Source of the DNA: Bacillota bacterium
GTDB taxonomy: Bacteria > Bacillota > Clostridia > Christensenellales > UBA1242
Reading direction: 5' to 3'
Length of the DNA: 64,000 nucleotides
Assembly: GCA_009784555.1 (NCBI GenBank)
Contig: WRBO01000006.1
Location: 1 to 64,000 of the forward strand
Shown here: positions 1-64,000 of the stretch, in pieces
Layout: each line of letters begins with the position of its first letter
Position numbering within the stretch: position 1 is the first letter of the stretch
Position numbers and translations under genes: made by a program
The notes under the pieces: generated by a model
What the model was told of the DNA's origin: nothing
What the model saw: the letters and a program-made list of their open reading frames with translations, nothing else
Databases searched by the model: none

Positions 1-1
1 G

Positions 2-553
2 TTTCGGTTGTTTCCAGATACGGGCAGTGGGCATGTGTTGGCGTTGAGCCGTTTGATGTGGCGGGTTGTTCATGTGGATGGCGACAGGGTGACGTTGTGG
101 GCGGCGGGGGCGTATCGGAATAGTGTTTTTCATTCGCATTTGCATAGTGACCCAGGGAGTGTGAACGGTACAGCGTTGCCATTGTATCGATATAGCGATT
201 TGCGCAACAATGTCCTTGGTGATTGGGTTGGCTTGGTGTCGTTGTTGCCAATTAGTCAACATGTTTTAGCGCAAGGAACAGATACCTTTGGAGCAAATCC
301 GAATGACCCGCTTTGGATTCCGTCTTTTTCAGGGGAGGCAAATTTGGGTGCCGCATGGGGAATGACAGAGCAGTTACGTTCCTTTGACCGAAATGGTTTC
401 AGTATCAATGCGTGGTCACGTCAGAGAGGACAGAATACGTTTAGCTTGATGAACGTGTTTACATTCGAGGGCGAGGCGTGGACACGAACGGGCACGTTTG
501 AGAGTTCGGTTCGGCCTGCTTTGCATTTGTCGTTGGGGGCTTTGATTGGATGA
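2..553 (+). CDS. C-terminal part of a DUF6273-like protein (5' end outside window)
   Basis: Frame open from window edge; 'LMWRVVHVDGDRVTLWAAG' and terminal 'SVRPALHLSL' resemble DUF6273-type domains. Confidence 0.55.
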   Translation, partial: FRLFPDTGSGHVLALSRLMWRVVHVDGDRVTLWAAGAYRNSVFHSHLHSDPGSVNGTALPLYRYSDLRNNVLGDWVGLVSLLPISQHVLAQGTDTFGANPNDPLWIPSFSGEANLGAAWGMTEQLRSFDRNGFSINAWSRQRGQNTFSLMNVFTFEGEAWTRTGTFESSVRPALHLSLGALIG

Positions 554-1367
554 GTTTGTTGAAGACGGTGTCGGTTGATGCCGAGCCGTCGCGGTTGTAA
601 CGTTTTAGGCGGTGCAGGGATTGGGGGTTGTTTTTTGTAATTGTGCTGGTGCCTTCGGTGCATTCGAGGAATGCGCGGAAGCCGAGTTCGAGGAGCATTT
701 CGCGGCTGTTGCGTGAGAATTTGCCGAATGGGTATGCGAAGGTTTGGGGGCGGGGTGCGCCAGAGCCCTCTATTAAATCCATGGATGTTCGGACGTCATC
801 GAGCAGGGTGCGGCGGTAGGTTTCGGGGTTTTCGTCCCCCATTTTGGCTATTCCGAAGCGGGGGCGGAATTTGTGCATGTTGTGGGTGTGGCTGCCGAAT
901 TCTATGTGGCCAGTTCGGGCACATTCGCCGATTTGGGCAAAGGTTAGGTGGCTGTATTCCGGTTTGTTGGCGTCGTTGGTGCGTTCGGTGTGTGCCGAGA
1001 ATGCGGTTACGGGGTAAATCATGAATTTTATGTTGTGCTTTTGCGCCAGGGGGAGGGCGTAGTGCATGTTGTTGTAGTGGCCGTCGTCGAATGTTAGGAC
1101 GATTGGTTTTGGCGGGAGGGTTCCGCGACCGTCGACCCAGTCGATGACTTGGCTCATGAAGACGGTTTCGTATCCGTCGCGTTTTAGGCGCAGGATATCC
1201 GATTCGAGTTGTTTTTCGCTGACGACATATTTGCCTTTTGAACCGTTGAGGACTTTGTGGTACATCAGGATTGGCAGTTCTCGCGTTTCGTCGTTTGGAG
1301 TTTTGGAAAATCCGCATGTGAAAAAGAGGATGGGGATGAGCAAAAGCAAGGGCAAAGACTTTTTCAT
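459..1367 (-). CDS. Polysaccharide deacetylase (NodB-like) with N-terminal signal/lipoprotein-like segment
   Basis: 'ILMYHKV', 'LTFDDGH', 'FGSHTHNMH', 'FAYPFGKF' NodB motifs. Confidence 0.85.
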   Translation of the reverse strand: MKKSLPLLLLIPILFFTCGFSKTPNDETRELPILMYHKVLNGSKGKYVVSEKQLESDILRLKRDGYETVFMSQVIDWVDGRGTLPPKPIVLTFDDGHYNNMHYALPLAQKHNIKFMIYPVTAFSAHTERTNDANKPEYSHLTFAQIGECARTGHIEFGSHTHNMHKFRPRFGIAKMGDENPETYRRTLLDDVRTSMDLIEGSGAPRPQTFAYPFGKFSRNSREMLLELGFRAFLECTEGTSTITKNNPQSLHRLKRYNRDGSASTDTVFNKLIQSKPPTTNAKQAEPNSQTCPFVSTPRPRM

Positions 1368-1398
1368 ACATGGTATTATGTGATAGAATAGGAGATAT

Positions 1399-2466
1399 AT
1401 GAAAATTTTGATTTTGGCAACGGGCGGTACGATAAGCCATGATGTTGGGGATGATGGAGTTCACAGGAGTAACGAGAAGGCCACGAAGGGTGATGTGTTT
1501 GCGCGTTTGTTGGAGAGGCAGGCGAAGGCGTTGGGCGGTGTGCAGATTTCGTCCAAGACCATTTTGAATAAGGACAGCGGCAACATGATAATGCGTGATT
1601 GGGAGGTGATATCCGCCGCCATTGCAGCAGATTATGATGCATATGATGCGTTTTTAGTTACGCATGGTACCGAAACAATGGGCTATGCCACGTCCGCGAT
1701 GGCGTTTGCGTTGGGGAATTTGGGTAAGTTGGTTGTCTTTACGGGGGCGCAGGTTGCATTTGGACAAGTTGGCAGTGATGCGTTGATTAATTTGGAGAAT
1801 GCGTTGCGGTTTATTGTTAAGGGTGATGCAAAGCAGGGTGTGTATTTAGTCTTTGGCAGTCAGATTGCGGCAGGTGTTCGGGCCAAGAAAAACAGCGAGT
1901 TTGATTACGATGCGTTTTATGCGCCGCGGCATTTACCGAACCTGGGGATTGTTGGGCACAGTTTGAAAGAAAATAAACAGGCCGAGGATTTTTATGCATC
2001 GCATTTCCGTCCGTCGGTTTGGGGTGTGCCAAAGTTGGATTTGAAGAATAAGTTTGAGTCGAACATTGTGGTATTGTCCGAATTTCCAGGTTTACATGCC
2101 GATGTCATTATCAACATGGCAAAGAGTGGTGTGAAGGGGTTTATTTTGCGAAGTTACGGCAGTGGTGTTCCGAATGTTGGGCCAGCGGATGCGGAGTTTG
2201 AGAATTTGCGCCCCGCATTGGAGTTTTTGCGGGCACGGAAGATTCCAGTTGTGATTACATCACAGGCCGCCAACGCAACGGCGAATATGGATATTTATGA
2301 ACCATCGTTTTTGGCCCGAGAGTTGGGTGCAATTCCAGCCCGTGATATGACGATAGAGGCAACGGTAGCGAAGTTGGCATGGTTGTTGGGATGTGGACAT
2401 GATTACGAAGAAATAGCGAAGTTGATGCCAGAGTCACTGCGCGGTGAAATTGACGCAAAGATATAA
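1399..2466 (+). CDS. ansA: L-asparaginase (type I-like)
   Basis: 'ILATGGTIS', 'DSGNM', 'VTHGTETM', 'VVFTGAQ'; SD AGGAGAT before ATG. Confidence 0.85.
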   Translation: MKILILATGGTISHDVGDDGVHRSNEKATKGDVFARLLERQAKALGGVQISSKTILNKDSGNMIMRDWEVISAAIAADYDAYDAFLVTHGTETMGYATSAMAFALGNLGKLVVFTGAQVAFGQVGSDALINLENALRFIVKGDAKQGVYLVFGSQIAAGVRAKKNSEFDYDAFYAPRHLPNLGIVGHSLKENKQAEDFYASHFRPSVWGVPKLDLKNKFESNIVVLSEFPGLHADVIINMAKSGVKGFILRSYGSGVPNVGPADAEFENLRPALEFLRARKIPVVITSQAANATANMDIYEPSFLARELGAIPARDMTIEATVAKLAWLLGCGHDYEEIAKLMPESLRGEIDAKI

Positions 2467-2475
2467 GGAGAACAA

Positions 2476-3039
2476 ATGAAGAAATTTTGGGAGATGTCGA
2501 AGACCCCGTTGATTATTGCGGTGATTGCGTCGTTACTGTATATAGTTGATAGTTTGGTTTCGCCTTTGATTGGATTGGGTCGCGGGTTTATGTGGGTGGC
2601 CTTTGTCGCGTGGACGATTTCGTTTAGCATGACGACAGAGCAGAAAGTGCGCATGTGGATTGGGCATTTTATCGGATTTGGTGCCGCAGTTGGTATGATT
2701 TATTTCGGGCGTATTTTTACCGCAGATGTTGCGGGGGTGGCGATTGCATCATTGATTGGGGTATTTATCTTTAATGGTTTGGTGATGTATTTTGATAACC
2801 TGAAGAAATTTTGGTTAAATTCCATTACGGGGATTTTTATGGGAATTTTCCTGACCTTTTCGGGGTTGGGTGTTGGGATTGGGCCAGATACCGCGGGGGA
2901 TGCATTTACAATTTTGGGTGTGATAGTTTTGTATAGTTTCCTGGGTGCGGTTTGTGCGCATTTCAGCGTGTACTTTATGAAAAAATTTAATAAAACGAAA
3001 GAAGCGGAAGCAGAGGTGGTAGAGAATGGGCAAGAATGA
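2476..3039 (+). CDS. DUF1097-like membrane protein
   Basis: Several hydrophobic segments; SD AAGGAG upstream; overall DUF1097-like look. Confidence 0.5.
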   Translation: MKKFWEMSKTPLIIAVIASLLYIVDSLVSPLIGLGRGFMWVAFVAWTISFSMTTEQKVRMWIGHFIGFGAAVGMIYFGRIFTADVAGVAIASLIGVFIFNGLVMYFDNLKKFWLNSITGIFMGIFLTFSGLGVGIGPDTAGDAFTILGVIVLYSFLGAVCAHFSVYFMKKFNKTKEAEAEVVENGQE

Positions 3040-3511
3040 GGCGATAGGGTTGTTAGATAAACTTGGTATTGAATATGAGGTAATTGAGCATCCGCCGTTG
3101 TTTACATGCGCCGATGGCAAGTTGCACGGCGTGGATTTTGGCGAGATGGATATTAAGAATCTTTTTATCCGTAATAAGAACAAAAGCCGTTATTATATGG
3201 TGATAATCGGTTCACAGAAGCGTGCGGATTTGAAGTGTATTGAGAAGATTTTAGGTGAGAGCAGGATGAGTTTTGGTTCGCCCGATGATATGATGGCGCG
3301 GTTGGGGGTGACACCAGGGGCGGTTAGTTTGATGAATTTGGCAAATGTTGAAAAGCCGGACGTGACGGTTGTAATTGATTCGTGTCAGTTAGAGCATCCG
3401 CGTTTTGCATGTCATCCGAATGTTAACACCGCGACCGTTGTTTTCCCGATGGATGGGGTTTATAAGATTTTGGAACATGCGGGCGTAGAGTGGCGGGCGG
3501 AAAAACTTTGA
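3026..3511 (+). CDS. YbaK/ProX-type aminoacyl-tRNA deacylase domain protein
   Basis: 'YEVIEHPPLFTCAD', 'KNLFIRNKNKSRYYMVII', 'TPGAVSLMNL' typical of PrdX/ProX. Confidence 0.8.
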   Translation: MGKNEAIGLLDKLGIEYEVIEHPPLFTCADGKLHGVDFGEMDIKNLFIRNKNKSRYYMVIIGSQKRADLKCIEKILGESRMSFGSPDDMMARLGVTPGAVSLMNLANVEKPDVTVVIDSCQLEHPRFACHPNVNTATVVFPMDGVYKILEHAGVEWRAEKL

Positions 3512-3584
3512 TGTTATTATGTTTGCAAGAACATGTAAATCCACCAAACTATACAGGGTCTAGGGCTGGGGGCGGCATCCCGCC

Positions 3585-6281
<2,697 letters not shown>

Positions 6282-6320
6282 GTTTAGGATTATACCATAT
6301 TTATACCAACAAATCCATGA

Positions 6321-6545
6321 CTAATTTTGCAGAAGTGCGAAGAGGATTTCTTTATAATTGCTTCCCACATAGTCTCTTATTTGGGCATTGCCGTTGTTGA
6401 TTTGGATTTCAGCAACCTGCATTTCTATGGGGGTGGCTGTTGTTGATAAGAGACAGAAGTCGCGTCCGCCGATTCGTTTTGCGTCAACCAACAGGAGTTT
6501 TTGTCCGTCAGCGAGTTCAATTAGTGAATGTTTTGAAATTTTCAT
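6321..6545 (-). CDS. Hypothetical protein
   Basis: Overlaps the end of the upstream minus-strand ORF; no family recognised. Confidence 0.5.
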   Translation of the reverse strand: MKISKHSLIELADGQKLLLVDAKRIGGRDFCLLSTTATPIEMQVAEIQINNGNAQIRDYVGSNYKEILFALLQN

Positions 6546-7267
6546 TTTTGCGCCTCGTCTTTGGATTTTTCTTGGATTTGCTGTTTGATTTTTTCTAGTT
6601 TTTCGAGAGTTAGGCGTTCGGCCTCTTTTAATTCTTCTATGCTCATTTCCGTATTGGCTTTGTTTGCACCAGTTTGAAACCCGATAAACCCAATTTGGCG
6701 TTTTGATTTTTCAGGTTCGGGTTCGGGGTGCATTTGTCCGAATCCAGGCATAGGCATACCCATGCCTTGTTGCATCATCATTGGCGGTGGAACCATGCCA
6801 GGCATTGTAAAAGGCATTGTTGGTGCCGTTTGGGTAGGGGCAGGTTTTGCAACCTCGAGAATCTTATCCAGTATCTCTGGTGGGATTTTCGAGATATCCC
6901 CGATATTTATAAAGTTGTTTGTAATATTTTGTACAGGTGCCTGTTGGGGGAATACAGGCATCATCATTCCCATTTCAGGTAAGGGTTGTGGGATGCCTTG
7001 GGCGTGACCTTTTTCTGGGCCGCGTTCATTTTGTTTGTTTTGGCCGCCTTGGGATAGGCTGGCTTGTAGGCCGTTGATTTCTTTGAATAGAGTTTGTTTT
7101 TGTTCGGGGGTAATGGTTTGGTCTTCATGGATTTCGATAAACAATTTTCCGAACTCGGCTTGCATCCGCGGAATGGAGATTTCTTGATATTCTTTTTCCC
7201 GTCCAGGTTGGAAGTTTGCGATTGTACTTTGGGCAATATAGGCTATTTTACTTTTATATTTGTCCAA
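6542..7267 (-). CDS. Hypothetical protein with Pro/Met/Gln-rich middle (TTG start)
   Basis: SD AAGGAG ahead of TTG start; no family recognised. Confidence 0.55.
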   Translation of the reverse strand: MDKYKSKIAYIAQSTIANFQPGREKEYQEISIPRMQAEFGKLFIEIHEDQTITPEQKQTLFKEINGLQASLSQGGQNKQNERGPEKGHAQGIPQPLPEMGMMMPVFPQQAPVQNITNNFINIGDISKIPPEILDKILEVAKPAPTQTAPTMPFTMPGMVPPPMMMQQGMGMPMPGFGQMHPEPEPEKSKRQIGFIGFQTGANKANTEMSIEELKEAERLTLEKLEKIKQQIQEKSKDEAQK

Positions 7268-7295
7268 AAAGTCTCCTTTGTGTTATGATTATAGC

Positions 7296-7982
7296 ATGGG
7301 AAAATTTATTATTGCAAATTGGAAAATGAATATGACGAATGCGGGGGCGAAGGATTTTTTGGATGAATTTCGGCCGCAGACCAAGAATACGGTGGTGATT
7401 TGTCCGCCATTTACGGCATTGACAACGGTTGGGGCGGCAGATGGTTTTGCCGTTGGTGCGCAGAATATGCACTATGCCGAGAATGGAGCATATACGGGTG
7501 AGGTTTCGGCCGAGATGTTGGTTGAGTTAGGCGTGGGGTATGTATTGGTTGGGCATAGTGAGCGGCGTACCAAATTCGTTGAAACAGATGAATTTGTGAT
7601 TAATAAGGCAAAGGCGGCAATTTCAAATGAGATAGTGCCAGTTGTTTGTGTGGGGGAGACCAAGGAAGAATATCAATCGGGTAAGACCAAAGATATATTG
7701 TCGAGGCAGTTGTCGGGTTTGGGGCAGTTGGATGGTGAATTTATTGTTGCATATGAACCCGTGTGGGCCATTGGTACGGGGTTGGTTCCGACCATGGAAG
7801 AAATTGCGGACATCCATGTATTTATTCGCGGGATTACAAAAGCACCGATTTTGTACGGCGGTTCGGTAACAGACAAAAATGCGGGCGAAATCATGGCTAT
7901 TCCGAATGTTGATGGGGTTTTGGTTGGCGGAGCGGCCCTTTGTCCGAATAAATTTACGGGGATAATTAATGCGGCGAATTAA
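7296..7982 (+). CDS. tpiA: Triosephosphate isomerase (catalytically complete copy)
   Basis: 'FIIANWKMN', 'VGHSERR', 'AYEPVWAIGTG', 'ILYGGSV'; start placed at ATG 7296. Confidence 0.97.
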   Translation: MGKFIIANWKMNMTNAGAKDFLDEFRPQTKNTVVICPPFTALTTVGAADGFAVGAQNMHYAENGAYTGEVSAEMLVELGVGYVLVGHSERRTKFVETDEFVINKAKAAISNEIVPVVCVGETKEEYQSGKTKDILSRQLSGLGQLDGEFIVAYEPVWAIGTGLVPTMEEIADIHVFIRGITKAPILYGGSVTDKNAGEIMAIPNVDGVLVGGAALCPNKFTGIINAAN

Positions 7983-8451
7983 GTTCGTGTATACAGCAGA
8001 TTGTACCAGTTTGGCGCAATATAAACGGATAATAATGACGGATGTTTTGCGTGAATTTGTCGCGGAAAATCTTTGGGTTTATGAGAAGCCCAAGGCGAAC
8101 ATGCGAATTGTCTGTGTAAAGACATATATGTCACCAGGCGGGAAAAACAAATATCGGGAAAAACAAGTATTTAAGATTTGTGATACGATGGGCATTTATG
8201 CCATGGTATTGCAGGAAAATGAATACAAAAACAGCCGTCAAGCAGAGCGGGCAAAGGTTACAAACGGCGTTAGGTATGATGTTTTGCGGCGGGATAATTT
8301 TACATGTTGTATATGCGGGTTTAGTCAGGGGGATGGTGTAAGGTTACACGTTGACCATATCGTTCCAGTTGCACGTGGGGGCAAGAGTGAGTTGGAGAAT
8401 TTGCAGACCCTTTGTGAGAGATGTAATAGCGGGAAAGGTGCGAAGTGTTAG
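7969..8451 (+). CDS. HNH endonuclease domain protein
   Basis: 'RRDNFTCCICG...LHVDHIVPVARGGKSELENLQTLCERCNSGKG'. Confidence 0.85.
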   Translation: MRRIKFVYTADCTSLAQYKRIIMTDVLREFVAENLWVYEKPKANMRIVCVKTYMSPGGKNKYREKQVFKICDTMGIYAMVLQENEYKNSRQAERAKVTNGVRYDVLRRDNFTCCICGFSQGDGVRLHVDHIVPVARGGKSELENLQTLCERCNSGKGAKC

Positions 8452-8759
8452 CGTTCGATGAATGTGGCACATTGGGCGTCATCGTCGTCAATTACGGAGA
8501 TACCGTTTGCCCAACAAGAGCCCTCGCGGTTGTAGAGGCATATTCGTGCACGGCAGGCGAGGGGGACGTTTCGCAGGTTGCGTGCGACAAGTTCTTCGGA
8601 TATTTCAAACAGGTTGCCGTTTTCAATTATTAGGTTGTGTTTTAGCTCGTCAGACATATAGGATTCGCAATTGCTCTTTCGTCCGACAGAAACCAGCTTT
8701 GCCATGCAGCTGCACCCGTTGTTATATGTACAATCACCTTTGCGGCACCTTATTTCCAT
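8448..8759 (-). CDS. Small protein with two DUF1540-like Cys motifs
   Basis: 'IRCRKGDCTYNNGCSCMAKLVSVG' and 'CRARICLYNREGSCWANGISV...CATF'; SD AAAGGAG upstream of ATG 8759. Confidence 0.65.
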   Translation of the reverse strand: MEIRCRKGDCTYNNGCSCMAKLVSVGRKSNCESYMSDELKHNLIIENGNLFEISEELVARNLRNVPLACRARICLYNREGSCWANGISVIDDDDAQCATFIER

Positions 8760-8808
8760 TTTACTATCATCTCCTTTTTTGGTATTATTGCAACAGGAGG
8801 GATTTTTC

Positions 8809-9249
8809 ATGCAAGTTTTATTATTAAAAGACCTGGCGGGCAAAGGAAAGGCCGGTGAGGTGATTAACGTCAACGACGGTTATGGAAAAAACTTTATCAT
8901 CAAAAACAAAATTGGTGTTTTGGCCGATGCAGGCGTTTTGGCGAGTGTTGCCGCGAAGAAAGAAGCAAATGCCTTTCACGTTGAGGAAGAGAAGAAAGCC
9001 ATTCGTGAGGTTATTACGAAGTTGGAACCGACCACCGTTACATTGGTTGCAAAGATGGGTGAGGGCGGTAAGATGTTTGGCAGTATAACGGGAACCGAGG
9101 TTGCGCGTGCGTTGACGGAGGCGGGCTTTTCAATCGAAAAGCGTAACATCGTGTTGCCAGAACCAATTAAAACGTTGGGTACATATAAATTAAAAGTAAA
9201 GTTCTCGTACGGCCTGGAGGGCTTATTCACACTTTTGGTTAAGGAGTAA
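8809..9249 (+). CDS. rplI: 50S ribosomal protein bL9
   Basis: 'MQVLLLKDLAGKGKAGEVINVNDGYGKNFIIKN'; SD AGGAGG; start moved to ATG 8809. Confidence 0.97.
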   Translation: MQVLLLKDLAGKGKAGEVINVNDGYGKNFIIKNKIGVLADAGVLASVAAKKEANAFHVEEEKKAIREVITKLEPTTVTLVAKMGEGGKMFGSITGTEVARALTEAGFSIEKRNIVLPEPIKTLGTYKLKVKFSYGLEGLFTLLVKE

Positions 9250-9251
9250 GT

Positions 9252-10850
9252 ATGCAAACTATGACACAGGAGGCTCCGATTAAAATTGCGGGGTCTGATG
9301 AGTTGTTTATTCTGGTCTTGATTCCAAAGTTGCAGGGTTTTTCAATGCAGAATCCATATGAGTTGGATATTTGTGGCCGCACGATGCAGGGGTGGTTGGA
9401 CAATGCCTTGCAGACGTTTCATTATCGCAAGGTCGAGGCCAGCACACGTGATGACATTATTACGTTGGTGCGCAGGAACCTGACCCGTCATAAGTACATT
9501 ATGGTCATTTATGCGGACATGCCTTTGTTGCGTTCCGAGACGATTGAATCGGCGTTGTCGTTTGCGACGATGTTCGGCCACAGGGCGGTACGTTTGCCTC
9601 GGGGATGGTTATTTGAGCAGGAGTTCATTCGTGAGGCCACAAAGGTTGAGCCAGTTACCGCGCCAGATTTGATACCTGAAGATTTTTTGGCGGTGTATAA
9701 TTATGCGCGTTTGGCCGATGCAACGCAAATCATGCAGGCGCGGATTAACGGTGGGCATTTGGCAAACGGTGTGCGGTTTATTGACACGTCCAATGTTCAT
9801 ATAGGGGCAGAGGTTGTATTGGAGCCAGGTGTTATGATAGAGCCAAGCACAATCATCAGCGGGAAGGTTCATGTCAAGTCCGGGTCACGTATTGGGCCGT
9901 TTGCAACCGTGCGCAGTGGCACCCGTATTGGGCGGAATTGCCGCATAGGGAACTTTGTAGAGATTAAAAACAGCATCATTGGTGATGGAACCAAGATTGC
10001 ACACCATGCCTATGTTGGTGATGCACAGATTGGTGTTGATTGTAATGTTGGTTGTGGTGTTGTGTTTTGTAACTTTGATGGAAAACAAAAGCACAAGACG
10101 GTGGTGGGTGACAGGGTATTTCTGGGCAGTAATGTTAACCTGGTTGCACCATTGTTGATTGATGATGATGCAATAGTGGCGGCAGGCAGTACGATTACCG
10201 ATAACGTCCCAGCGGGAAGTTTAGCAATCGCACGTGAACGCCAAACGGTAAAAGACAAGCGGGGTGGCCCCGCAACCGAGATAGTTAAAGAGAAGCCAAA
10301 GTTAGAATCAAAACCCGAGCCCAAACAGGAGCCAATTAGTTTAATAGCAGAACAGATGCAACGTGTTCGTGTGAACGTAAAGCCAGTTGTTGTGAAGCCC
10401 GAACCCAAGCCAGAGCCAGTTGTGGAAATTATTCCAGAGCCTGAACCGATAATTGAGGTCGTTGAACCAGAACTAGAGCCGATTGTGGAGGTAATTGAGG
10501 TTGTAGAGGTGGTTGAGGAGGTTGTAGTTCCAGAACCAGAGCCCGCGCCAATCAAAGAGGAACCAACACCAGAAGTTTTTAACACCAAGGAAGAACCAAT
10601 TGAAGAAATCAAACAGGTGGAAGAACCAGAGCCAGTAATAGAAGAAGTTATTGAAGAGGTCAATGTTGTTGAAGTCGAAGAGGAAAGTATAGATGAACCC
10701 GAAGATGCAGATAATGTGTCCATGAGCTTTGAATTAGAAAATGACATATATGATGACGAGAATGAGGATGGCGACGGATACAGCCCCGCAGAAGTTGTAT
10801 TTGATTGGGATAACGAGGATGACGTCGAGCCGTTTTACGAGCAAAGGTAA
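9252..10850 (+). CDS. GlmU-like protein: degenerate N-terminal nucleotidyltransferase, left-handed beta-helix, long acidic Pro/Glu/Val-rich tail
   Basis: Hexapeptide repeats 'VRSGTRIGRNCRIGNFVEIKNSIIGDGTKIAHHAYVGDAQIG'; 'YADMPLL'; tail 'KPEPKPEPVVEIIPEPEP'. Confidence 0.8.
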   Translation: MQTMTQEAPIKIAGSDELFILVLIPKLQGFSMQNPYELDICGRTMQGWLDNALQTFHYRKVEASTRDDIITLVRRNLTRHKYIMVIYADMPLLRSETIESALSFATMFGHRAVRLPRGWLFEQEFIREATKVEPVTAPDLIPEDFLAVYNYARLADATQIMQARINGGHLANGVRFIDTSNVHIGAEVVLEPGVMIEPSTIISGKVHVKSGSRIGPFATVRSGTRIGRNCRIGNFVEIKNSIIGDGTKIAHHAYVGDAQIGVDCNVGCGVVFCNFDGKQKHKTVVGDRVFLGSNVNLVAPLLIDDDAIVAAGSTITDNVPAGSLAIARERQTVKDKRGGPATEIVKEKPKLESKPEPKQEPISLIAEQMQRVRVNVKPVVVKPEPKPEPVVEIIPEPEPIIEVVEPELEPIVEVIEVVEVVEEVVVPEPEPAPIKEEPTPEVFNTKEEPIEEIKQVEEPEPVIEEVIEEVNVVEVEEESIDEPEDADNVSMSFELENDIYDDENEDGDGYSPAEVVFDWDNEDDVEPFYEQR

Positions 10851-11366
10851 CTAGCCAATTTCGATGTATTCGGGTAGCTCTTCTTCTATGTAATACCAAT
10901 TTTCGGGGGTTACGCCCTCGGCATTGATTTTTAGTGGGTCCATATAAACAAACGTTCCGACGGCGGTGGCCAGTATTTTACCGTCGCGGTCGAACATTTT
11001 ACCCTCGCCCTCGAAGCCGCGACTGGTTTCTTTTATCATTTTTGTTTCGCAGTATAGCTCGGCCCCCAACGGTACGGGCTTTCGGTATTTAACCTGTAGT
11101 TCCAATGTGACGCCCCATTTTTCGGGACGATGTATTGACATTGCGCGGCCGCATGCCTCGTCCAATATTGCCGCGGTCATTCCGCCGTGCATAATGCCAG
11201 GATAGCTTTGGTGTTCCGCGCGCGGGGTGAAGACAGTCAGCAGGACGTCTTCGCCCGATTCGTTTGTACATTCGTAAAATCGGGTTTGTATGCCCAGTCC
11301 ATTTTTATCCCCGCACACGATGCACATGGCCGAGATATTTTGTTTGCGGTTTACTTTGTACTTCAT
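10851..11366 (-). CDS. Hotdog-fold (PaaI-like) thioesterase
   Basis: 'PGIMHGGMTAAILDEACGRAM...VTLELQVKYRKPVPLG'. Confidence 0.85.
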   Translation of the reverse strand: MKYKVNRKQNISAMCIVCGDKNGLGIQTRFYECTNESGEDVLLTVFTPRAEHQSYPGIMHGGMTAAILDEACGRAMSIHRPEKWGVTLELQVKYRKPVPLGAELYCETKMIKETSRGFEGEGKMFDRDGKILATAVGTFVYMDPLKINAEGVTPENWYYIEEELPEYIEIG

Positions 11367-11415
11367 AAGTTATATTGTACAGGCTTTTTGCGGATTGTGT
11401 GGTAGAATTTTAATC

Positions 11416-12288
11416 ATGGGTGTTGCAAGACCTTTTTTGAAATGGGCCGGTGGAAAGGGCCAGCTTTTAGATAAATTTAGGGTTATGTATCCAGCGGATT
11501 TCAAAGTGTATATCGAGCCGTTTGTTGGCGGCGGTGCAGTCCTTTTTGATGTGATGCAAAGATTTAACATCGAAAAAGCCGTGATTATAGATATAAATAC
11601 GGAGCTTATTAATTGCTATCAATGTATCAAGAAAGATGTAGCAGAAGTTATTAGAAGATTGGAGCAGTTGGAAAAAGAATTTAATTCTTTGGTTCAGTCC
11701 GAGTTTTATTACATGATTAGGAACAGATATAATAAAAACAAGATTAATGTTGAATACGATTTTGAAAAAGCGGCGGATTTTATTTTTTTGAATAAGACCT
11801 GCTTCAACGGGCTTTATAGAGTTAACAGCAAGGGTGAGTTCAATGTGCCGTTTGGCAAGTACAAAAATCCGAACATTTGTGACAGGGATAATCTTTTGTT
11901 AGTTTCAAAACTGTTACAAAGAGTTGAAATTATCCATGGTGATTACAAACAGTGTCGTGAATTCATTGTCAACAATGCATTTGTATATTTTGACCCGCCG
12001 TATCGACCGTTGACCCTGTCGGCGTCTTTTGTCAGTTATTCGCATTATAAATTCAGTGATGACGAGCAAAAGAAATTGGCGGCTTTGTTTTATGAATTGA
12101 ACGAACGGGGTTGCAGGGTTATGTTAAGTAATTCAGACCCCAAGAACGCAGACCCAAACGATAACTTTTTTGATGAGATTTATAAAGGTTTTGATATTCA
12201 AAGAATTAACGCCAAGCGCATGATAAATTGCCAGGCAGACAAAAGGGGAGAGGTTACGGAAATTATTGTGAGAAATTATAAGAAATGA
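11416..12288 (+). CDS. DNA adenine methylase (Dam/DpnM family)
   Basis: 'FLKWAGGKGQLLDKF', 'EPFVGGGAVLFDV', 'YFDPPYRPL'; start placed at ATG 11416. Confidence 0.92.
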   Translation: MGVARPFLKWAGGKGQLLDKFRVMYPADFKVYIEPFVGGGAVLFDVMQRFNIEKAVIIDINTELINCYQCIKKDVAEVIRRLEQLEKEFNSLVQSEFYYMIRNRYNKNKINVEYDFEKAADFIFLNKTCFNGLYRVNSKGEFNVPFGKYKNPNICDRDNLLLVSKLLQRVEIIHGDYKQCREFIVNNAFVYFDPPYRPLTLSASFVSYSHYKFSDDEQKKLAALFYELNERGCRVMLSNSDPKNADPNDNFFDEIYKGFDIQRINAKRMINCQADKRGEVTEIIVRNYKK

Positions 12289-12758
12289 AAACTTTTAGCG
12301 ACGGTAGTTTTTTAGAGTATGGACAAGGAAATTTTGACAGTCATTGCGTATTTTTGACACGACCGCAAAAGAGCAGGTATGCACCGAAGGATAGCGAGTA
12401 TTTCCAGTTTATTGTTGATTTGGCCGAAAGGTTTGGGGTTGATAGAGTTTATGGAGATTTTGTTTTAATATATGAAAGCACGAAAAATTTTGCAGAAGAT
12501 TTGGTGTTGCAAAAAATTGAAGAGATTTCGGCCGCATACGAGGAATTATCGTTGGATGTTTGTATTTGGTTCACCGTGTTATATATGGCTATGATAGCCG
12601 AGGAATTGAAGTTTAAGGCGATATTGAAAAAAAGAATAAAGAGGTTGGGAGTACATCAGATGTTGTTCGATGGATTTACACCAGGACAGGCGGCGGAGTT
12701 CAGCAAGGGAAGGGGATGGCGCGAACTTGATGAGATTTGCAAGCAGCGAGGTTTTTAA
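12285..12758 (+). CDS. Hypothetical protein translationally coupled to the adenine methylase
   Basis: ATGA overlap with dam stop; no family recognised. Confidence 0.6.
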   Translation: MKTFSDGSFLEYGQGNFDSHCVFLTRPQKSRYAPKDSEYFQFIVDLAERFGVDRVYGDFVLIYESTKNFAEDLVLQKIEEISAAYEELSLDVCIWFTVLYMAMIAEELKFKAILKKRIKRLGVHQMLFDGFTPGQAAEFSKGRGWRELDEICKQRGF

Positions 12759-12770
12759 TTTTAATTTTAC

Positions 12771-12799
12771 TTGTCAAATGGTAGGGGTGGGCGTATAAT
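12771..12799 (+). promoter_or_regulatory. Promoter of efp, predicted leaderless
   Basis: TTGTCA-17 nt-TATAAT, then 7 nt to ATG 12807. Confidence 0.7.
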
Positions 12800-12806
12800 A
12801 AATGGT

Positions 12807-13361
12807 ATGACAGCAGGAGATTTCAGAGCAGGTAGTATCTTTAAGATGGAAGGGAATTTCTTTTCCGTGGTTGAATCGGCGCACATTCAACAGCCCCGTA
12901 TGGCGGCTTTTGTTCGGGCGAAGATTAGGAATTTGGAAACCGGGGCGGTTCAGGAGAAGCGTTTTAACGTGGGCGACCATTTCCCAGATGTTGATTTAAC
13001 ACGGAAAGAGCTTTCGTTTCTTTATAACGAGGGAACAGTTTATCATTTCATGGATGCCGAGACATTCGAGCAGATGCCAGTTGACGAGAAGATGGTTGCC
13101 GATGCGATGCGTTACAACACAGAGGGTGTTTTATTTACCTTTACATTTGCCGACGGCAAGTTAATACAAGTTGCGGCCCCAACATTTGTAGTTATGGAAG
13201 TTGTAGAGTGTCCGCCAGCAGTTGCGGGTGACACGGCGCGTTCAGCATTGAAAAACGCAACGTTGGAGAGCGGTATTGTTATCAAGGTTCCAATGTTTGT
13301 TAACCAAGGTGACAAGGTTAAGGTCGACACACGTACCGATTCCTATGTAGAAAGGGCATAA
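12807..13361 (+). CDS. efp: Translation elongation factor P
   Basis: 'TAGDFRAGSIFKMEGNFFSVVESAHIQ', 'GDKVKVDTRTDSYVERA'. Confidence 0.96.
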   Translation: MTAGDFRAGSIFKMEGNFFSVVESAHIQQPRMAAFVRAKIRNLETGAVQEKRFNVGDHFPDVDLTRKELSFLYNEGTVYHFMDAETFEQMPVDEKMVADAMRYNTEGVLFTFTFADGKLIQVAAPTFVVMEVVECPPAVAGDTARSALKNATLESGIVIKVPMFVNQGDKVKVDTRTDSYVERA

Positions 13362-13370
13362 TACAGGATA

Positions 13371-14312
13371 ATGAAAATCTATGGCGACTACCACACGCAT
13401 TCCGAGTTTTCAAGGGATGCCAGTAAAGAGGCAACAGTAGATGCCATAGTTCGTGCCGCAAAAGAAGTTGGATTACATGAAATTGCAATTACCGACCATG
13501 GCCATGCGGCCTTTTCGGGTGTAAGGACAAAGCATTTTCCCCAGATAAAAGCATTGGTTGAAAAGGCCGAGCGAGAGCATGGGATAAAAGTATTCTTTGG
13601 CACCGAGGCAAATGTAACGGGCAGTGATGGCAGTATCGATTTGGCCGAGGAGAACCGTCGTGATATGGACATTGTGCTCTGTGGATTTCATCCGGGGGCA
13701 AAGTCAAAGAATTTGAAACAATTTTTTACTTTTGTTATTCCAAATTATATTTGGATGTTTTTGCGTTTCATCCCGCGCGGCAGGAAAGCCAAGAATACAG
13801 AGATAATGAAGCGCGTCATCGAGAAGAACGACATTGATATTTGGGTTCATCCGAATTCATATTACAAGGTGAATGTTGTCGAGGTGGCCAAGACGTGTGC
13901 CGAGCGCGGAACATTGTTGGAGCTTAATGGCAAGCGCATATCTTTTCGACCGATTGATTTCGAGCGTGCATTGGCCGTTGGTGCGAAATTTGTTATAAGC
14001 AGTGATGCCCACGACCCAAAACATGTTGGGCGGACAGAGCGGGCCGAGGAATTTTTGAAGTACTGTGATTATAAAGATGGAGACATCGTGAATTTACATG
14101 GGCCGTTTCGCCGCGGTCAGGCGAATTTATTGGCAAGCATAGAAGCAAAGCATGATGAAGAGGAGGCGAGTGTAGCCCCGTCAGGTGACCGTGCATGGAA
14201 GAAGCAAAAGGCCAAAGAAAAAAAAGCCGCGAAAGAAGAAAGTAAAAAAGCAAAGAAAGAGGCCAAGGAGCAGCGCAAACGCGAAAAAGTAATAAACAGG
14301 AAAAGCGATTAA
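13371..14312 (+). CDS. PHP-domain phosphoesterase with Lys-rich tail
   Basis: 'GDYHTHSEFSRDA', 'ITDHGHAAF', 'SSDAHDPKHVG'. Confidence 0.85.
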   Translation: MKIYGDYHTHSEFSRDASKEATVDAIVRAAKEVGLHEIAITDHGHAAFSGVRTKHFPQIKALVEKAEREHGIKVFFGTEANVTGSDGSIDLAEENRRDMDIVLCGFHPGAKSKNLKQFFTFVIPNYIWMFLRFIPRGRKAKNTEIMKRVIEKNDIDIWVHPNSYYKVNVVEVAKTCAERGTLLELNGKRISFRPIDFERALAVGAKFVISSDAHDPKHVGRTERAEEFLKYCDYKDGDIVNLHGPFRRGQANLLASIEAKHDEEEASVAPSGDRAWKKQKAKEKKAAKEESKKAKKEAKEQRKREKVINRKSD

Positions 14313-14347
14313 GCGGAGAGTCCCCGCAGGCAGTATGGGTGTACCGA

Positions 14348-14917
14348 ATGAATTTTATTGACAGCATAAGAGAAGAGATACAAACCCAAGAGGGTAGTGA
14401 GGTTGCCCGTTTTGTTGTTGATACCTTTTTAAGGTGTGCCAGCGGGAGCATGAAGAGCGGCTATCACATTGAGTTTAGTTTTGATACGTATGAGGAGTCG
14501 GTGGAGCTATCGGAAATTTTGGCTATGTTCGAGATGTTGCCAAAATTGATGGGGAGGAATGGCAAGTTTATTGTGTACCTGAAGAGTGGGGAGTGTGTTT
14601 GTTCGCTCTTGGCCCTGATGGGTGCCACAAATTCGTTGATGATGTTGCATAACGAAATTGCCTTGCGTGATGTGCGAAACAATTCAAACCGTCGTGCGAA
14701 TTGTGATACGGCAAACATCGCAAAACAAATCGAGGCCGCAGCCACCCAAGTTGAGGCCATTCGCAAAATCAATGTCTCATCATTGTCCGAAAAATTGCGT
14801 GAGACGGCACAAGCGAGACTGGCCCATCCAGAAGCCAGTTATGAGGAGTTGGCCCAAATTCTGGGGATTACAAAGAGTGGCGTAGTTAATCGGTTGAGGA
14901 AGATTACCGAAATTTAA
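14348..14917 (+). CDS. whiA: Short WhiA-like DNA-binding regulator
   Basis: 'LRDVRNNSNRRANCDTANIAKQIEAAATQVEAIRKI...EKLRETAQARLAHPEASYEELAQILGITKSGVVNRLRKI' matches the WhiA C-terminus; ~190 aa. Confidence 0.85.
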   Translation: MNFIDSIREEIQTQEGSEVARFVVDTFLRCASGSMKSGYHIEFSFDTYEESVELSEILAMFEMLPKLMGRNGKFIVYLKSGECVCSLLALMGATNSLMMLHNEIALRDVRNNSNRRANCDTANIAKQIEAAATQVEAIRKINVSSLSEKLRETAQARLAHPEASYEELAQILGITKSGVVNRLRKITEI

Positions 14918-17900
14918 CGTTTTCGGAACCTATCTTTTCGATGATTTCTTTGACCACGGCTTCGCATTTGCGGATTTTCACATTATGATTTATTAATTGT
15001 CCATTTGAGATATTGCGAATCATAACGGTCAAGTCGTCTCCGCGATAATTGTGCAACAGCACATTGATATCGCCATGCAGGTGTTTATCCGCGGCGTTGT
15101 ATCGCAACCATAGCTCGGTGGCACCCATCGCGTCATCAATCATGGATTTAACTTCGGTTGCTTTTTCCTTTGATAGAGTGGTTGCAGACGGGGTTGGGGA
15201 TGGTTCCTCGTGAATTGGGGTTATGTCGTCGGCCAAGATTATACTGTCTTCGCCATCACGCATAGAGAGTTTCCCCCGTATTTGTACAACCATGTCTTGT
15301 TCGATTCGATGGCGGACTTTGTCGTAAATGGCGGGGAAGAGCATGACTTCACACCCACCGTACATGTCTTCGATTTGCAGAACGGCCATTTCGCGACTGG
15401 TTGCTTTGGTCTTTAATCGCTTTATCCCCGTGATAATCGCGCCCATTATTATTGGGGTATTATTTTCAAATCCAGGGGCGTGTTCTTCTTCGACCTCGTC
15501 CTCGCCTTCTTTTGCGCGTGCGATGAACCGTGTGTCGAATGTGAATTTTTCAAATTCCTTGGAATAGGATTCCAGCGGATGGCCGCTTAGATAAATGCCC
15601 ACGATATCTTTTTCGTATTTCAATTTTTGGAAATCATCGAATTCGGGCATGTCGGGCAGGGCGACATCTTCCTCTATGGCCGTTTCGGTGGTTGCCAGGT
15701 TGAAGAGTGACATTTGGCCGCTTTGTGCCGCCCGTTTGTCGGTGACCGATTGGCGGATGATTGCCGGATAAATGTGCAGGAGTTGGCTTCTTTTTCCGAA
15801 TGCGTCAAATGCCCCCGAGAGGATGAGGCTGTCCAATACCTTTTTGTTCAGATATGTTGCATCGACGCGTTTGCAGAAATTTTGAAAAGATGTAAAGGGC
15901 CCGCCACCCGTTCGTGTGGCGATAATGTTTTCGATAACGGCCGTGCCAACATTTTTTAATGCACCAAGGCCGAAACGTATGGCATCGCCATTTTCGGTTT
16001 TTTCAACGGTGAAATATGTTTGTGATTTGTTGATGTCGGGGGGGAGGACTTCGGTACCACTGCTTCTTATAGAAACGATATAATATGTCATTACATCCCA
16101 TTTGTTGACGCGGTGGTTCAGGACAGATGCCATGTAATATGGGTAATAGTACCGTTTCAGGTATGCGGTTTGATAGGAAATATATGCATAACATGCGGCG
16201 TGCGATTTATTAAATGCGTATCCCGCGAACTTTGCCATTTTGTTAAAAACGTTCACGGCAACGTCTTTTTTCACGCCTTTTGCCATGGCACCGCTGATGC
16301 CCATTTTTTCATCACCGTATACGAAAATTTGTTTGTGACGGTCCATTTCGGAGATTATCTTTTTCCCCATAACACGGCGAACCATGTCGGCCTGGCCCAG
16401 GGAATACCCGCCCATAACACGGAAGATGTCCATGACCTGTTCCTGGTAGATAATTGCACCATACGTAGCCTTTAGGATTGGTTCCAACATAGGGTGGTCA
16501 TATTTGATGGTTTTTGTACGGTCGTTTTTTGATTTACAATAGTCGGGAATCATATCCATCGGCCCAGGGCGGTATAGGGCAACCGCCGCGATGATGTCTT
16601 CGATAGTTTCCGGCTTCAGGTCTTTTAGGAATTTTTTGAACCCGCCCGTTTCACATTGGAATACGGCATCGCTGTCGCCCTCGGATAGCATTTTATAGAC
16701 TTCGGGGTCGTCGTACCAGGGACTGCCCATTGCATTGATGTTCGTTTTGCGGTCATAAAAATCCAGTTCCACACCGTGGTCGGCCCGAAGTGCCGCAAGA
16801 GTCATATTAATATCCGTCAGGGTAATCAGACCCAAGAAGTCCAGTTTTAGCATTCCCAGTTCCTCGACCTCTTTCATGTCGAATTGGGTTGTGATATCCT
16901 CGCCATTTCGTTGCAGGGGGGTGACGTGCCCGACAATTTCTTTACATACGATGACACCACAGGCATGTGTGGAACAGTTACGCGGAAAGCCCTCGATTTT
17001 AATTGCAATGTCAACGATTTTTTGAATGTCTTCGTTGGTGTTATAAAGTTCGATAAGGTCGCGGTTTTTTAACTCGTTAAGTTTTGCTTTGTCTTTGCGG
17101 TATGCGTCCAGGATTTTTTCCTGGTCCATTTCGTTCTTGTCCGCCCAATCAGAACCCTCGCGCGGGTCGAGAATTTCCTTGCGGTCGAATATATAGGGCA
17201 GCATAGGGGGGCGCATAACCTGGCTGAATTGCATTGGTTTTGTTATTTTGTCGACCTCGGTATATGGGATTTTGAAAACACGGCCGACGTCCTTGATTGC
17301 GGCCTTTGCCGCCAACGAACCAAAGGTAACGATTTGACAGAATTTTTCATTGCCGTACCGATTGCGCACATATTCGATTATCTCGCCGCGGCGGATATAA
17401 CAAAAGTCCAAGTCAAAGTCGGGCATAGATACACGTTCGTTATGCAAAAACCGTTCAAAGAGTAAGTTATATCGAAATGGGTCCAGTTTAGTAATGTTCA
17501 GGGCATATGCGATAATCGACCCTGCACCCGAGCCACGGCCAGGGCCGACGGCAATGTTATTGTCGTTTGCGAATTTCATCAAATCCCAAACAATTAGGAA
17601 ATAATCGGTAAAGCCGTTTGAATCAATCATGTTAAATTCATGGTCATAGCGGGCCTGGATTTCCGTGGTGATTTCGCCGTAACGTTCGCGAAGGCCGTTT
17701 TCGACCAAGCGGCGCAGATACGTTGCGTTGTCGATGCCTGCATCATTGTCAAAAACGGGAATTAAATCGGCACGGGCAAACGGATGACAATCACATTGTT
17801 CGGCGATTTTAACGGTGTTGGAGAGTGCCGTTGGGGCAATTTCACCAAAGAGTTTTTGCATTTCCGTGGCCGATTTCAAATAAAATTCTGACCCAGGGAA

Positions 17901-18602
17901 TCTCATACGGTCGGGGTCATCGATTGTTTTCTTCATTTCGACACACATCAGGACGTCTTGCATCTCGGCATCTTCGCGATTGACATAGTGTATGTCATTT
18001 GTCGCGACCAGGGGAATGTCCAATTCCGCGGACATTTTAATCATTAGGGGATTTGTCTGGGCCTGTTCCGGCATGCCGTGGTCTTGCAGTTCAATATAAA
18101 AGTCGGGGCCGAAAATCTCTTTACAACGGAGGGCGTATTTCTTGGCCTCGTCATACATGCCTTTCATTAGGTAATGTGGGATATGTCCCCCAAGGCAGGC
18201 GGACAGGGCAATCAACCCATCGGAATGTTCGGCCAGTATATTGTAATCGATTCGGGGCTTGCCATAAAATCCGCGTGTCCACGCGATGGTGTTTAATTTA
18301 CATAGATTTATATATCCCGCATTATTTTTGCAAAGAAGGACAAAGTGCGCCTTGTGTTCTTTAAAGTTTTTTTGGTCAATGTCGTCGACCATATAAACCT
18401 CGCATCCTATGATGGCTTTTATACCTTGTTTTTTACATTCTTTGTAAAATTTGTATGTTCCGTACATGTTTCCGTGGTCGGTTATGGCAATTGCGGGCAT
18501 TCCGTGTTTTTTTGCCTGTTTAATCATGACGCTCATACGTGCGCCGCCGTCAAGAAGACTATACTCGGTATGGTTATGCAGGTGTACAAAAGTGTTTTCC
18601 AT
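14904..18602 (-). CDS. dnaE: DNA polymerase III subunit alpha (DnaE)
   Basis: N-terminal PHP 'FVHLHNHTEYSLLDGG', 'PGRGSGAGS', 'MPDFDLDF', 'YRPGPM'. Confidence 0.97.
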   Translation of the reverse strand: MENTFVHLHNHTEYSLLDGGARMSVMIKQAKKHGMPAIAITDHGNMYGTYKFYKECKKQGIKAIIGCEVYMVDDIDQKNFKEHKAHFVLLCKNNAGYINLCKLNTIAWTRGFYGKPRIDYNILAEHSDGLIALSACLGGHIPHYLMKGMYDEAKKYALRCKEIFGPDFYIELQDHGMPEQAQTNPLMIKMSAELDIPLVATNDIHYVNREDAEMQDVLMCVEMKKTIDDPDRMRFPGSEFYLKSATEMQKLFGEIAPTALSNTVKIAEQCDCHPFARADLIPVFDNDAGIDNATYLRRLVENGLRERYGEITTEIQARYDHEFNMIDSNGFTDYFLIVWDLMKFANDNNIAVGPGRGSGAGSIIAYALNITKLDPFRYNLLFERFLHNERVSMPDFDLDFCYIRRGEIIEYVRNRYGNEKFCQIVTFGSLAAKAAIKDVGRVFKIPYTEVDKITKPMQFSQVMRPPMLPYIFDRKEILDPREGSDWADKNEMDQEKILDAYRKDKAKLNELKNRDLIELYNTNEDIQKIVDIAIKIEGFPRNCSTHACGVIVCKEIVGHVTPLQRNGEDITTQFDMKEVEELGMLKLDFLGLITLTDINMTLAALRADHGVELDFYDRKTNINAMGSPWYDDPEVYKMLSEGDSDAVFQCETGGFKKFLKDLKPETIEDIIAAVALYRPGPMDMIPDYCKSKNDRTKTIKYDHPMLEPILKATYGAIIYQEQVMDIFRVMGGYSLGQADMVRRVMGKKIISEMDRHKQIFVYGDEKMGISGAMAKGVKKDVAVNVFNKMAKFAGYAFNKSHAACYAYISYQTAYLKRYYYPYYMASVLNHRVNKWDVMTYYIVSIRSSGTEVLPPDINKSQTYFTVEKTENGDAIRFGLGALKNVGTAVIENIIATRTGGGPFTSFQNFCKRVDATYLNKKVLDSLILSGAFDAFGKRSQLLHIYPAIIRQSVTDKRAAQSGQMSLFNLATTETAIEEDVALPDMPEFDDFQKLKYEKDIVGIYLSGHPLESYSKEFEKFTFDTRFIARAKEGEDEVEEEHAPGFENNTPIIMGAIITGIKRLKTKATSREMAVLQIEDMYGGCEVMLFPAIYDKVRHRIEQDMVVQIRGKLSMRDGEDSIILADDITPIHEEPSPTPSATTLSKEKATEVKSMIDDAMGATELWLRYNAADKHLHGDINVLLHNYRGDDLTVMIRNISNGQLINHNVKIRKCEAVVKEIIEKIGSENVKFR

Positions 18603-18631
18603 TTCAAACTAATATAACTTATACTGGGGCA

Positions 18632-19735
18632 ATGGCACAAGAGCAATTAAGCGGAAACGGCGAAAAGTTTGAAACTGAAATGATGCAAATAGGGCGGAAG
18701 GCAGAGCAGGCGATTGCCGTGCTGTTGGCTTCTGTTGAAAAAGAGGGAAAGCCCCTGAACACCGAGATATATAAACGGTGCCAGGTCGAGGGGATTCAAC
18801 ATGCAATTCGCGTCATTCGTGGTACGGATATAGCGCGTGATGATATGGAGATAGAAATATTGCGCGAAAACATGGACCGTCATGGATATGTTGGCATCGA
18901 CGGCGGGAAAGAGCGGGAATTATCACACGAAACCAAGGCCGAGATTGAAAAAGAAATGAGCCACGTAAAATCTACGGCTACGGCAAAGGAACAAAAAAAG
19001 GAAGAGATGCGGGAAAAGGATGGGGCAGAGGTTGCCGCAATGTGTGAAAATGCCCAGTCGCGCGCAAATTTTGCCAAATGGGTGCAAGGAACCCTTTGGC
19101 CCGAGGACGGCCGTGAACCCGACCCGACCGAATATCAACGTGCAATCAACGCAATGCAATGGGTAGGAACAATAGGGGTCAGTGTCGCGGATAAACAGGT
19201 CCAAGGTGTTCCCGATGAAATAACGTTCTATTTTACATTCCATGATTATCCATCCGAGCAGTATTTGATATCCAACCTGAATTATCGTAACAAGGAATCC
19301 ATGCCCGAACATATGTTGCGGCAACAAGACCAACAAAACGCCCAAGAAGCATTCATGGCGGGCGGTGAAAAGGTCGCGGGATACGTTGGGCCATCGGGCG
19401 CAATTAAGAACACAGGCGAGCAAAACCAAGAACAGGCAACAGATGCAAACGGTACCCAGCCAGACGAGGGAAACAAACAATGGCCGCCAAGGATAAAGGA
19501 TACCTTGGGCAAGTTGGGAATGGATGTCGCAGGGATGGAAAAAGGTCAATGGAACCGAAATGAAATGTTCACAAATTCAAACTTTGATGTTGCGCGAAAT
19601 GTCCTGAACAAAGAACGTGACATCAGAAACACCAAAGTCATGGACCAAAAAACCATGCCCCAGGCACGTGCAAGAGACCTGCGTTCCGAGGCCGAGCCAG
19701 AGCGTGAAATGACCATGTACGGTCGTCCGGCATAG
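18632..19735 (+). CDS. Hypothetical protein
   Basis: Long ORF with a -10 element 6 nt upstream of ATG 18632; no family recognised. Confidence 0.65.
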   Translation: MAQEQLSGNGEKFETEMMQIGRKAEQAIAVLLASVEKEGKPLNTEIYKRCQVEGIQHAIRVIRGTDIARDDMEIEILRENMDRHGYVGIDGGKERELSHETKAEIEKEMSHVKSTATAKEQKKEEMREKDGAEVAAMCENAQSRANFAKWVQGTLWPEDGREPDPTEYQRAINAMQWVGTIGVSVADKQVQGVPDEITFYFTFHDYPSEQYLISNLNYRNKESMPEHMLRQQDQQNAQEAFMAGGEKVAGYVGPSGAIKNTGEQNQEQATDANGTQPDEGNKQWPPRIKDTLGKLGMDVAGMEKGQWNRNEMFTNSNFDVARNVLNKERDIRNTKVMDQKTMPQARARDLRSEAEPEREMTMYGRPA

Positions 19736-19893
19736 CTTTTTATCCGTCATCGGGCACTAAAATTGTCGATTTGGGCCCCCAGAGGGGTCAAAACGGTACC
19801 AATTTAATGTTTTCACTTGCTCGGCATGTTTCCTCGCTGTATAATGGTCTATGTGGCATTTGCACATGCTACTGTCATTAGGGAGGTTAGCTT

Positions 19894-20781
19894 ATGGCTA
19901 CACTCGTAGTCAAAAATTTATTCAAACATTACAAAAACGCAAAATACATTTCCGCCCAAGACATTAGCTTCCAAGTTAACGAAGGGGAAATCTTTGGGTT
20001 CTTGGGAATCAATGGTGCGGGAAAGTCGACAACGATAAAATGTATCACGGGTATATCACCAATAACCGCGGGCCGCATAGAGGTTTGCGGGCACGATATT
20101 CGTGAAGACGCATACAACGCAAAAAAGAACTTTGGCTTTGTGCCAGACAACCATGCGGTGTATGACAAGCTGACGGGGGTTGAATACATTAACTATTTGG
20201 CCGACCTGTACAAGGTCGAACCCGAGGCCCGTAAAGCTACGTTTGAAAAGTTGGTCAAGATATTCAACATGGAGAACGCGGTTCATAACCAGATTATGAG
20301 TTACAGCCACGGTATGAAACAAAAAATTTCCATCATTGGCGCATTGATTCATTCGCCAAAGTTGTGGATTTTGGACGAGCCTATGGTCGGTCTTGACCCC
20401 CAGTCTATTTTCGAGGTCAAGAATTACATGAAGGAATACGCCAAGGCGGGGAACAGTGTTTTCTTTTCCAGTCACAATCTGGACACCGTCGAGCGGCTCT
20501 GTGACCGTGCGGTTATCATCCATGGTGGTCGGGTCATTCGGGATATCGATTTGAATGAATACCGCAAGACCGGAAAAAACCTGGAAGAAGAATTTATCGC
20601 CATGACCCAAGAGGCGACAACCATACAAAACAAAGAACGTGCCGCATTACGTGCCCGTGAAGAAGAATTGGCAAAAGAACACGGAAAAGCCCGTGCATCA
20701 AAAATGATAATGGCCGAAGTCAAGGACACCCTGGACACCGCCGTCGCCGCAACGGAAAGCGCGGGCGGAGAGGGGGAGTAA
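19894..20781 (+). CDS. ABC transporter ATPase (module 1)
   Basis: Walker A 'GINGAGKST', signature 'YSHGMKQK', Walker B 'LWILDEP'; SD GGGAGG. Confidence 0.95.
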   Translation: MATLVVKNLFKHYKNAKYISAQDISFQVNEGEIFGFLGINGAGKSTTIKCITGISPITAGRIEVCGHDIREDAYNAKKNFGFVPDNHAVYDKLTGVEYINYLADLYKVEPEARKATFEKLVKIFNMENAVHNQIMSYSHGMKQKISIIGALIHSPKLWILDEPMVGLDPQSIFEVKNYMKEYAKAGNSVFFSSHNLDTVERLCDRAVIIHGGRVIRDIDLNEYRKTGKNLEEEFIAMTQEATTIQNKERAALRAREEELAKEHGKARASKMIMAEVKDTLDTAVAATESAGGEGE

Positions 20782-20785
20782 GCCT

Positions 20786-22519
20786 ATGAAATCGGTTTGG
20801 ACCCTTATAAAATTACAATTCAAAGCGCGCGTTGCCCTGCAAAAAAAACGCACAGGACGGGAAACGGCGAAATTTATACTATTACTGGTTTTGGCTGCGG
20901 TCATATTCGGCGCGTTTATATTTGCATATTATATGCTGGCCAACCAATTCGTGATGGAGCGCGGCAGTCCCTTTGACCTTCGCCGTGAATTCCTTATCTT
21001 TACGATTTTGGGGTTCCAGGCAATACAAACAATATTCTTGGTTCCCACGTTGGTACGGAAATTGGATATCAATAACGAACGGGAATTGTTGTTAAAGTTA
21101 CCCGTTACCGAGCGTCAGATTTTCATGTCAAAAATATTCGTTTCGTATTTGTTTGAAATCCTGTTCGCTACTATAATCCTGTTGCCTATTTTGATTGCCT
21201 ATGCTTTTGCCGCGAATATGGCATGGGGATTCGCGGTCTATATTCCGTTTATCCTGATACTGGCCCCTGTTTTACCTTTCTTTATCGCAACGTTGTTGCT
21301 TTACCCAATGCAAAAACTTGTTGCCTTTATGCGCGTACGCGCGATTACAACATCATTGGTTTATTTGGTTGGTTTGGTTCTGGCCATTATCGTTTACATG
21401 GAAATCGTTAACCAAATAATGTACGCGGTGGTAGACAGCGGTCAATTCACCGAGGCATTGCGCGAGAATGCGGAAAGTATCCAAAATGGTGCGCGATGGT
21501 TTTTGCCCCAATGGTTGTTTGCAAACATGATTGACACACGTTGGTATACGGCATTATGGAGTTTCTTTGCCGTTATTGGATTGTCCGCGATTTTAATGGT
21601 CATTTCATATATCGTTGCGGGAGCAAATTACAAAAAGACCTTTGCCGATGAACGCGCACAAAAAACATCTTTTGCATGTAAATCCACATTCACGAAACGC
21701 CACCCATTTTATGCATCCGCCAAAAAAGAAACATTGAACATAGCACGCAGTTCAAACTATACCTTTCAATTCTTGATTGTGGTTGTCCTGACCCCGTTGT
21801 TTGTATATTTGGTTTCGCGGGTAGCAATGTTCAGTTCGTATCAAAATTTCCGTAACTGGGGTGGTGCGGTCGAGGAAGCCAACGCCCTGACGTTCGGTGT
21901 TTCCATGTTCGTCCTGTTGATACTGTTGCCATTAAGTAGCAGTTTCGCGGCAAGCAGTATCACGCGAGAAGGGTGGAATGTCTATCACACGAAACTTATT
22001 CCTGTTGAGTTTAGGCGGCAATTGCTTATCAAATCTTTGGTTGTGTTCGTTCCTATCTTTATCTCGATTGTCGCATCGGTTCTGATATTACGTATTCCAT
22101 ATAATCCCGACCCAACCGGTGGGTTTGCATTGTTGCAATATATCTATGGGTGGGATGCGTGGTATCTACTCATATCTGGAACTATGCTGGCTGTTGGTTA
22201 TATTTGCATGGGGATGTATCTAGACCTGCGTGCGCCATTATGTAACCAAGTTGCGGCGGGAGAGTTAACAGGCAGCACCAAACACATCAACACAATTATG
22301 ATAATCGGTTTGGTTGTCGGTGGATTGGTTGGAATGTTCACCATGGCGGGCGAGTATTCCTCGCACCTGGCCTTGGGGCCCGATTGGTTAAGGGTGGTCA
22401 GTCAAATTGGTAACATGATACGTCCAATATTCTTCTTTGGGGCAATTGGATTTGGTTTGATATCGGCGACACTTCTGTTCGCGCATGGACCTAGACGGTA
22501 CTATGCGTTGGAACAATAG
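20786..22519 (+). CDS. ABC transporter permease (module 1)
   Basis: Multiple TM segments; 4 nt after the ATPase; similar to the ORF at 33359-34957. Confidence 0.85.
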   Translation: MKSVWTLIKLQFKARVALQKKRTGRETAKFILLLVLAAVIFGAFIFAYYMLANQFVMERGSPFDLRREFLIFTILGFQAIQTIFLVPTLVRKLDINNERELLLKLPVTERQIFMSKIFVSYLFEILFATIILLPILIAYAFAANMAWGFAVYIPFILILAPVLPFFIATLLLYPMQKLVAFMRVRAITTSLVYLVGLVLAIIVYMEIVNQIMYAVVDSGQFTEALRENAESIQNGARWFLPQWLFANMIDTRWYTALWSFFAVIGLSAILMVISYIVAGANYKKTFADERAQKTSFACKSTFTKRHPFYASAKKETLNIARSSNYTFQFLIVVVLTPLFVYLVSRVAMFSSYQNFRNWGGAVEEANALTFGVSMFVLLILLPLSSSFAASSITREGWNVYHTKLIPVEFRRQLLIKSLVVFVPIFISIVASVLILRIPYNPDPTGGFALLQYIYGWDAWYLLISGTMLAVGYICMGMYLDLRAPLCNQVAAGELTGSTKHINTIMIIGLVVGGLVGMFTMAGEYSSHLALGPDWLRVVSQIGNMIRPIFFFGAIGFGLISATLLFAHGPRRYYALEQ

Positions 22520-22528
22520 GGGGTGGAC

Positions 22529-22954
22529 ATGAAAAAAATTATTCTTATACTCCTTTTGATTTTGCCGATATTGATTACGTCACTTGCATTTATGATTGCG
22601 GGCTTTGTGGGACGCGAGGTTCAAATGGTTCCAATCACAGGAATATACACATACAACGACCGTGCGTACGAATTGGGGGTTGAATCCACCGATGCGGGAT
22701 TGGAATTCATAACATGGATGCGCGAAGGTGCAACAATAAACCTTTTCGAGTTCATTCGTGTTAGTCCCGACCGTGCAAACCCAATAAACCTGCGTTTTGA
22801 CGTGGTGTACGAGGGTACCGCAACCCCGACAACGGCCGTCACCGTTACAGGGGGCGTATTGCAAATGGTACGTGACCCAGGCCGAGCCGTCGAAGTCCAC
22901 GCCAGCGCGGGGGGAGACAACCTGATGATTTTGGTAATATTCCAGCCAAACTAG
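22529..22954 (+). CDS. Small membrane-anchored extracytoplasmic protein (module 1)
   Basis: 'MKKIILILLLILPILITSLAFMIAGF' N-terminal TM/signal. Confidence 0.6.
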   Translation: MKKIILILLLILPILITSLAFMIAGFVGREVQMVPITGIYTYNDRAYELGVESTDAGLEFITWMREGATINLFEFIRVSPDRANPINLRFDVVYEGTATPTTAVTVTGGVLQMVRDPGRAVEVHASAGGDNLMILVIFQPN

Positions 22955-22986
22955 GTACAAGGTAAGTAAAGTAGGGAGAAATCAAT

Positions 22987-25404
22987 ATGACCAAACCAAT
23001 TAAATGGACGATAATTGCACTGGCCGCTATTGCGGTTGTGTTGACACCGATTTTGGTAATCTTTGTATTCGGAGACGATGACGAAGCAACAGAGTTTTCA
23101 CTGGTAAGACCTACCAGCAGTATGGTATTCAACTGGGATTTTGAACGTGATATCATGTTGCCGGCCATAGCGGGACTAGAGGAAGATGACACCCTTCAAT
23201 GGTCGATAACGGCGGGTTCCGAATTTGCACTGATTAACGCCGCCGATGGATTATCATTTCGGTTCTTGGGTCCGATTGCCGACTCGACCGAGGAAAACCT
23301 GACATTCCGCGCCGATATCACCCGCGGAACAGAGGAATTTTACCTTATATACAACTTGCGCGTGCGCAACCCACGTATGCCGTTCCTAGACAGGATTTTC
23401 AGTCCAAATCAATCCGGGCGAATTTCCCACCGTATCCAAGGTATCGCACGCGAGCGTGTGTTCGGCCTTTACGATGTCAACCCAACGGGCGGTTACACAC
23501 GTTCGGGTGACGTAATGCAACTGGCATGGCGATATGCGGGGGAAGTTATCCTATCGGCATACCTCCAGGAACCTACGGGAACAAACACGGATGGAACCCC
23601 TATTTGGCCGACGAGCGGTAACGTTGATCCGGAAACCGACGATGTTTTGCGTTTTGAATTTGACGAAGAAGCAAACAGGGTAGACATTGAATTTCACGGT
23701 GTAGGTGTACGGCGTGTCCTTATAAGCGGGCATTCGGTTGCCGACCCAAGCAGGGTTGTTACATACTCGTATGTTTACGACATCCGCGATGCAATAAACG
23801 CATTTACATTTGACGATGTCAAAGCCGTTGAATTCAACGCACGTATGGAATACATCGTTAATGGGGTGCGCCTGCCTTGCGGACGGCAACTTATCGCGCC
23901 TTTATCTGAAACCGCATTCACCATTGATGATTTTTACATCCCTGGGCGCGAGGGGCAACTGAACTCACGACGATTTGCCTTGGAGATATTCCACATACTT
24001 GACACCGCGAACTTTCCGCGTGAAATAATCGCGACCGAGTACCTGCGCGAATTCTGGCGTTGGTCACCATCTTTCCGTTACCGTGACTTGGTAATCCGTG
24101 ACAACATGCAAACATGGGCCGAGGGGACATGGTTCTTTGGCAACGTTTTTGGTAACGGCTTTACCTTGGATGCCACACCTTATGCGGCACACATACGCGA
24201 AAACACCTTGCAATCACGTGTATTCCCAATGACGTCCGAGCGTGGTTTTGAATACGGCGCATACAGAAATGTTCACGGTATGGGATTTGACGGATTCGGA
24301 ATGGAAAATGACACAGGTCGCAGGGGCCAGGGCTGGGGCGAAAAATTCTCGTTCCAAATGCTTGCAAACCACACAACCCTTGATAACATTCACCTGATTG
24401 GTGACAACTTTGTTCACCCAAGTGGCCGCCCAACACGGTTGAACGACTTTGTTGTGAAATCGGTATTGGGAACATCGAATATAGGCGGCCCAGGCGAAGA
24501 CGACCGTGGCAACGCAAAACCATTCCAAGTAGGACTAATGGCACACACAGAAGGTGTCATAAACGAGGGCATGTATAACGCAGGTCACAGGGTTCAAAAC
24601 AGTATCATCGAAAAAGGCCTACACCTGATTACACCAAGCTATATACCAAATGCAGAACACCCATTTGAAATCGACACAGTTGTTCTGCGTTACGCGGGCT
24701 TTACCGCGGTTTATGGACGTGGATTTGGCGGACGCGAGGGTGGCCGATACCTCCGCAACAACAATGACCAAGGCATGGTGGACGGTGTGTATGAATACGT
24801 CGACACAGACTGGACAAATGTTGGCCAACAAATGCGCTTTGGTAACTTTATAACTGTTCGTAATATTTTGGTGTACGAAATCTGTACGGCTCCAATTATT
24901 CTGGATGAGAACGATGGTGGAACATTCTTCCAATTCAAAGGCAACAGCAACCACTTCTATACCTGGATTCGATTACTTGACCTGGTCTTCCCGGATTTCA
25001 AATTCCCAATTGTTGGGCCATTTACGTCCATGACAGTTGCCCATATCTCGCAAATTGCCCAAGACCTTATCGAGGAAACTATTCTTCGGGGCGAATACAG
25101 CAATGCCGCCGTTCCCGATGGCGTGACGCACCGTGTTTCATTGCCGCTGATATCTGTTGGCAATTACGCGGGCAACTATTGGCGCAAAGAAGCCGACGGG
25201 TTTGACATCAATGTCAATGCACATGTGCTTGATGTGCCTGTGACGGTAACAATCCCTGGCCAACCCCCCGTTGGATATATCCTGCGTGCAATGTTCTTTA
25301 TTCCAAATGGGTCACACGTACCAACTACCCAGGAACAGGACCGCGCCTTTGCCTATGGCGGAATCGCGGACATAATACGCAGCATGAATATCCGCAATCC
25401 GTAA
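22987..25404 (+). CDS. Large N-terminally anchored extracytoplasmic protein, probable beta-helix (module 1)
   Basis: N-terminal TM; repeats such as 'LDNIHLIGDNFVHPSG'; 'FKGNSNHFYTW' shared in spirit with module 2. Confidence 0.7.
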   Translation: MTKPIKWTIIALAAIAVVLTPILVIFVFGDDDEATEFSLVRPTSSMVFNWDFERDIMLPAIAGLEEDDTLQWSITAGSEFALINAADGLSFRFLGPIADSTEENLTFRADITRGTEEFYLIYNLRVRNPRMPFLDRIFSPNQSGRISHRIQGIARERVFGLYDVNPTGGYTRSGDVMQLAWRYAGEVILSAYLQEPTGTNTDGTPIWPTSGNVDPETDDVLRFEFDEEANRVDIEFHGVGVRRVLISGHSVADPSRVVTYSYVYDIRDAINAFTFDDVKAVEFNARMEYIVNGVRLPCGRQLIAPLSETAFTIDDFYIPGREGQLNSRRFALEIFHILDTANFPREIIATEYLREFWRWSPSFRYRDLVIRDNMQTWAEGTWFFGNVFGNGFTLDATPYAAHIRENTLQSRVFPMTSERGFEYGAYRNVHGMGFDGFGMENDTGRRGQGWGEKFSFQMLANHTTLDNIHLIGDNFVHPSGRPTRLNDFVVKSVLGTSNIGGPGEDDRGNAKPFQVGLMAHTEGVINEGMYNAGHRVQNSIIEKGLHLITPSYIPNAEHPFEIDTVVLRYAGFTAVYGRGFGGREGGRYLRNNNDQGMVDGVYEYVDTDWTNVGQQMRFGNFITVRNILVYEICTAPIILDENDGGTFFQFKGNSNHFYTWIRLLDLVFPDFKFPIVGPFTSMTVAHISQIAQDLIEETILRGEYSNAAVPDGVTHRVSLPLISVGNYAGNYWRKEADGFDINVNAHVLDVPVTVTIPGQPPVGYILRAMFFIPNGSHVPTTQEQDRAFAYGGIADIIRSMNIRNP

Positions 25405-25430
25405 TCACACGTATATCAAACCACATAAAT

Positions 25431-25466
25431 GACGATAACCCTCTTACATTGAAAAGGGGGTTATTT
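25431..25466 (+). terminator. Rho-independent-type terminator / leader hairpin
   Basis: ATAACCCTCTT-acattgaa-AAGGGGGTTAT followed by a T-rich tract. Confidence 0.6.
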
Positions 25467-25468
25467 TA

Positions 25469-25660
25469 ATGCTAACGGTAAAAGATTTACAGAGTCTGAA
25501 CGAGATTCTGGTCCAGGAGGAATTGTTACAGGCAAAGACAAAAAACTTGTATGAAATGGCGGAAGACAAAAAAATCGCAGCAATGTTAAAGGAAATAAAC
25601 AAACAATCGCTGACAAATCACAAAGAAGTATTAACATTCTTGGAAACAAATAAAAAATAA
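25469..25660 (+). CDS. Small helical protein, possibly coat-F-like
   Basis: 63 aa; adjacent to coat-F-like ORF; SD-like GGGGG. Confidence 0.5.
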   Translation: MLTVKDLQSLNEILVQEELLQAKTKNLYEMAEDKKIAAMLKEINKQSLTNHKEVLTFLETNKK

Positions 25661-25676
25661 AAGGGAGAGAATTAAA

Positions 25677-25943
25677 ATGGCATACGATGACAAAATGATA
25701 ATGACGGATATACTGACCCAGCTAAAGTTCCTGGGCACCACATACGGCACCGCAATGAAAGAGGCAAGCAACCAAGAGTTAAGAACTCTCATCGCCGAAA
25801 AATCCCAGGTCATGGGTGAAAAACAATTCGCGGTGTTCCAATATATGGCGAAAACAGGGATGTATCCAATGGAATATGTTGATGCGGACAAAATCCAAAT
25901 GGCAATCGATAGTCACGCTGGATGCGGTTGTGCCTGCAAATAA
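25677..25943 (+). CDS. Spore coat protein F-like
   Basis: 'DKMIMTDILTQLKFLGTTYGTAMKEASNQELRTLIAEKSQ' resembles CotF family; Cys-rich end GCGCACK. Confidence 0.65.
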   Translation: MAYDDKMIMTDILTQLKFLGTTYGTAMKEASNQELRTLIAEKSQVMGEKQFAVFQYMAKTGMYPMEYVDADKIQMAIDSHAGCGCACK

Positions 25944-25946
25944 AAC

Positions 25947-27155
25947 CTACTGGGCATACCGTCGCCGCCATCTGAACAATCCGATGGTGTAAATCGCAAA
26001 ACATACGGTAATGGTGAACATCAACCCCGCAATCATTGTCGGGGTTGCGCCCATTGCGGCCACGAAAATCAACAAACCACAGGCAACCGTGCGCCCTGCC
26101 GATATCGCGGTTTCATAAAAGACCAAACTCTCCATGTAAAATTCCGTGCCGCCCCAATACTTTGCCGCGGACACACGTGTTGTAACCTCCTCCATATCGA
26201 CGGGGGTGCGCAGGGTGATTAACACAGCTTGGAATATTACAATCGTTAATGTGGTTATCTCCCAAAACAATACCGCACCCGCTAAAATCGACAACGTGGC
26301 GGCGGCGAAAAAGAAACCCGACCGAACTCGGCTCGGACTCTTTTTGTATATGATTACGGAAATAATACTGGTGGCCGCAAATATACTGCCAAAAATCCCC
26401 AAACTCAAATTATCTCCATGCGTAACCAAAATCATTATGGTAATCCCAATCCCCATCGGTATGGTCATTCCAAACACGAAAATCACAAACCAAAGGCGCA
26501 TTGCTGGCCACATGAAACTACTCTCGCGCAACGCACGAAAATATGCGCGCATTTGGAACTTGCGGCTGGTGGTTCGTGGAATATTAACGAACAGGGTAGA
26601 AATAAACTGGCCGACACAAATGACCAATACAATAACGGAAGTAATAAAGAGGCTACCTTGGTCAATTATCAATCCGAACGTAAACGGAAAAGCAATTTGT
26701 ATCATACCGCGCAGGGCCAACTTCCATGCCATGAATGTCTGGGTTCGCTCGGTCTTTAATCCCGCCGACATGATATAGTTATTTGCCCCGTGGAACAATC
26801 CCGTAATTGCGCCCCAAACGGCTCCAAAGAGTATATAATGACTGCCCAGCAATTCTGGCTGTAACACCACCACCAATATAAAGGCACAAAACAGGGCCGA
26901 CGCAACACGTATAATCCAAATCGGCGGAATACGCTTTGCCAACATCGCCGACGGTACATACATTAAAAACAAAAACAACATGTCCAAGGACGCGAACAGG
27001 GCAACCGACACCAAATTCCCATCCGACAGAAAAAAGACCTGGGCCGCCAAAAATACTGCAACAAATAAAAACAGGACTTGAAAACACGCCCCGATGGTCA
27101 ACATTGCTATGGCATTACGCCTCTCGGCATTAGGGCTATCTTTTGCGGACGACAT
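25947..27155 (-). CDS. MFS-type transporter
   Basis: 12-TM-like hydrophobic protein, ~400 aa. Confidence 0.7.
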   Translation of the reverse strand: MSSAKDSPNAERRNAIAMLTIGACFQVLFLFVAVFLAAQVFFLSDGNLVSVALFASLDMLFLFLMYVPSAMLAKRIPPIWIIRVASALFCAFILVVVLQPELLGSHYILFGAVWGAITGLFHGANNYIMSAGLKTERTQTFMAWKLALRGMIQIAFPFTFGLIIDQGSLFITSVIVLVICVGQFISTLFVNIPRTTSRKFQMRAYFRALRESSFMWPAMRLWFVIFVFGMTIPMGIGITIMILVTHGDNLSLGIFGSIFAATSIISVIIYKKSPSRVRSGFFFAAATLSILAGAVLFWEITTLTIVIFQAVLITLRTPVDMEEVTTRVSAAKYWGGTEFYMESLVFYETAISAGRTVACGLLIFVAAMGATPTMIAGLMFTITVCFAIYTIGLFRWRRRYAQ

Positions 27156-27168
27156 AGATGCAATTATA

Positions 27169-27453
27169 TCACACCTTTCCCGACTTTGGCAGGTGAATTA
27201 TCAAATCACCATTCTCCTCTCGCACCAAAACATCGGGCGCATTTTTAATTTGGACATGAACCCGTCCAAACCGTAATTTGACTACCTCTGACTGCTGCCT
27301 GGCGGGTTGGGGGGTGGGTGCCTGTGGGGTAATTGGAATGGGCAATACCGTTCTATCTCGGTCAATGTAACCATGGCCGACACGAACAAAATTGCTGTTC
27401 TCGGATTGGCTTGTCGCAAAAATTTCTTGGGTTCCATTTGCACAAAGTTTCAT
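27169..27453 (-). CDS. Hypothetical protein
   Basis: ORF with possible promoter overlapping that of tRNA-Arg. Confidence 0.4.
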   Translation of the reverse strand: MKLCANGTQEIFATSQSENSNFVRVGHGYIDRDRTVLPIPITPQAPTPQPARQQSEVVKLRFGRVHVQIKNAPDVLVREENGDLIIHLPKSGKV

Positions 27454-27525
27454 GATTCTATATATGAATTAATGAAAGTACTTGCCAATTTTCCAAATGA
27501 CGTATATAATACTTATGTTGTATAT

Positions 27526-27602
27526 GCGCCCGTAGCTCAACTGGATAGAGCATTGGTCTACGGAACCAAAGGTTAGAGATTCGAATTCTTTCGGGCGCGC
27601 CA
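27526..27602 (+). tRNA. tRNA-Arg (anticodon ACG), CCA encoded
   Basis: GCGCCCG...CGGGCGC-G-CCA acceptor; anticodon arm TTGGT-CTACGGA-ACCAA; TTGCCA-17-TATAAT upstream. Confidence 0.95.
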
Positions 27603-27605
27603 AAT

Positions 27606-27636
27606 AAAAAACGACCTGTGTACGGGTCGTTTTTTG
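27606..27636 (+). terminator. Rho-independent terminator after tRNA-Arg (symmetrical; may also serve the convergent gene)
   Basis: AAAAAACGACC-loop-GGTCGTTTTTT. Confidence 0.85.
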
Positions 27637-27641
27637 TTTGG

Positions 27642-30566
27642 CTATTCCTTTGAATTTTTTCGCTTTAACTTGATTCCAAACAGCGCATATAATATCGCAC
27701 CAACCATAATGGCAACAATGAGGGCCTGGATTACTTGACCGACAACTGGGCTCATCTCTGGTGGGGTGCGCTGTGCCAATACGTCGTTGTTTCGGACACT
27801 GGCCCCTTGGATTACTGTCGTGATTTCTTCTGTGTCATAATTCGCACGGATGAATACCAATCGGAATGTGCCGTTGCCGTCAACCCTAAATGAATATTCG
27901 CCGAACGCATCAACGGTAACGGATGCAATCATCACATCATCCTGCCACAGTTGTACGGTCGTACGAATACGTGTACGGCCGGAAATCATCAGGGGGTTAT
28001 CCATGTTAAAATGCACTTCGGCGTCACTGTTGTTAACAACTGTAACTTCGGATATCTCGGTGTTGTATCCCGCAAAGATACTTTCGACGCGGTACGTACG
28101 GTTATAAACTTGGTAAAAGGTAAAATTCCCATCCGCATCAGCGACAGTGGTTTGCACAATAACATCAGCAAAGATAAGGTTAACCGTTGCCCCTGCGCGT
28201 GTCGTACCGCTGATTGTAACTGGGCTCATTGTGGTGTGGTTAATTGTAATACTCTCACGGTCGACCGTGAACGGAATGTTGACTTGGCGGTGGCCTGCAC
28301 GCTCAAAAATAAGGAAATAATCACCGTCCAACAACAAATTATCAATCGAACCAAATGTAAAGGCTGCGGTAAACCCCAAGGCCGCCTGGAAGAGAGTACG
28401 CCCGTTCATATCGCGGATTATGGCTGTGCTGTTTTGCGGCGCGGTTACGGACAATACAACGGCGGAGGACAGGTTAATTGTGTCCAGCATCGTCAATTCA
28501 ACCCCCATCTCGACACTCCACACAGGGGAGAGTACAGACAGGAACCCATCCTTTTTCACGCGCAAACGATAATCTCCGGGTTGCAAATTCTCATACACAA
28601 AATACCCTTGGGTATCGACAAAGATGCTGGTAACGAATGCCATGTCTGTTGGGTCTAAAATCTCGATAAAAATATCACCGACCGATGACGGCCCCGTCAC
28701 GGTAATCTGACCTGCAATGCGGTTGACCTGGTGACGCGCAAACAGGGTAATCATCCGTGCCGTCCCCGATGTTATCCCCGCTGGCTCACCTACAAAGCGG
28801 TCGGTATACCAACCAACGAAAACAATTGGGTCGTTTGGCGGCGGGAATCCGCCCATATCAAATCCCTCGCCAACTAAAACCCTGTCGACCAATTCGCCCA
28901 TGCGGGTGCGATATTCAACAAAGAAAAGGTGCTTTTCATTATTATCGTACGGACGGTTTTCAATAACAAAGGACGCCGAAAATGTTTCACCCAAAAACTC
29001 AACTTCTAACAAGTAGTCCCCAGGCAGCAAACTCAAACTCTGGCCCGCAAACAATGCCGAGCCATTCAACAATCCAACTTGACCTAATGTTACGATATTA
29101 ATACGCTCTGGGAATGCAATCGGGTTGCGGTTGATAACTGGGGTGCCAATCGCATTGTCACCGATAATGTCGGCATCGGCATGTGTCCCCGATTCCACAA
29201 AAACATTGTACCCGCCCGCATTTAACACATGGTCGATAAAGAGGGAAGTGTTAAACACATCACTGCCTATCGTTTGCGCCAACAAGATACCCATTAACCC
29301 TTCACCTGCTCCGAAGATACTTGCTCGCCCTATGCCTGGCTCACCAATGACCCAGTTATTGGTGAATGTAGGCGGGGTAGTTCCCCACGAAGAACGTCCA
29401 GAAAACTGTCGAAATGATGTTCCCCCTGGTGAATCTGGGTGACGTGTTGTAAATGTGAAATTATTTTCAAAGGTAGTAGAGCCAGCATGCTCCATAAAAC
29501 TGGCTGTATTTTGATTGGCTCCGCCACGTACTGTGCCGCCACTAAAGCTATTACGGACTACTACGCCTGTGGTGAAATTAGAACCAACCAAGCCCCCCAC
29601 GTCATTGTGGCCCCAAACATCGGAAACTGACCCGACATTTTCAATCAAACCGCCGTGTTCAATCAAACCAACGGCTCCGCCAATCATACTGCCATTTGGG
29701 GCAAAACCAACCGTCGCACGAACAAAAGAATTACGCAACGTGGCATTACCAACCATAAACCCAACAATTCCGCCCATCATGGAGCCGCCCGAGATACCAA
29801 TATGAGTTCCATTCGCGCTTGTCACCGTTACATTGTCAACCAAACTGCCTGCCGACATTTGGGTTGCCACACCACCTATTCCCGTATTATGAATGCCGCC
29901 GCCTTGACCTTGGGCCGTTAAATGAACATGAGGCACAATCGCACCCGCGTTGCCTCCAATCAATGTTCGTCCCGCTTGGTCTGCACCAACCTCTAAATTC
30001 AAATTACGTACGGTTCCATGCAAGTTACGGAATAACCCATTATAAAGGGCCTGTTGTCCTGGGCCACCTGTGGCTCCGCGGTCACCCGCCAACCCAAAAA
30101 TAGAATAACCTTGCCCGTCCAATGTTCCGTGGAAATCAACTGGTCTCCATCCACGGTGACGTGATGTCGCGGGCAATCCACCGCGTCGGTGAAAATAATC
30201 GGGAATAAACCCTGGCACTTGCGGTTCTGTATCCCATGGATTGCCGCTGGTCAATAAACCTGTAAATTCATTGACCTGGGCCATAGTCAATCCAATGCTA
30301 TTGGCTTGGGCTTCGTTCGTTGGCCTGTTTTGTCCTGGATAGGGCATACGTATGTCATTAACCAATCGGAAATTGCCGTTTGATGGATATCCGCCTGGCC
30401 GACCGATTCGGGTCAATCCTACAAAGCACGAAATATCCGTCCAAACGGTATCATCCGTTTGTTCAATTGACTGTCCTTGAACAGGCGCAATTGATGACAC
30501 AGAGAACACAACGACACCCGTAACAAACAAGGCGATTAAAAGAAACGAAACAAAGAGTTTTTTCAT
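27642..30566 (-). CDS. Large surface protein: GLUG-like repeats, carboxypeptidase-regulatory-like repeats, C-terminal TM anchor (module 2)
   Basis: 'GGLVGSNFTTGVVVRNSFSGGTVRGG' GLUG-like; C-terminal 'VIQALIVAIMVGAILYALFGIKLKRKNSKE'. Confidence 0.75.
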   Translation of the reverse strand: MKKLFVSFLLIALFVTGVVVFSVSSIAPVQGQSIEQTDDTVWTDISCFVGLTRIGRPGGYPSNGNFRLVNDIRMPYPGQNRPTNEAQANSIGLTMAQVNEFTGLLTSGNPWDTEPQVPGFIPDYFHRRGGLPATSRHRGWRPVDFHGTLDGQGYSIFGLAGDRGATGGPGQQALYNGLFRNLHGTVRNLNLEVGADQAGRTLIGGNAGAIVPHVHLTAQGQGGGIHNTGIGGVATQMSAGSLVDNVTVTSANGTHIGISGGSMMGGIVGFMVGNATLRNSFVRATVGFAPNGSMIGGAVGLIEHGGLIENVGSVSDVWGHNDVGGLVGSNFTTGVVVRNSFSGGTVRGGANQNTASFMEHAGSTTFENNFTFTTRHPDSPGGTSFRQFSGRSSWGTTPPTFTNNWVIGEPGIGRASIFGAGEGLMGILLAQTIGSDVFNTSLFIDHVLNAGGYNVFVESGTHADADIIGDNAIGTPVINRNPIAFPERINIVTLGQVGLLNGSALFAGQSLSLLPGDYLLEVEFLGETFSASFVIENRPYDNNEKHLFFVEYRTRMGELVDRVLVGEGFDMGGFPPPNDPIVFVGWYTDRFVGEPAGITSGTARMITLFARHQVNRIAGQITVTGPSSVGDIFIEILDPTDMAFVTSIFVDTQGYFVYENLQPGDYRLRVKKDGFLSVLSPVWSVEMGVELTMLDTINLSSAVVLSVTAPQNSTAIIRDMNGRTLFQAALGFTAAFTFGSIDNLLLDGDYFLIFERAGHRQVNIPFTVDRESITINHTTMSPVTISGTTRAGATVNLIFADVIVQTTVADADGNFTFYQVYNRTYRVESIFAGYNTEISEVTVVNNSDAEVHFNMDNPLMISGRTRIRTTVQLWQDDVMIASVTVDAFGEYSFRVDGNGTFRLVFIRANYDTEEITTVIQGASVRNNDVLAQRTPPEMSPVVGQVIQALIVAIMVGAILYALFGIKLKRKNSKE

Positions 30567-33343
30567 TATGCAACCCTCCTCAATAACCGTGCGAATGTCG
30601 CTTCGGCCGTTGCACTATCCGCCATGTCGCGCATCTGGTCTTCAACACTTACAAAGTGTATTGAACCCTCGTTCGGCATGAATCTTTGGAAATCGGCTAC
30701 CGCCAAGGTTATCCCGGCGGGCGACAATGTTCCTGTATTGGTGACCAGTGAAAAATCTGTTGCCAGCAAATCCATGGTTTCCGAATCGAACGCACCCAAA
30801 GTTGTCAGGTGCTGTGCGGGGGACAGAGGAATAGTTATACGCACATTAGAAGGCAGAGCAATGGGCAACTTGAAAAACTCAACACCCTCATGTGATGGGC
30901 CGCGAAAGTTAAACAAACCCATGCCTATTGTCTGGTCGTCAATTTCAAAAACGTAATGGTCTGCGATTGATTTTTCCATCCATGTGTAAAATTTCAAGAA
31001 CCCGCGAATAGTCAACGTCAGGTTCTGGGGTCTTCGCATCGGGTCGCCTGGGTGATACTCTTTCAAGTTAAATGCAATCCCCATCAACGTGTTCTCAAAA
31101 ACCAAATTCTCTACTATAACATCTTGTGCTTGGGTTGTTTCTGGACGAACTTGTGTATCTTTGCCGAACGTTCCATGGGAATCACGCGCATCACCCTCGC
31201 CCAAGAATATTCCGCCATATCCCGCATTACGCAGAAGCGAGTTGCGAATATGCACATCATGTGTGGCGTAATATCTATCCGTGCGATACCACGATGTAAA
31301 CTCTGTATATGCGAATGGTACTGCTATCAATGCGGATGCACCCTCGACACGGCTGTATTGTAATGTTGTGTTGCTGTGCAACTCAACCAATGTTCCGCCA
31401 TTCAACAACATGTTTAGGTCGTTGCTGTTATGCCCCAAAAACCTTACGTTGGTAATAACAACAGGAATTGTTGGCGGCCTGCTGGTCCCGCTTGGGTCCC
31501 AACCGTTGATGATATCGGACTGAACGAATGTAAAGAACGTTTCCAACAAAGCAACGTCAAATCGGGTGATATCCATGCGGAAATCGTTACCGTATATTCC
31601 GCGGAAGATACGTTGAACAGACGTAAATTCCATATCGTTTTGTAAAACAATATTACGGCGTGCCATGTTTGCAACGTCAAATTCGGACACGGTACGAACG
31701 TTTGCACCATACACAACATTAAATGTAAACGATGCGGTGGCATACGGCTCCGATGGATTTGTAATGACGGGCATCTGATATGCCCCGCGTACGGTAATCG
31801 TAACCGCATGACTTTCGTAATCCCCATCATAATCGCGCCCGTCGTTAAAATACGCTGGGTTGAATGTGACAACACCTGTTTCTGTCACGGGTGCCAACAA
31901 TGGGTTGCTTGACTCGAACAATACCGCGGAACTGGCCCCTGGTGCCAACACAACTTCGGGGTTCATCAAATGCGTATATGCCTCGCCTTGGAAATTCATC
32001 GCCCCTGTCACATAGATATTTTCAAATCCGCGGGCATGACCCGTACGGGAAATAGGCAGGGTAATGCTGCTCGCCCCACTCGCTACAACCGTAACGTTGA
32101 TTATAAACACGTGTGATATTGGCTCTTCGCGATGTGCAATCGTCAATGTAATTGTTGCGGACACGGTGTCGTGGCCCGAAATCTGGACACTGTTAAATTG
32201 CGCCAATCGATTTATAAATACGGCGGCTGGTGCGCTGCTTACCCAATTGACATCATACGCACTGGCAAAATCCACTGGCCATCCTGCGGTACTGAACGCA
32301 ACCATACTATTGGTGCCCAAACCCATTGTCATACTGGTTGCATTCGCCGTGAACACCGCTGGGTTCCCGTCAATCTGTAACGTAGTATCCGGCAGGGCAA
32401 CATTCGCCAACGCACCCATAGTAGACGTAACGTCAACCAACGCAACATCACCGCCCAGGGTTATCTCCAACGTAACCATCCCCGCAGATGTAAATACAAT
32501 ATCATCACCCACAATAGACGCAATAGGACTGCCTATGTCATTAATGATGTTAAATGTCGGTTCACCGTCACGATTCACCAACAGGGGAATGGTGTCCGCC
32601 AACGTAACCAAGGGACGGTCAACATTAAACGAACGGCCCATGAACAACAAACTCAACTGTTCATTGGGACGTTGAACAACCTCTATACCAATTTCACTCC
32701 TGTGTTCGATATTGTCGGCCGTTTGCATTCCGCGCATGATTATACTGGTCACACCGATGTTGACGGCCTCGACGACCGCTTCAAATGTATAAAAACTGTC
32801 CGTATCGGCGGATGTACGTTGCCAATGTTGAACAACCTCCATCACATTAACGTCGCCTGTCTCGATTGCTGGAACTGTACCCGCCAATCCGTCACGTGTT
32901 TCAACGCGCGCATGAACGGTCAAACGGTCTCCTGGGTACATAACATCTTGGTCGCCCTCGGTCCAAATGTCAAAGACCTCTAAATACAACGAATGTACCG
33001 TAACGTTGGTAATCGCACGCAAATGCCCATCAACGGTCGTTGCAATGACTTGGGTGGTGCCGTTCGATACCGCCGTAACTCGCCCGATATTATCAACCGT
33101 TGCAATCCCTGGGTCTAACGACTCCCACGTCGCCATTTGGTTTGTGGCATTCGCTGGATGAATTTCGTGCAACAACTGTTGCGTTACGTTCAATCGGTCA
33201 AAATGTAATGTCGTACGGTTCATGGATATGGACAACACCGAAATATGCGGCGGCCGCACAGGCAACAGGTCAATCAAATTAAACGCCAGCAAATGCAAAA
33301 TCACCGGCAATAATAAAACAAGAACAATTAACTTTTTCTTCAT
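30566..33343 (-). CDS. Large extracytoplasmic protein with Big_2-like domain and beta-helix region (module 2)
   Basis: 'WESLDPGIATVDNIGRVTAVSNGTTQVIATT' Big_2-like; 'DVHIRNSLLRNAGYGGIFLGEG' beta-helix-like. Confidence 0.75.
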   Translation of the reverse strand: MKKKLIVLVLLLPVILHLLAFNLIDLLPVRPPHISVLSISMNRTTLHFDRLNVTQQLLHEIHPANATNQMATWESLDPGIATVDNIGRVTAVSNGTTQVIATTVDGHLRAITNVTVHSLYLEVFDIWTEGDQDVMYPGDRLTVHARVETRDGLAGTVPAIETGDVNVMEVVQHWQRTSADTDSFYTFEAVVEAVNIGVTSIIMRGMQTADNIEHRSEIGIEVVQRPNEQLSLLFMGRSFNVDRPLVTLADTIPLLVNRDGEPTFNIINDIGSPIASIVGDDIVFTSAGMVTLEITLGGDVALVDVTSTMGALANVALPDTTLQIDGNPAVFTANATSMTMGLGTNSMVAFSTAGWPVDFASAYDVNWVSSAPAAVFINRLAQFNSVQISGHDTVSATITLTIAHREEPISHVFIINVTVVASGASSITLPISRTGHARGFENIYVTGAMNFQGEAYTHLMNPEVVLAPGASSAVLFESSNPLLAPVTETGVVTFNPAYFNDGRDYDGDYESHAVTITVRGAYQMPVITNPSEPYATASFTFNVVYGANVRTVSEFDVANMARRNIVLQNDMEFTSVQRIFRGIYGNDFRMDITRFDVALLETFFTFVQSDIINGWDPSGTSRPPTIPVVITNVRFLGHNSNDLNMLLNGGTLVELHSNTTLQYSRVEGASALIAVPFAYTEFTSWYRTDRYYATHDVHIRNSLLRNAGYGGIFLGEGDARDSHGTFGKDTQVRPETTQAQDVIVENLVFENTLMGIAFNLKEYHPGDPMRRPQNLTLTIRGFLKFYTWMEKSIADHYVFEIDDQTIGMGLFNFRGPSHEGVEFFKLPIALPSNVRITIPLSPAQHLTTLGAFDSETMDLLATDFSLVTNTGTLSPAGITLAVADFQRFMPNEGSIHFVSVEDQMRDMADSATAEATFARLLRRVA

Positions 33344-33358
33344 TCGTCCAAACCCCTC

Positions 33359-34957
33359 CTACCTGTCCAATATGCGGTCGAATTTTTGCCCCAACCGTGA
33401 AAATAGTGCAAGGAACCCAACTCCCGCAAAACAAACCGAGATTACCAACGTAACCATCAACGCGGTGACCTCGCCAACTGCAAACGACAATATGGCGGCA
33501 ATAAAGCCCAAAAACAACGCACCCAACAAACCAATGAAAACCGTCACAGACATATTTCCATCATTCGATATGGAACCATCTTCGTGTAATTCTGGGTTTC
33601 TGACATCGGCATTAATTGCCAAACATATCTGTGCAAATCCAAATGCGATGGCAATTAACCCCAGCAACAACGCATGTCCGGCTCCCAGCAAATTAAATAC
33701 AATCAACACACCAACGGCCGCCAAGACACTGGGGACCAACGCAATGAACGCAAACATTACCTTTGACAATATATACTTGCGCGGGGAAACGGGATACAAT
33801 CGCAGAAGGAAAAACGCATTCCCCTCACGCGATATTGAAGTTGCGGCGAAACTCGTACTCACCACGCCAAAGATACATATAACAAACACACCAATCGCAA
33901 CGGCGGCCAAATCACCAATCAAATCAAAAGATATCTGGGCTGAACTGCTCATCGTCAAATAAACCATCATCGGGGTAATGATAATAAATGTAAAGTACTG
34001 GAACAAATACCCGATGTTACGGAAAATCATTTTGAACTCGCGCACGACTAGGGACCAAAAAAACGGCCGAACCTTATCCTTTGCGTTGTTCTGGATATAT
34101 TCACGGTCTTTACCAATCCCAATCTCCATCATCTTTTGGTAAAAATAATGTTGAACCAACATCAAAATCCCAAACGAAACACCAATAACAATCACCAGCC
34201 ACAGGATGTTCAACAAAACATTATGCCAAACCAAAATGTCGGCCATCCACACGGATGTCGACATAACCCCGCTCAACGCGACAATGGCATTTATCAACTG
34301 ATGGTTAACGTTAAACGAAATCCCTGTCGTAACGTCAATAACACCATCAATCAATCGCATATATCCCCAAAAGCCCAAAGACATAATTACAACAAACAAC
34401 GTTAAAACCAACCAAAACTTGTTGGACAAAAACATCTTGATATAAACACAAAGGAACGATAAAATCGCTCCCAAAGAAAATGCCAACAGGGTACTGAATA
34501 TCGCAACTAACGGCACCAACACAAAGAACATCGTTGAATATCCCAACATGAATCCATAAATGTTAAGGAGAGGCAACAACAACGCCAACCCAAACACTAA
34601 CTGGCGGATAAAGATATAAAACAACTTACTTAAAAATAATGTCCGCGGATGTATGGGGTACTTCATCAAATGTGCATTGATTGTCGGGCTAAAGAATATT
34701 TTGACGCACAAAACAACACTCCAAACAATCTGCAACAAAAATACCAAAAACAGGGTAAAGACCAATAACTCCCACTCATTCCCGGTTTGCTCGAAATTCA
34801 CAACCAAACTGTGAAAGAACAAAATAATCAACGACAACATCATACCGTTAATCGCCAATCCGAACAGGGCACTAAAATAACTGCGCTTGCCGTCTTTGTT
34901 GCGGCTGCTGTTCAAATTGTTATGGAGATTAACATATGTTAAAAAATCAGACGCCAT
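33359..34957 (-). CDS. ABC transporter permease (module 2)
   Basis: Multi-TM; adjacent to ATPase; 'ATSISREGNAFFLLRLYPVSPRKYILSK' parallels module 1 'ASSITREGWNVYHTKLIPVEFRRQLLIK'. Confidence 0.85.
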   Translation of the reverse strand: MASDFLTYVNLHNNLNSSRNKDGKRSYFSALFGLAINGMMLSLIILFFHSLVVNFEQTGNEWELLVFTLFLVFLLQIVWSVVLCVKIFFSPTINAHLMKYPIHPRTLFLSKLFYIFIRQLVFGLALLLPLLNIYGFMLGYSTMFFVLVPLVAIFSTLLAFSLGAILSFLCVYIKMFLSNKFWLVLTLFVVIMSLGFWGYMRLIDGVIDVTTGISFNVNHQLINAIVALSGVMSTSVWMADILVWHNVLLNILWLVIVIGVSFGILMLVQHYFYQKMMEIGIGKDREYIQNNAKDKVRPFFWSLVVREFKMIFRNIGYLFQYFTFIIITPMMVYLTMSSSAQISFDLIGDLAAVAIGVFVICIFGVVSTSFAATSISREGNAFFLLRLYPVSPRKYILSKVMFAFIALVPSVLAAVGVLIVFNLLGAGHALLLGLIAIAFGFAQICLAINADVRNPELHEDGSISNDGNMSVTVFIGLLGALFLGFIAAILSFAVGEVTALMVTLVISVCFAGVGFLALFSRLGQKFDRILDR

Positions 34958-35713
34958 TTATATCTCCTCGCCGTTTTTTGCCTTGGCTACCAACGAACGG
35001 AACTCGTCCTCCAATGTGTGCTTTGCTTTTTTGTTAAATTCAATAACGTCAATCTCTTTTATCATCCGTCCGTTGTGAATAATAATCGCACGGTGACAAA
35101 TACGCTGAACGATGTCCAGGTTATGACTGGAAAAGAAAACGCTGTTGCCCTCGGTGGACGCATTTTGCAATAACGACAAAACTTCCTGCTGACTGTCAAC
35201 ATCCAAACCGACCAACGGCTCGTCCAACACCCACAACTTTGGATTGTGAATGAAACTGGCCATCAACGCCACCTTCTGCTTCATCCCGTGACTGTAACCT
35301 TTTATCTGGCGGTCAAATGCGGCCTCAAGGTTAAACAGGTTCAAATACTTCTCAATCAACCGTGTGCGGTCTTCCATATTTACACCATACGCATCGGCGG
35401 AAAAGTTAACATACTCGCGCCCCGTCAACTTTTCAAACGTAACGTGGTTATCTGGAACAAATCCAAAGTTACGCTTTGCATTTAACGGGTCTTGGCGTAC
35501 ATCATGCCCGCAAATCTCAATTGAACCTTCGTCAAATGTGTGCAATCCGCAAATAGACTTCAACATAGTTGTCTTGCCCGCACCATTCATCCCCAAAAAG
35601 CCAACGACCTCGCCGTCATTAATCGAAAATGATATCTCGTGGTTGTGCCAAACCTTACCTTTGTTGTATGTTTTACACGCACGATTGACCTTTAATACTT
35701 CTTTTGTTTCCAT
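34958..35713 (-). CDS. ABC transporter ATPase (module 2)
   Basis: 'GMNGAGKTT', 'YSHGMKQK', 'LWVLDEPLVGLD'; start placed at ATG 35713. Confidence 0.95.
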   Translation of the reverse strand: METKEVLKVNRACKTYNKGKVWHNHEISFSINDGEVVGFLGMNGAGKTTMLKSICGLHTFDEGSIEICGHDVRQDPLNAKRNFGFVPDNHVTFEKLTGREYVNFSADAYGVNMEDRTRLIEKYLNLFNLEAAFDRQIKGYSHGMKQKVALMASFIHNPKLWVLDEPLVGLDVDSQQEVLSLLQNASTEGNSVFFSSHNLDIVQRICHRAIIIHNGRMIKEIDVIEFNKKAKHTLEDEFRSLVAKAKNGEEI

Positions 35714-35765
35714 ATCTATAAAGAATAGCATATGCAAAAACTTATTGCAATTTCATTCAAAGCTA

Positions 35766-35797
35766 TTGACACATCTTTGGGCAATATTGTATATATA
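35766..35797 (+). promoter_or_regulatory. Promoter of the met leader/metQNI operon
   Basis: TTGACA (35766-35771), TATATA at 35790-35795 or 35792-35797. Confidence 0.65.
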
Positions 35798-35807
35798 GGC
35801 TAGGGAT

Positions 35808-35876
35808 ATGAAACAAATCGCATTCATCGCAAAAGGCGCAACCGTTATGATGATGCATTCGGGTTACCGAATGTAG
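35808..35876 (+). CDS. Methionine-rich leader peptide MKQIAFIAKGATVMMMHSGYRM
   Basis: ATG 35808 to TAG 35876, three consecutive Met codons, promoter immediately upstream, attenuator structures downstream. Confidence 0.75.
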   Translation: MKQIAFIAKGATVMMMHSGYRM

Positions 35877-35906
35877 ATTTTTGTATGCGAATCTGAAATA
35901 ACAAAC

Positions 35907-35960
35907 AAATCTGCCTCGGTAACCCGTTAAACGGAAAAACCACAGGGGCAGATTTTTTTT
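35907..35960 (+). terminator. Attenuator terminator of metQNI
   Basis: AAATCTGCC (35907-35915) pairs GGCAGATTT (35947-35955) followed by T tract. Confidence 0.75.
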
Positions 35961-36006
35961 GCGTTGTTTCATAATCCAAATCAAAAATTAAACGGAGAAA
36001 ATAAAA

Positions 36007-36771
36007 ATGAAAAAAACACTAGGCATAATTTTAATCTTGGCGGTTCTAATCTTACCCGTCACATTCCTGACGGGGTGCAACCGCTCCGACCTCTACATCC
36101 TGCGCGTCGGCGCAACCACCTCACCACATGCAATAGTATTGGAACAGGTCCAGGATGAATTAAGGGAAGCGGGCTTCGACCTGCGCATAACCGTCCTGTC
36201 CGACTTCACAACGGGAAACCCCGCACTCGCACGGGGCGACCTCATTGCCAACTATTTCCAACACCGCCCATTCCTCGAAAACTTTAATGCAAATACGAAC
36301 AACAACCTGCAACCCCTCGCTGGAATCCACTTTGAACCCCTCGGCATCTTCCCGGGCCAACGTGCATCAATCGCCGCCCTGCAACCTGGCGACCGCATAA
36401 TCATCCCAAACGATGTAACGAACTATGCACGCGCCCACACTCTTTTGGCCGCCAACGGTATCGATGTTTCCCAATTCCAAATCTATCCTGTACTCGCATC
36501 CAACCTAACAACACTCCGCACGGATGCCGCACTCGCCGTCATCAACGGAAACTGGGCCTTGGGCGCGGGAATTATTGATTTGCGCCTGACCTACGAAACC
36601 CCTGAACTGGGCGAACGCTACACAAACATCATTGCAATCCGCGACGGCTACCAAAACCACGCGGGGCTGAACGCACTTGTCACGGCACTGCAAAGCGACC
36701 GAATCCGAGACTTCATCCTAAACCGTTGGAACGGTGCAATTGTTCCGAACTTCATCGGCGGTGGCTTCTAA
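36007..36771 (+). CDS. metQ: Methionine-type ABC transporter substrate-binding lipoprotein
   Basis: Lipobox 'LTGC'; NlpA/MetQ features 'RVGATTSPHAIVLEQVQDEL', 'ANYFQHRPFLENFN', 'IPNDVTNYARA'. Confidence 0.88.
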   Translation: MKKTLGIILILAVLILPVTFLTGCNRSDLYILRVGATTSPHAIVLEQVQDELREAGFDLRITVLSDFTTGNPALARGDLIANYFQHRPFLENFNANTNNNLQPLAGIHFEPLGIFPGQRASIAALQPGDRIIIPNDVTNYARAHTLLAANGIDVSQFQIYPVLASNLTTLRTDAALAVINGNWALGAGIIDLRLTYETPELGERYTNIIAIRDGYQNHAGLNALVTALQSDRIRDFILNRWNGAIVPNFIGGGF

Positions 36772-37460
36772 TGAACGACAACATCATCACGGTTGAAAAC
36801 CTAACAAAAGACTTCCGCGATACACGGGTTCTGGACAACATCTCTTTTGAAATAAAAAGGGGCGAAATCTTCGGAATAATAGGGCCCAGTGGCGCGGGCA
36901 AGAGCACCCTCATCAGATGCCTAAACATGCTTGAACGTCCAACATCTGGCAAAATCGTCTTTAATGACGTTGACATCGTCCCCCTGCGTGAGCGACACCT
37001 CGCAAAAATCCGCCAACAAATCGGCATGATATTCCAATCCTTTAACCTCCTCGCCCAACGCAATGTTTTGCGGAATGTACACTTTCCATTGGAGGTCGCG
37101 CGGAATAAAACACTTGAAACCAAAACCCGCGCCTTGGAACTCTTAAATCTCGTTGGCCTATCTGACAAGGTTCGTGAATACCCGCGAACCTTGTCTGGCG
37201 GCCAAAAACAACGCGTGGCAATCGCCCGCGCGGTCGTAAACAATCCCGCGGTTCTGTTATGTGATGAACCAACATCCGCCTTGGATGAAAAATGCACGGA
37301 CGAGGTCTTGAACCTCCTCCGTGACATTAACGAAAAATTCAACCTAACAATCATCATAATCACGCACGAAATGTCGGTAATCGAAAAAATCTGCAACAGG
37401 GTAGCCACAATCGAAAACGGCAAAATAATCGAAATACGGGGGGTGAAACAAAATGGATAA
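36771..37460 (+). CDS. metN: Methionine-type ABC transporter ATPase
   Basis: 'GPSGAGKSTLIRCLNMLERPTSG', 'LSGGQKQRVAIARA', 'LLCDEPTSALD'. Confidence 0.92.
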   Translation: MNDNIITVENLTKDFRDTRVLDNISFEIKRGEIFGIIGPSGAGKSTLIRCLNMLERPTSGKIVFNDVDIVPLRERHLAKIRQQIGMIFQSFNLLAQRNVLRNVHFPLEVARNKTLETKTRALELLNLVGLSDKVREYPRTLSGGQKQRVAIARAVVNNPAVLLCDEPTSALDEKCTDEVLNLLRDINEKFNLTIIIITHEMSVIEKICNRVATIENGKIIEIRGVKQNG

Positions 37461-38106
37461 CGTCGACACATCACAAATAATTGCCGCAACCTTGGACACC
37501 TTGCGCGTAACCCTGATTGCCTCCGCTTTTGCGTACCTAATCGCAATACCTCTGGGCATCGCTCTCGTCGTCACCCGACGGGGCGGCATCTACCAAAACC
37601 GCTTCATCAATATACTCTTGGGCACATATGTCAACATTACACGGTCGATACCATTCCTGTTGCTCGCAATCTTCGTCATCCCCGTGACACGATTCTTCAT
37701 CGGCACCGCCCTCGGCTCAACCGCCATGATTGTACCCTTGGTCATCGCCGCCGTTCCATTCATCGCCCGCCTGGTCGAAAACGCACTCCTCCAACTGGAC
37801 AAGGGTTTAATCGAGGCCGCTAAATCCATGGGTGCCTCCCGCCTGAAAATCATCTACAAACTCTACCTGCCTGAATGCCTGCCCGCAATCATCCTAACGG
37901 CTGGGGTGTCGGTGGTATCCATCCTCTCATTCTTTGCCATGGCGGGAATCCTGGGCGGCGGGGGACTGGGCCAACTCGCAATCGACTTCGGCTGGGCCCG
38001 CTTCAACAACGCGGTTCTCTTCCTCTGCATCGCAATCCTCGTCATCCTAACCCAACTAATCCAAGGCACCGTCTTCCTCCTAAACAAACTCCTCGACCGC
38101 CGATAG
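37453..38106 (+). CDS. metI: Methionine-type ABC transporter permease
   Basis: 'NITRSIPFLLLAIFVIPVTRFFIGTALGSTAMIVPLVIAAVPFIARLVE'. Confidence 0.93.
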   Translation: MDNVDTSQIIAATLDTLRVTLIASAFAYLIAIPLGIALVVTRRGGIYQNRFINILLGTYVNITRSIPFLLLAIFVIPVTRFFIGTALGSTAMIVPLVIAAVPFIARLVENALLQLDKGLIEAAKSMGASRLKIIYKLYLPECLPAIILTAGVSVVSILSFFAMAGILGGGGLGQLAIDFGWARFNNAVLFLCIAILVILTQLIQGTVFLLNKLLDRR

Positions 38107-38119
38107 CATATACTGACGC

Positions 38120-38335
38120 ATGACCTGCAAACCAAAACAACTCTGCGATTTCTCCGAATGCGACCTGCTCGCCATAACTACCATAATCACCCGCGAAATC
38201 GCCAAAGCAGTAAAAGACATTGATGTATTAAACGCCGTTGGTGATATAGTAACGGCCGTAGGTGCAAATATAACCGTCTTGGCCAACCAAAGGGACCGCT
38301 GCGCCAAAGACATCCGCGTCAGCACAACTAGTTAA
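38120..38335 (+). CDS. Small hypothetical protein (DUF6774-like)
   Basis: TATACT 5 nt upstream of ATG; 'DFSECDLLAITTIITREIAKAVKDIDVLNAVGDIVTAVGANITVLA'. Confidence 0.5.
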   Translation: MTCKPKQLCDFSECDLLAITTIITREIAKAVKDIDVLNAVGDIVTAVGANITVLANQRDRCAKDIRVSTTS

Positions 38336-39113
38336 AATTAATCTGATACTCGTCCGGATTGTAAATCGTTCCATGCATCGCAATATGAACCCCGGGCTCA
38401 ATGTTCCCAAAGGACGCAATCGCAAAACCCAAATTAAACGCGGCATCGGATAACGGCCCTCCAACCAAAGGATGAAAAGACCCTGTAATAATAATTTTCT
38501 TGGTGGTATTCTCTCCCAGGTAATTCTTAATATGCCGCGCCGTCCCCGTAATGGTGTACAAACCATGCGTCACCAAGATATTCTCATGGCTCGACTCCAT
38601 AATCTGCTTAACGATATTTGCAACATCTTCCTTGTTAATCTCGCGGCTGTCTTTCATAATCGCCTCACCTGACACAACGTCAAAGCTCGGTTTAATATAC
38701 TTCTTCAAATATTCAACAATAAATGAACGCTCCAATGGAACAATCGAATCTTTAATAATCGACAACTCACCGTCAATAGTTCCGCCCGTCGCAATGTGAA
38801 AGACCGAACTACTGGTTCCAACACCCGCTTTAATCTCGGTCGTCAACAACTGCTTGTTCTTTTCAACAAAATCAATCTCATCAAACAGCGGGCGAATGGT
38901 CTTATACAACCGCTCGCACTCTGGCGTCGGCTCGGCTCCGCGGGGCGATGTATTAAACAACTTCATCCCCAACTCGGCCTCTAATTGCTTTATGCTCTTG
39001 CTGACATTCGCATGGCTGGCCAAATTCAACAACTCGGCGGCGCGGCTCATATTCAATGTCTCATACACGGCAAAAAATGTCGCGTACAAATTATAATTCC
39101 TTGATGTATCCAT
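38328..39113 (-). CDS. LysR-type HTH domain fused to L-asparaginase-like domain
   Basis: HTH 'YATFFAVYETLNMSRAAELLNLASHANVSKSIKQLEAELGMKLFNTSPRGAEPTPECERLY' then 'FHIATGGTIDG', 'MKDSREI', 'VTHGLYTITGTA', 'IITGSFHPL'; start at ATG 39113. Confidence 0.85.
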   Translation of the reverse strand: MDTSRNYNLYATFFAVYETLNMSRAAELLNLASHANVSKSIKQLEAELGMKLFNTSPRGAEPTPECERLYKTIRPLFDEIDFVEKNKQLLTTEIKAGVGTSSSVFHIATGGTIDGELSIIKDSIVPLERSFIVEYLKKYIKPSFDVVSGEAIMKDSREINKEDVANIVKQIMESSHENILVTHGLYTITGTARHIKNYLGENTTKKIIITGSFHPLVGGPLSDAAFNLGFAIASFGNIEPGVHIAMHGTIYNPDEYQINFN

Positions 39114-39141
39114 ACAATCATTATACACACTGTTCCAAAAA

Positions 39142-39158
39142 TTCACAATAGATGTGAA
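39142..39158. promoter_or_regulatory. Candidate LysR-type operator palindrome
   Basis: TTCACA-ATAGA-TGTGAA in the 90-bp divergent intergenic region; overlaps the minus-strand -35 (TTGTGA). Confidence 0.5.
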
Positions 39159-39203
39159 CAATAGAATCTTGCCCTTTACCCCAAAAGGGCATAATATAAG
39201 GAT

Positions 39204-40577
39204 ATGAGCAAGAAAAACACAAACATCGAACACCTGTCGGGTAACCGCAGATTCTTCGACCCAAACTGTTTGGAACGGGCCCCGTCTGGTCTACTGGTTC
39301 CAAAACCAATCAAATCGATGGAGATTATAAACTTCGGCGGCACGGCCAACTCTGTGATAAACCCAAAATTCGACGGGGTAGAGGTCACGACCTTCCCATA
39401 CTACCGCGACCTTCTAACCGACCAACGTCGTTATGTCCTCCCGGATTACAAAGACAATATCTCATTCCGCACGGTAGCCGCAAAGAACAGCACAGATATC
39501 AGTGAAAACGACATAACCCTCCTGGCCCAGGCGGTCAAGGTCAGTAACCAAGAAACCATAATAATCAACTGCGGCCTGTTCAACATCGACAAACTGCGGT
39601 CAAATCTGGAAAAAAAGCTCGAGGGCTACATCTCCCACAAAAAAATCGTCCTCTGGGGCTCCATGCTATCACCCGAACTGGCGCACTCTGACGCCCCCGC
39701 AAACTTCGGCGCGGCGGTCGCGGCTGGCCAACTCATAAAACCTGGCATCGTCGTATGTATGCGTAACGGCGTCATGAGTTCCACTTCCGACTTCCGCTCA
39801 CTCGCCGAACAACGACTGGCCGATGACGGTATCGCAATCTTCGACATGGGCGGAACAATAGAAGGAACTTGGAATGCCGCCGCTGACACGGCATCAACCG
39901 TATCTGGCGTGAACTCGTTTGTCGAACAATATATCCGCTCACAACTGCGAATTGTCCAAGACCTGCGGTACAAAGAAATAATACGTATGGACAGCCGCGA
40001 CCTCAACGACCTATGGCGTACTCAATTGTTAGAGAGCATCTCGCTAGAGGTTCGCGGTGTCATAGGCAGCGACGGAATAAAAACAATGAACACCAAAAAC
40101 TTTGTTATTCCGCACGGTACGTATACAAAGGCGGAAACGGCGCGCTTTGTCATGGAACACGTCGACGCGCATGTTAAAAACGCAACAATCGTCTTCCTCT
40201 CTGCAATGGTTCCGCTCTCATACGGGGCATATAACGGGGATGCGGGCTTCAACGTCGGCTACGCTCTCATGGCCTCGACCATGTTGCCGCCGGGGGTATA
40301 TATTTCTGCCAACAGTCGCATCTACGACCCCGCTTCCACCGACAAAGACCTATCCAATGCACGGTTCATGAACCGCAGGTACGCCCCGGACGAAGAGGTC
40401 ATTTACCGCCGCGCAATAAACAGCTATCCGGCCAAGGACAAAGTGGTAAATTTGATAAGCCAAATTCTCGGCGAAATGACCGACAAACAAATCGAAGACA
40501 TCAAATATATGAACCCCGATGAACTCAAAAAGTGGGCTTTTAACAACGATTTCGCCAACCCCTCATCCCGCAAATAA
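39204..40577 (+). CDS. Protein with two degenerate asparaginase-like domains
   Basis: 'IINFGGTANSV...' and 'IFDMGGTIEG...MDSRDLND...IPHGTYTKAETARFV...AMVPLSYGAYNGDAGFNVGYALM'. Confidence 0.75.
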   Translation: MSKKNTNIEHLSGNRRFFDPNCLERAPSGLLVPKPIKSMEIINFGGTANSVINPKFDGVEVTTFPYYRDLLTDQRRYVLPDYKDNISFRTVAAKNSTDISENDITLLAQAVKVSNQETIIINCGLFNIDKLRSNLEKKLEGYISHKKIVLWGSMLSPELAHSDAPANFGAAVAAGQLIKPGIVVCMRNGVMSSTSDFRSLAEQRLADDGIAIFDMGGTIEGTWNAAADTASTVSGVNSFVEQYIRSQLRIVQDLRYKEIIRMDSRDLNDLWRTQLLESISLEVRGVIGSDGIKTMNTKNFVIPHGTYTKAETARFVMEHVDAHVKNATIVFLSAMVPLSYGAYNGDAGFNVGYALMASTMLPPGVYISANSRIYDPASTDKDLSNARFMNRRYAPDEEVIYRRAINSYPAKDKVVNLISQILGEMTDKQIEDIKYMNPDELKKWAFNNDFANPSSRK

Positions 40578-40676
40578 ATCTTCTTTTTCCACAACCCATA
40601 GTAGAATGATTTGACTATGTACACAATACGTAATAGGATTGGACTATAGGATTGTGCACATAAGGGGATTTTACAT

Positions 40677-43600
40677 ATGAAGAAAAAACTTGTCATAGTG
40701 ATGCTGGCGGTCACCGCGCTTGTAACTGGGCTGATTTTTATAAATCCACCCGCTGCGGCCCCAACAACTGTGTCGGCGTGGGCGGCCATCGGCGGGCCTG
40801 GGGTGGCTGGCTCCGCAACCAACCCAATCGGAATTTCTGACGTAACTGGACTGAATTTTATATCGACCCAAACACGCGCGGGGCAAACATTCGGGGCCAC
40901 CGAATCCCAATCACAACTGCATGTGCGATTGCTCAACGATATAACATTAACCTCATGGACTACGACTGGACTATTTAACGGACACTTTGACGGCGCGGGC
41001 TTTACCATAACCCTCCCATCACAAATCACACCGCACAACGCCCACGTCGGATTGTTCGGCGTGCTGGGTAACGGGGCGGTCATCCGTAACCTCAACATCG
41101 CGGGTAACGTCAACACATGGACGGCACCAACTGGCATCTACCGTAACGGGGCATTGGCGGGGCACATCAACGGCGCGGTAATCGAAAACGTTGTCAACCG
41201 CGCAAACCTCACAAACGTTCCAAACACAACAACTAATAACGCAAACGCAACGATGCTGGGTGGTATAGCGGGTTGGGCCAGCGGCGGTTACCAAGCCTTC
41301 AACATCGCAAACTACGGAACCTTGCGCTATGTTAACAACGATGTCGCAACAATAGGCGGGGTTTTCGCGTTCTCTGGTGCGGGCATGCTCGTCAATGCAT
41401 ACAACCAATCGGATATTGTAATCGCATGGTCACCTGGCGACCCTCCAATCCTGACGGGCGGTATCGGTGGTGTAATAGGGGGGTCAAATAACCAGGTTCG
41501 CCTTGAAAACGTCTTTAACCGTGGCATGGTGCCACTCGCGCACGAGGTCGGTACAACAACCCCTCAAACTGGCGACATCATCGGCTCGGTACACGACCTG
41601 GCGGCCAGTACAGTCACGGCCAACAGCATCTTCGGCTACACAAACGGCAACGAACACGTTCCACTCTTCGGCGGCACGGCATCACGCGTTACATCATCTG
41701 CAACGGGAACAACTGGCGCGGGTCTAAACGGCGCATTGAACAGTCACCGTGACGGGGTGCCTGCAACAATCTGGTTCGGCGGAAACGTCACCGCACGCGC
41801 GCGCGTTGCCGAATGGCCATGGACAAATAACCAAATGACACAAACCCACAGTCTCCGCATCCGCTTTGAAACCGAGGGCGGTACTCCGCAACCCGCAACA
41901 CAAACGGTAATGTCGGGCACGGGGAACATCATCCTGCCATCCGCCATGACAAACGGCACCATGGTCTTCGCGGGATGGACATGGTCGGGCGGCACGGTCG
42001 CAACGACTGGCTCACTCCTAACCCTCAACTTCACAACTGACGAAATCCTCACCGCAAACTGGGACCCCGCGCCAATTATCACACCTGAAACATGGCTTGA
42101 CAACCACCGTACCACCGAATGGGAAACCGTCGGCACTACGGGGGTAGCGGGTTCATTCACAAACCCATTCGTAATTGCAAACGGTGCTGACTTGGCACGC
42201 ATCGCCTACCGCTCAATCGAACACGGTGACACCTTCGCGGGCATACACTTCCGACTTACCGCAAACGTCAACCTGACCGACTATATATGGATGACCCCTG
42301 GCGCGTTTGCTGGAAACCTGGACGGCCGTGGCTTTACAATCACATTGCCAAACCAAATCAACCCAATCGAAACGGGCCTTGTTCCGCACGCGGGGGGCTC
42401 AATCGGTCTCTTCGGCCACCTCGACGGGGCACTCGTCCGCAACCTTACAATTAACGGAACTGCGGACACATGGCCAACCGACGGCATCTTCGTAATCGGC
42501 GCATTGGCGGGTCACGCAAGAAACAGCACAATCGAGAACATCATAAACAACGCAAACCTGACAAACATCCCATCGACCGAGCCAACCGCCCAAAGCACAA
42601 CCGTCGGCGGCATCGTCGGCTGGATGCAAGGCGTGTTTGCGGCCTTCAACCTCCGCAACTACGGGACAATAACTTTTGAAAACGACATCCTCCGCACGGT
42701 CGGCGGCATCTTTGGCCAGGCCGGGGCAGGGGTACTAATAAACAGCTACAACATGGCCGACCTCACACTCACATCAACACCTCCAAACCCACTCCGCACC
42801 GCGGGCTTCGGTGGAGCTATTGGAATGGTAAACGGCCGCCTATACATGCACAACGTATTCAACGTTGGCGATGTGCCGCTGACCACCGTCCAAATGGGTA
42901 ACGTAATCGGACAAATCACCGATGGCGCGAACATCATCGTAACCGCGAACAACGTCCACGGCACCGACGACTTCCTCTTCGGCGGCCCTGGTGCGGCAAA
43001 TATGGTCACAACCAACGTATCTGAAATCACTGGCACCTCACCCGAACTCTTCAACCAACTCGAATCTCACCGTGCCATCGACATGCCCGCATCCATCGAC
43101 CTACCTGGCTTCGGCAACATCCCCGTCGCTGGCCGCGCTAACTCATGGAATCCACTTGGAATGGTTCCTGGACTGTCAACTGTGCGAATTATGTTTGACG
43201 GCATCACCGCCCCAACTCAATCGGTCGTGGCGGGAATTGGTAACCTCATAAACCCAACCATCCCAACAATAACGGGGCAACACTTCGCTGGCTTCACATG
43301 GCCTGGTAACTCAACCCCCGTCGCGGACTTAACAACACTTTTATGGAGTTCCGATACCGTCCTCACCGCGGTATTCACTGACGCAACTGCAACTATCGCA
43401 TTCGTGCCTGGCACGGACACAACGGGAACACCTCCCGCATCATTCACCCACACAACGGGCGCAACCCTACCGACCGAACGTCTGCACAACCTCACCCGCC
43501 CAGGGTGGAGGCTCCTCGGCTTCTTCACCCAACAAACCAACGGCGAAATGGTCTACACGGCTCTCGGCATCTTGGTCGACACATTTGGCGGCTTCGGCAC

Positions 43601-44795
43601 GGTAACCCACGGCGCAACAATCAACCTCTACGCACAATGGGCAATAAACTCGGGTACCGTTGTATTTGACGCAAACCTGGGCACGGCCTACTTCACGGGC
43701 AACCTGCCTGTCGAATTCGCCCATACAACCGGTCCATTGCCATCAACACAACGCACCCACACCCTCAACTCCGAAACCCACACCCTCGTCGGCTTCTATA
43801 CCGTACCTGGAACAATGGGCGGAACACGCATCCTCGGCCCAACGGGGGTACCTGTAAACGGAATAATCCTTCCAATGAACGAACACAACGGAACGGAAAC
43901 CCTCTTTGCACGTTGGACACCAATCAACGCGGCCGAGGCAACTATAACCTTCAACGGTGGCTCATACACAACTGGTAACGCACCCGCATCATTTACATTT
44001 GTCGAGGGGGTCGGCCTGCCCGAAACAATAACCCACACCCTTGAACGCGGCGGATGGCGCCTGCTTGGTTTCTTCACCGAAACGGTCGGCGGCCAAATGG
44101 TCTACACGGAAAATAATGTACTGTCCGACACATTCTTTGGGTTCGGTACAATCACGGACGGCCAAACAATCACTCTGCACGCACGATGGGCAATAAACAC
44201 GGGTACGGTCGTATTCGACATAAACCTGGGTACGGAATACTTCTCGGGTAATGCACCAACCGAATTCACCCACACAACTGGCATCCTCGAACAAATCCAA
44301 CGCACCCACACATTGGCCTCCGCAACATACATCCTGCTCGGTTTCTACACGGCACCAACGGGCGGCCTGCGTGTAATCGGGCCTGACGGCACCCCGCTAG
44401 AGGGCGCGCTTCTCCTCATGCCAACACACGGCGGAACGGTAACCCTGTACGCACGATGGACGGCCGACACGGGCGGAAACAACGGCGGTGGCGGCGGTTT
44501 CCTCGACGGCATCCAATGGTGGATGTACTTAATCCTTGTCGCATTGATTGTTGCGGCCGTGGTCGGAACATTGATAATCGTCAACCGTATGCGCAGGCGA
44601 CGTGAAACCGAACTCGCCGCACGTGAACTTGCCGCGGCATCCTCACCGTCAATCGTGGCATCACCCGTATCACAACAACCGCAACAGCAGGCACCTGCGC
44701 AACAACAAGCTCCCGCGCACCAGCCCCAACAAAACAAACCCGCAAACGGTTCGCTCAAGAGCCAAATGTCCCAACCACCGGAAGGAAAAAAGTAA
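40677..44795 (+). CDS. Giant surface protein: two large GLUG-like modules, Listeria-Bacteroides-type repeats, C-terminal TM and Gln/Pro-rich cytoplasmic tail
   Basis: Signal peptide; internal repeats 'GGWRLLGFFTETVGGQMVYT', 'TLYARWTAD'; C-terminal 'WWMYLILVALIVAAVVGTLIIVNRMRRRR'. Confidence 0.85.
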   Translation: MKKKLVIVMLAVTALVTGLIFINPPAAAPTTVSAWAAIGGPGVAGSATNPIGISDVTGLNFISTQTRAGQTFGATESQSQLHVRLLNDITLTSWTTTGLFNGHFDGAGFTITLPSQITPHNAHVGLFGVLGNGAVIRNLNIAGNVNTWTAPTGIYRNGALAGHINGAVIENVVNRANLTNVPNTTTNNANATMLGGIAGWASGGYQAFNIANYGTLRYVNNDVATIGGVFAFSGAGMLVNAYNQSDIVIAWSPGDPPILTGGIGGVIGGSNNQVRLENVFNRGMVPLAHEVGTTTPQTGDIIGSVHDLAASTVTANSIFGYTNGNEHVPLFGGTASRVTSSATGTTGAGLNGALNSHRDGVPATIWFGGNVTARARVAEWPWTNNQMTQTHSLRIRFETEGGTPQPATQTVMSGTGNIILPSAMTNGTMVFAGWTWSGGTVATTGSLLTLNFTTDEILTANWDPAPIITPETWLDNHRTTEWETVGTTGVAGSFTNPFVIANGADLARIAYRSIEHGDTFAGIHFRLTANVNLTDYIWMTPGAFAGNLDGRGFTITLPNQINPIETGLVPHAGGSIGLFGHLDGALVRNLTINGTADTWPTDGIFVIGALAGHARNSTIENIINNANLTNIPSTEPTAQSTTVGGIVGWMQGVFAAFNLRNYGTITFENDILRTVGGIFGQAGAGVLINSYNMADLTLTSTPPNPLRTAGFGGAIGMVNGRLYMHNVFNVGDVPLTTVQMGNVIGQITDGANIIVTANNVHGTDDFLFGGPGAANMVTTNVSEITGTSPELFNQLESHRAIDMPASIDLPGFGNIPVAGRANSWNPLGMVPGLSTVRIMFDGITAPTQSVVAGIGNLINPTIPTITGQHFAGFTWPGNSTPVADLTTLLWSSDTVLTAVFTDATATIAFVPGTDTTGTPPASFTHTTGATLPTERLHNLTRPGWRLLGFFTQQTNGEMVYTALGILVDTFGGFGTVTHGATINLYAQWAINSGTVVFDANLGTAYFTGNLPVEFAHTTGPLPSTQRTHTLNSETHTLVGFYTVPGTMGGTRILGPTGVPVNGIILPMNEHNGTETLFARWTPINAAEATITFNGGSYTTGNAPASFTFVEGVGLPETITHTLERGGWRLLGFFTETVGGQMVYTENNVLSDTFFGFGTITDGQTITLHARWAINTGTVVFDINLGTEYFSGNAPTEFTHTTGILEQIQRTHTLASATYILLGFYTAPTGGLRVIGPDGTPLEGALLLMPTHGGTVTLYARWTADTGGNNGGGGGFLDGIQWWMYLILVALIVAAVVGTLIIVNRMRRRRETELAARELAAASSPSIVASPVSQQPQQQAPAQQQAPAHQPQQNKPANGSLKSQMSQPPEGKK

Positions 44796-45389
44796 TTGAA
44801 AAACATAGACGTCATCAACATATTGATTAACCACTTTACGCGCCTACCTGGCGTAGGCTACAAATCGGCCGAACGCTACGCATACAAAATCATCGACGCT
44901 GACGATGAATTCGTGGCGTCCTTTGCGCGCGCAATGCTGGATGTAAAGGCCCTTGTGAAACTCTGCGACCGTTGCGGCAACTTCTCAACCGACCCCGAAT
45001 GTGCAATCTGTATGCGCCGCGGCATCGCCGACACCATCTGTGTCGTGCGCGACCCAAAAGACGTCATCGCCATTGAAAAGAGCGGGGCATACGGCGGCTC
45101 CTACCACGTCCTCCACGGGGTAATATCACCCCTGGATAAAAAGGGCCCAGACGACATAAACCTAAAATCACTCATCATACGTGTCAGGGACGAACAAATT
45201 ACCGAGGTCATCATTGCAACCAACCCGGACATAGAGGGCGAGGCCACCGCCAACTACATCGCCGCACTTCTAAAACCCTCGGGCGTCCGCGTAACCCGCC
45301 TGGCCCAGGGACTCTCGCTCGGAACCAACTTGGAATATGTTGACGAGGTCACTTTGGGCGCGGCTCTCAAAAACCGCACCTCTCTCTAA
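44796..45389 (+). CDS. recR: Recombination protein RecR (TTG start)
   Basis: 'INHFTRLPGVGYKSAERYAYKII', zinc motif 'CDRCGNFSTDPECAIC', Toprim 'ATNPDIEGEATANYIA'. Confidence 0.96.
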   Translation: MKNIDVINILINHFTRLPGVGYKSAERYAYKIIDADDEFVASFARAMLDVKALVKLCDRCGNFSTDPECAICMRRGIADTICVVRDPKDVIAIEKSGAYGGSYHVLHGVISPLDKKGPDDINLKSLIIRVRDEQITEVIIATNPDIEGEATANYIAALLKPSGVRVTRLAQGLSLGTNLEYVDEVTLGAALKNRTSL

Positions 45390-45431
45390 TCTGTTGGACT
45401 TTTTCGCACCATTTGGCTATTATAAGGTTAT

Positions 45432-46640
45432 ATGGAAAAAGCAACTGTACGCGACTTAACGGACAATCTACGGGGGAAACGCGTATTGCTGCGCGCCGAC
45501 TTAAATGTACCTATGGGCCGCGGCGGGGAAATCTTGGACGAAACTCGCATCACTGCATCCCTCTACACAATTCGCTATCTTCTTGACCAGGGCGCGCGGT
45601 TAATCGTAACCTCCCACCTCGGTCGCCCAAAATCAAAATCCGACACACACCTGTCACTCAAACCCGTGTTCGACCGCCTCGGCACACACCTGCCGGGTGT
45701 CAAAATGAAATTCGTCACGGACACAATCGGCAAATCTGTCGACGCCGCGGTAAAATCACTTCGCAACGGCGAACTCCTCATGCTCGAAAATGTGCGGTTT
45801 TATAAAGAGGAAACTGCCAACGACCCCGCCCACGCAAAAAAATTGGCGGCTCTTGCCGACTACTTCGTCAACGATGCATTTGGTGCGGCCCACCGTGCCC
45901 ACGCATCGACCGAGGGCGTCGCCCACTACATCCCCTCCGTGTCGGGCTTCCTACTTGAAAAAGAAATCAAAATTCTGGGCGAACTAACCCGCGCCCCAAA
46001 ACGCCCGCTCACCGTAATAATGGGCGGCAAAAAGGTCAGTGACAAAATCGGCGTCCTCAACTCCCTCCTCGAAATTGCTGATAATATATTGATTGGCGGG
46101 GGGATGAGCTTCACTTTTACAAAGGCAAGAGGTGGAAAAATAGGGAACAGCATCCTCGACGAACCCTCTCTCGACTACTGCCTAAACGTTGGCCTCTTGG
46201 CCCGCGAACGGGGCGTCAATCTGGTTCTGCCAATTGACTCGGTCGTTGCCGATGCATTCTCAAACGATGCAAACACCCAAACGGTTCCCGCCGACGACAT
46301 CCCCGACGGGTGGGAGGGGCTCGACATCGGCCCCAAAACGATAGCCGAGTTCGGCAAATACCTGGCAAAGAGCGGCACCGTCATGTGGAACGGCCCCCTC
46401 GGCGTGTGCGAGTTTGAAAATTTCAGCCACGGTACACGGGGCGTGGCCCAGGCAATCGTGGAAACCGAAGCCGTCAGTATCATCGGCGGCGGCGACTCCG
46501 CCTCTGCAATCGTCAACATGGGACTGGCCCCGCGCTTCACCCACATATCAACGGGCGGCGGCGCAACGTTGGAATATCTGGAAGGAAAAAAATTACCCGG
46601 GGTCGAGGCTCTGCTTCCATCGGGCGCAAAAATAGTCTAG
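45432..46640 (+). CDS. pgk: Phosphoglycerate kinase
   Basis: 'KRVLLRADLNVPM', 'TSHLGRPK', 'LMLENVRFYKEE', 'NGPLGVCE', 'GGGDSASA'. Confidence 0.97.
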   Translation: MEKATVRDLTDNLRGKRVLLRADLNVPMGRGGEILDETRITASLYTIRYLLDQGARLIVTSHLGRPKSKSDTHLSLKPVFDRLGTHLPGVKMKFVTDTIGKSVDAAVKSLRNGELLMLENVRFYKEETANDPAHAKKLAALADYFVNDAFGAAHRAHASTEGVAHYIPSVSGFLLEKEIKILGELTRAPKRPLTVIMGGKKVSDKIGVLNSLLEIADNILIGGGMSFTFTKARGGKIGNSILDEPSLDYCLNVGLLARERGVNLVLPIDSVVADAFSNDANTQTVPADDIPDGWEGLDIGPKTIAEFGKYLAKSGTVMWNGPLGVCEFENFSHGTRGVAQAIVETEAVSIIGGGDSASAIVNMGLAPRFTHISTGGGATLEYLEGKKLPGVEALLPSGAKIV

Positions 46641-46725
46641 AGGAGATTAAGATATGAGAAGAACATTATTCGTAGCCAATAGTCTAGAGGAGATTAAGAT
46701 ATGAGAAGAACATTATTCGTAGCCA
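46632..46725 (+). repeat. 47-bp perfect tandem duplication spanning pgk stop / tpi start
   Basis: ATAGTCTAGAGGAGATTAAGATATGAGAAGAACATTATTCGTAGCCA occurs twice back-to-back (46632-46678, 46679-46725). Confidence 0.97.
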
Positions 46726-47468
46726 GTTGGAAAGCAAACATGGGCAGCCAAGCCGACGTCCAAAAATTCTTCACGGAATTTCGACCCCTGGCGGCATCAT
46801 TCACGCACGAGGTCGTACTATGTCCCAGCTTCGTCTTCATCGACGTGGCATCACGTGCAATGCCCTCAACGGTGAAACTAGGGGCCCAAGACGTCAGTCA
46901 ATTTGGCGCGGGCCCGTATACCGGCGAAATCCACGCGGGGGTTCTTTCTAACTTCGGCGTCAAATACTGTATCGTCGGTCACGTCGAACGCCGAACTGCC
47001 GGCGAAACGGACGAAATGATAAACAAAAAGGTCAAAAACTGTATCGCCAACGGCATCACCCCAATCATCTGTGTGGGCGACACCCTCGCCGAATACCAAA
47101 ACAACATGACCCGCGTCGTAATCGAACGCCAAATGCGCGAGGCTCTCAACGGCGTCAAAGAATTCGACCGCGTCATCTTTGCCTACCAACCAATCTGGTC
47201 GATTGGAACGGGGCACTACACATCGGGCGAATACACCGACCTCATCATCGACTTCATGCGTAAACACATGCAAAAACTCACGGGCGTACCAATGGCTGGA
47301 AACATAACAATGTTATACGGTGGGGGAGTAACATTAAGCAACGCTCGCGAATATCTGGAAAGACCGGAAATCGACGGCATCATGTGGGGACTGGCAACAA
47401 CCAAGGCCGAGAACATCGCCGCATTCGTAAACGTCCCATTCACACGAAAAGGCATGGGTGCTAAATAA
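46701..47468 (+). CDS. Triosephosphate isomerase paralogue with catalytic Glu to Gln substitution
   Basis: 'LFVASWKAN', 'VGHVERR', 'FAYQPIWSIGTG' (canonical AYEPVWAIGTG), 'MLYGGGV'. Confidence 0.9.
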   Translation: MRRTLFVASWKANMGSQADVQKFFTEFRPLAASFTHEVVLCPSFVFIDVASRAMPSTVKLGAQDVSQFGAGPYTGEIHAGVLSNFGVKYCIVGHVERRTAGETDEMINKKVKNCIANGITPIICVGDTLAEYQNNMTRVVIERQMREALNGVKEFDRVIFAYQPIWSIGTGHYTSGEYTDLIIDFMRKHMQKLTGVPMAGNITMLYGGGVTLSNAREYLERPEIDGIMWGLATTKAENIAAFVNVPFTRKGMGAK

Positions 47469-47495
47469 CCACGAACAACTAACCAAGAGGTGCAA

Positions 47496-49046
47496 ATGTT
47501 AAACAAAACTGTACTCTGTATTGTCGACGGTGTTGGGGTCGCCCCCAAAAACGACGGAAACGCCACCCGCTTCATGGCAAACTTTTGGAACATGTACGAC
47601 ACCCTGCCATCACTAAAATTAAGGGCCAGCGGGCACGAGGTCGGTCTCTCGGACGAACGGGACGCAGGCAACAGCGAGGTCGGCCACAACGCAATCGGCG
47701 CGGGACGTGTCATCAGGCAGGGGCTCTCGCTCCTAAACGACACCCTCAAATCGGGCGAGGCCTTTACAACCAAAACCTGGAACACCCTCATTAAAAATGC
47801 CCGCTCGACCAAGCTCAATATAATAACTCTACTCTCGGACGGACGGGTCCACAGCGACCTCGCCCACCTCTTCACGGTTCTTGAACAATGTGCGCGGGAG
47901 AGCATCATCGTCTCAATCCACGCCCTCGCCGACGGCCGCGACGTACCACCGCAGAGCATCCTTTCATTCATAAACAAAACTAACGAGTTCATCGCCGAAT
48001 GCGGCGTGGACGCAAAAATCGCAACCCTCGGCGGACGGGGCAGGGTTCTCATGGACAGGTACGAGAGCAACATTCCAACAATGAAACTCGGTGCCGAAAT
48101 GCTCACCGCAACGGCTGGTACACGCGTTGCTGACCTCGATGAACTGGAAATGGTAATAAAATCCGAATACGACCGCAACCCAACCATGACCGACGAATCC
48201 CTCCCGCCATACATCATCGACGTGGATGGGGCGGTAAAGAACGGGGACAGCATCCTCCTCCTAAACTACCGCGGCGACCGCGCAATCCAAATGTGCAAAA
48301 TGTTTGAAACTGGCGAATACATCCCAAACTCACTATATAAAAAATTCGACGACTGCTTCTTCGCGGGCGCACTCCAATACGATACCGAGGCCTCTCTTCC
48401 CGAAAACTTCCTTTGCCCGCCACCCGTCATAACCGACACCCTAACTGAACACCTCGTTGCAAACAATGTCCGCCAATTCGCAATCGCCGAAACGGTCAAA
48501 TTCGGACACGTCACCTACTTCTTCAACGGAAACCGAACCCTCCCATTCGATAAAAAACTGGAAACATGGATAGAGGTTCTCTCCGACACCGACCTCGGCA
48601 CGGCATTCAACAAACGCCCCGAAATGAAAGCCCGTGACATCACCGCCCGCGCAATCACCGCCATTAAATCGGACAAATTCGACTTTATCCGACTAAATCT
48701 GGCAAACCCCGACATGGTCGGCCATACCGCCGACATCGACGCAACTATCGCGGCCTGCTTGGTCGTGGACGAATGTGTAAAACAACTTGCCGACGCCTGC
48801 CGTGCGGCGGGCGCAAACTTAATACTTACATCCGACCACGGCAACGCCGAGGAAATGGTGGAACGCGACAAACCAAAATCATCGCACACCAACCGCCCCG
48901 TCCCCCTAATCCTCGTAACTCCAAACGGCTACGAATTACAACGGGGCGACTTCGGCCTCACCAACATCGCCGCCACGATATGCGAACTCTTGGGCGTACC
49001 CATCCCAACTCACTTCAACCAATCAATGCTAAAACAACCAAAATAA
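47496..49046 (+). CDS. gpmI: 2,3-bisphosphoglycerate-independent phosphoglycerate mutase
   Basis: 'CIVDGVGVAPKNDGNAT', 'NSEVGHNAIGAGRVIRQ', 'LTSDHGNAEEM'. Confidence 0.97.
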   Translation: MLNKTVLCIVDGVGVAPKNDGNATRFMANFWNMYDTLPSLKLRASGHEVGLSDERDAGNSEVGHNAIGAGRVIRQGLSLLNDTLKSGEAFTTKTWNTLIKNARSTKLNIITLLSDGRVHSDLAHLFTVLEQCARESIIVSIHALADGRDVPPQSILSFINKTNEFIAECGVDAKIATLGGRGRVLMDRYESNIPTMKLGAEMLTATAGTRVADLDELEMVIKSEYDRNPTMTDESLPPYIIDVDGAVKNGDSILLLNYRGDRAIQMCKMFETGEYIPNSLYKKFDDCFFAGALQYDTEASLPENFLCPPPVITDTLTEHLVANNVRQFAIAETVKFGHVTYFFNGNRTLPFDKKLETWIEVLSDTDLGTAFNKRPEMKARDITARAITAIKSDKFDFIRLNLANPDMVGHTADIDATIAACLVVDECVKQLADACRAAGANLILTSDHGNAEEMVERDKPKSSHTNRPVPLILVTPNGYELQRGDFGLTNIAATICELLGVPIPTHFNQSMLKQPK

Positions 49047-49049
49047 ACC

Positions 49050-49934
49050 CTACGCACTCAACAGGGTTAACGTAACCGTCGCGGCCAACAACCCGACAAT
49101 CAAAACATAACTATACCACCGCAAACGCTCACGCATAACAATCGCGCTGTAAATTATCACAATCGGCATGTACGCATAAACAATCGCCATCAACACACCG
49201 ACATTCATCCCAACGGTCAACGTCACCCATAACGTCGACATCAACGCAATCAACGCCCCAATCGAGATATGAATACGGTCACGCAACACGGAAACAAACG
49301 TCGCCATCGTGCGGCGTTTATATAAACATCCAATAATCATAAAAACCATCAACAAAACGATAATGTACCGTATCCCGGTAAAGGTAATGGCGTTAACACC
49401 AAACCCCGAAATATGCCGAACCATCAAATTGGCCCCGACGGAAAATATCCCCCAACACAACAAAAAGGCCAATCCCCGCGTATAATCCTCCCGCCTCTCC
49501 CGTTGCTCATGTCGCCCCTGAAAATACGCCAACGCAACGCAAAAGCCAAAAATCGTTCCCACCAACACAATTTCCCAAACACCCAAATCGTCACCAAAGA
49601 TTGCCCACGACAACGCGGTCGCCGCAACAATCTTAATCAACGACAACGGCTGTGACAACGACAACCGCAAATTCCGCATCAACAAAACCCAAAAAGCCAA
49701 CGCAGCGATGTTGAACAACGCAAGCACCGAAACCCACCCAACGAATCCCCACGTCACATTTGCAAACTGGTCATCCATCCACGCAAAACTAATACCCCAT
49801 ATCGCAACCGTCACAACCAACGCCCAAAAAGACGTACCCAGCAACGACACAAACGGCCCTTTACTATTTTTCTTCCACAACACCGCTTCAACGGCCATCG
49901 CCAAAATCAACGGAACAATCAACAAAAAAAACAT
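49050..49934 (-). CDS. EamA/DMT-type membrane transporter
   Basis: ~10 TM segments, two-fold repeat-like organisation. Confidence 0.65.
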   Translation of the reverse strand: MFFLLIVPLILAMAVEAVLWKKNSKGPFVSLLGTSFWALVVTVAIWGISFAWMDDQFANVTWGFVGWVSVLALFNIAALAFWVLLMRNLRLSLSQPLSLIKIVAATALSWAIFGDDLGVWEIVLVGTIFGFCVALAYFQGRHEQRERREDYTRGLAFLLCWGIFSVGANLMVRHISGFGVNAITFTGIRYIIVLLMVFMIIGCLYKRRTMATFVSVLRDRIHISIGALIALMSTLWVTLTVGMNVGVLMAIVYAYMPIVIIYSAIVMRERLRWYSYVLIVGLLAATVTLTLLSA

Positions 49935-50024
49935 AAAAAATTATATCACAAAAAATGTCAGCAACCCCCTACACAAATAAAATCCCCATGCTACCATAGA
50001 GGTACAAGGGGAGGATATTATAAT

Positions 50025-50466
50025 GGTCGGGATACATACACACACGGGCCGACGAGGGAACAACAACTTTTCGCATGTTACAGTAATGTGGGAGGGACAA
50101 AACATATGGAGCAAATAATTTTCGCAGGGCCGAGGACCAGAAAAAGTGGCCTGTCCCCAAAGGTATTTTTACCGTATGTCCTTGACGGCCCTTTTTCCTC
50201 CACAGGCCAAGAAAATTCATTTGTCCACTATGTTTTGTCCCTGCGTTCGGAATACCGAAAACCCCCCCCAACAAAAAAACAAAAAGTAAAACCCCCCCCA
50301 GGCCTTCGGCTTCGGGCCAAACTGCTGGGACGGAACGGGCGGCGGCCACGTCGACGCTGGCGAACTGGGCATGATGGCCGTCATACATGCAACTACGAGA
50401 GGAGGGCAGCATAGACGTATAAAAAATGCGTGCCTAGCACGCGTTACACGCGTACCGCATTTTTTG
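50025..50466 (+). ncRNA. Candidate structured non-coding RNA of unknown class
   Basis: TATAAT at 50019-50024; rod-like helix 50094-50241; further GC hairpins; hairpin with AAAAAATGCG/CGCATTTTTT arms at 50421-50465. Confidence 0.45.
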
Positions 50467-50536
50467 GACATTAAGGTATCCAAAAAATCACACGGAAATA
50501 TCTGCGATATTTCCTCGGTCTTAAAAAACAGACAAG

Positions 50537-51880
50537 CTACTTCTTCCCCAACTTCATCTTCTTAACAAACTCATCCAAAATCATGTCCAAATCGGGCTTG
50601 CCAATCTCCTGCAAATCATACCCAATCTTCACACACGGCTTGTTAATCTTCATCAATCGTTGCAAGTCAATCGGCGTGGCAATCGCAACAACATCACAAT
50701 CAACCTTGTTAATCGTCGCCGCCAAATCCTTCATCTGTTGCGCCCCATATCCCATCGCTGGCAAGATATTCCCAATCCCTGGATACGTGTCAAAGGTCTC
50801 CTTCAACTTCCCAACCAAAAACGGACGCGGGTCAACCAACTCGGCCGCCCCAAAACGCTTTGCCGCAACAACACCCGCTCCAATTTTCATCTCACCGTGC
50901 GTCAACGTCGGGCCATCCTCAATAACTAACACCTTCTTGCCCTTAATCAATTCTGGCTTATCAACGGACAGGGTAGACGCCGCATCAATCACAACCGCAT
51001 TCGGATTGACCTTGGCAATGTTATTACGTACCGCTTGAATGTTATCGAAATCGGCACTATCCATCTTGTTAATCACAACGGCATCGGCCACACGCAATGT
51101 AACCTCACCGGGATAATAACTCAATTCATGACCTGGCCTGTGCGGGTCAACAACGGTAACCATCAAATCGGGGGTATAAAACGAAAAGTCATTATTGCCC
51201 CCATCCCAAAGAACAATATCACAACCATCTGGGTCACTCTCGGCGGCACGCAAAATCGCCTCATAATCCACCCCCGCATAAATCACATTCCCGCGCACAA
51301 CATGCGGCTCATACTCCTCCATCTCTTCAATGGTACAATCATGCTTCTTCAAATCCGCAATCGTCGCAAATCGCTGTACCTTCTGCGCCTCCAAATCGCC
51401 ATAAGGCATCGGGTGACGCACGGCAACAACCTTCAACCCCTTCTGCATCAACTTCTCAATAATCGCACGACTGGTCTGACTCTTCCCGCATCCCGTTCTA
51501 ATCGCACCGACCGCAATCACTGGCTTTGTACTTTTAATGGATGTCGCACCATGACCCAACAGCATAAAGTCCGCTCCCGCCGCATTGACCTTCGCACCCA
51601 TTCCCATCACGTATTGATACGTAACGTCACTATACGAAAAGACACATATGTCAACCTTGTACTTCTTGATTAATGTCTCCAACTCCGACTCGGCATAAAT
51701 CGGAATACCATTTGGATACTGGGCTCCCGCCAATGACGCTGGATACTTACGCCCATCAATATCTGGAATCTGCGCGGCGGTAAACGCCACAACCTCAAAC
51801 AACTCATTGTTGCGGTAATACGTATTAAAATTATGAAAATCCCTTCCCGCCGCTCCGATGATAATTACCTTCTTCTTCAT
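50537..51880 (-). CDS. Cyclic 2,3-diphosphoglycerate synthetase-like P-loop protein
   Basis: 'IIIGAAGRDFHNFNTYYRNN', 'VGAIRTGCGKSQTSRAI', 'LWDGGNNDFSFYTPDLMVTVVDPHRPGHE'. Confidence 0.85.
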   Translation of the reverse strand: MKKKVIIIGAAGRDFHNFNTYYRNNELFEVVAFTAAQIPDIDGRKYPASLAGAQYPNGIPIYAESELETLIKKYKVDICVFSYSDVTYQYVMGMGAKVNAAGADFMLLGHGATSIKSTKPVIAVGAIRTGCGKSQTSRAIIEKLMQKGLKVVAVRHPMPYGDLEAQKVQRFATIADLKKHDCTIEEMEEYEPHVVRGNVIYAGVDYEAILRAAESDPDGCDIVLWDGGNNDFSFYTPDLMVTVVDPHRPGHELSYYPGEVTLRVADAVVINKMDSADFDNIQAVRNNIAKVNPNAVVIDAASTLSVDKPELIKGKKVLVIEDGPTLTHGEMKIGAGVVAAKRFGAAELVDPRPFLVGKLKETFDTYPGIGNILPAMGYGAQQMKDLAATINKVDCDVVAIATPIDLQRLMKINKPCVKIGYDLQEIGKPDLDMILDEFVKKMKLGKK

Positions 51881-51908
51881 TTTTGTTTCTCCTTTTTAAT
51901 TTTTTATT

Positions 51909-52631
51909 TCAATCCAATATTTTGGACAAAAATTCCTTCAACCTATCACACTGTGGATTATTGAATATCTGGTCTGGCGTTCCTGACTCGGCGATTTTCC
52001 CCTCATCAACATAGATAATCTTGCTCGCAATATTTTTCGCAAACTTCATCTCGTGCGTAACAATCACCATGGTCATCCCCGATTGGGCCAACTCGCGGAT
52101 AACATCCAAAACCTCTTTAACCATTTCGGGGTCTAATGCCGATGTCGGTTCATCAAACAACATTATCTTTGGGTCGGTCATCAAGGCACGGACAATCGCC
52201 ACACGTTGCTTTTGTCCGCCGCTCAAACTGCTTGGACTCGCTTTAACTTTGTCGCCCAACCCAAAGCGACAGAGCAGGGCAATCGCCTTCTCCTCAATCG
52301 CCGCCTTTGGTATTCTGCGGTTGTTCAATCGCTTTGCAATGGTTACGTTCTTCAACACATTCATATTGGGGAACAGGTTGAAATTCTGAAACACAAACCC
52401 AATCTGCTGGCGCTTCTTGTTGATGTTGCCAATACCCAACGCCTCACCATCGAATATTACTTCACCGCTCGTGGGAATTTCCAAATGGTTCATGGCACGC
52501 AACAACGTCGACTTACCCGAACCGCTCGCCCCGATGATTGCTATAACTTCGCCGGCATTAACATCCAGGCTAACGGAATTCAAAACGGTCACTCCGCCAA
52601 ACACTTTTGTCAGATTCTTAATTTGGAACAA
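51909..52631 (-). CDS. Polar amino acid ABC transporter ATPase (TTG start)
   Basis: 'GASGSGKSTLLRAMNHLE', 'LSGGQKQRVAIVRAL', 'MLFDEPTSALDPE'; SD AAAGGAGG before TTG 52631. Confidence 0.93.
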   Translation of the reverse strand: MFQIKNLTKVFGGVTVLNSVSLDVNAGEVIAIIGASGSGKSTLLRAMNHLEIPTSGEVIFDGEALGIGNINKKRQQIGFVFQNFNLFPNMNVLKNVTIAKRLNNRRIPKAAIEEKAIALLCRFGLGDKVKASPSSLSGGQKQRVAIVRALMTDPKIMLFDEPTSALDPEMVKEVLDVIRELAQSGMTMVIVTHEMKFAKNIASKIIYVDEGKIAESGTPDQIFNNPQCDRLKEFLSKILD

Positions 52632-53307
52632 TTTTGAAAACCCTCCTTTCAATAACCTTAATGGCAACCGTCAACAAATAGACAACAGTCAAATAAATAA
52701 ACGCCAACAACATGTACGGAACAATCACATCAAACGTACGTGCGACAATTAATTGCATCCCGCGCGTAATATCAATCACGGTTATAAACCCAACAACCGA
52801 CGTTGCCTTTATCAATGAAATCATCTCATTGCCTAACGCTGGCACCGCATTCTTATATGCTTGCGGTAACACAACCTTACGCATGGTGGTAACGTTTGAT
52901 AATCCCAATGCACGCCCCGCCTCAAACTGTCCCTTGTCAATACCTTGAATTGCACCGCGTAATATCTCTGCTGAATGGGCACCGCTGTTCAAACCGAATA
53001 CGATAACCGCGACCGTCAACGCTGGAATTCCTGCGGGGCCCAAAAATACAAAGAACAATAACAACAGCTGCACAACAATAGGCGTACCGCGCAAAACCAA
53101 AATATAAACCCAAGCCAACGACTTTGCCACTTTCGACACAATACCGTTGTTTGGATTGGTCTTGATTACCGCAATAACCGTCCCCAAAACCAATCCAATG
53201 GCAAACCCGGCAAAGGCAATGATAAAGGTATTCTGCAACGCATTCCACAAAAACTCCGTGTTGTCGACCAACGTAACCCACGCACGGGACCAAAAATTCT
53301 CCCACAT
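52618..53307 (-). CDS. Polar amino acid ABC transporter permease
   Basis: 'VLRGTPIVVQLLLLFFVF', 'SGAHSAEILRGAIQGIDKGQFEAGRALGLS'. Confidence 0.93.
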   Translation of the reverse strand: MWENFWSRAWVTLVDNTEFLWNALQNTFIIAFAGFAIGLVLGTVIAVIKTNPNNGIVSKVAKSLAWVYILVLRGTPIVVQLLLLFFVFLGPAGIPALTVAVIVFGLNSGAHSAEILRGAIQGIDKGQFEAGRALGLSNVTTMRKVVLPQAYKNAVPALGNEMISLIKATSVVGFITVIDITRGMQLIVARTFDVIVPYMLLAFIYLTVVYLLTVAIKVIERRVFKIVPN

Positions 53308-53318
53308 ACTTCTAACTC

Positions 53319-54134
53319 CTACAAACTTATCCCGTGATTTGCAAAGATATCTGCTAATTCACCATTCAACATCATCGTCGACAAAACACGATTAACCTGC
53401 CACAACAACTCTGTGTTTCCTTGGCGCACCGCCGCACCATATTGTTCATCGGTCAGGGCAACGTTAACAACCTGCAAATTCGGATTGTTCGCAACCAACC
53501 CATGTGACGCAACTGCACCCTGGATGGAATAATCAATAATGCCATTCTGTATCGCCGTCATCATCGTGATGTTGTCCGTAAAGACCTGTACATTTGATGC
53601 CCCCGTCAATGCAATTGCATGGTCGTATCCCGTTTGACCTGCCACCGCACCAATACGCTGTCCCGCCATAGCCGCACGAATCTGGTCTGCGTTCATCCCG
53701 TCCAAACGATTATTGTTCACATGTGTAATCAACACCTGTCCGCTGTTAAAATATGGAATTGTAAAATCCGCACCCGCACGACGCGCCTCGGTAATTGTCA
53801 TCCCGCTCAACACTATGTCCGATTGACCGGTATGCAGCGACAGCAACACACCTGCAAAGTCCATATTCTGAACAACTAACTCCAGCCCCAATGCATCCGC
53901 AATGGCGGCGGCGATGTCAATGTCGATTCCAACATACTCACCCGCATCGTTTATGCTCTGAAAAGGCGGAAAGTCGGCACTCGTCGCCAAAATCAATTGC
54001 CCCGCATTAACCAATCCCCATGGATTATCATCGTCATCACTGCTACTCCCGCCGCAACCAACCAAAAACAGGGGAGTAACCAACATAATCATCACGGCAC
54101 ACACCCCAAACATAATTTTCTTAAAATTTTTCAT
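53319..54134 (-). CDS. Polar amino acid ABC transporter substrate-binding lipoprotein (family 3)
   Basis: Lipobox 'LVGCG'; 'LILATSADFPPFQSIND', 'GIDIDIAAAIADALG', 'GMTITEARRAGADFTIPYF'. Confidence 0.92.
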   Translation of the reverse strand: MKNFKKIMFGVCAVMIMLVTPLFLVGCGGSSSDDDDNPWGLVNAGQLILATSADFPPFQSINDAGEYVGIDIDIAAAIADALGLELVVQNMDFAGVLLSLHTGQSDIVLSGMTITEARRAGADFTIPYFNSGQVLITHVNNNRLDGMNADQIRAAMAGQRIGAVAGQTGYDHAIALTGASNVQVFTDNITMMTAIQNGIIDYSIQGAVASHGLVANNPNLQVVNVALTDEQYGAAVRQGNTELLWQVNRVLSTMMLNGELADIFANHGISL

Positions 54135-54194
54135 TTTTTAATTCTCCTAAATTTTTATGATAGAGATGAAAACACCACATCGAATTTGATGCAT

Positions 54195-54228
54195 TAAAAA
54201 AGGGGCCAAACGCAATCGCGGCCCCTTT
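54195..54228 (-). terminator. Attenuator terminator upstream of the amino acid transporter operon
   Basis: Minus strand AAAGGGGCC-gcgattgcgttt-GGCCCCTTT followed by TTT. Confidence 0.8.
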
Positions 54229-54273
54229 GATTTGTTCTTAATTAAAATAAAGACAAAGCAAAACTGCTAACGA

Positions 54274-54333
54274 TTACGTTCGCCGCTTGCTTGCCCGCCG
54301 TGCATTCAATTTAATCCCGACTTGTGTTTTCAT
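54274..54333 (-). CDS. Arginine-rich leader peptide MKTQVGIKLNARRASKRRT
   Basis: Minus-strand ATG 54333 to TAA 54274, TTGACA-17-TATATT 9 nt upstream, attenuator downstream. Confidence 0.65.
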   Translation of the reverse strand: MKTQVGIKLNARRASKRRT

Positions 54334-54342
54334 CTCTTCAAT

Positions 54343-54371
54343 AATATATGTGTACAAAAACGGTTTGTCAA
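54343..54371 (-). promoter_or_regulatory. Promoter of the Arg-rich leader / transporter operon
   Basis: Minus strand TTGACA-17 nt-TATATT. Confidence 0.75.
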
Positions 54372-54386
54372 TAGGTTTTCTTTATC

Positions 54387-54415
54387 TTGACAATGGAACA
54401 TAAAAAAGCTACTAT
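54387..54415 (+). promoter_or_regulatory. Promoter of tRNA-Leu
   Basis: TTGACA-17 nt-TACTAT. Confidence 0.8.
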
Positions 54416-54429
54416 TAATGGTCAGGTGC

Positions 54430-54516
54430 GCGGCCGTGGCGGAATTGGCAGACGCGCAGGACTAAGGATCCTGTTCTTTCACCGGAGTGATGGTTCAAGT
54501 CCATTCGGCCGCACCA
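54430..54516 (+). tRNA. tRNA-Leu (anticodon AAG), CCA encoded
   Basis: Class II tRNA: GCGGCCG...CGGCCGC-A-CCA; anticodon arm CAGGA-CTAAGGA-TCCTG; GGTTCAAGTCC T-arm. Confidence 0.92.
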
Positions 54517-54517
54517 A

Positions 54518-54552
54518 AAAAGAGTCGAACTGCATGGTTCGACTCTTTCTTA
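54518..54552 (+). terminator. Terminator after tRNA-Leu
   Basis: AAAGAGTCGAAC-tgcatg-GTTCGACTCTTT. Confidence 0.85.
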
Positions 54553-54567
54553 ATTTAGTGCGATATG

Positions 54568-55164
54568 TTACTTGCCACAGTTACCCGAACAAACCATTTT
54601 CTTGACACCAAACACCAATGGCACAACGGCAAAAGTAATCGTGTAAATTATCGTCTGTGCAATCTGTGTCATGTGCGCGGCACGTGCGGCATTATACGCA
54701 ACTCGGCGCAACTCAACTGGAACTGGTATGCCCGTCGCACGGTATGCGGCACCTGCGGCATCGGCGGTTGCAGACAGGTGTGAAAGGAAATCGCCGCCCA
54801 TAACAATCCCAGCAACAAACAACACCAAGGCGGCCACAGACCCCACGGTCAATGTGATGCCCGAAATCTTCTTGCTCTGTCCCAAAATACGCATGCACAG
54901 GTACCCAACGATGAACAGGCACGAAATGAAAATAGCCAAATAAATGAACGCCCCTGCATTCGCTTGGCTCAATGCCGCATCATAATTCGCGCCTCCTGTC
55001 GCACCAACTCCCGCGCGCATGACTTCGGGCAAATCCCGCAATGCTCCCGCCGTCTGAAACGCACCAACAGACGCCAACAACGCAAACACCCCAACCGCCA
55101 GCAACAGGCACCCCGCCGTCAACTTCATCCAACTTTTCTTCAAAAACTCCATTACTTCCTCCAT
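54568..55164 (-). CDS. Hypothetical membrane protein
   Basis: Four hydrophobic segments; SD-like sequence near start. Confidence 0.6.
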   Translation of the reverse strand: MEEVMEFLKKSWMKLTAGCLLLAVGVFALLASVGAFQTAGALRDLPEVMRAGVGATGGANYDAALSQANAGAFIYLAIFISCLFIVGYLCMRILGQSKKISGITLTVGSVAALVLFVAGIVMGGDFLSHLSATADAAGAAYRATGIPVPVELRRVAYNAARAAHMTQIAQTIIYTITFAVVPLVFGVKKMVCSGNCGK

Positions 55165-55297
55165 AAATTAATTTGCAAATTATCTTTGCCTGCTAAAAGT
55201 GTATGCCGTGAAAAACATCCTCGGTGTTCACTCTCTAATGATTTTCGGTAACATTTTAATGACGATGACGTTCTCTGCTTTATGATATAATGTTGGT

Positions 55298-55627
55298 ATG
55301 AAAGTAAAAGTAACAAAAGAACATTCGGACGAATGGGAAATAACACAATTCCCAACATTTGCAAAGGGAAGTACCGTAAAAATGGAAAAGGCCGAGGACA
55401 AAGAGTTCCCGGGATGGCATGCGGCGGTAATTGATGGCCACGAAACATTTGTCCCCAAAATTTTTGTACATTGCGGCAAATTGCGACGCGATTACAACCC
55501 AACCGAAATATCGGCTAATGTCGGCGATATATTAACCGTCATCGAAACGGTCGGTGGATGGTTACACGTCGAAACCGCAAACGGAACAATAGGCTGGATT
55601 CCCACCGCACGCGTTTCCGAAATTTGA
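55298..55627 (+). CDS. SH3-like domain protein
   Basis: 'ANVGDILTVIETVGGWLHVETANGTIGWIPTARV'; TGATATAAT 6 nt before ATG. Confidence 0.65.
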   Translation: MKVKVTKEHSDEWEITQFPTFAKGSTVKMEKAEDKEFPGWHAAVIDGHETFVPKIFVHCGKLRRDYNPTEISANVGDILTVIETVGGWLHVETANGTIGWIPTARVSEI

Positions 55628-55643
55628 TGCTATCATGTTAAAT

Positions 55644-56102
55644 ATGAAACCACAAAAACCCAAACAACCACTACTCGTCAGTGCCTGTCTCCTCGGCCAA
55701 CCCGTCCGCTATGACGGAAAATCAAAACATTACCCAGACATTGAAAAACTACGCGCCAAATATGACTTGATTCCAATTTGCCCTGAATTATTTGCGGGCT
55801 TGGGCACGCCGCGCCCCGCACACGAAATCCGCGACGGACGGGCCATAGATATAAATGGAAAAGACATAACGATGGATTCATTGCGCGGGGCAGAAGCCGT
55901 TTTGAAAATCGCCGACACCCGCGGGGCAAAATTGGCAATTATGAAAGGCCACAGTCCCTCCTGCGGCACGGGACAAATTTACGACGGAACATTCACGGGT
56001 AAATTGACCAATGGAAACGGCATAGCAGCTCAACTTCTAATAGATATGGGCATCACGGTCATATCGGAAGACGATATCGATAGTCTTTTGGCGGAAATAT
56101 AG
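55644..56102 (+). CDS. DUF523 family protein
   Basis: 'LLVSACLLGQPVRYDGKSK', 'CPELFAGLGTPRPAHEIRDG', 'KGHSPSCGTGQIYDGTFTGKLTNGNG'. Confidence 0.92.
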   Translation: MKPQKPKQPLLVSACLLGQPVRYDGKSKHYPDIEKLRAKYDLIPICPELFAGLGTPRPAHEIRDGRAIDINGKDITMDSLRGAEAVLKIADTRGAKLAIMKGHSPSCGTGQIYDGTFTGKLTNGNGIAAQLLIDMGITVISEDDIDSLLAEI

Positions 56103-56115
56103 ATATACTTACTAC

Positions 56116-56922
56116 ATGGATATGCCAACATTTATTACGGATGCAAAACGTGCGCCCACCGACCCTAATTTGGTCACGGGTACTGGAAATGGTTTGGTCG
56201 GCACCGAAAACACGGGAACGCCAATAAAAATTGTAACTATACGAATCGCACATTCAAAACGCGAATTTCAAATTCCCCTAATACCCGATGCGGGCGACAT
56301 GAACGGGCGGCTCTTCACCGCGCTGTCAAACTCGGACGACCAACCGGTACGGGTGGACATCAATGCGATACGGGCTTCCGACCTACTCGCAACCCTGGGC
56401 TATGTTCCCGTGGGGGATGTGGAAATCACAAACATAGAAGACAGCCACGCATCGGGCCAAATAAATCCAAACAACCGACGCGACCTCGACCAAATGCGCG
56501 GGGACTCGGACACGGAATTCGTAAGGGGAGAGGTCTCGGTTCTCGCATCCATCGGCATCCCATACGACCGCGCATACCGCGTGGCACGTGCGGTTTCGCC
56601 ATTGGGAAAATGCCTAATGACTCTAATGGGTGTCGGGCGGCAAAATGAACGCGAGGGCCAAACAACCAGTCAAGGCGAAGAAAGATATACAAAGGCCCAA
56701 GACAACAGGGACGAGGTTCGCGCCCTGGTCGGCGGCCGCCCTGAATTTAATTGGCTGATGACCGAACTGGACGAAATTGAAAAAAGAGACAAAGAAGCAA
56801 ACAAGAGCTACGGCGACAGACTATGCGCGGAAATGGGCGTTGGGGCGGGCACACTCGCATCCATCCGCACGGCAAATATCGATTACGCAAAAGGCATTAA
56901 TGGATTAGACAAAATCGCATAA
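56116..56922 (+). CDS. Hypothetical protein
   Basis: Long ORF; TATACT 6 nt before ATG; no family recognised. Confidence 0.6.
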   Translation: MDMPTFITDAKRAPTDPNLVTGTGNGLVGTENTGTPIKIVTIRIAHSKREFQIPLIPDAGDMNGRLFTALSNSDDQPVRVDINAIRASDLLATLGYVPVGDVEITNIEDSHASGQINPNNRRDLDQMRGDSDTEFVRGEVSVLASIGIPYDRAYRVARAVSPLGKCLMTLMGVGRQNEREGQTTSQGEERYTKAQDNRDEVRALVGGRPEFNWLMTELDEIEKRDKEANKSYGDRLCAEMGVGAGTLASIRTANIDYAKGINGLDKIA

Positions 56923-56966
56923 TTCCGTTATGTTAAGGATAGTAGAAGCTGACTGGGGGTGGCCTG

Positions 56967-58550
56967 ATGCGTGACAGTATGTACGACGACCCCTCCGAAG
57001 AAGAGGACGAGGACGAAGAAGGCGGGGAGTACGGCGACTACGGCGACGAGGAATTCGGCGACGATGCAACTGTGGGCGGCGACCCCGCAGAATTTGGTGG
57101 TGACGATTTCTCATCCGAATTTACGGGCGGTGGAACTGGCGCAGAAGAATTTGCGGGGAAGCTTATTGGTTCATCCAGCAAAACCGAAGACGGAATGAAT
57201 TGGCAGGGCGACGGCCCAATCCAAACTGCGGGCGCGGCCGCTGGAATGACCGCGGGCCAGGCGGCACAACTCGACAAAAAAACTGACGCCGTCGCCGCGC
57301 AAAAAAACAAAGAGGTCGGTGACGACAAAAATACAAAAGTCCAACGGGTCAATTATGAATACCTGAAAAAACATTGGAAGAAATGGCGCAAACACCGCAA
57401 AACGCGGGACACCGTCAAGCTACTGAACGTAAAGGTCAAGGTCGCGCTAAAGGCCGCAACTGGCGGCTGGTCAAGTGTCCTTATAATCATTCCAAAATGG
57501 AACTATCTGGTCGACCCGATTGGGTTCCTCTTGGAACTTATGGATAACCCTGTCATGACCATGTTGAATGCCCGAATGTTGCTTGATGCAATGTTACTGG
57601 CACCACCGGTCCAGGCATTGCTTGTAAAACTCGCCCGCGATTACGAAACAGCTCAACGCCGCTCATTACGCGGCCGTGCAAAGGCAAAGGTCCAGGCGGC
57701 AAAGAACAAAGTCGCAAATTCAAAGGTCGGTCGCGCGGCAAAAAAGGTCGGCGATGGCGCGAAAAAAGTCGCCGAAGCACCGGGCAAGGCAAAAAAAGCG
57801 GTAACGGACAAAATGAACGCCGCAAAGGACAAGGTCGGCGGCGCGGTAAAGGCTAAAATGGATGCCGCCAAATCCAAGGTAAAAGAAAAAGCAGGCACGG
57901 TAAAATCCAAAATCGCCAACTCAAAGGCAGGGCAAAAGGTCGGCGCGGCAAAGAAAAAGGTCGGGGGTGCTGCTCGTGGCGCACTCGGTGCGGTTAAAAA
58001 GGCACCGGGCGCGGCGGTCGACGGGGCAAAACGCGGTATCCAACGCGGTGCGGGTGCGGTTGGTGGTGTTGCGGGCAAACTCGGCGGTGCAATCGGCGGT
58101 GCGGCGGGCCGGGTCAAGGACAAAATCGCAAATTCAAAGGTCGGCCAATTCGCTGGCGGTATCAAGGACAAGGTCGGCGGTGCGGCTCGGGGTGCAATGA
58201 ACGTGGCTGAAAAGGCGGGCAACGCGGTAGGCATGAAGGCCTCCGGACTAAAAGCCTCCCTTGGCAAGGTCGGTGACCAAGTAAAATCGGGCATAAACGC
58301 CGCGGGCAACGTGGCAAAGGCCGCGGGCGGCGGAATTGCAACTGGTATGGGCCATGCCGCGAACTTTGCGGGCTCTGCAAAAGACGCAATCAAACGGGGC
58401 GCGGGTGCCGCGGGGCGAGGTATAAAGAGTGGCGCAAATGCACTAAACAATATCCGCCAAGGCCCAAAACACATGCTCGGCCAACATTTCGGCAGTGCCA
58501 ACACAATGGCAAACCTGCAAAACTTCGATTGGGGTGCGCTACCTGCATAG
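56967..58550 (+). CDS. Bipolar low-complexity protein: acidic N-terminus, Lys/Ala/Gly repeat-rich C-terminus
   Basis: N-terminal 'EEEDEDEEGGEYGDYGDEE'; repeats such as 'KVKDKIANSKVGQ', 'KDKVGGAARGA'. Confidence 0.65.
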   Translation: MRDSMYDDPSEEEDEDEEGGEYGDYGDEEFGDDATVGGDPAEFGGDDFSSEFTGGGTGAEEFAGKLIGSSSKTEDGMNWQGDGPIQTAGAAAGMTAGQAAQLDKKTDAVAAQKNKEVGDDKNTKVQRVNYEYLKKHWKKWRKHRKTRDTVKLLNVKVKVALKAATGGWSSVLIIIPKWNYLVDPIGFLLELMDNPVMTMLNARMLLDAMLLAPPVQALLVKLARDYETAQRRSLRGRAKAKVQAAKNKVANSKVGRAAKKVGDGAKKVAEAPGKAKKAVTDKMNAAKDKVGGAVKAKMDAAKSKVKEKAGTVKSKIANSKAGQKVGAAKKKVGGAARGALGAVKKAPGAAVDGAKRGIQRGAGAVGGVAGKLGGAIGGAAGRVKDKIANSKVGQFAGGIKDKVGGAARGAMNVAEKAGNAVGMKASGLKASLGKVGDQVKSGINAAGNVAKAAGGGIATGMGHAANFAGSAKDAIKRGAGAAGRGIKSGANALNNIRQGPKHMLGQHFGSANTMANLQNFDWGALPA

Positions 58551-58598
58551 GGGCACAGTCTATTTTACAATCTCCAAACTTTCTGCTAAACTACACCC

Positions 58599-59195
58599 AT
58601 GGATGTCAAGGGAATGATGAAAACCGCGGGCACGACGCTTGCCTGTCTTTTCCTTGTCTTGGCATATGGGCTGGGAATTTTCGGCTTCTTGGCCCCCGCG
58701 CCCATGGTTCGGCTAACCGACGAAATGGGCCTGCAAAGAGCCGCCAGCATGTTCCAAGAACGTGTCTACCGCCGCGACCCAACCCGCGAAAACATAATGT
58801 TGGCATTGGACAGATTCATCGACGCAGACCGCCATAACAAAGTAATCGAATTCGCGGAAAAACTCTTTGCATACGACGAAACAACATTGGTTACACCACG
58901 TATCAGGGACGCATATGTAGCATCCCTCTTGGCACACGGCCGCGTAAACGATGCATTGGGATTTGTGGACTACGCAACATTACCAATAAACCTTCTGCGC
59001 CCCTGCTTTGTGTTCTTCATCTTGGACGCATCCGACCAACTAACTGACCAACAACGCGAAGACCTGCGGCAATCATACCTCGTATACGTCCTGGATTTCC
59101 GCAACACACCAACGACAAATGACATGGAGCACGCGATAATGCAACTCTTCATTCTACGAACCCAAGACTTCTATAATTCAATGCCAAGGAGCTAA
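58599..59195 (+). CDS. Hypothetical protein with N-terminal TM
   Basis: 'TLACLFLVLAYGLGIFGFLAP'; TGCTAAACT 6 nt before ATG. Confidence 0.6.
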   Translation: MDVKGMMKTAGTTLACLFLVLAYGLGIFGFLAPAPMVRLTDEMGLQRAASMFQERVYRRDPTRENIMLALDRFIDADRHNKVIEFAEKLFAYDETTLVTPRIRDAYVASLLAHGRVNDALGFVDYATLPINLLRPCFVFFILDASDQLTDQQREDLRQSYLVYVLDFRNTPTTNDMEHAIMQLFILRTQDFYNSMPRS

Positions 59196-59203
59196 AAGTA
59201 AAT

Positions 59204-60346
59204 ATGACTAATAACCAAGATAAATACAGGGTCCAGGGTTCAACCCTGGTCGAACCCGACCGGGCCATTTTGGTCGGCGTCGGGGTAAACACAATATTGG
59301 AAGAATCTGCCTTGGACGAACTCGCGGCCCTTTGCGAAACATGCAACATCCAAACCGCCGCGCGAATTATCCAAAACCGCAAAGACATTGACGTCACATA
59401 TTACGTCGGTCGGGGCAAGGTAGACGAAATCGCCGAACTGGTGCGCGAACATTCCGCAACCGTGGTCGTTTTTGACGTGGAACTCTCGGGCTCAAAACAA
59501 CGAAATCTCGAGGGCGTGCTAAACGTCCCGGTCTTGGACAGGAGCCGTGTCATCCTCGACATCTTCGCACGACGCGCCCAGAGTATGGAGGGCAAGCTCC
59601 AAGTCGAACTGGCCCAACTCAAATATAACCTTCCGCGCCTCATCGGTTCGGGCGGCCTAATGTCCAAAATGCGCAACGCCGTCGGTATGCGCGGCCCGGG
59701 CGAGAAAAAACTGGAACTCGACAAACGTCGCATCCGCGAAGACATATCCGAATTGGAAAAACAGCTTAAAAAAATGTCGCAAAATCGAACCTTGAACAAA
59801 AACCTGGCCCAAAAATCTGGCAAGCCCCGTGTCTGTCTCGTGGGCTATACAAACAGCGGCAAATCAACACTATTAAACAGCATGACCAAGGCAGGTGTCC
59901 TGGCCGAGGACATGCTTTTCGCCACCCTCGACCCAAAAACATCCAACATCTTCATCGCGGATGTGGAGCGGGGGTATGGCGGGAAACAAATCCTTTTGAC
60001 CGATACGGTCGGCTTCATCGACAAACTGCCGCACGAATTCATCAACGCATTTGAATCCACATTGGACGAGGCACGTTATGCCGACCTCCTTCTACACGTG
60101 GTCGACATCTCAAACGAACAATACGCCGACCAAATCGCGGTGGTAAACTCCGTCTTGAAAAAAATCGGTGCCGACCACGTACCGACTCTGCTCGTATTAA
60201 ACAAAATTGATAAATTATCGCAAATCGGCCAGGAAATGCTTGGCCGAGAATTCGGAAGCCAGCAATTCGTCGCCATCTCTGCCAAGCGTAACGAAAAAAT
60301 AGACGAACTTAAACAACAAATAGTAGGAAAGTTGGACAAAATCTAA
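59204..60346 (+). CDS. hflX: GTPase HflX
   Basis: 'YYVGRGKVDEIAELV', 'LDRSRVILDIFARRAQSMEGKLQVELAQL', 'VGYTNSGKSTLLNSMTKA'. Confidence 0.95.
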   Translation: MTNNQDKYRVQGSTLVEPDRAILVGVGVNTILEESALDELAALCETCNIQTAARIIQNRKDIDVTYYVGRGKVDEIAELVREHSATVVVFDVELSGSKQRNLEGVLNVPVLDRSRVILDIFARRAQSMEGKLQVELAQLKYNLPRLIGSGGLMSKMRNAVGMRGPGEKKLELDKRRIREDISELEKQLKKMSQNRTLNKNLAQKSGKPRVCLVGYTNSGKSTLLNSMTKAGVLAEDMLFATLDPKTSNIFIADVERGYGGKQILLTDTVGFIDKLPHEFINAFESTLDEARYADLLLHVVDISNEQYADQIAVVNSVLKKIGADHVPTLLVLNKIDKLSQIGQEMLGREFGSQQFVAISAKRNEKIDELKQQIVGKLDKI

Positions 60347-60361
60347 ACAGGAGATAAAATT

Positions 60362-61978
60362 ATGGAAAACAAGGAAAAAGAAAGCCTTAATTGGATTGAA
60401 CGGGATATCATCGAATCACGGGCCCGCGGACAAAAAATCATAACGCGATTCCCACCCGAACCAAACGGATTTCCGCATATCGGACATGCCAGTGCCGCCA
60501 TCGTCAACTTTGGCTTCGCAACAAAATACGATGGATACCTAAACCTGCGAATGGACGACACCAACCCTGAAAAAGAAGACATGAAATACGTTGATGCCAT
60601 GGTGGACGCAATGGAATGGCTGGGCATCAAATACAAAAACCTGTTCTTTGCCTCCGATTATTATGAACAACTGTACGACATGGCGGTTGGCCTTGTAAAA
60701 AAAGGCCTGGCTTACGTCGACTTCCAAACGGCCGAACAAATATCCGCCACCCGCGGAACCCTAACAACTGCGGGACAGGACAGTCCCTACCGCAACACCA
60801 CCCCCGCCGAAAACCTAAAACTCTTGGCCGACATGCGCGCGGGTAAATTCCCCGACGGTCATTGCGTCCTGCGCGCTAAAATAGACATGGCCTCGGGCAA
60901 CGTGCCAATGCGCGACCCGGTCATGTACCGAATTATGCGCGAAAAACACTACCGCACGGGCGACAAATGGTGCATCTACCCGATGTACGACTTCGCACAC
61001 TGCCTATCGGACGCAATAGAAGGCATCAGCCACAGCTGCTGTTCCCTCGAATTCGACAATAACCGCCCCCTCTACGATTGGTATGTCGAACACGCATGGA
61101 CGGGAAAGGGCCGCCCAAGACAATTTGAATTCAGCCGCCTAAACATAGAACAAACAGTCATGAGCAAACGCTACCTAAAACGCTTCGTTGACGAGGGCAC
61201 CGTAGAGGGCTGGGACGACCCGCGTATGCCAACGATTGGCGGTATGCGCCGCCGCGGTTATCCCGCATCTGCAATTATCGAATTCGTGCGGGCAATGGGC
61301 CTGTCCCGTGCACCCCGAACCGTACCGCTGAACGCGCTCGAATTCTATGTTCGCACTCACCTCGACCCCGTCGCAACACGGGTTGCCGTGGTCTTTGACC
61401 CAATCAAAATTGTCATCACAAATTATGAAACGGGCAAAACCGAAAAACTCCCAATCGCCAACAACCCGCACGACGAAACCGCGGGAACCCACGAAATCAA
61501 CTTCGGCCGCGAAATATATATTGATGGCGAGGACTTTTCGGTAAATCCTGAAAAGGGCTGGAAACGCCTCTCACCTGGGGGCACCGTCCGTTTGCGCGGT
61601 GCATATATTATCAAATGTGACCGTGTTGTTACCGACAAATCGGGCAAAATTACCCATCTGGAATGCTCATATTACAAGGACAGCAAGAGCGGCAATGATA
61701 AAAGCGGCATCAAACCAAACGGAACAATCCACTTTGTCGAATCAACAACGGGGGTGCCAATCACGGTGAACGAATACTTACCGCTACTGCATTCGGGCAC
61801 CGCATTGGCCGAGGAAAATATCAACAAAGAAAGCAAAATCACCCACAACGCCATCGCCGAGCCATTCATCAAAACCATAAAACACGGGCACCCCTGTCAA
61901 TTCGTGCGAAAAGGATTTTTTGCGCTTGACAAAGACACAACATTCATTAAAACTGTAGGTTTGCGGGAGGGAAAATAA
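60362..61978 (+). CDS. glnS: Glutaminyl-tRNA synthetase
   Basis: 'TRFPPEPNGFPHIGHASAA', 'LRMDDTNPEKE', 'YDFAHCLSDAIEGISHS', 'VMSKRYL'. Confidence 0.95.
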   Translation: MENKEKESLNWIERDIIESRARGQKIITRFPPEPNGFPHIGHASAAIVNFGFATKYDGYLNLRMDDTNPEKEDMKYVDAMVDAMEWLGIKYKNLFFASDYYEQLYDMAVGLVKKGLAYVDFQTAEQISATRGTLTTAGQDSPYRNTTPAENLKLLADMRAGKFPDGHCVLRAKIDMASGNVPMRDPVMYRIMREKHYRTGDKWCIYPMYDFAHCLSDAIEGISHSCCSLEFDNNRPLYDWYVEHAWTGKGRPRQFEFSRLNIEQTVMSKRYLKRFVDEGTVEGWDDPRMPTIGGMRRRGYPASAIIEFVRAMGLSRAPRTVPLNALEFYVRTHLDPVATRVAVVFDPIKIVITNYETGKTEKLPIANNPHDETAGTHEINFGREIYIDGEDFSVNPEKGWKRLSPGGTVRLRGAYIIKCDRVVTDKSGKITHLECSYYKDSKSGNDKSGIKPNGTIHFVESTTGVPITVNEYLPLLHSGTALAEENINKESKITHNAIAEPFIKTIKHGHPCQFVRKGFFALDKDTTFIKTVGLREGK

Positions 61979-62569
61979 ATGAAAAAAAAACCGATGAGGG
62001 TAACCGTCTACGGCGGTACAAATAACAAGGCATTCACGGAACAGGAACTGGATTGCAGCGAACGCTTGGGCCGATACCTGGCAAAAATAGGGGCCGAGGT
62101 TCTGACCGGTGCCTGCCGCGGGTTTCCGCGTTTCGTAGGGCGCGAGGCCGCGCGCAACGGGTCAAAAGTAATAGGGTACAGTCCCGCCATGAACGAACAG
62201 GAACATATCGAAAAATACAAATTCCCAATGGACGGGGTAACCCACATGGAATATATAAAGGTCAATGGCGAGCACCAGGCGGACAACTTTCTGCGCAGAA
62301 GCTGGGACATGGTTCCCTTCAGCGACGTTGCAATCGCTCTCGGCGGTTCTTGGGGCACCTATACCGAACTTTTATTCTCTTTCTGGTACAAAAAAACCAT
62401 CATCTTGGTCCAGGGTTTCGGTGGTGCGACCGAGGCTTTCGCCAACACATGGAACTTCTTCGACAGCCGCGATAACAACCCTGCGGTACACATGGGGTCA
62501 ACAATCATAAATGTTGCAAACGTGGACGAGGCCATTGCCGCTCTCGAAAAACTCCACTCCAAACTCTAA
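61979..62569 (+). CDS. LOG-family (lysine decarboxylase-like fold) protein
   Basis: 'VTVYGGTNN', 'GAEVLTGACRGFPRFVGREAARNG', 'ALGGSWGTYTELLFSFWYKK'. Confidence 0.75.
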   Translation: MKKKPMRVTVYGGTNNKAFTEQELDCSERLGRYLAKIGAEVLTGACRGFPRFVGREAARNGSKVIGYSPAMNEQEHIEKYKFPMDGVTHMEYIKVNGEHQADNFLRRSWDMVPFSDVAIALGGSWGTYTELLFSFWYKKTIILVQGFGGATEAFANTWNFFDSRDNNPAVHMGSTIINVANVDEAIAALEKLHSKL

Positions 62570-62624
62570 TCTCTAGGCAACAATCGTTTGACTACATGCC
62601 CCCGTGTCAACTATCATAGTATAT

Positions 62625-64000
62625 ATGAAGTTTTTGGTGGGGGCCCTATGTTTCGCTTGCCTATGCTTGGGCGGCATTTTCACAACGGTGGATAACACAT
62701 CATACGCACCAATGCCGATGTCAATTCTCCCCGCGTCTACCATGCACGCAACCGACCAATTCCTATTGGTACATTACCGCGACAATAATCGCCGCAATAA
62801 TTCGGTTCCTGTGAACGACCTAATTCTTCACGCTGGCGGCCCTATTCATAACAATTGGACACATCAATCCGCCAATGTCCGTTACGGCGACTTCGGTGGG
62901 GTAGCAGGCAGCACAGGTTCCTTCACCTTTGAATTCCGCAACGGAAATTCTGCACGGATTGTTGACGGTACACGGTTTATAACAACCGAATTTGCGGCCC
63001 CTGCAAACCCATCGGCATTCGCCGACTTGCCCGCGCGCTATGTTCGCTTGGAAACCATGGTAAATGACTTGGGGGTCAACCTCAATACCTTAAGTGTCAC
63101 TTTCGCACACATAGGAACATACAGGGTACGTATCCACAGCGGCATCTCAACCCAACAATTCATGAACGAATACATCATCACCGTGCGCAACGGAATTTTT
63201 GACGATGACTTTACGATTGATGTTTTTGTCGGCACAACGGCAACTAACTCCATAAGCATGTTCAACTCGGGTATTCCCTCTGACATTGTGGTCAACGCAA
63301 TGGTCAACGGCCGCGCGGACATATCCACTGGGCCGATTTTTTGGAATATCGCATCAATACGCCTGCTCCAAGGCGAGGCTGGCCCCGACGCCGAAAACCT
63401 CTTCTCGACTCATATGTCACCGCCTGTCGCGGCACCTGGCCGCAACGACCGCCTAACATTCACCACCCGCCACGAGGCCATTTTTGAAAACCACATCCCA
63501 TACACCCTACACATGCAAATTCGCATTGTCCTACCAAACATAACGCCGACTGGACATGCGGTACCCGAAGACCAAATAATAACCGTCTCACGCCCCGTTG
63601 TTATCACTTTCCGCCCTGTACCAACCCCTGGCGCGCGCTCACCATTCCCATGGATGGGCTTGTTAATTTCCATTCTGGTCATGGGCGCTCTCGGCGCAGG
63701 CTGGTGGGGCAGTAACTGGCTAATCCGCAACAGCCAATACACCCACGAGGCCCGCCGCCTCTCCAACCGACGAGGCATCGACACACCAACCAACCGAAAT
63801 ATCGACGACCTGCGCGAACAAATCCAATCCGAGGTCAACGAAGCTCGCGAAAACGAACTCGTCGCCGACCTATATTCTGCGGTTGACGGCACGGTCGCCG
63901 ACATGGGCCGCGAAATGTACGACCGCATCACAAAAATGCACGAACAGGGCAGGCAAACCTTCGACGAACCACCATCCGACCCCGCCCCCCGCAAAAAACC
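62625..64000 (+). CDS. Extracytoplasmic protein with signal peptide and C-terminal TM (truncated by window end)
   Basis: My translation from ATG 62625 (not in ORF track): 'MKFLVGALCFACLCLGGIFTTVDNTSYAPMPMS...PFPWMGLLISILVMGALGAGWWGSNW...'; TTGACT-18-TATCAT 7 nt before ATG. Confidence 0.75.
   Translation, partial: MKFLVGALCFACLCLGGIFTTVDNTSYAPMPMSILPASTMHATDQFLLVHYRDNNRRNNSVPVNDLILHAGGPIHNNWTHQSANVRYGDFGGVAGSTGSFTFEFRNGNSARIVDGTRFITTEFAAPANPSAFADLPARYVRLETMVNDLGVNLNTLSVTFAHIGTYRVRIHSGISTQQFMNEYIITVRNGIFDDDFTIDVFVGTTATNSISMFNSGIPSDIVVNAMVNGRADISTGPIFWNIASIRLLQGEAGPDAENLFSTHMSPPVAAPGRNDRLTFTTRHEAIFENHIPYTLHMQIRIVLPNITPTGHAVPEDQIITVSRPVVITFRPVPTPGARSPFPWMGLLISILVMGALGAGWWGSNWLIRNSQYTHEARRLSNRRGIDTPTNRNIDDLREQIQSEVNEARENELVADLYSAVDGTVADMGREMYDRITKMHEQGRQTFDEPPSDPAPRKK

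Follow-up and report, generated by a model that had tools for sequence, protein, structure and literature searches.

The 64,000 nt stretch of Bacillota DNA analysed here (the window; contig WRBO01000006.1) carries on its minus strand the genes of an amino-acid ABC transporter, preceded by a short open reading frame with four Arg codons, and the question raised by this locus is whether, and how, that frame controls the genes behind it. The genome containing the window (G000; 1,120,884 bases) belongs to a genus from which five genomes (G000–G004) were used, all of them MAGs and 65–91% complete. We read the locus, with a probability of about 85%, as a ribosome-mediated (trp-type) transcription attenuator that would sense charged tRNA-Arg and control an amino-acid ABC importer, most likely an arginine importer. 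The coordinates of its parts, and of a comparable Met leader, are collected in Table 1.

Table 1. Predicted elements of the Arg leader, the transporter genes behind it and the Met leader of the same window.
Feature	Position	Strand	Evidence
Promoter: TTGACA (54371-54366), 17-nt spacer, TATATT (54348-54343)	54343..54371	minus	base-by-base reading
Clamp 5′ arm AGAGATGAAAACAC, predicted transcript 5′ end and leader AUG	54324..54337	minus	alignment, helix test, fold
Near-leaderless leader ORF MKTQVGIKLNARRASKRRT, then stop	54274..54333	minus	sequence, G004 conservation
Sensing codons Arg12-Arg13	54300-54295	minus	antitermination window at codons 11-13
1:2 protector hairpin; 5′ arm starts inside Arg codon 13	54251..54296	minus	MFE and centroid fold
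Antiterminator strand 2 CGAACGTAATCGT, overlaps final codons and stop	54270..54282	minus	pairing test, folding
Antiterminator strand 3 GCGATTGCGTTTG, within terminator loop	54207..54219	minus	pairing test, folding
Intrinsic terminator AAAGGGGCC/GGCCCCTTT (54228-54199) and T-run to 54195	54195..54228	minus	sequence, scan, fold
Clamp 3′ arm GTGTTTTCATCTCT, between terminator and binding-protein Shine-Dalgarno	54162..54175	minus	alignment, helix test, fold
Shine-Dalgarno AGGAG of binding-protein gene	54144..54148	minus	sequence
Family-3 solute-binding lipoprotein	53319..54134	minus	PF00497 (SBP_bac_3), E 2.7e-33
ABC permease, HEQRo type	52618..53307	minus	PF00528 (BPD_transp_1); TIGR01726 above cut-off
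ABC ATPase, polar amino acid type	51909..52667	minus	PF00005; best NCBIfam GlnQ, below its cut-off
Met leader MKQIAFIAKGATVMMMHSGYRM and stop, antiterminator CGGGTTACCGA/TCGGTAACCCG, terminator	35808..35955	plus	scan, folding, clamp test
metQ-like gene behind Met leader	36007-36771	plus	
Met-leader clamp	35807-35816 with 35964-35973	plus	

The initial annotation had described the promoter, a 9 nt gap, the leader ORF with its four Arg codons and a terminator at 54228–54195, and each of these was confirmed base by base. The leader ATG (54333) lies 9 nt after the −10 element, so that the leader is near-leaderless, and the intrinsic terminator sits between the leader ORF and the transporter genes. 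The Arg codons are CGG CGG (codons 12 and 13) and CGG CGA (codons 17 and 18), and four Arg within seven codons have a probability of about 3e-4 at the genomic Arg frequency. CGG accounts for 12.5% of the Arg codons of G000 and for three of the four in the leader; no tRNA-Arg(CCG) for CGG codons was found in this 88%-complete assembly, from which tRNA-Pro and tRNA-Tyr are also missing. The pairing that had been noted between CGAACGTAATCG (54282–54271) and CGATTGCGTTTG (54218–54207) is present and spans 12 positions, including two G-U pairs. The hairpin GCGAACG-TAAT-CGTTAGC (54283–54266) also exists, but is shorter than the fold and forms the apex of the longer predicted 1:2 hairpin. A 14 bp pairing involving the 5′ end (the clamp), absent from the initial annotation, is added here. 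The Arg locus alone is only suggestive, because the helix between leader and terminator loop gave p = 0.012 on its own and 0.053 with the 5′ arm included (contiguous-helix test); a free duplex search of the leader end against the terminator, which preceded that test, was too noisy (p = 0.37).

The genes behind the leader had been described as encoding a family-3 binding protein together with a permease and an ATPase, and their Pfam matches (PF00497, PF00528 and PF00005) bear this out. The true start of the ATPase is probably slightly inside its ORF. By sequence, the binding protein is about equally near to glutamine-binding domains and to other amino-acid-binding proteins; we infer arginine as the substrate from the leader together with the fold family, which make this specificity plausible. 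ArgR (PF02863) was found in none of the five congeners (65–91% complete), and 8 of 14 control genomes were positive. Behind the transporter, at 50537–51880, is a gene for a 447-aa P-loop protein with a weak CobW match, which by eye looks like a cyclic 2,3-diphosphoglycerate synthetase, and the same type of protein also occurs behind a Val-rich leader (L221) in G001.

Among 61 genomes searched, the binding protein had a single close counterpart (76% identity), in G004, a termite-gut Bacillota MAG (Lab288P1bin142; contig WRAD01000007 in GenBank); Lab288 denotes Labiotermes labralis in a study of termite-gut MAGs (PMC7024585). Upstream of it lies TTGACA-17-TATAAT, followed by the leader MKTNKEIMFQANARRARQRRHTL and a stop codon, the peptide of which includes NARRARQRR. 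The first Arg pair is spanned in both leaders by 14 identical nucleotides, GCACGGCGGGCAAG. Comparative alignment had been suggested as a check on the first reading, and promoter, ORF, Arg cluster and terminator are all kept in this, the sole other genome found with the transporter. The antiterminator differs in sequence and keeps its pairing, the leader end CATACGTTG matching CAACGTATG in the terminator loop, and a hairpin comparable to the 1:2 hairpin of the window forms as well. The elements themselves, the fact that G004 keeps them and the covarying pairings can all be read directly from the two sequences. That the Arg leader is known from only two genomes follows from the transporter being present in these two only.

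About 25 near-leaderless leader ORFs were found in the five congeners, with codons for His, Asn, Cys, Lys, Met, Tyr, branched-chain amino acids, Gln or Arg. The genome-wide scan for the same design that had been proposed earlier brought many more leaders, with codon runs matching genes. Seven were found by scanning G000, and an eighth (Gln) by a promoter-plus-ATG pattern, which ignores codons and yielded further leaders in G001–G004; read backwards as a control, the pattern had almost no matches in the genus. The codon runs appear for the most part to match the genes behind them: His leaders precede hisS, Asn leaders asnA and a non-discriminating aspS, Cys leaders cysK, Lys leaders dapB, Met leaders metQ, Gln leaders relatives of glutamine synthetase (glnA-like), and a Tyr leader a relative of tyrosine phenol-lyase/tryptophanase. 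Other genes led in this way are cysK/cysM, a cysK-cysE fusion and metQ-like lipoproteins; Cys codons also precede an SDF symporter, and Asn codons an aminotransferase-PEP carboxylase operon. The Met leader at 35.8 kb, to which the architecture of the Arg leader had been likened, is real and is conserved in G002. One sequence, TTCGGGTTACCGA, turns up in more than one reading frame (SGYR, FGLP) and is therefore kept as RNA, and leaders such as MNCTKKNYGLVLIIVTSGYRL and MNCTNWLGFHHHHFTSGTRM may be copies with an exchanged codon run. Conservation in G004 and this genus-wide set together make the Arg attenuator more than chance.

Some members of the set stand apart. One candidate (L169) lies inside a conjugation-type gene and was dropped, and four others (L213, Thr; L203, Phe; L164; L194) are doubtful, having no matching gene, though they are still counted in the statistics. 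The Gln-rich leaders (TLNQQE, EQQQ) before the glutamine synthetase relatives (L250 on contig C28 of G000, L233 in G001 and L173:824 in G002) share a similar hairpin around CCTATGCAC, followed by a terminator; neither antiterminator pairing nor a clamp was found in these three, nor an Rfam match, and they are possibly another kind of switch. An EamA-like transporter lies behind an Asn leader in G002 (L185), and a similar protein is encoded by the third gene of an Asn-led operon in G000 (contig C11, 8417–9298); it may carry Asn or Asp. The leader MNFVVKDLSKGVFMPLPACRMTSYAWFLMV of G001 (L223:1633) has no obvious codon run, and has a 15-bp clamp, a terminator and a gene for a small protein downstream; its predicted antitermination window falls at codons 14–17 (MPLP).

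Of 60 genomes sampled from the family, 50 have T-boxes, and none were found in the sampled congeners. An Rfam search of the window returned tRNAs only, with no T-box (RF00230) match, and when the five congeners were searched directly, only two weak matches came up, of which the one in G003 was rejected as lying inside a coding ORF, and the one in G004 as gone on rescanning. These absences are provisional because the five genomes are 65–91% complete. SAM (RF00162) and lysine (RF00168) riboswitches were not found in G000; the SAM riboswitch is present in G002 and G003, and no lysine riboswitch was found across the sampled family. By HisRS similarity, the nearest genera are g5, g15 and g66, which are also without T-box matches. 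The promoter matches read from these three and from genus g7, a part of the total, were mostly long leaderless genes, and those of g5, g15 and g66 included no comparable leader set; hisS, taken as a comparator for T-boxes, mostly had neither element in the sampled relatives. A genome of g7 (G073) that also has T-boxes carries a His leader led by a Shine-Dalgarno sequence (MKYYQIHHHHSVL and stop; L261) with a terminator before hisS, a possible intermediate state. In every tested genus of family f1, consensus promoters with an ATG 4–13 nt past the −10 element greatly outnumbered the matches of the reversed control pattern, and leaderless mRNAs appear to be common in this family.

The dynamic steps that we infer for the Arg leader are as follows. 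Transcription would start at the leader AUG, or a few bases before it, and a ribosome would translate the leader. When arginine is sufficient, the ribosome would reach the stop codon and mask strand 2, allowing the 3:4 terminator to form. When arginine is short, it would stall at Arg12-Arg13 and mask strand 1, leaving strand 2 free to pair with strand 3 of the terminator loop, and the polymerase would enter the transporter genes. If no ribosome is present, strand 2 would be held by the 1:2 hairpin, again giving termination.

These alternatives were examined by folding leader RNAs with the ribosome footprint masked according to the A-site codon, so that all folds by ribosome position are computed, and by an equilibrium model only. 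In the RNA of the window, antitermination was predicted only with the A site at codons 11–13 (Ala-Arg-Arg), its probability being about 0.99 at codon 12 versus 0.18 at the stop codon; the second Arg pair falls outside this predicted window. The terminator was favoured in free RNA, through the 1:2 hairpin, and also when the ribosome sat on the stop codon. In the model, then, the antiterminator is exclusive with the terminator and is exposed by a stall at the Arg codons. A weaker peak was obtained for G004 at codons 14–16, Arg being codons 14 and 15, and the full-length RNA still favours the terminator, so that kinetics would have to matter there. Elsewhere, peaks fell on or beside the codon runs, as at the first Met, the first His (G001) and a Lys-Glu-Lys run (G004). 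Among 12 leaders with a clear profile, peaks coincided with codon runs beyond circular shifts with a mask of 9 nt (p = 0.0007) or 12 nt (p = 0.002), and significance was lost with a 15 nt mask (p = 0.31). Complementarity between leader end and terminator over 27 leaders gave a Fisher p of 2.6e-13, a combined value that overstates the evidence because homologous leaders are not independent.

The clamp was first seen when both Arg leaders were aligned. Both of its arms differ together in G004 (GATATG/CATATC). In a set of 30 leaders chosen without regard to the clamp, a contiguous helix, in most cases taking in the leader AUG, was found at p < 0.05 in 14 and at p < 0.08 in five more, as judged against shuffled post-terminator segments (Fisher p = 2.9e-17), and cognate pairs outranked swapped pairs (p = 1.5e-7). 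The signal was confined to the 5′ end and the post-terminator segment, and no such complement was found for the promoter stretch from −45 to −17. Measured from the A of the AUG, the helix of the 14 clear cases starts at most 6 nt upstream and at most 5 nt downstream, but its edge is no proof of the transcript start because the free duplex fold often extends further upstream. Six leaders of E. coli gave no evidence of a clamp (Fisher p = 0.61). Read-through RNA folds with the clamp helix closing the leader, and its first bases, including the leader AUG, could pair with the post-terminator segment. We read the clamp as forming only on read-through mRNA, and propose that it would then silence the leader ORF and guard the 5′ end, with the Shine-Dalgarno sequence of the transporter outside the duplex.

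The same complementarity might instead, or in addition, serve a terminated leader RNA acting in trans as a small RNA on the read-through mRNA and repressing translation of the transporter. The location of the complementary segment, just upstream of the Shine-Dalgarno sequence, would suit this, and a trans-acting leader RNA derived from an attenuator and starting at the leader AUG has been described in Sinorhizobium meliloti (PMC7298713). We consider it unlikely, however, as the Shine-Dalgarno sequence itself is not covered, the pairing is cognate for each leader by the swap test, and a single molecule that offers both arms should outcompete a second one. Lower still do we rate the idea that the clamp has no function in RNA and is an inverted repeat in the DNA, the remnant of a cassette that was mobile or duplicated. 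Several leaders are clearly paralogous (MNCT...TSG.R; TTFG.P.V), and cassettes have therefore been duplicated, yet the repeat varies among leaders and stays cognate, its arms change in step between orthologues, and the promoter stretch lacks a complement.

For the attenuator itself, a different sensor could be imagined: the Arg-rich nascent peptide might sense free arginine, or the basic peptide might itself cause the stall, in place of a shortage of charged tRNA-Arg. Arg-rich peptides are kept in both genomes, and arrest peptides that sense small molecules are known, among them the fungal arginine attenuator peptide and E. coli SpeFL, which responds to ornithine. This is nevertheless very improbable: one design serves about a dozen chemically unrelated amino acids, TTCGGGTTACCGA is read in differing frames and so is conserved as RNA, and the footprint geometry places the antitermination window on the codon run. 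Least credible is that neither the ORF nor the hairpins have a role, a chance Arg-rich frame simply lying beside an ordinary terminator, for although the loop pairing alone is weak (p 0.012–0.053) and the whole-leader fold is just 1.5 SD below shuffles, the conservation in G004, the genus-wide leaders with matching genes and the 18 raw matches of a relaxed scan (several of them secondary frames or doubtful leaders) against 0–1 in shuffled intergenic DNA all speak against it.

Beyond attenuation at this locus, a wider proposal, to which we give roughly even odds, is that the genus lost its T-boxes and came to run much of its amino-acid control through near-leaderless attenuators, many of them with a cognate clamp between 5′ end and post-terminator segment that would silence the leader ORF and stabilise the mRNA only after read-through. 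In this Bacillota lineage, much of the amino-acid-specific control appears to lie with leader peptides and not with T-boxes, and the evolutionary exchange between the two is therefore directly testable through sister genera. The codon runs also suggest which amino acids are specific to transporters for which homology is not decisive, and the clamp, if confirmed, adds a step to attenuation, namely the fate of the leader past read-through.

Several known systems resemble parts of this arrangement. Like the attenuators of enterobacteria (trp, his, thr, leu, phe, ilv), the Arg leader has a short ORF containing regulatory codons, helices 1:2, 2:3 and 3:4 that exclude one another, and an intrinsic terminator before the structural genes; unlike them it is near-leaderless, has strand 3 largely in the terminator loop, would sense Arg and control an importer, and carries a 5′ clamp. 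In the same phylum, leader-peptide attenuation is represented by the predicted His leaders of hisS*/hisZ in Bacillus, described as replacing T-boxes (PMC2965389), and by the Leu-rich ilv attenuator of Staphylococcus aureus (PMC5794164). Those are isolated cases, whereas here about a dozen amino acids are involved in a genus with no detected T-box. The leader orf34 of Salmonella orf34-speF senses Arg by ribosome pausing at consecutive Arg codons 12 and 13 (PMC6386406), the same two positions as in the window. It differs in relying on Rho, on decay by RNase G and on an inhibitory structure at the ribosome-binding site of speF, and in preceding a decarboxylase gene with no intrinsic terminator switch (PMC6386406).

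The trpL transcript of Sinorhizobium meliloti starts at the leader AUG (PMC7298713), and mycobacterial uORFs with runs of Cys codons precede Cys genes (PMC4633059, PMC1262725). Both concern other phyla and other amino acids; the mycobacterial cys leaders have no obvious terminator (PMC4633059, PMC1262725), and no mention of a clamp was found for either. In the open-access literature, neither an Arg attenuator of this type nor such a clamp was found reported, and no Lys-, Asn- or Met-codon leaders were found. The nearest parallel to the clamp is the 5′–3′ long-distance interaction of the type I toxin mRNAs hok and aapA (PMC6733600), in which the 5′ part also pairs with a distant downstream segment and leaves the translation start of the full-length RNA inaccessible. 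In the toxin mRNAs this pairing acts against the Shine-Dalgarno sequence, whereas the clamp, the effect of which is predicted, would act against the leader AUG of an attenuator and would find its partner on read-through RNA only. Attenuation as such is known; judged from sequence, what appears to be new is the Arg specificity, the clamp, and the use of the design throughout a genus in which no T-boxes were detected.
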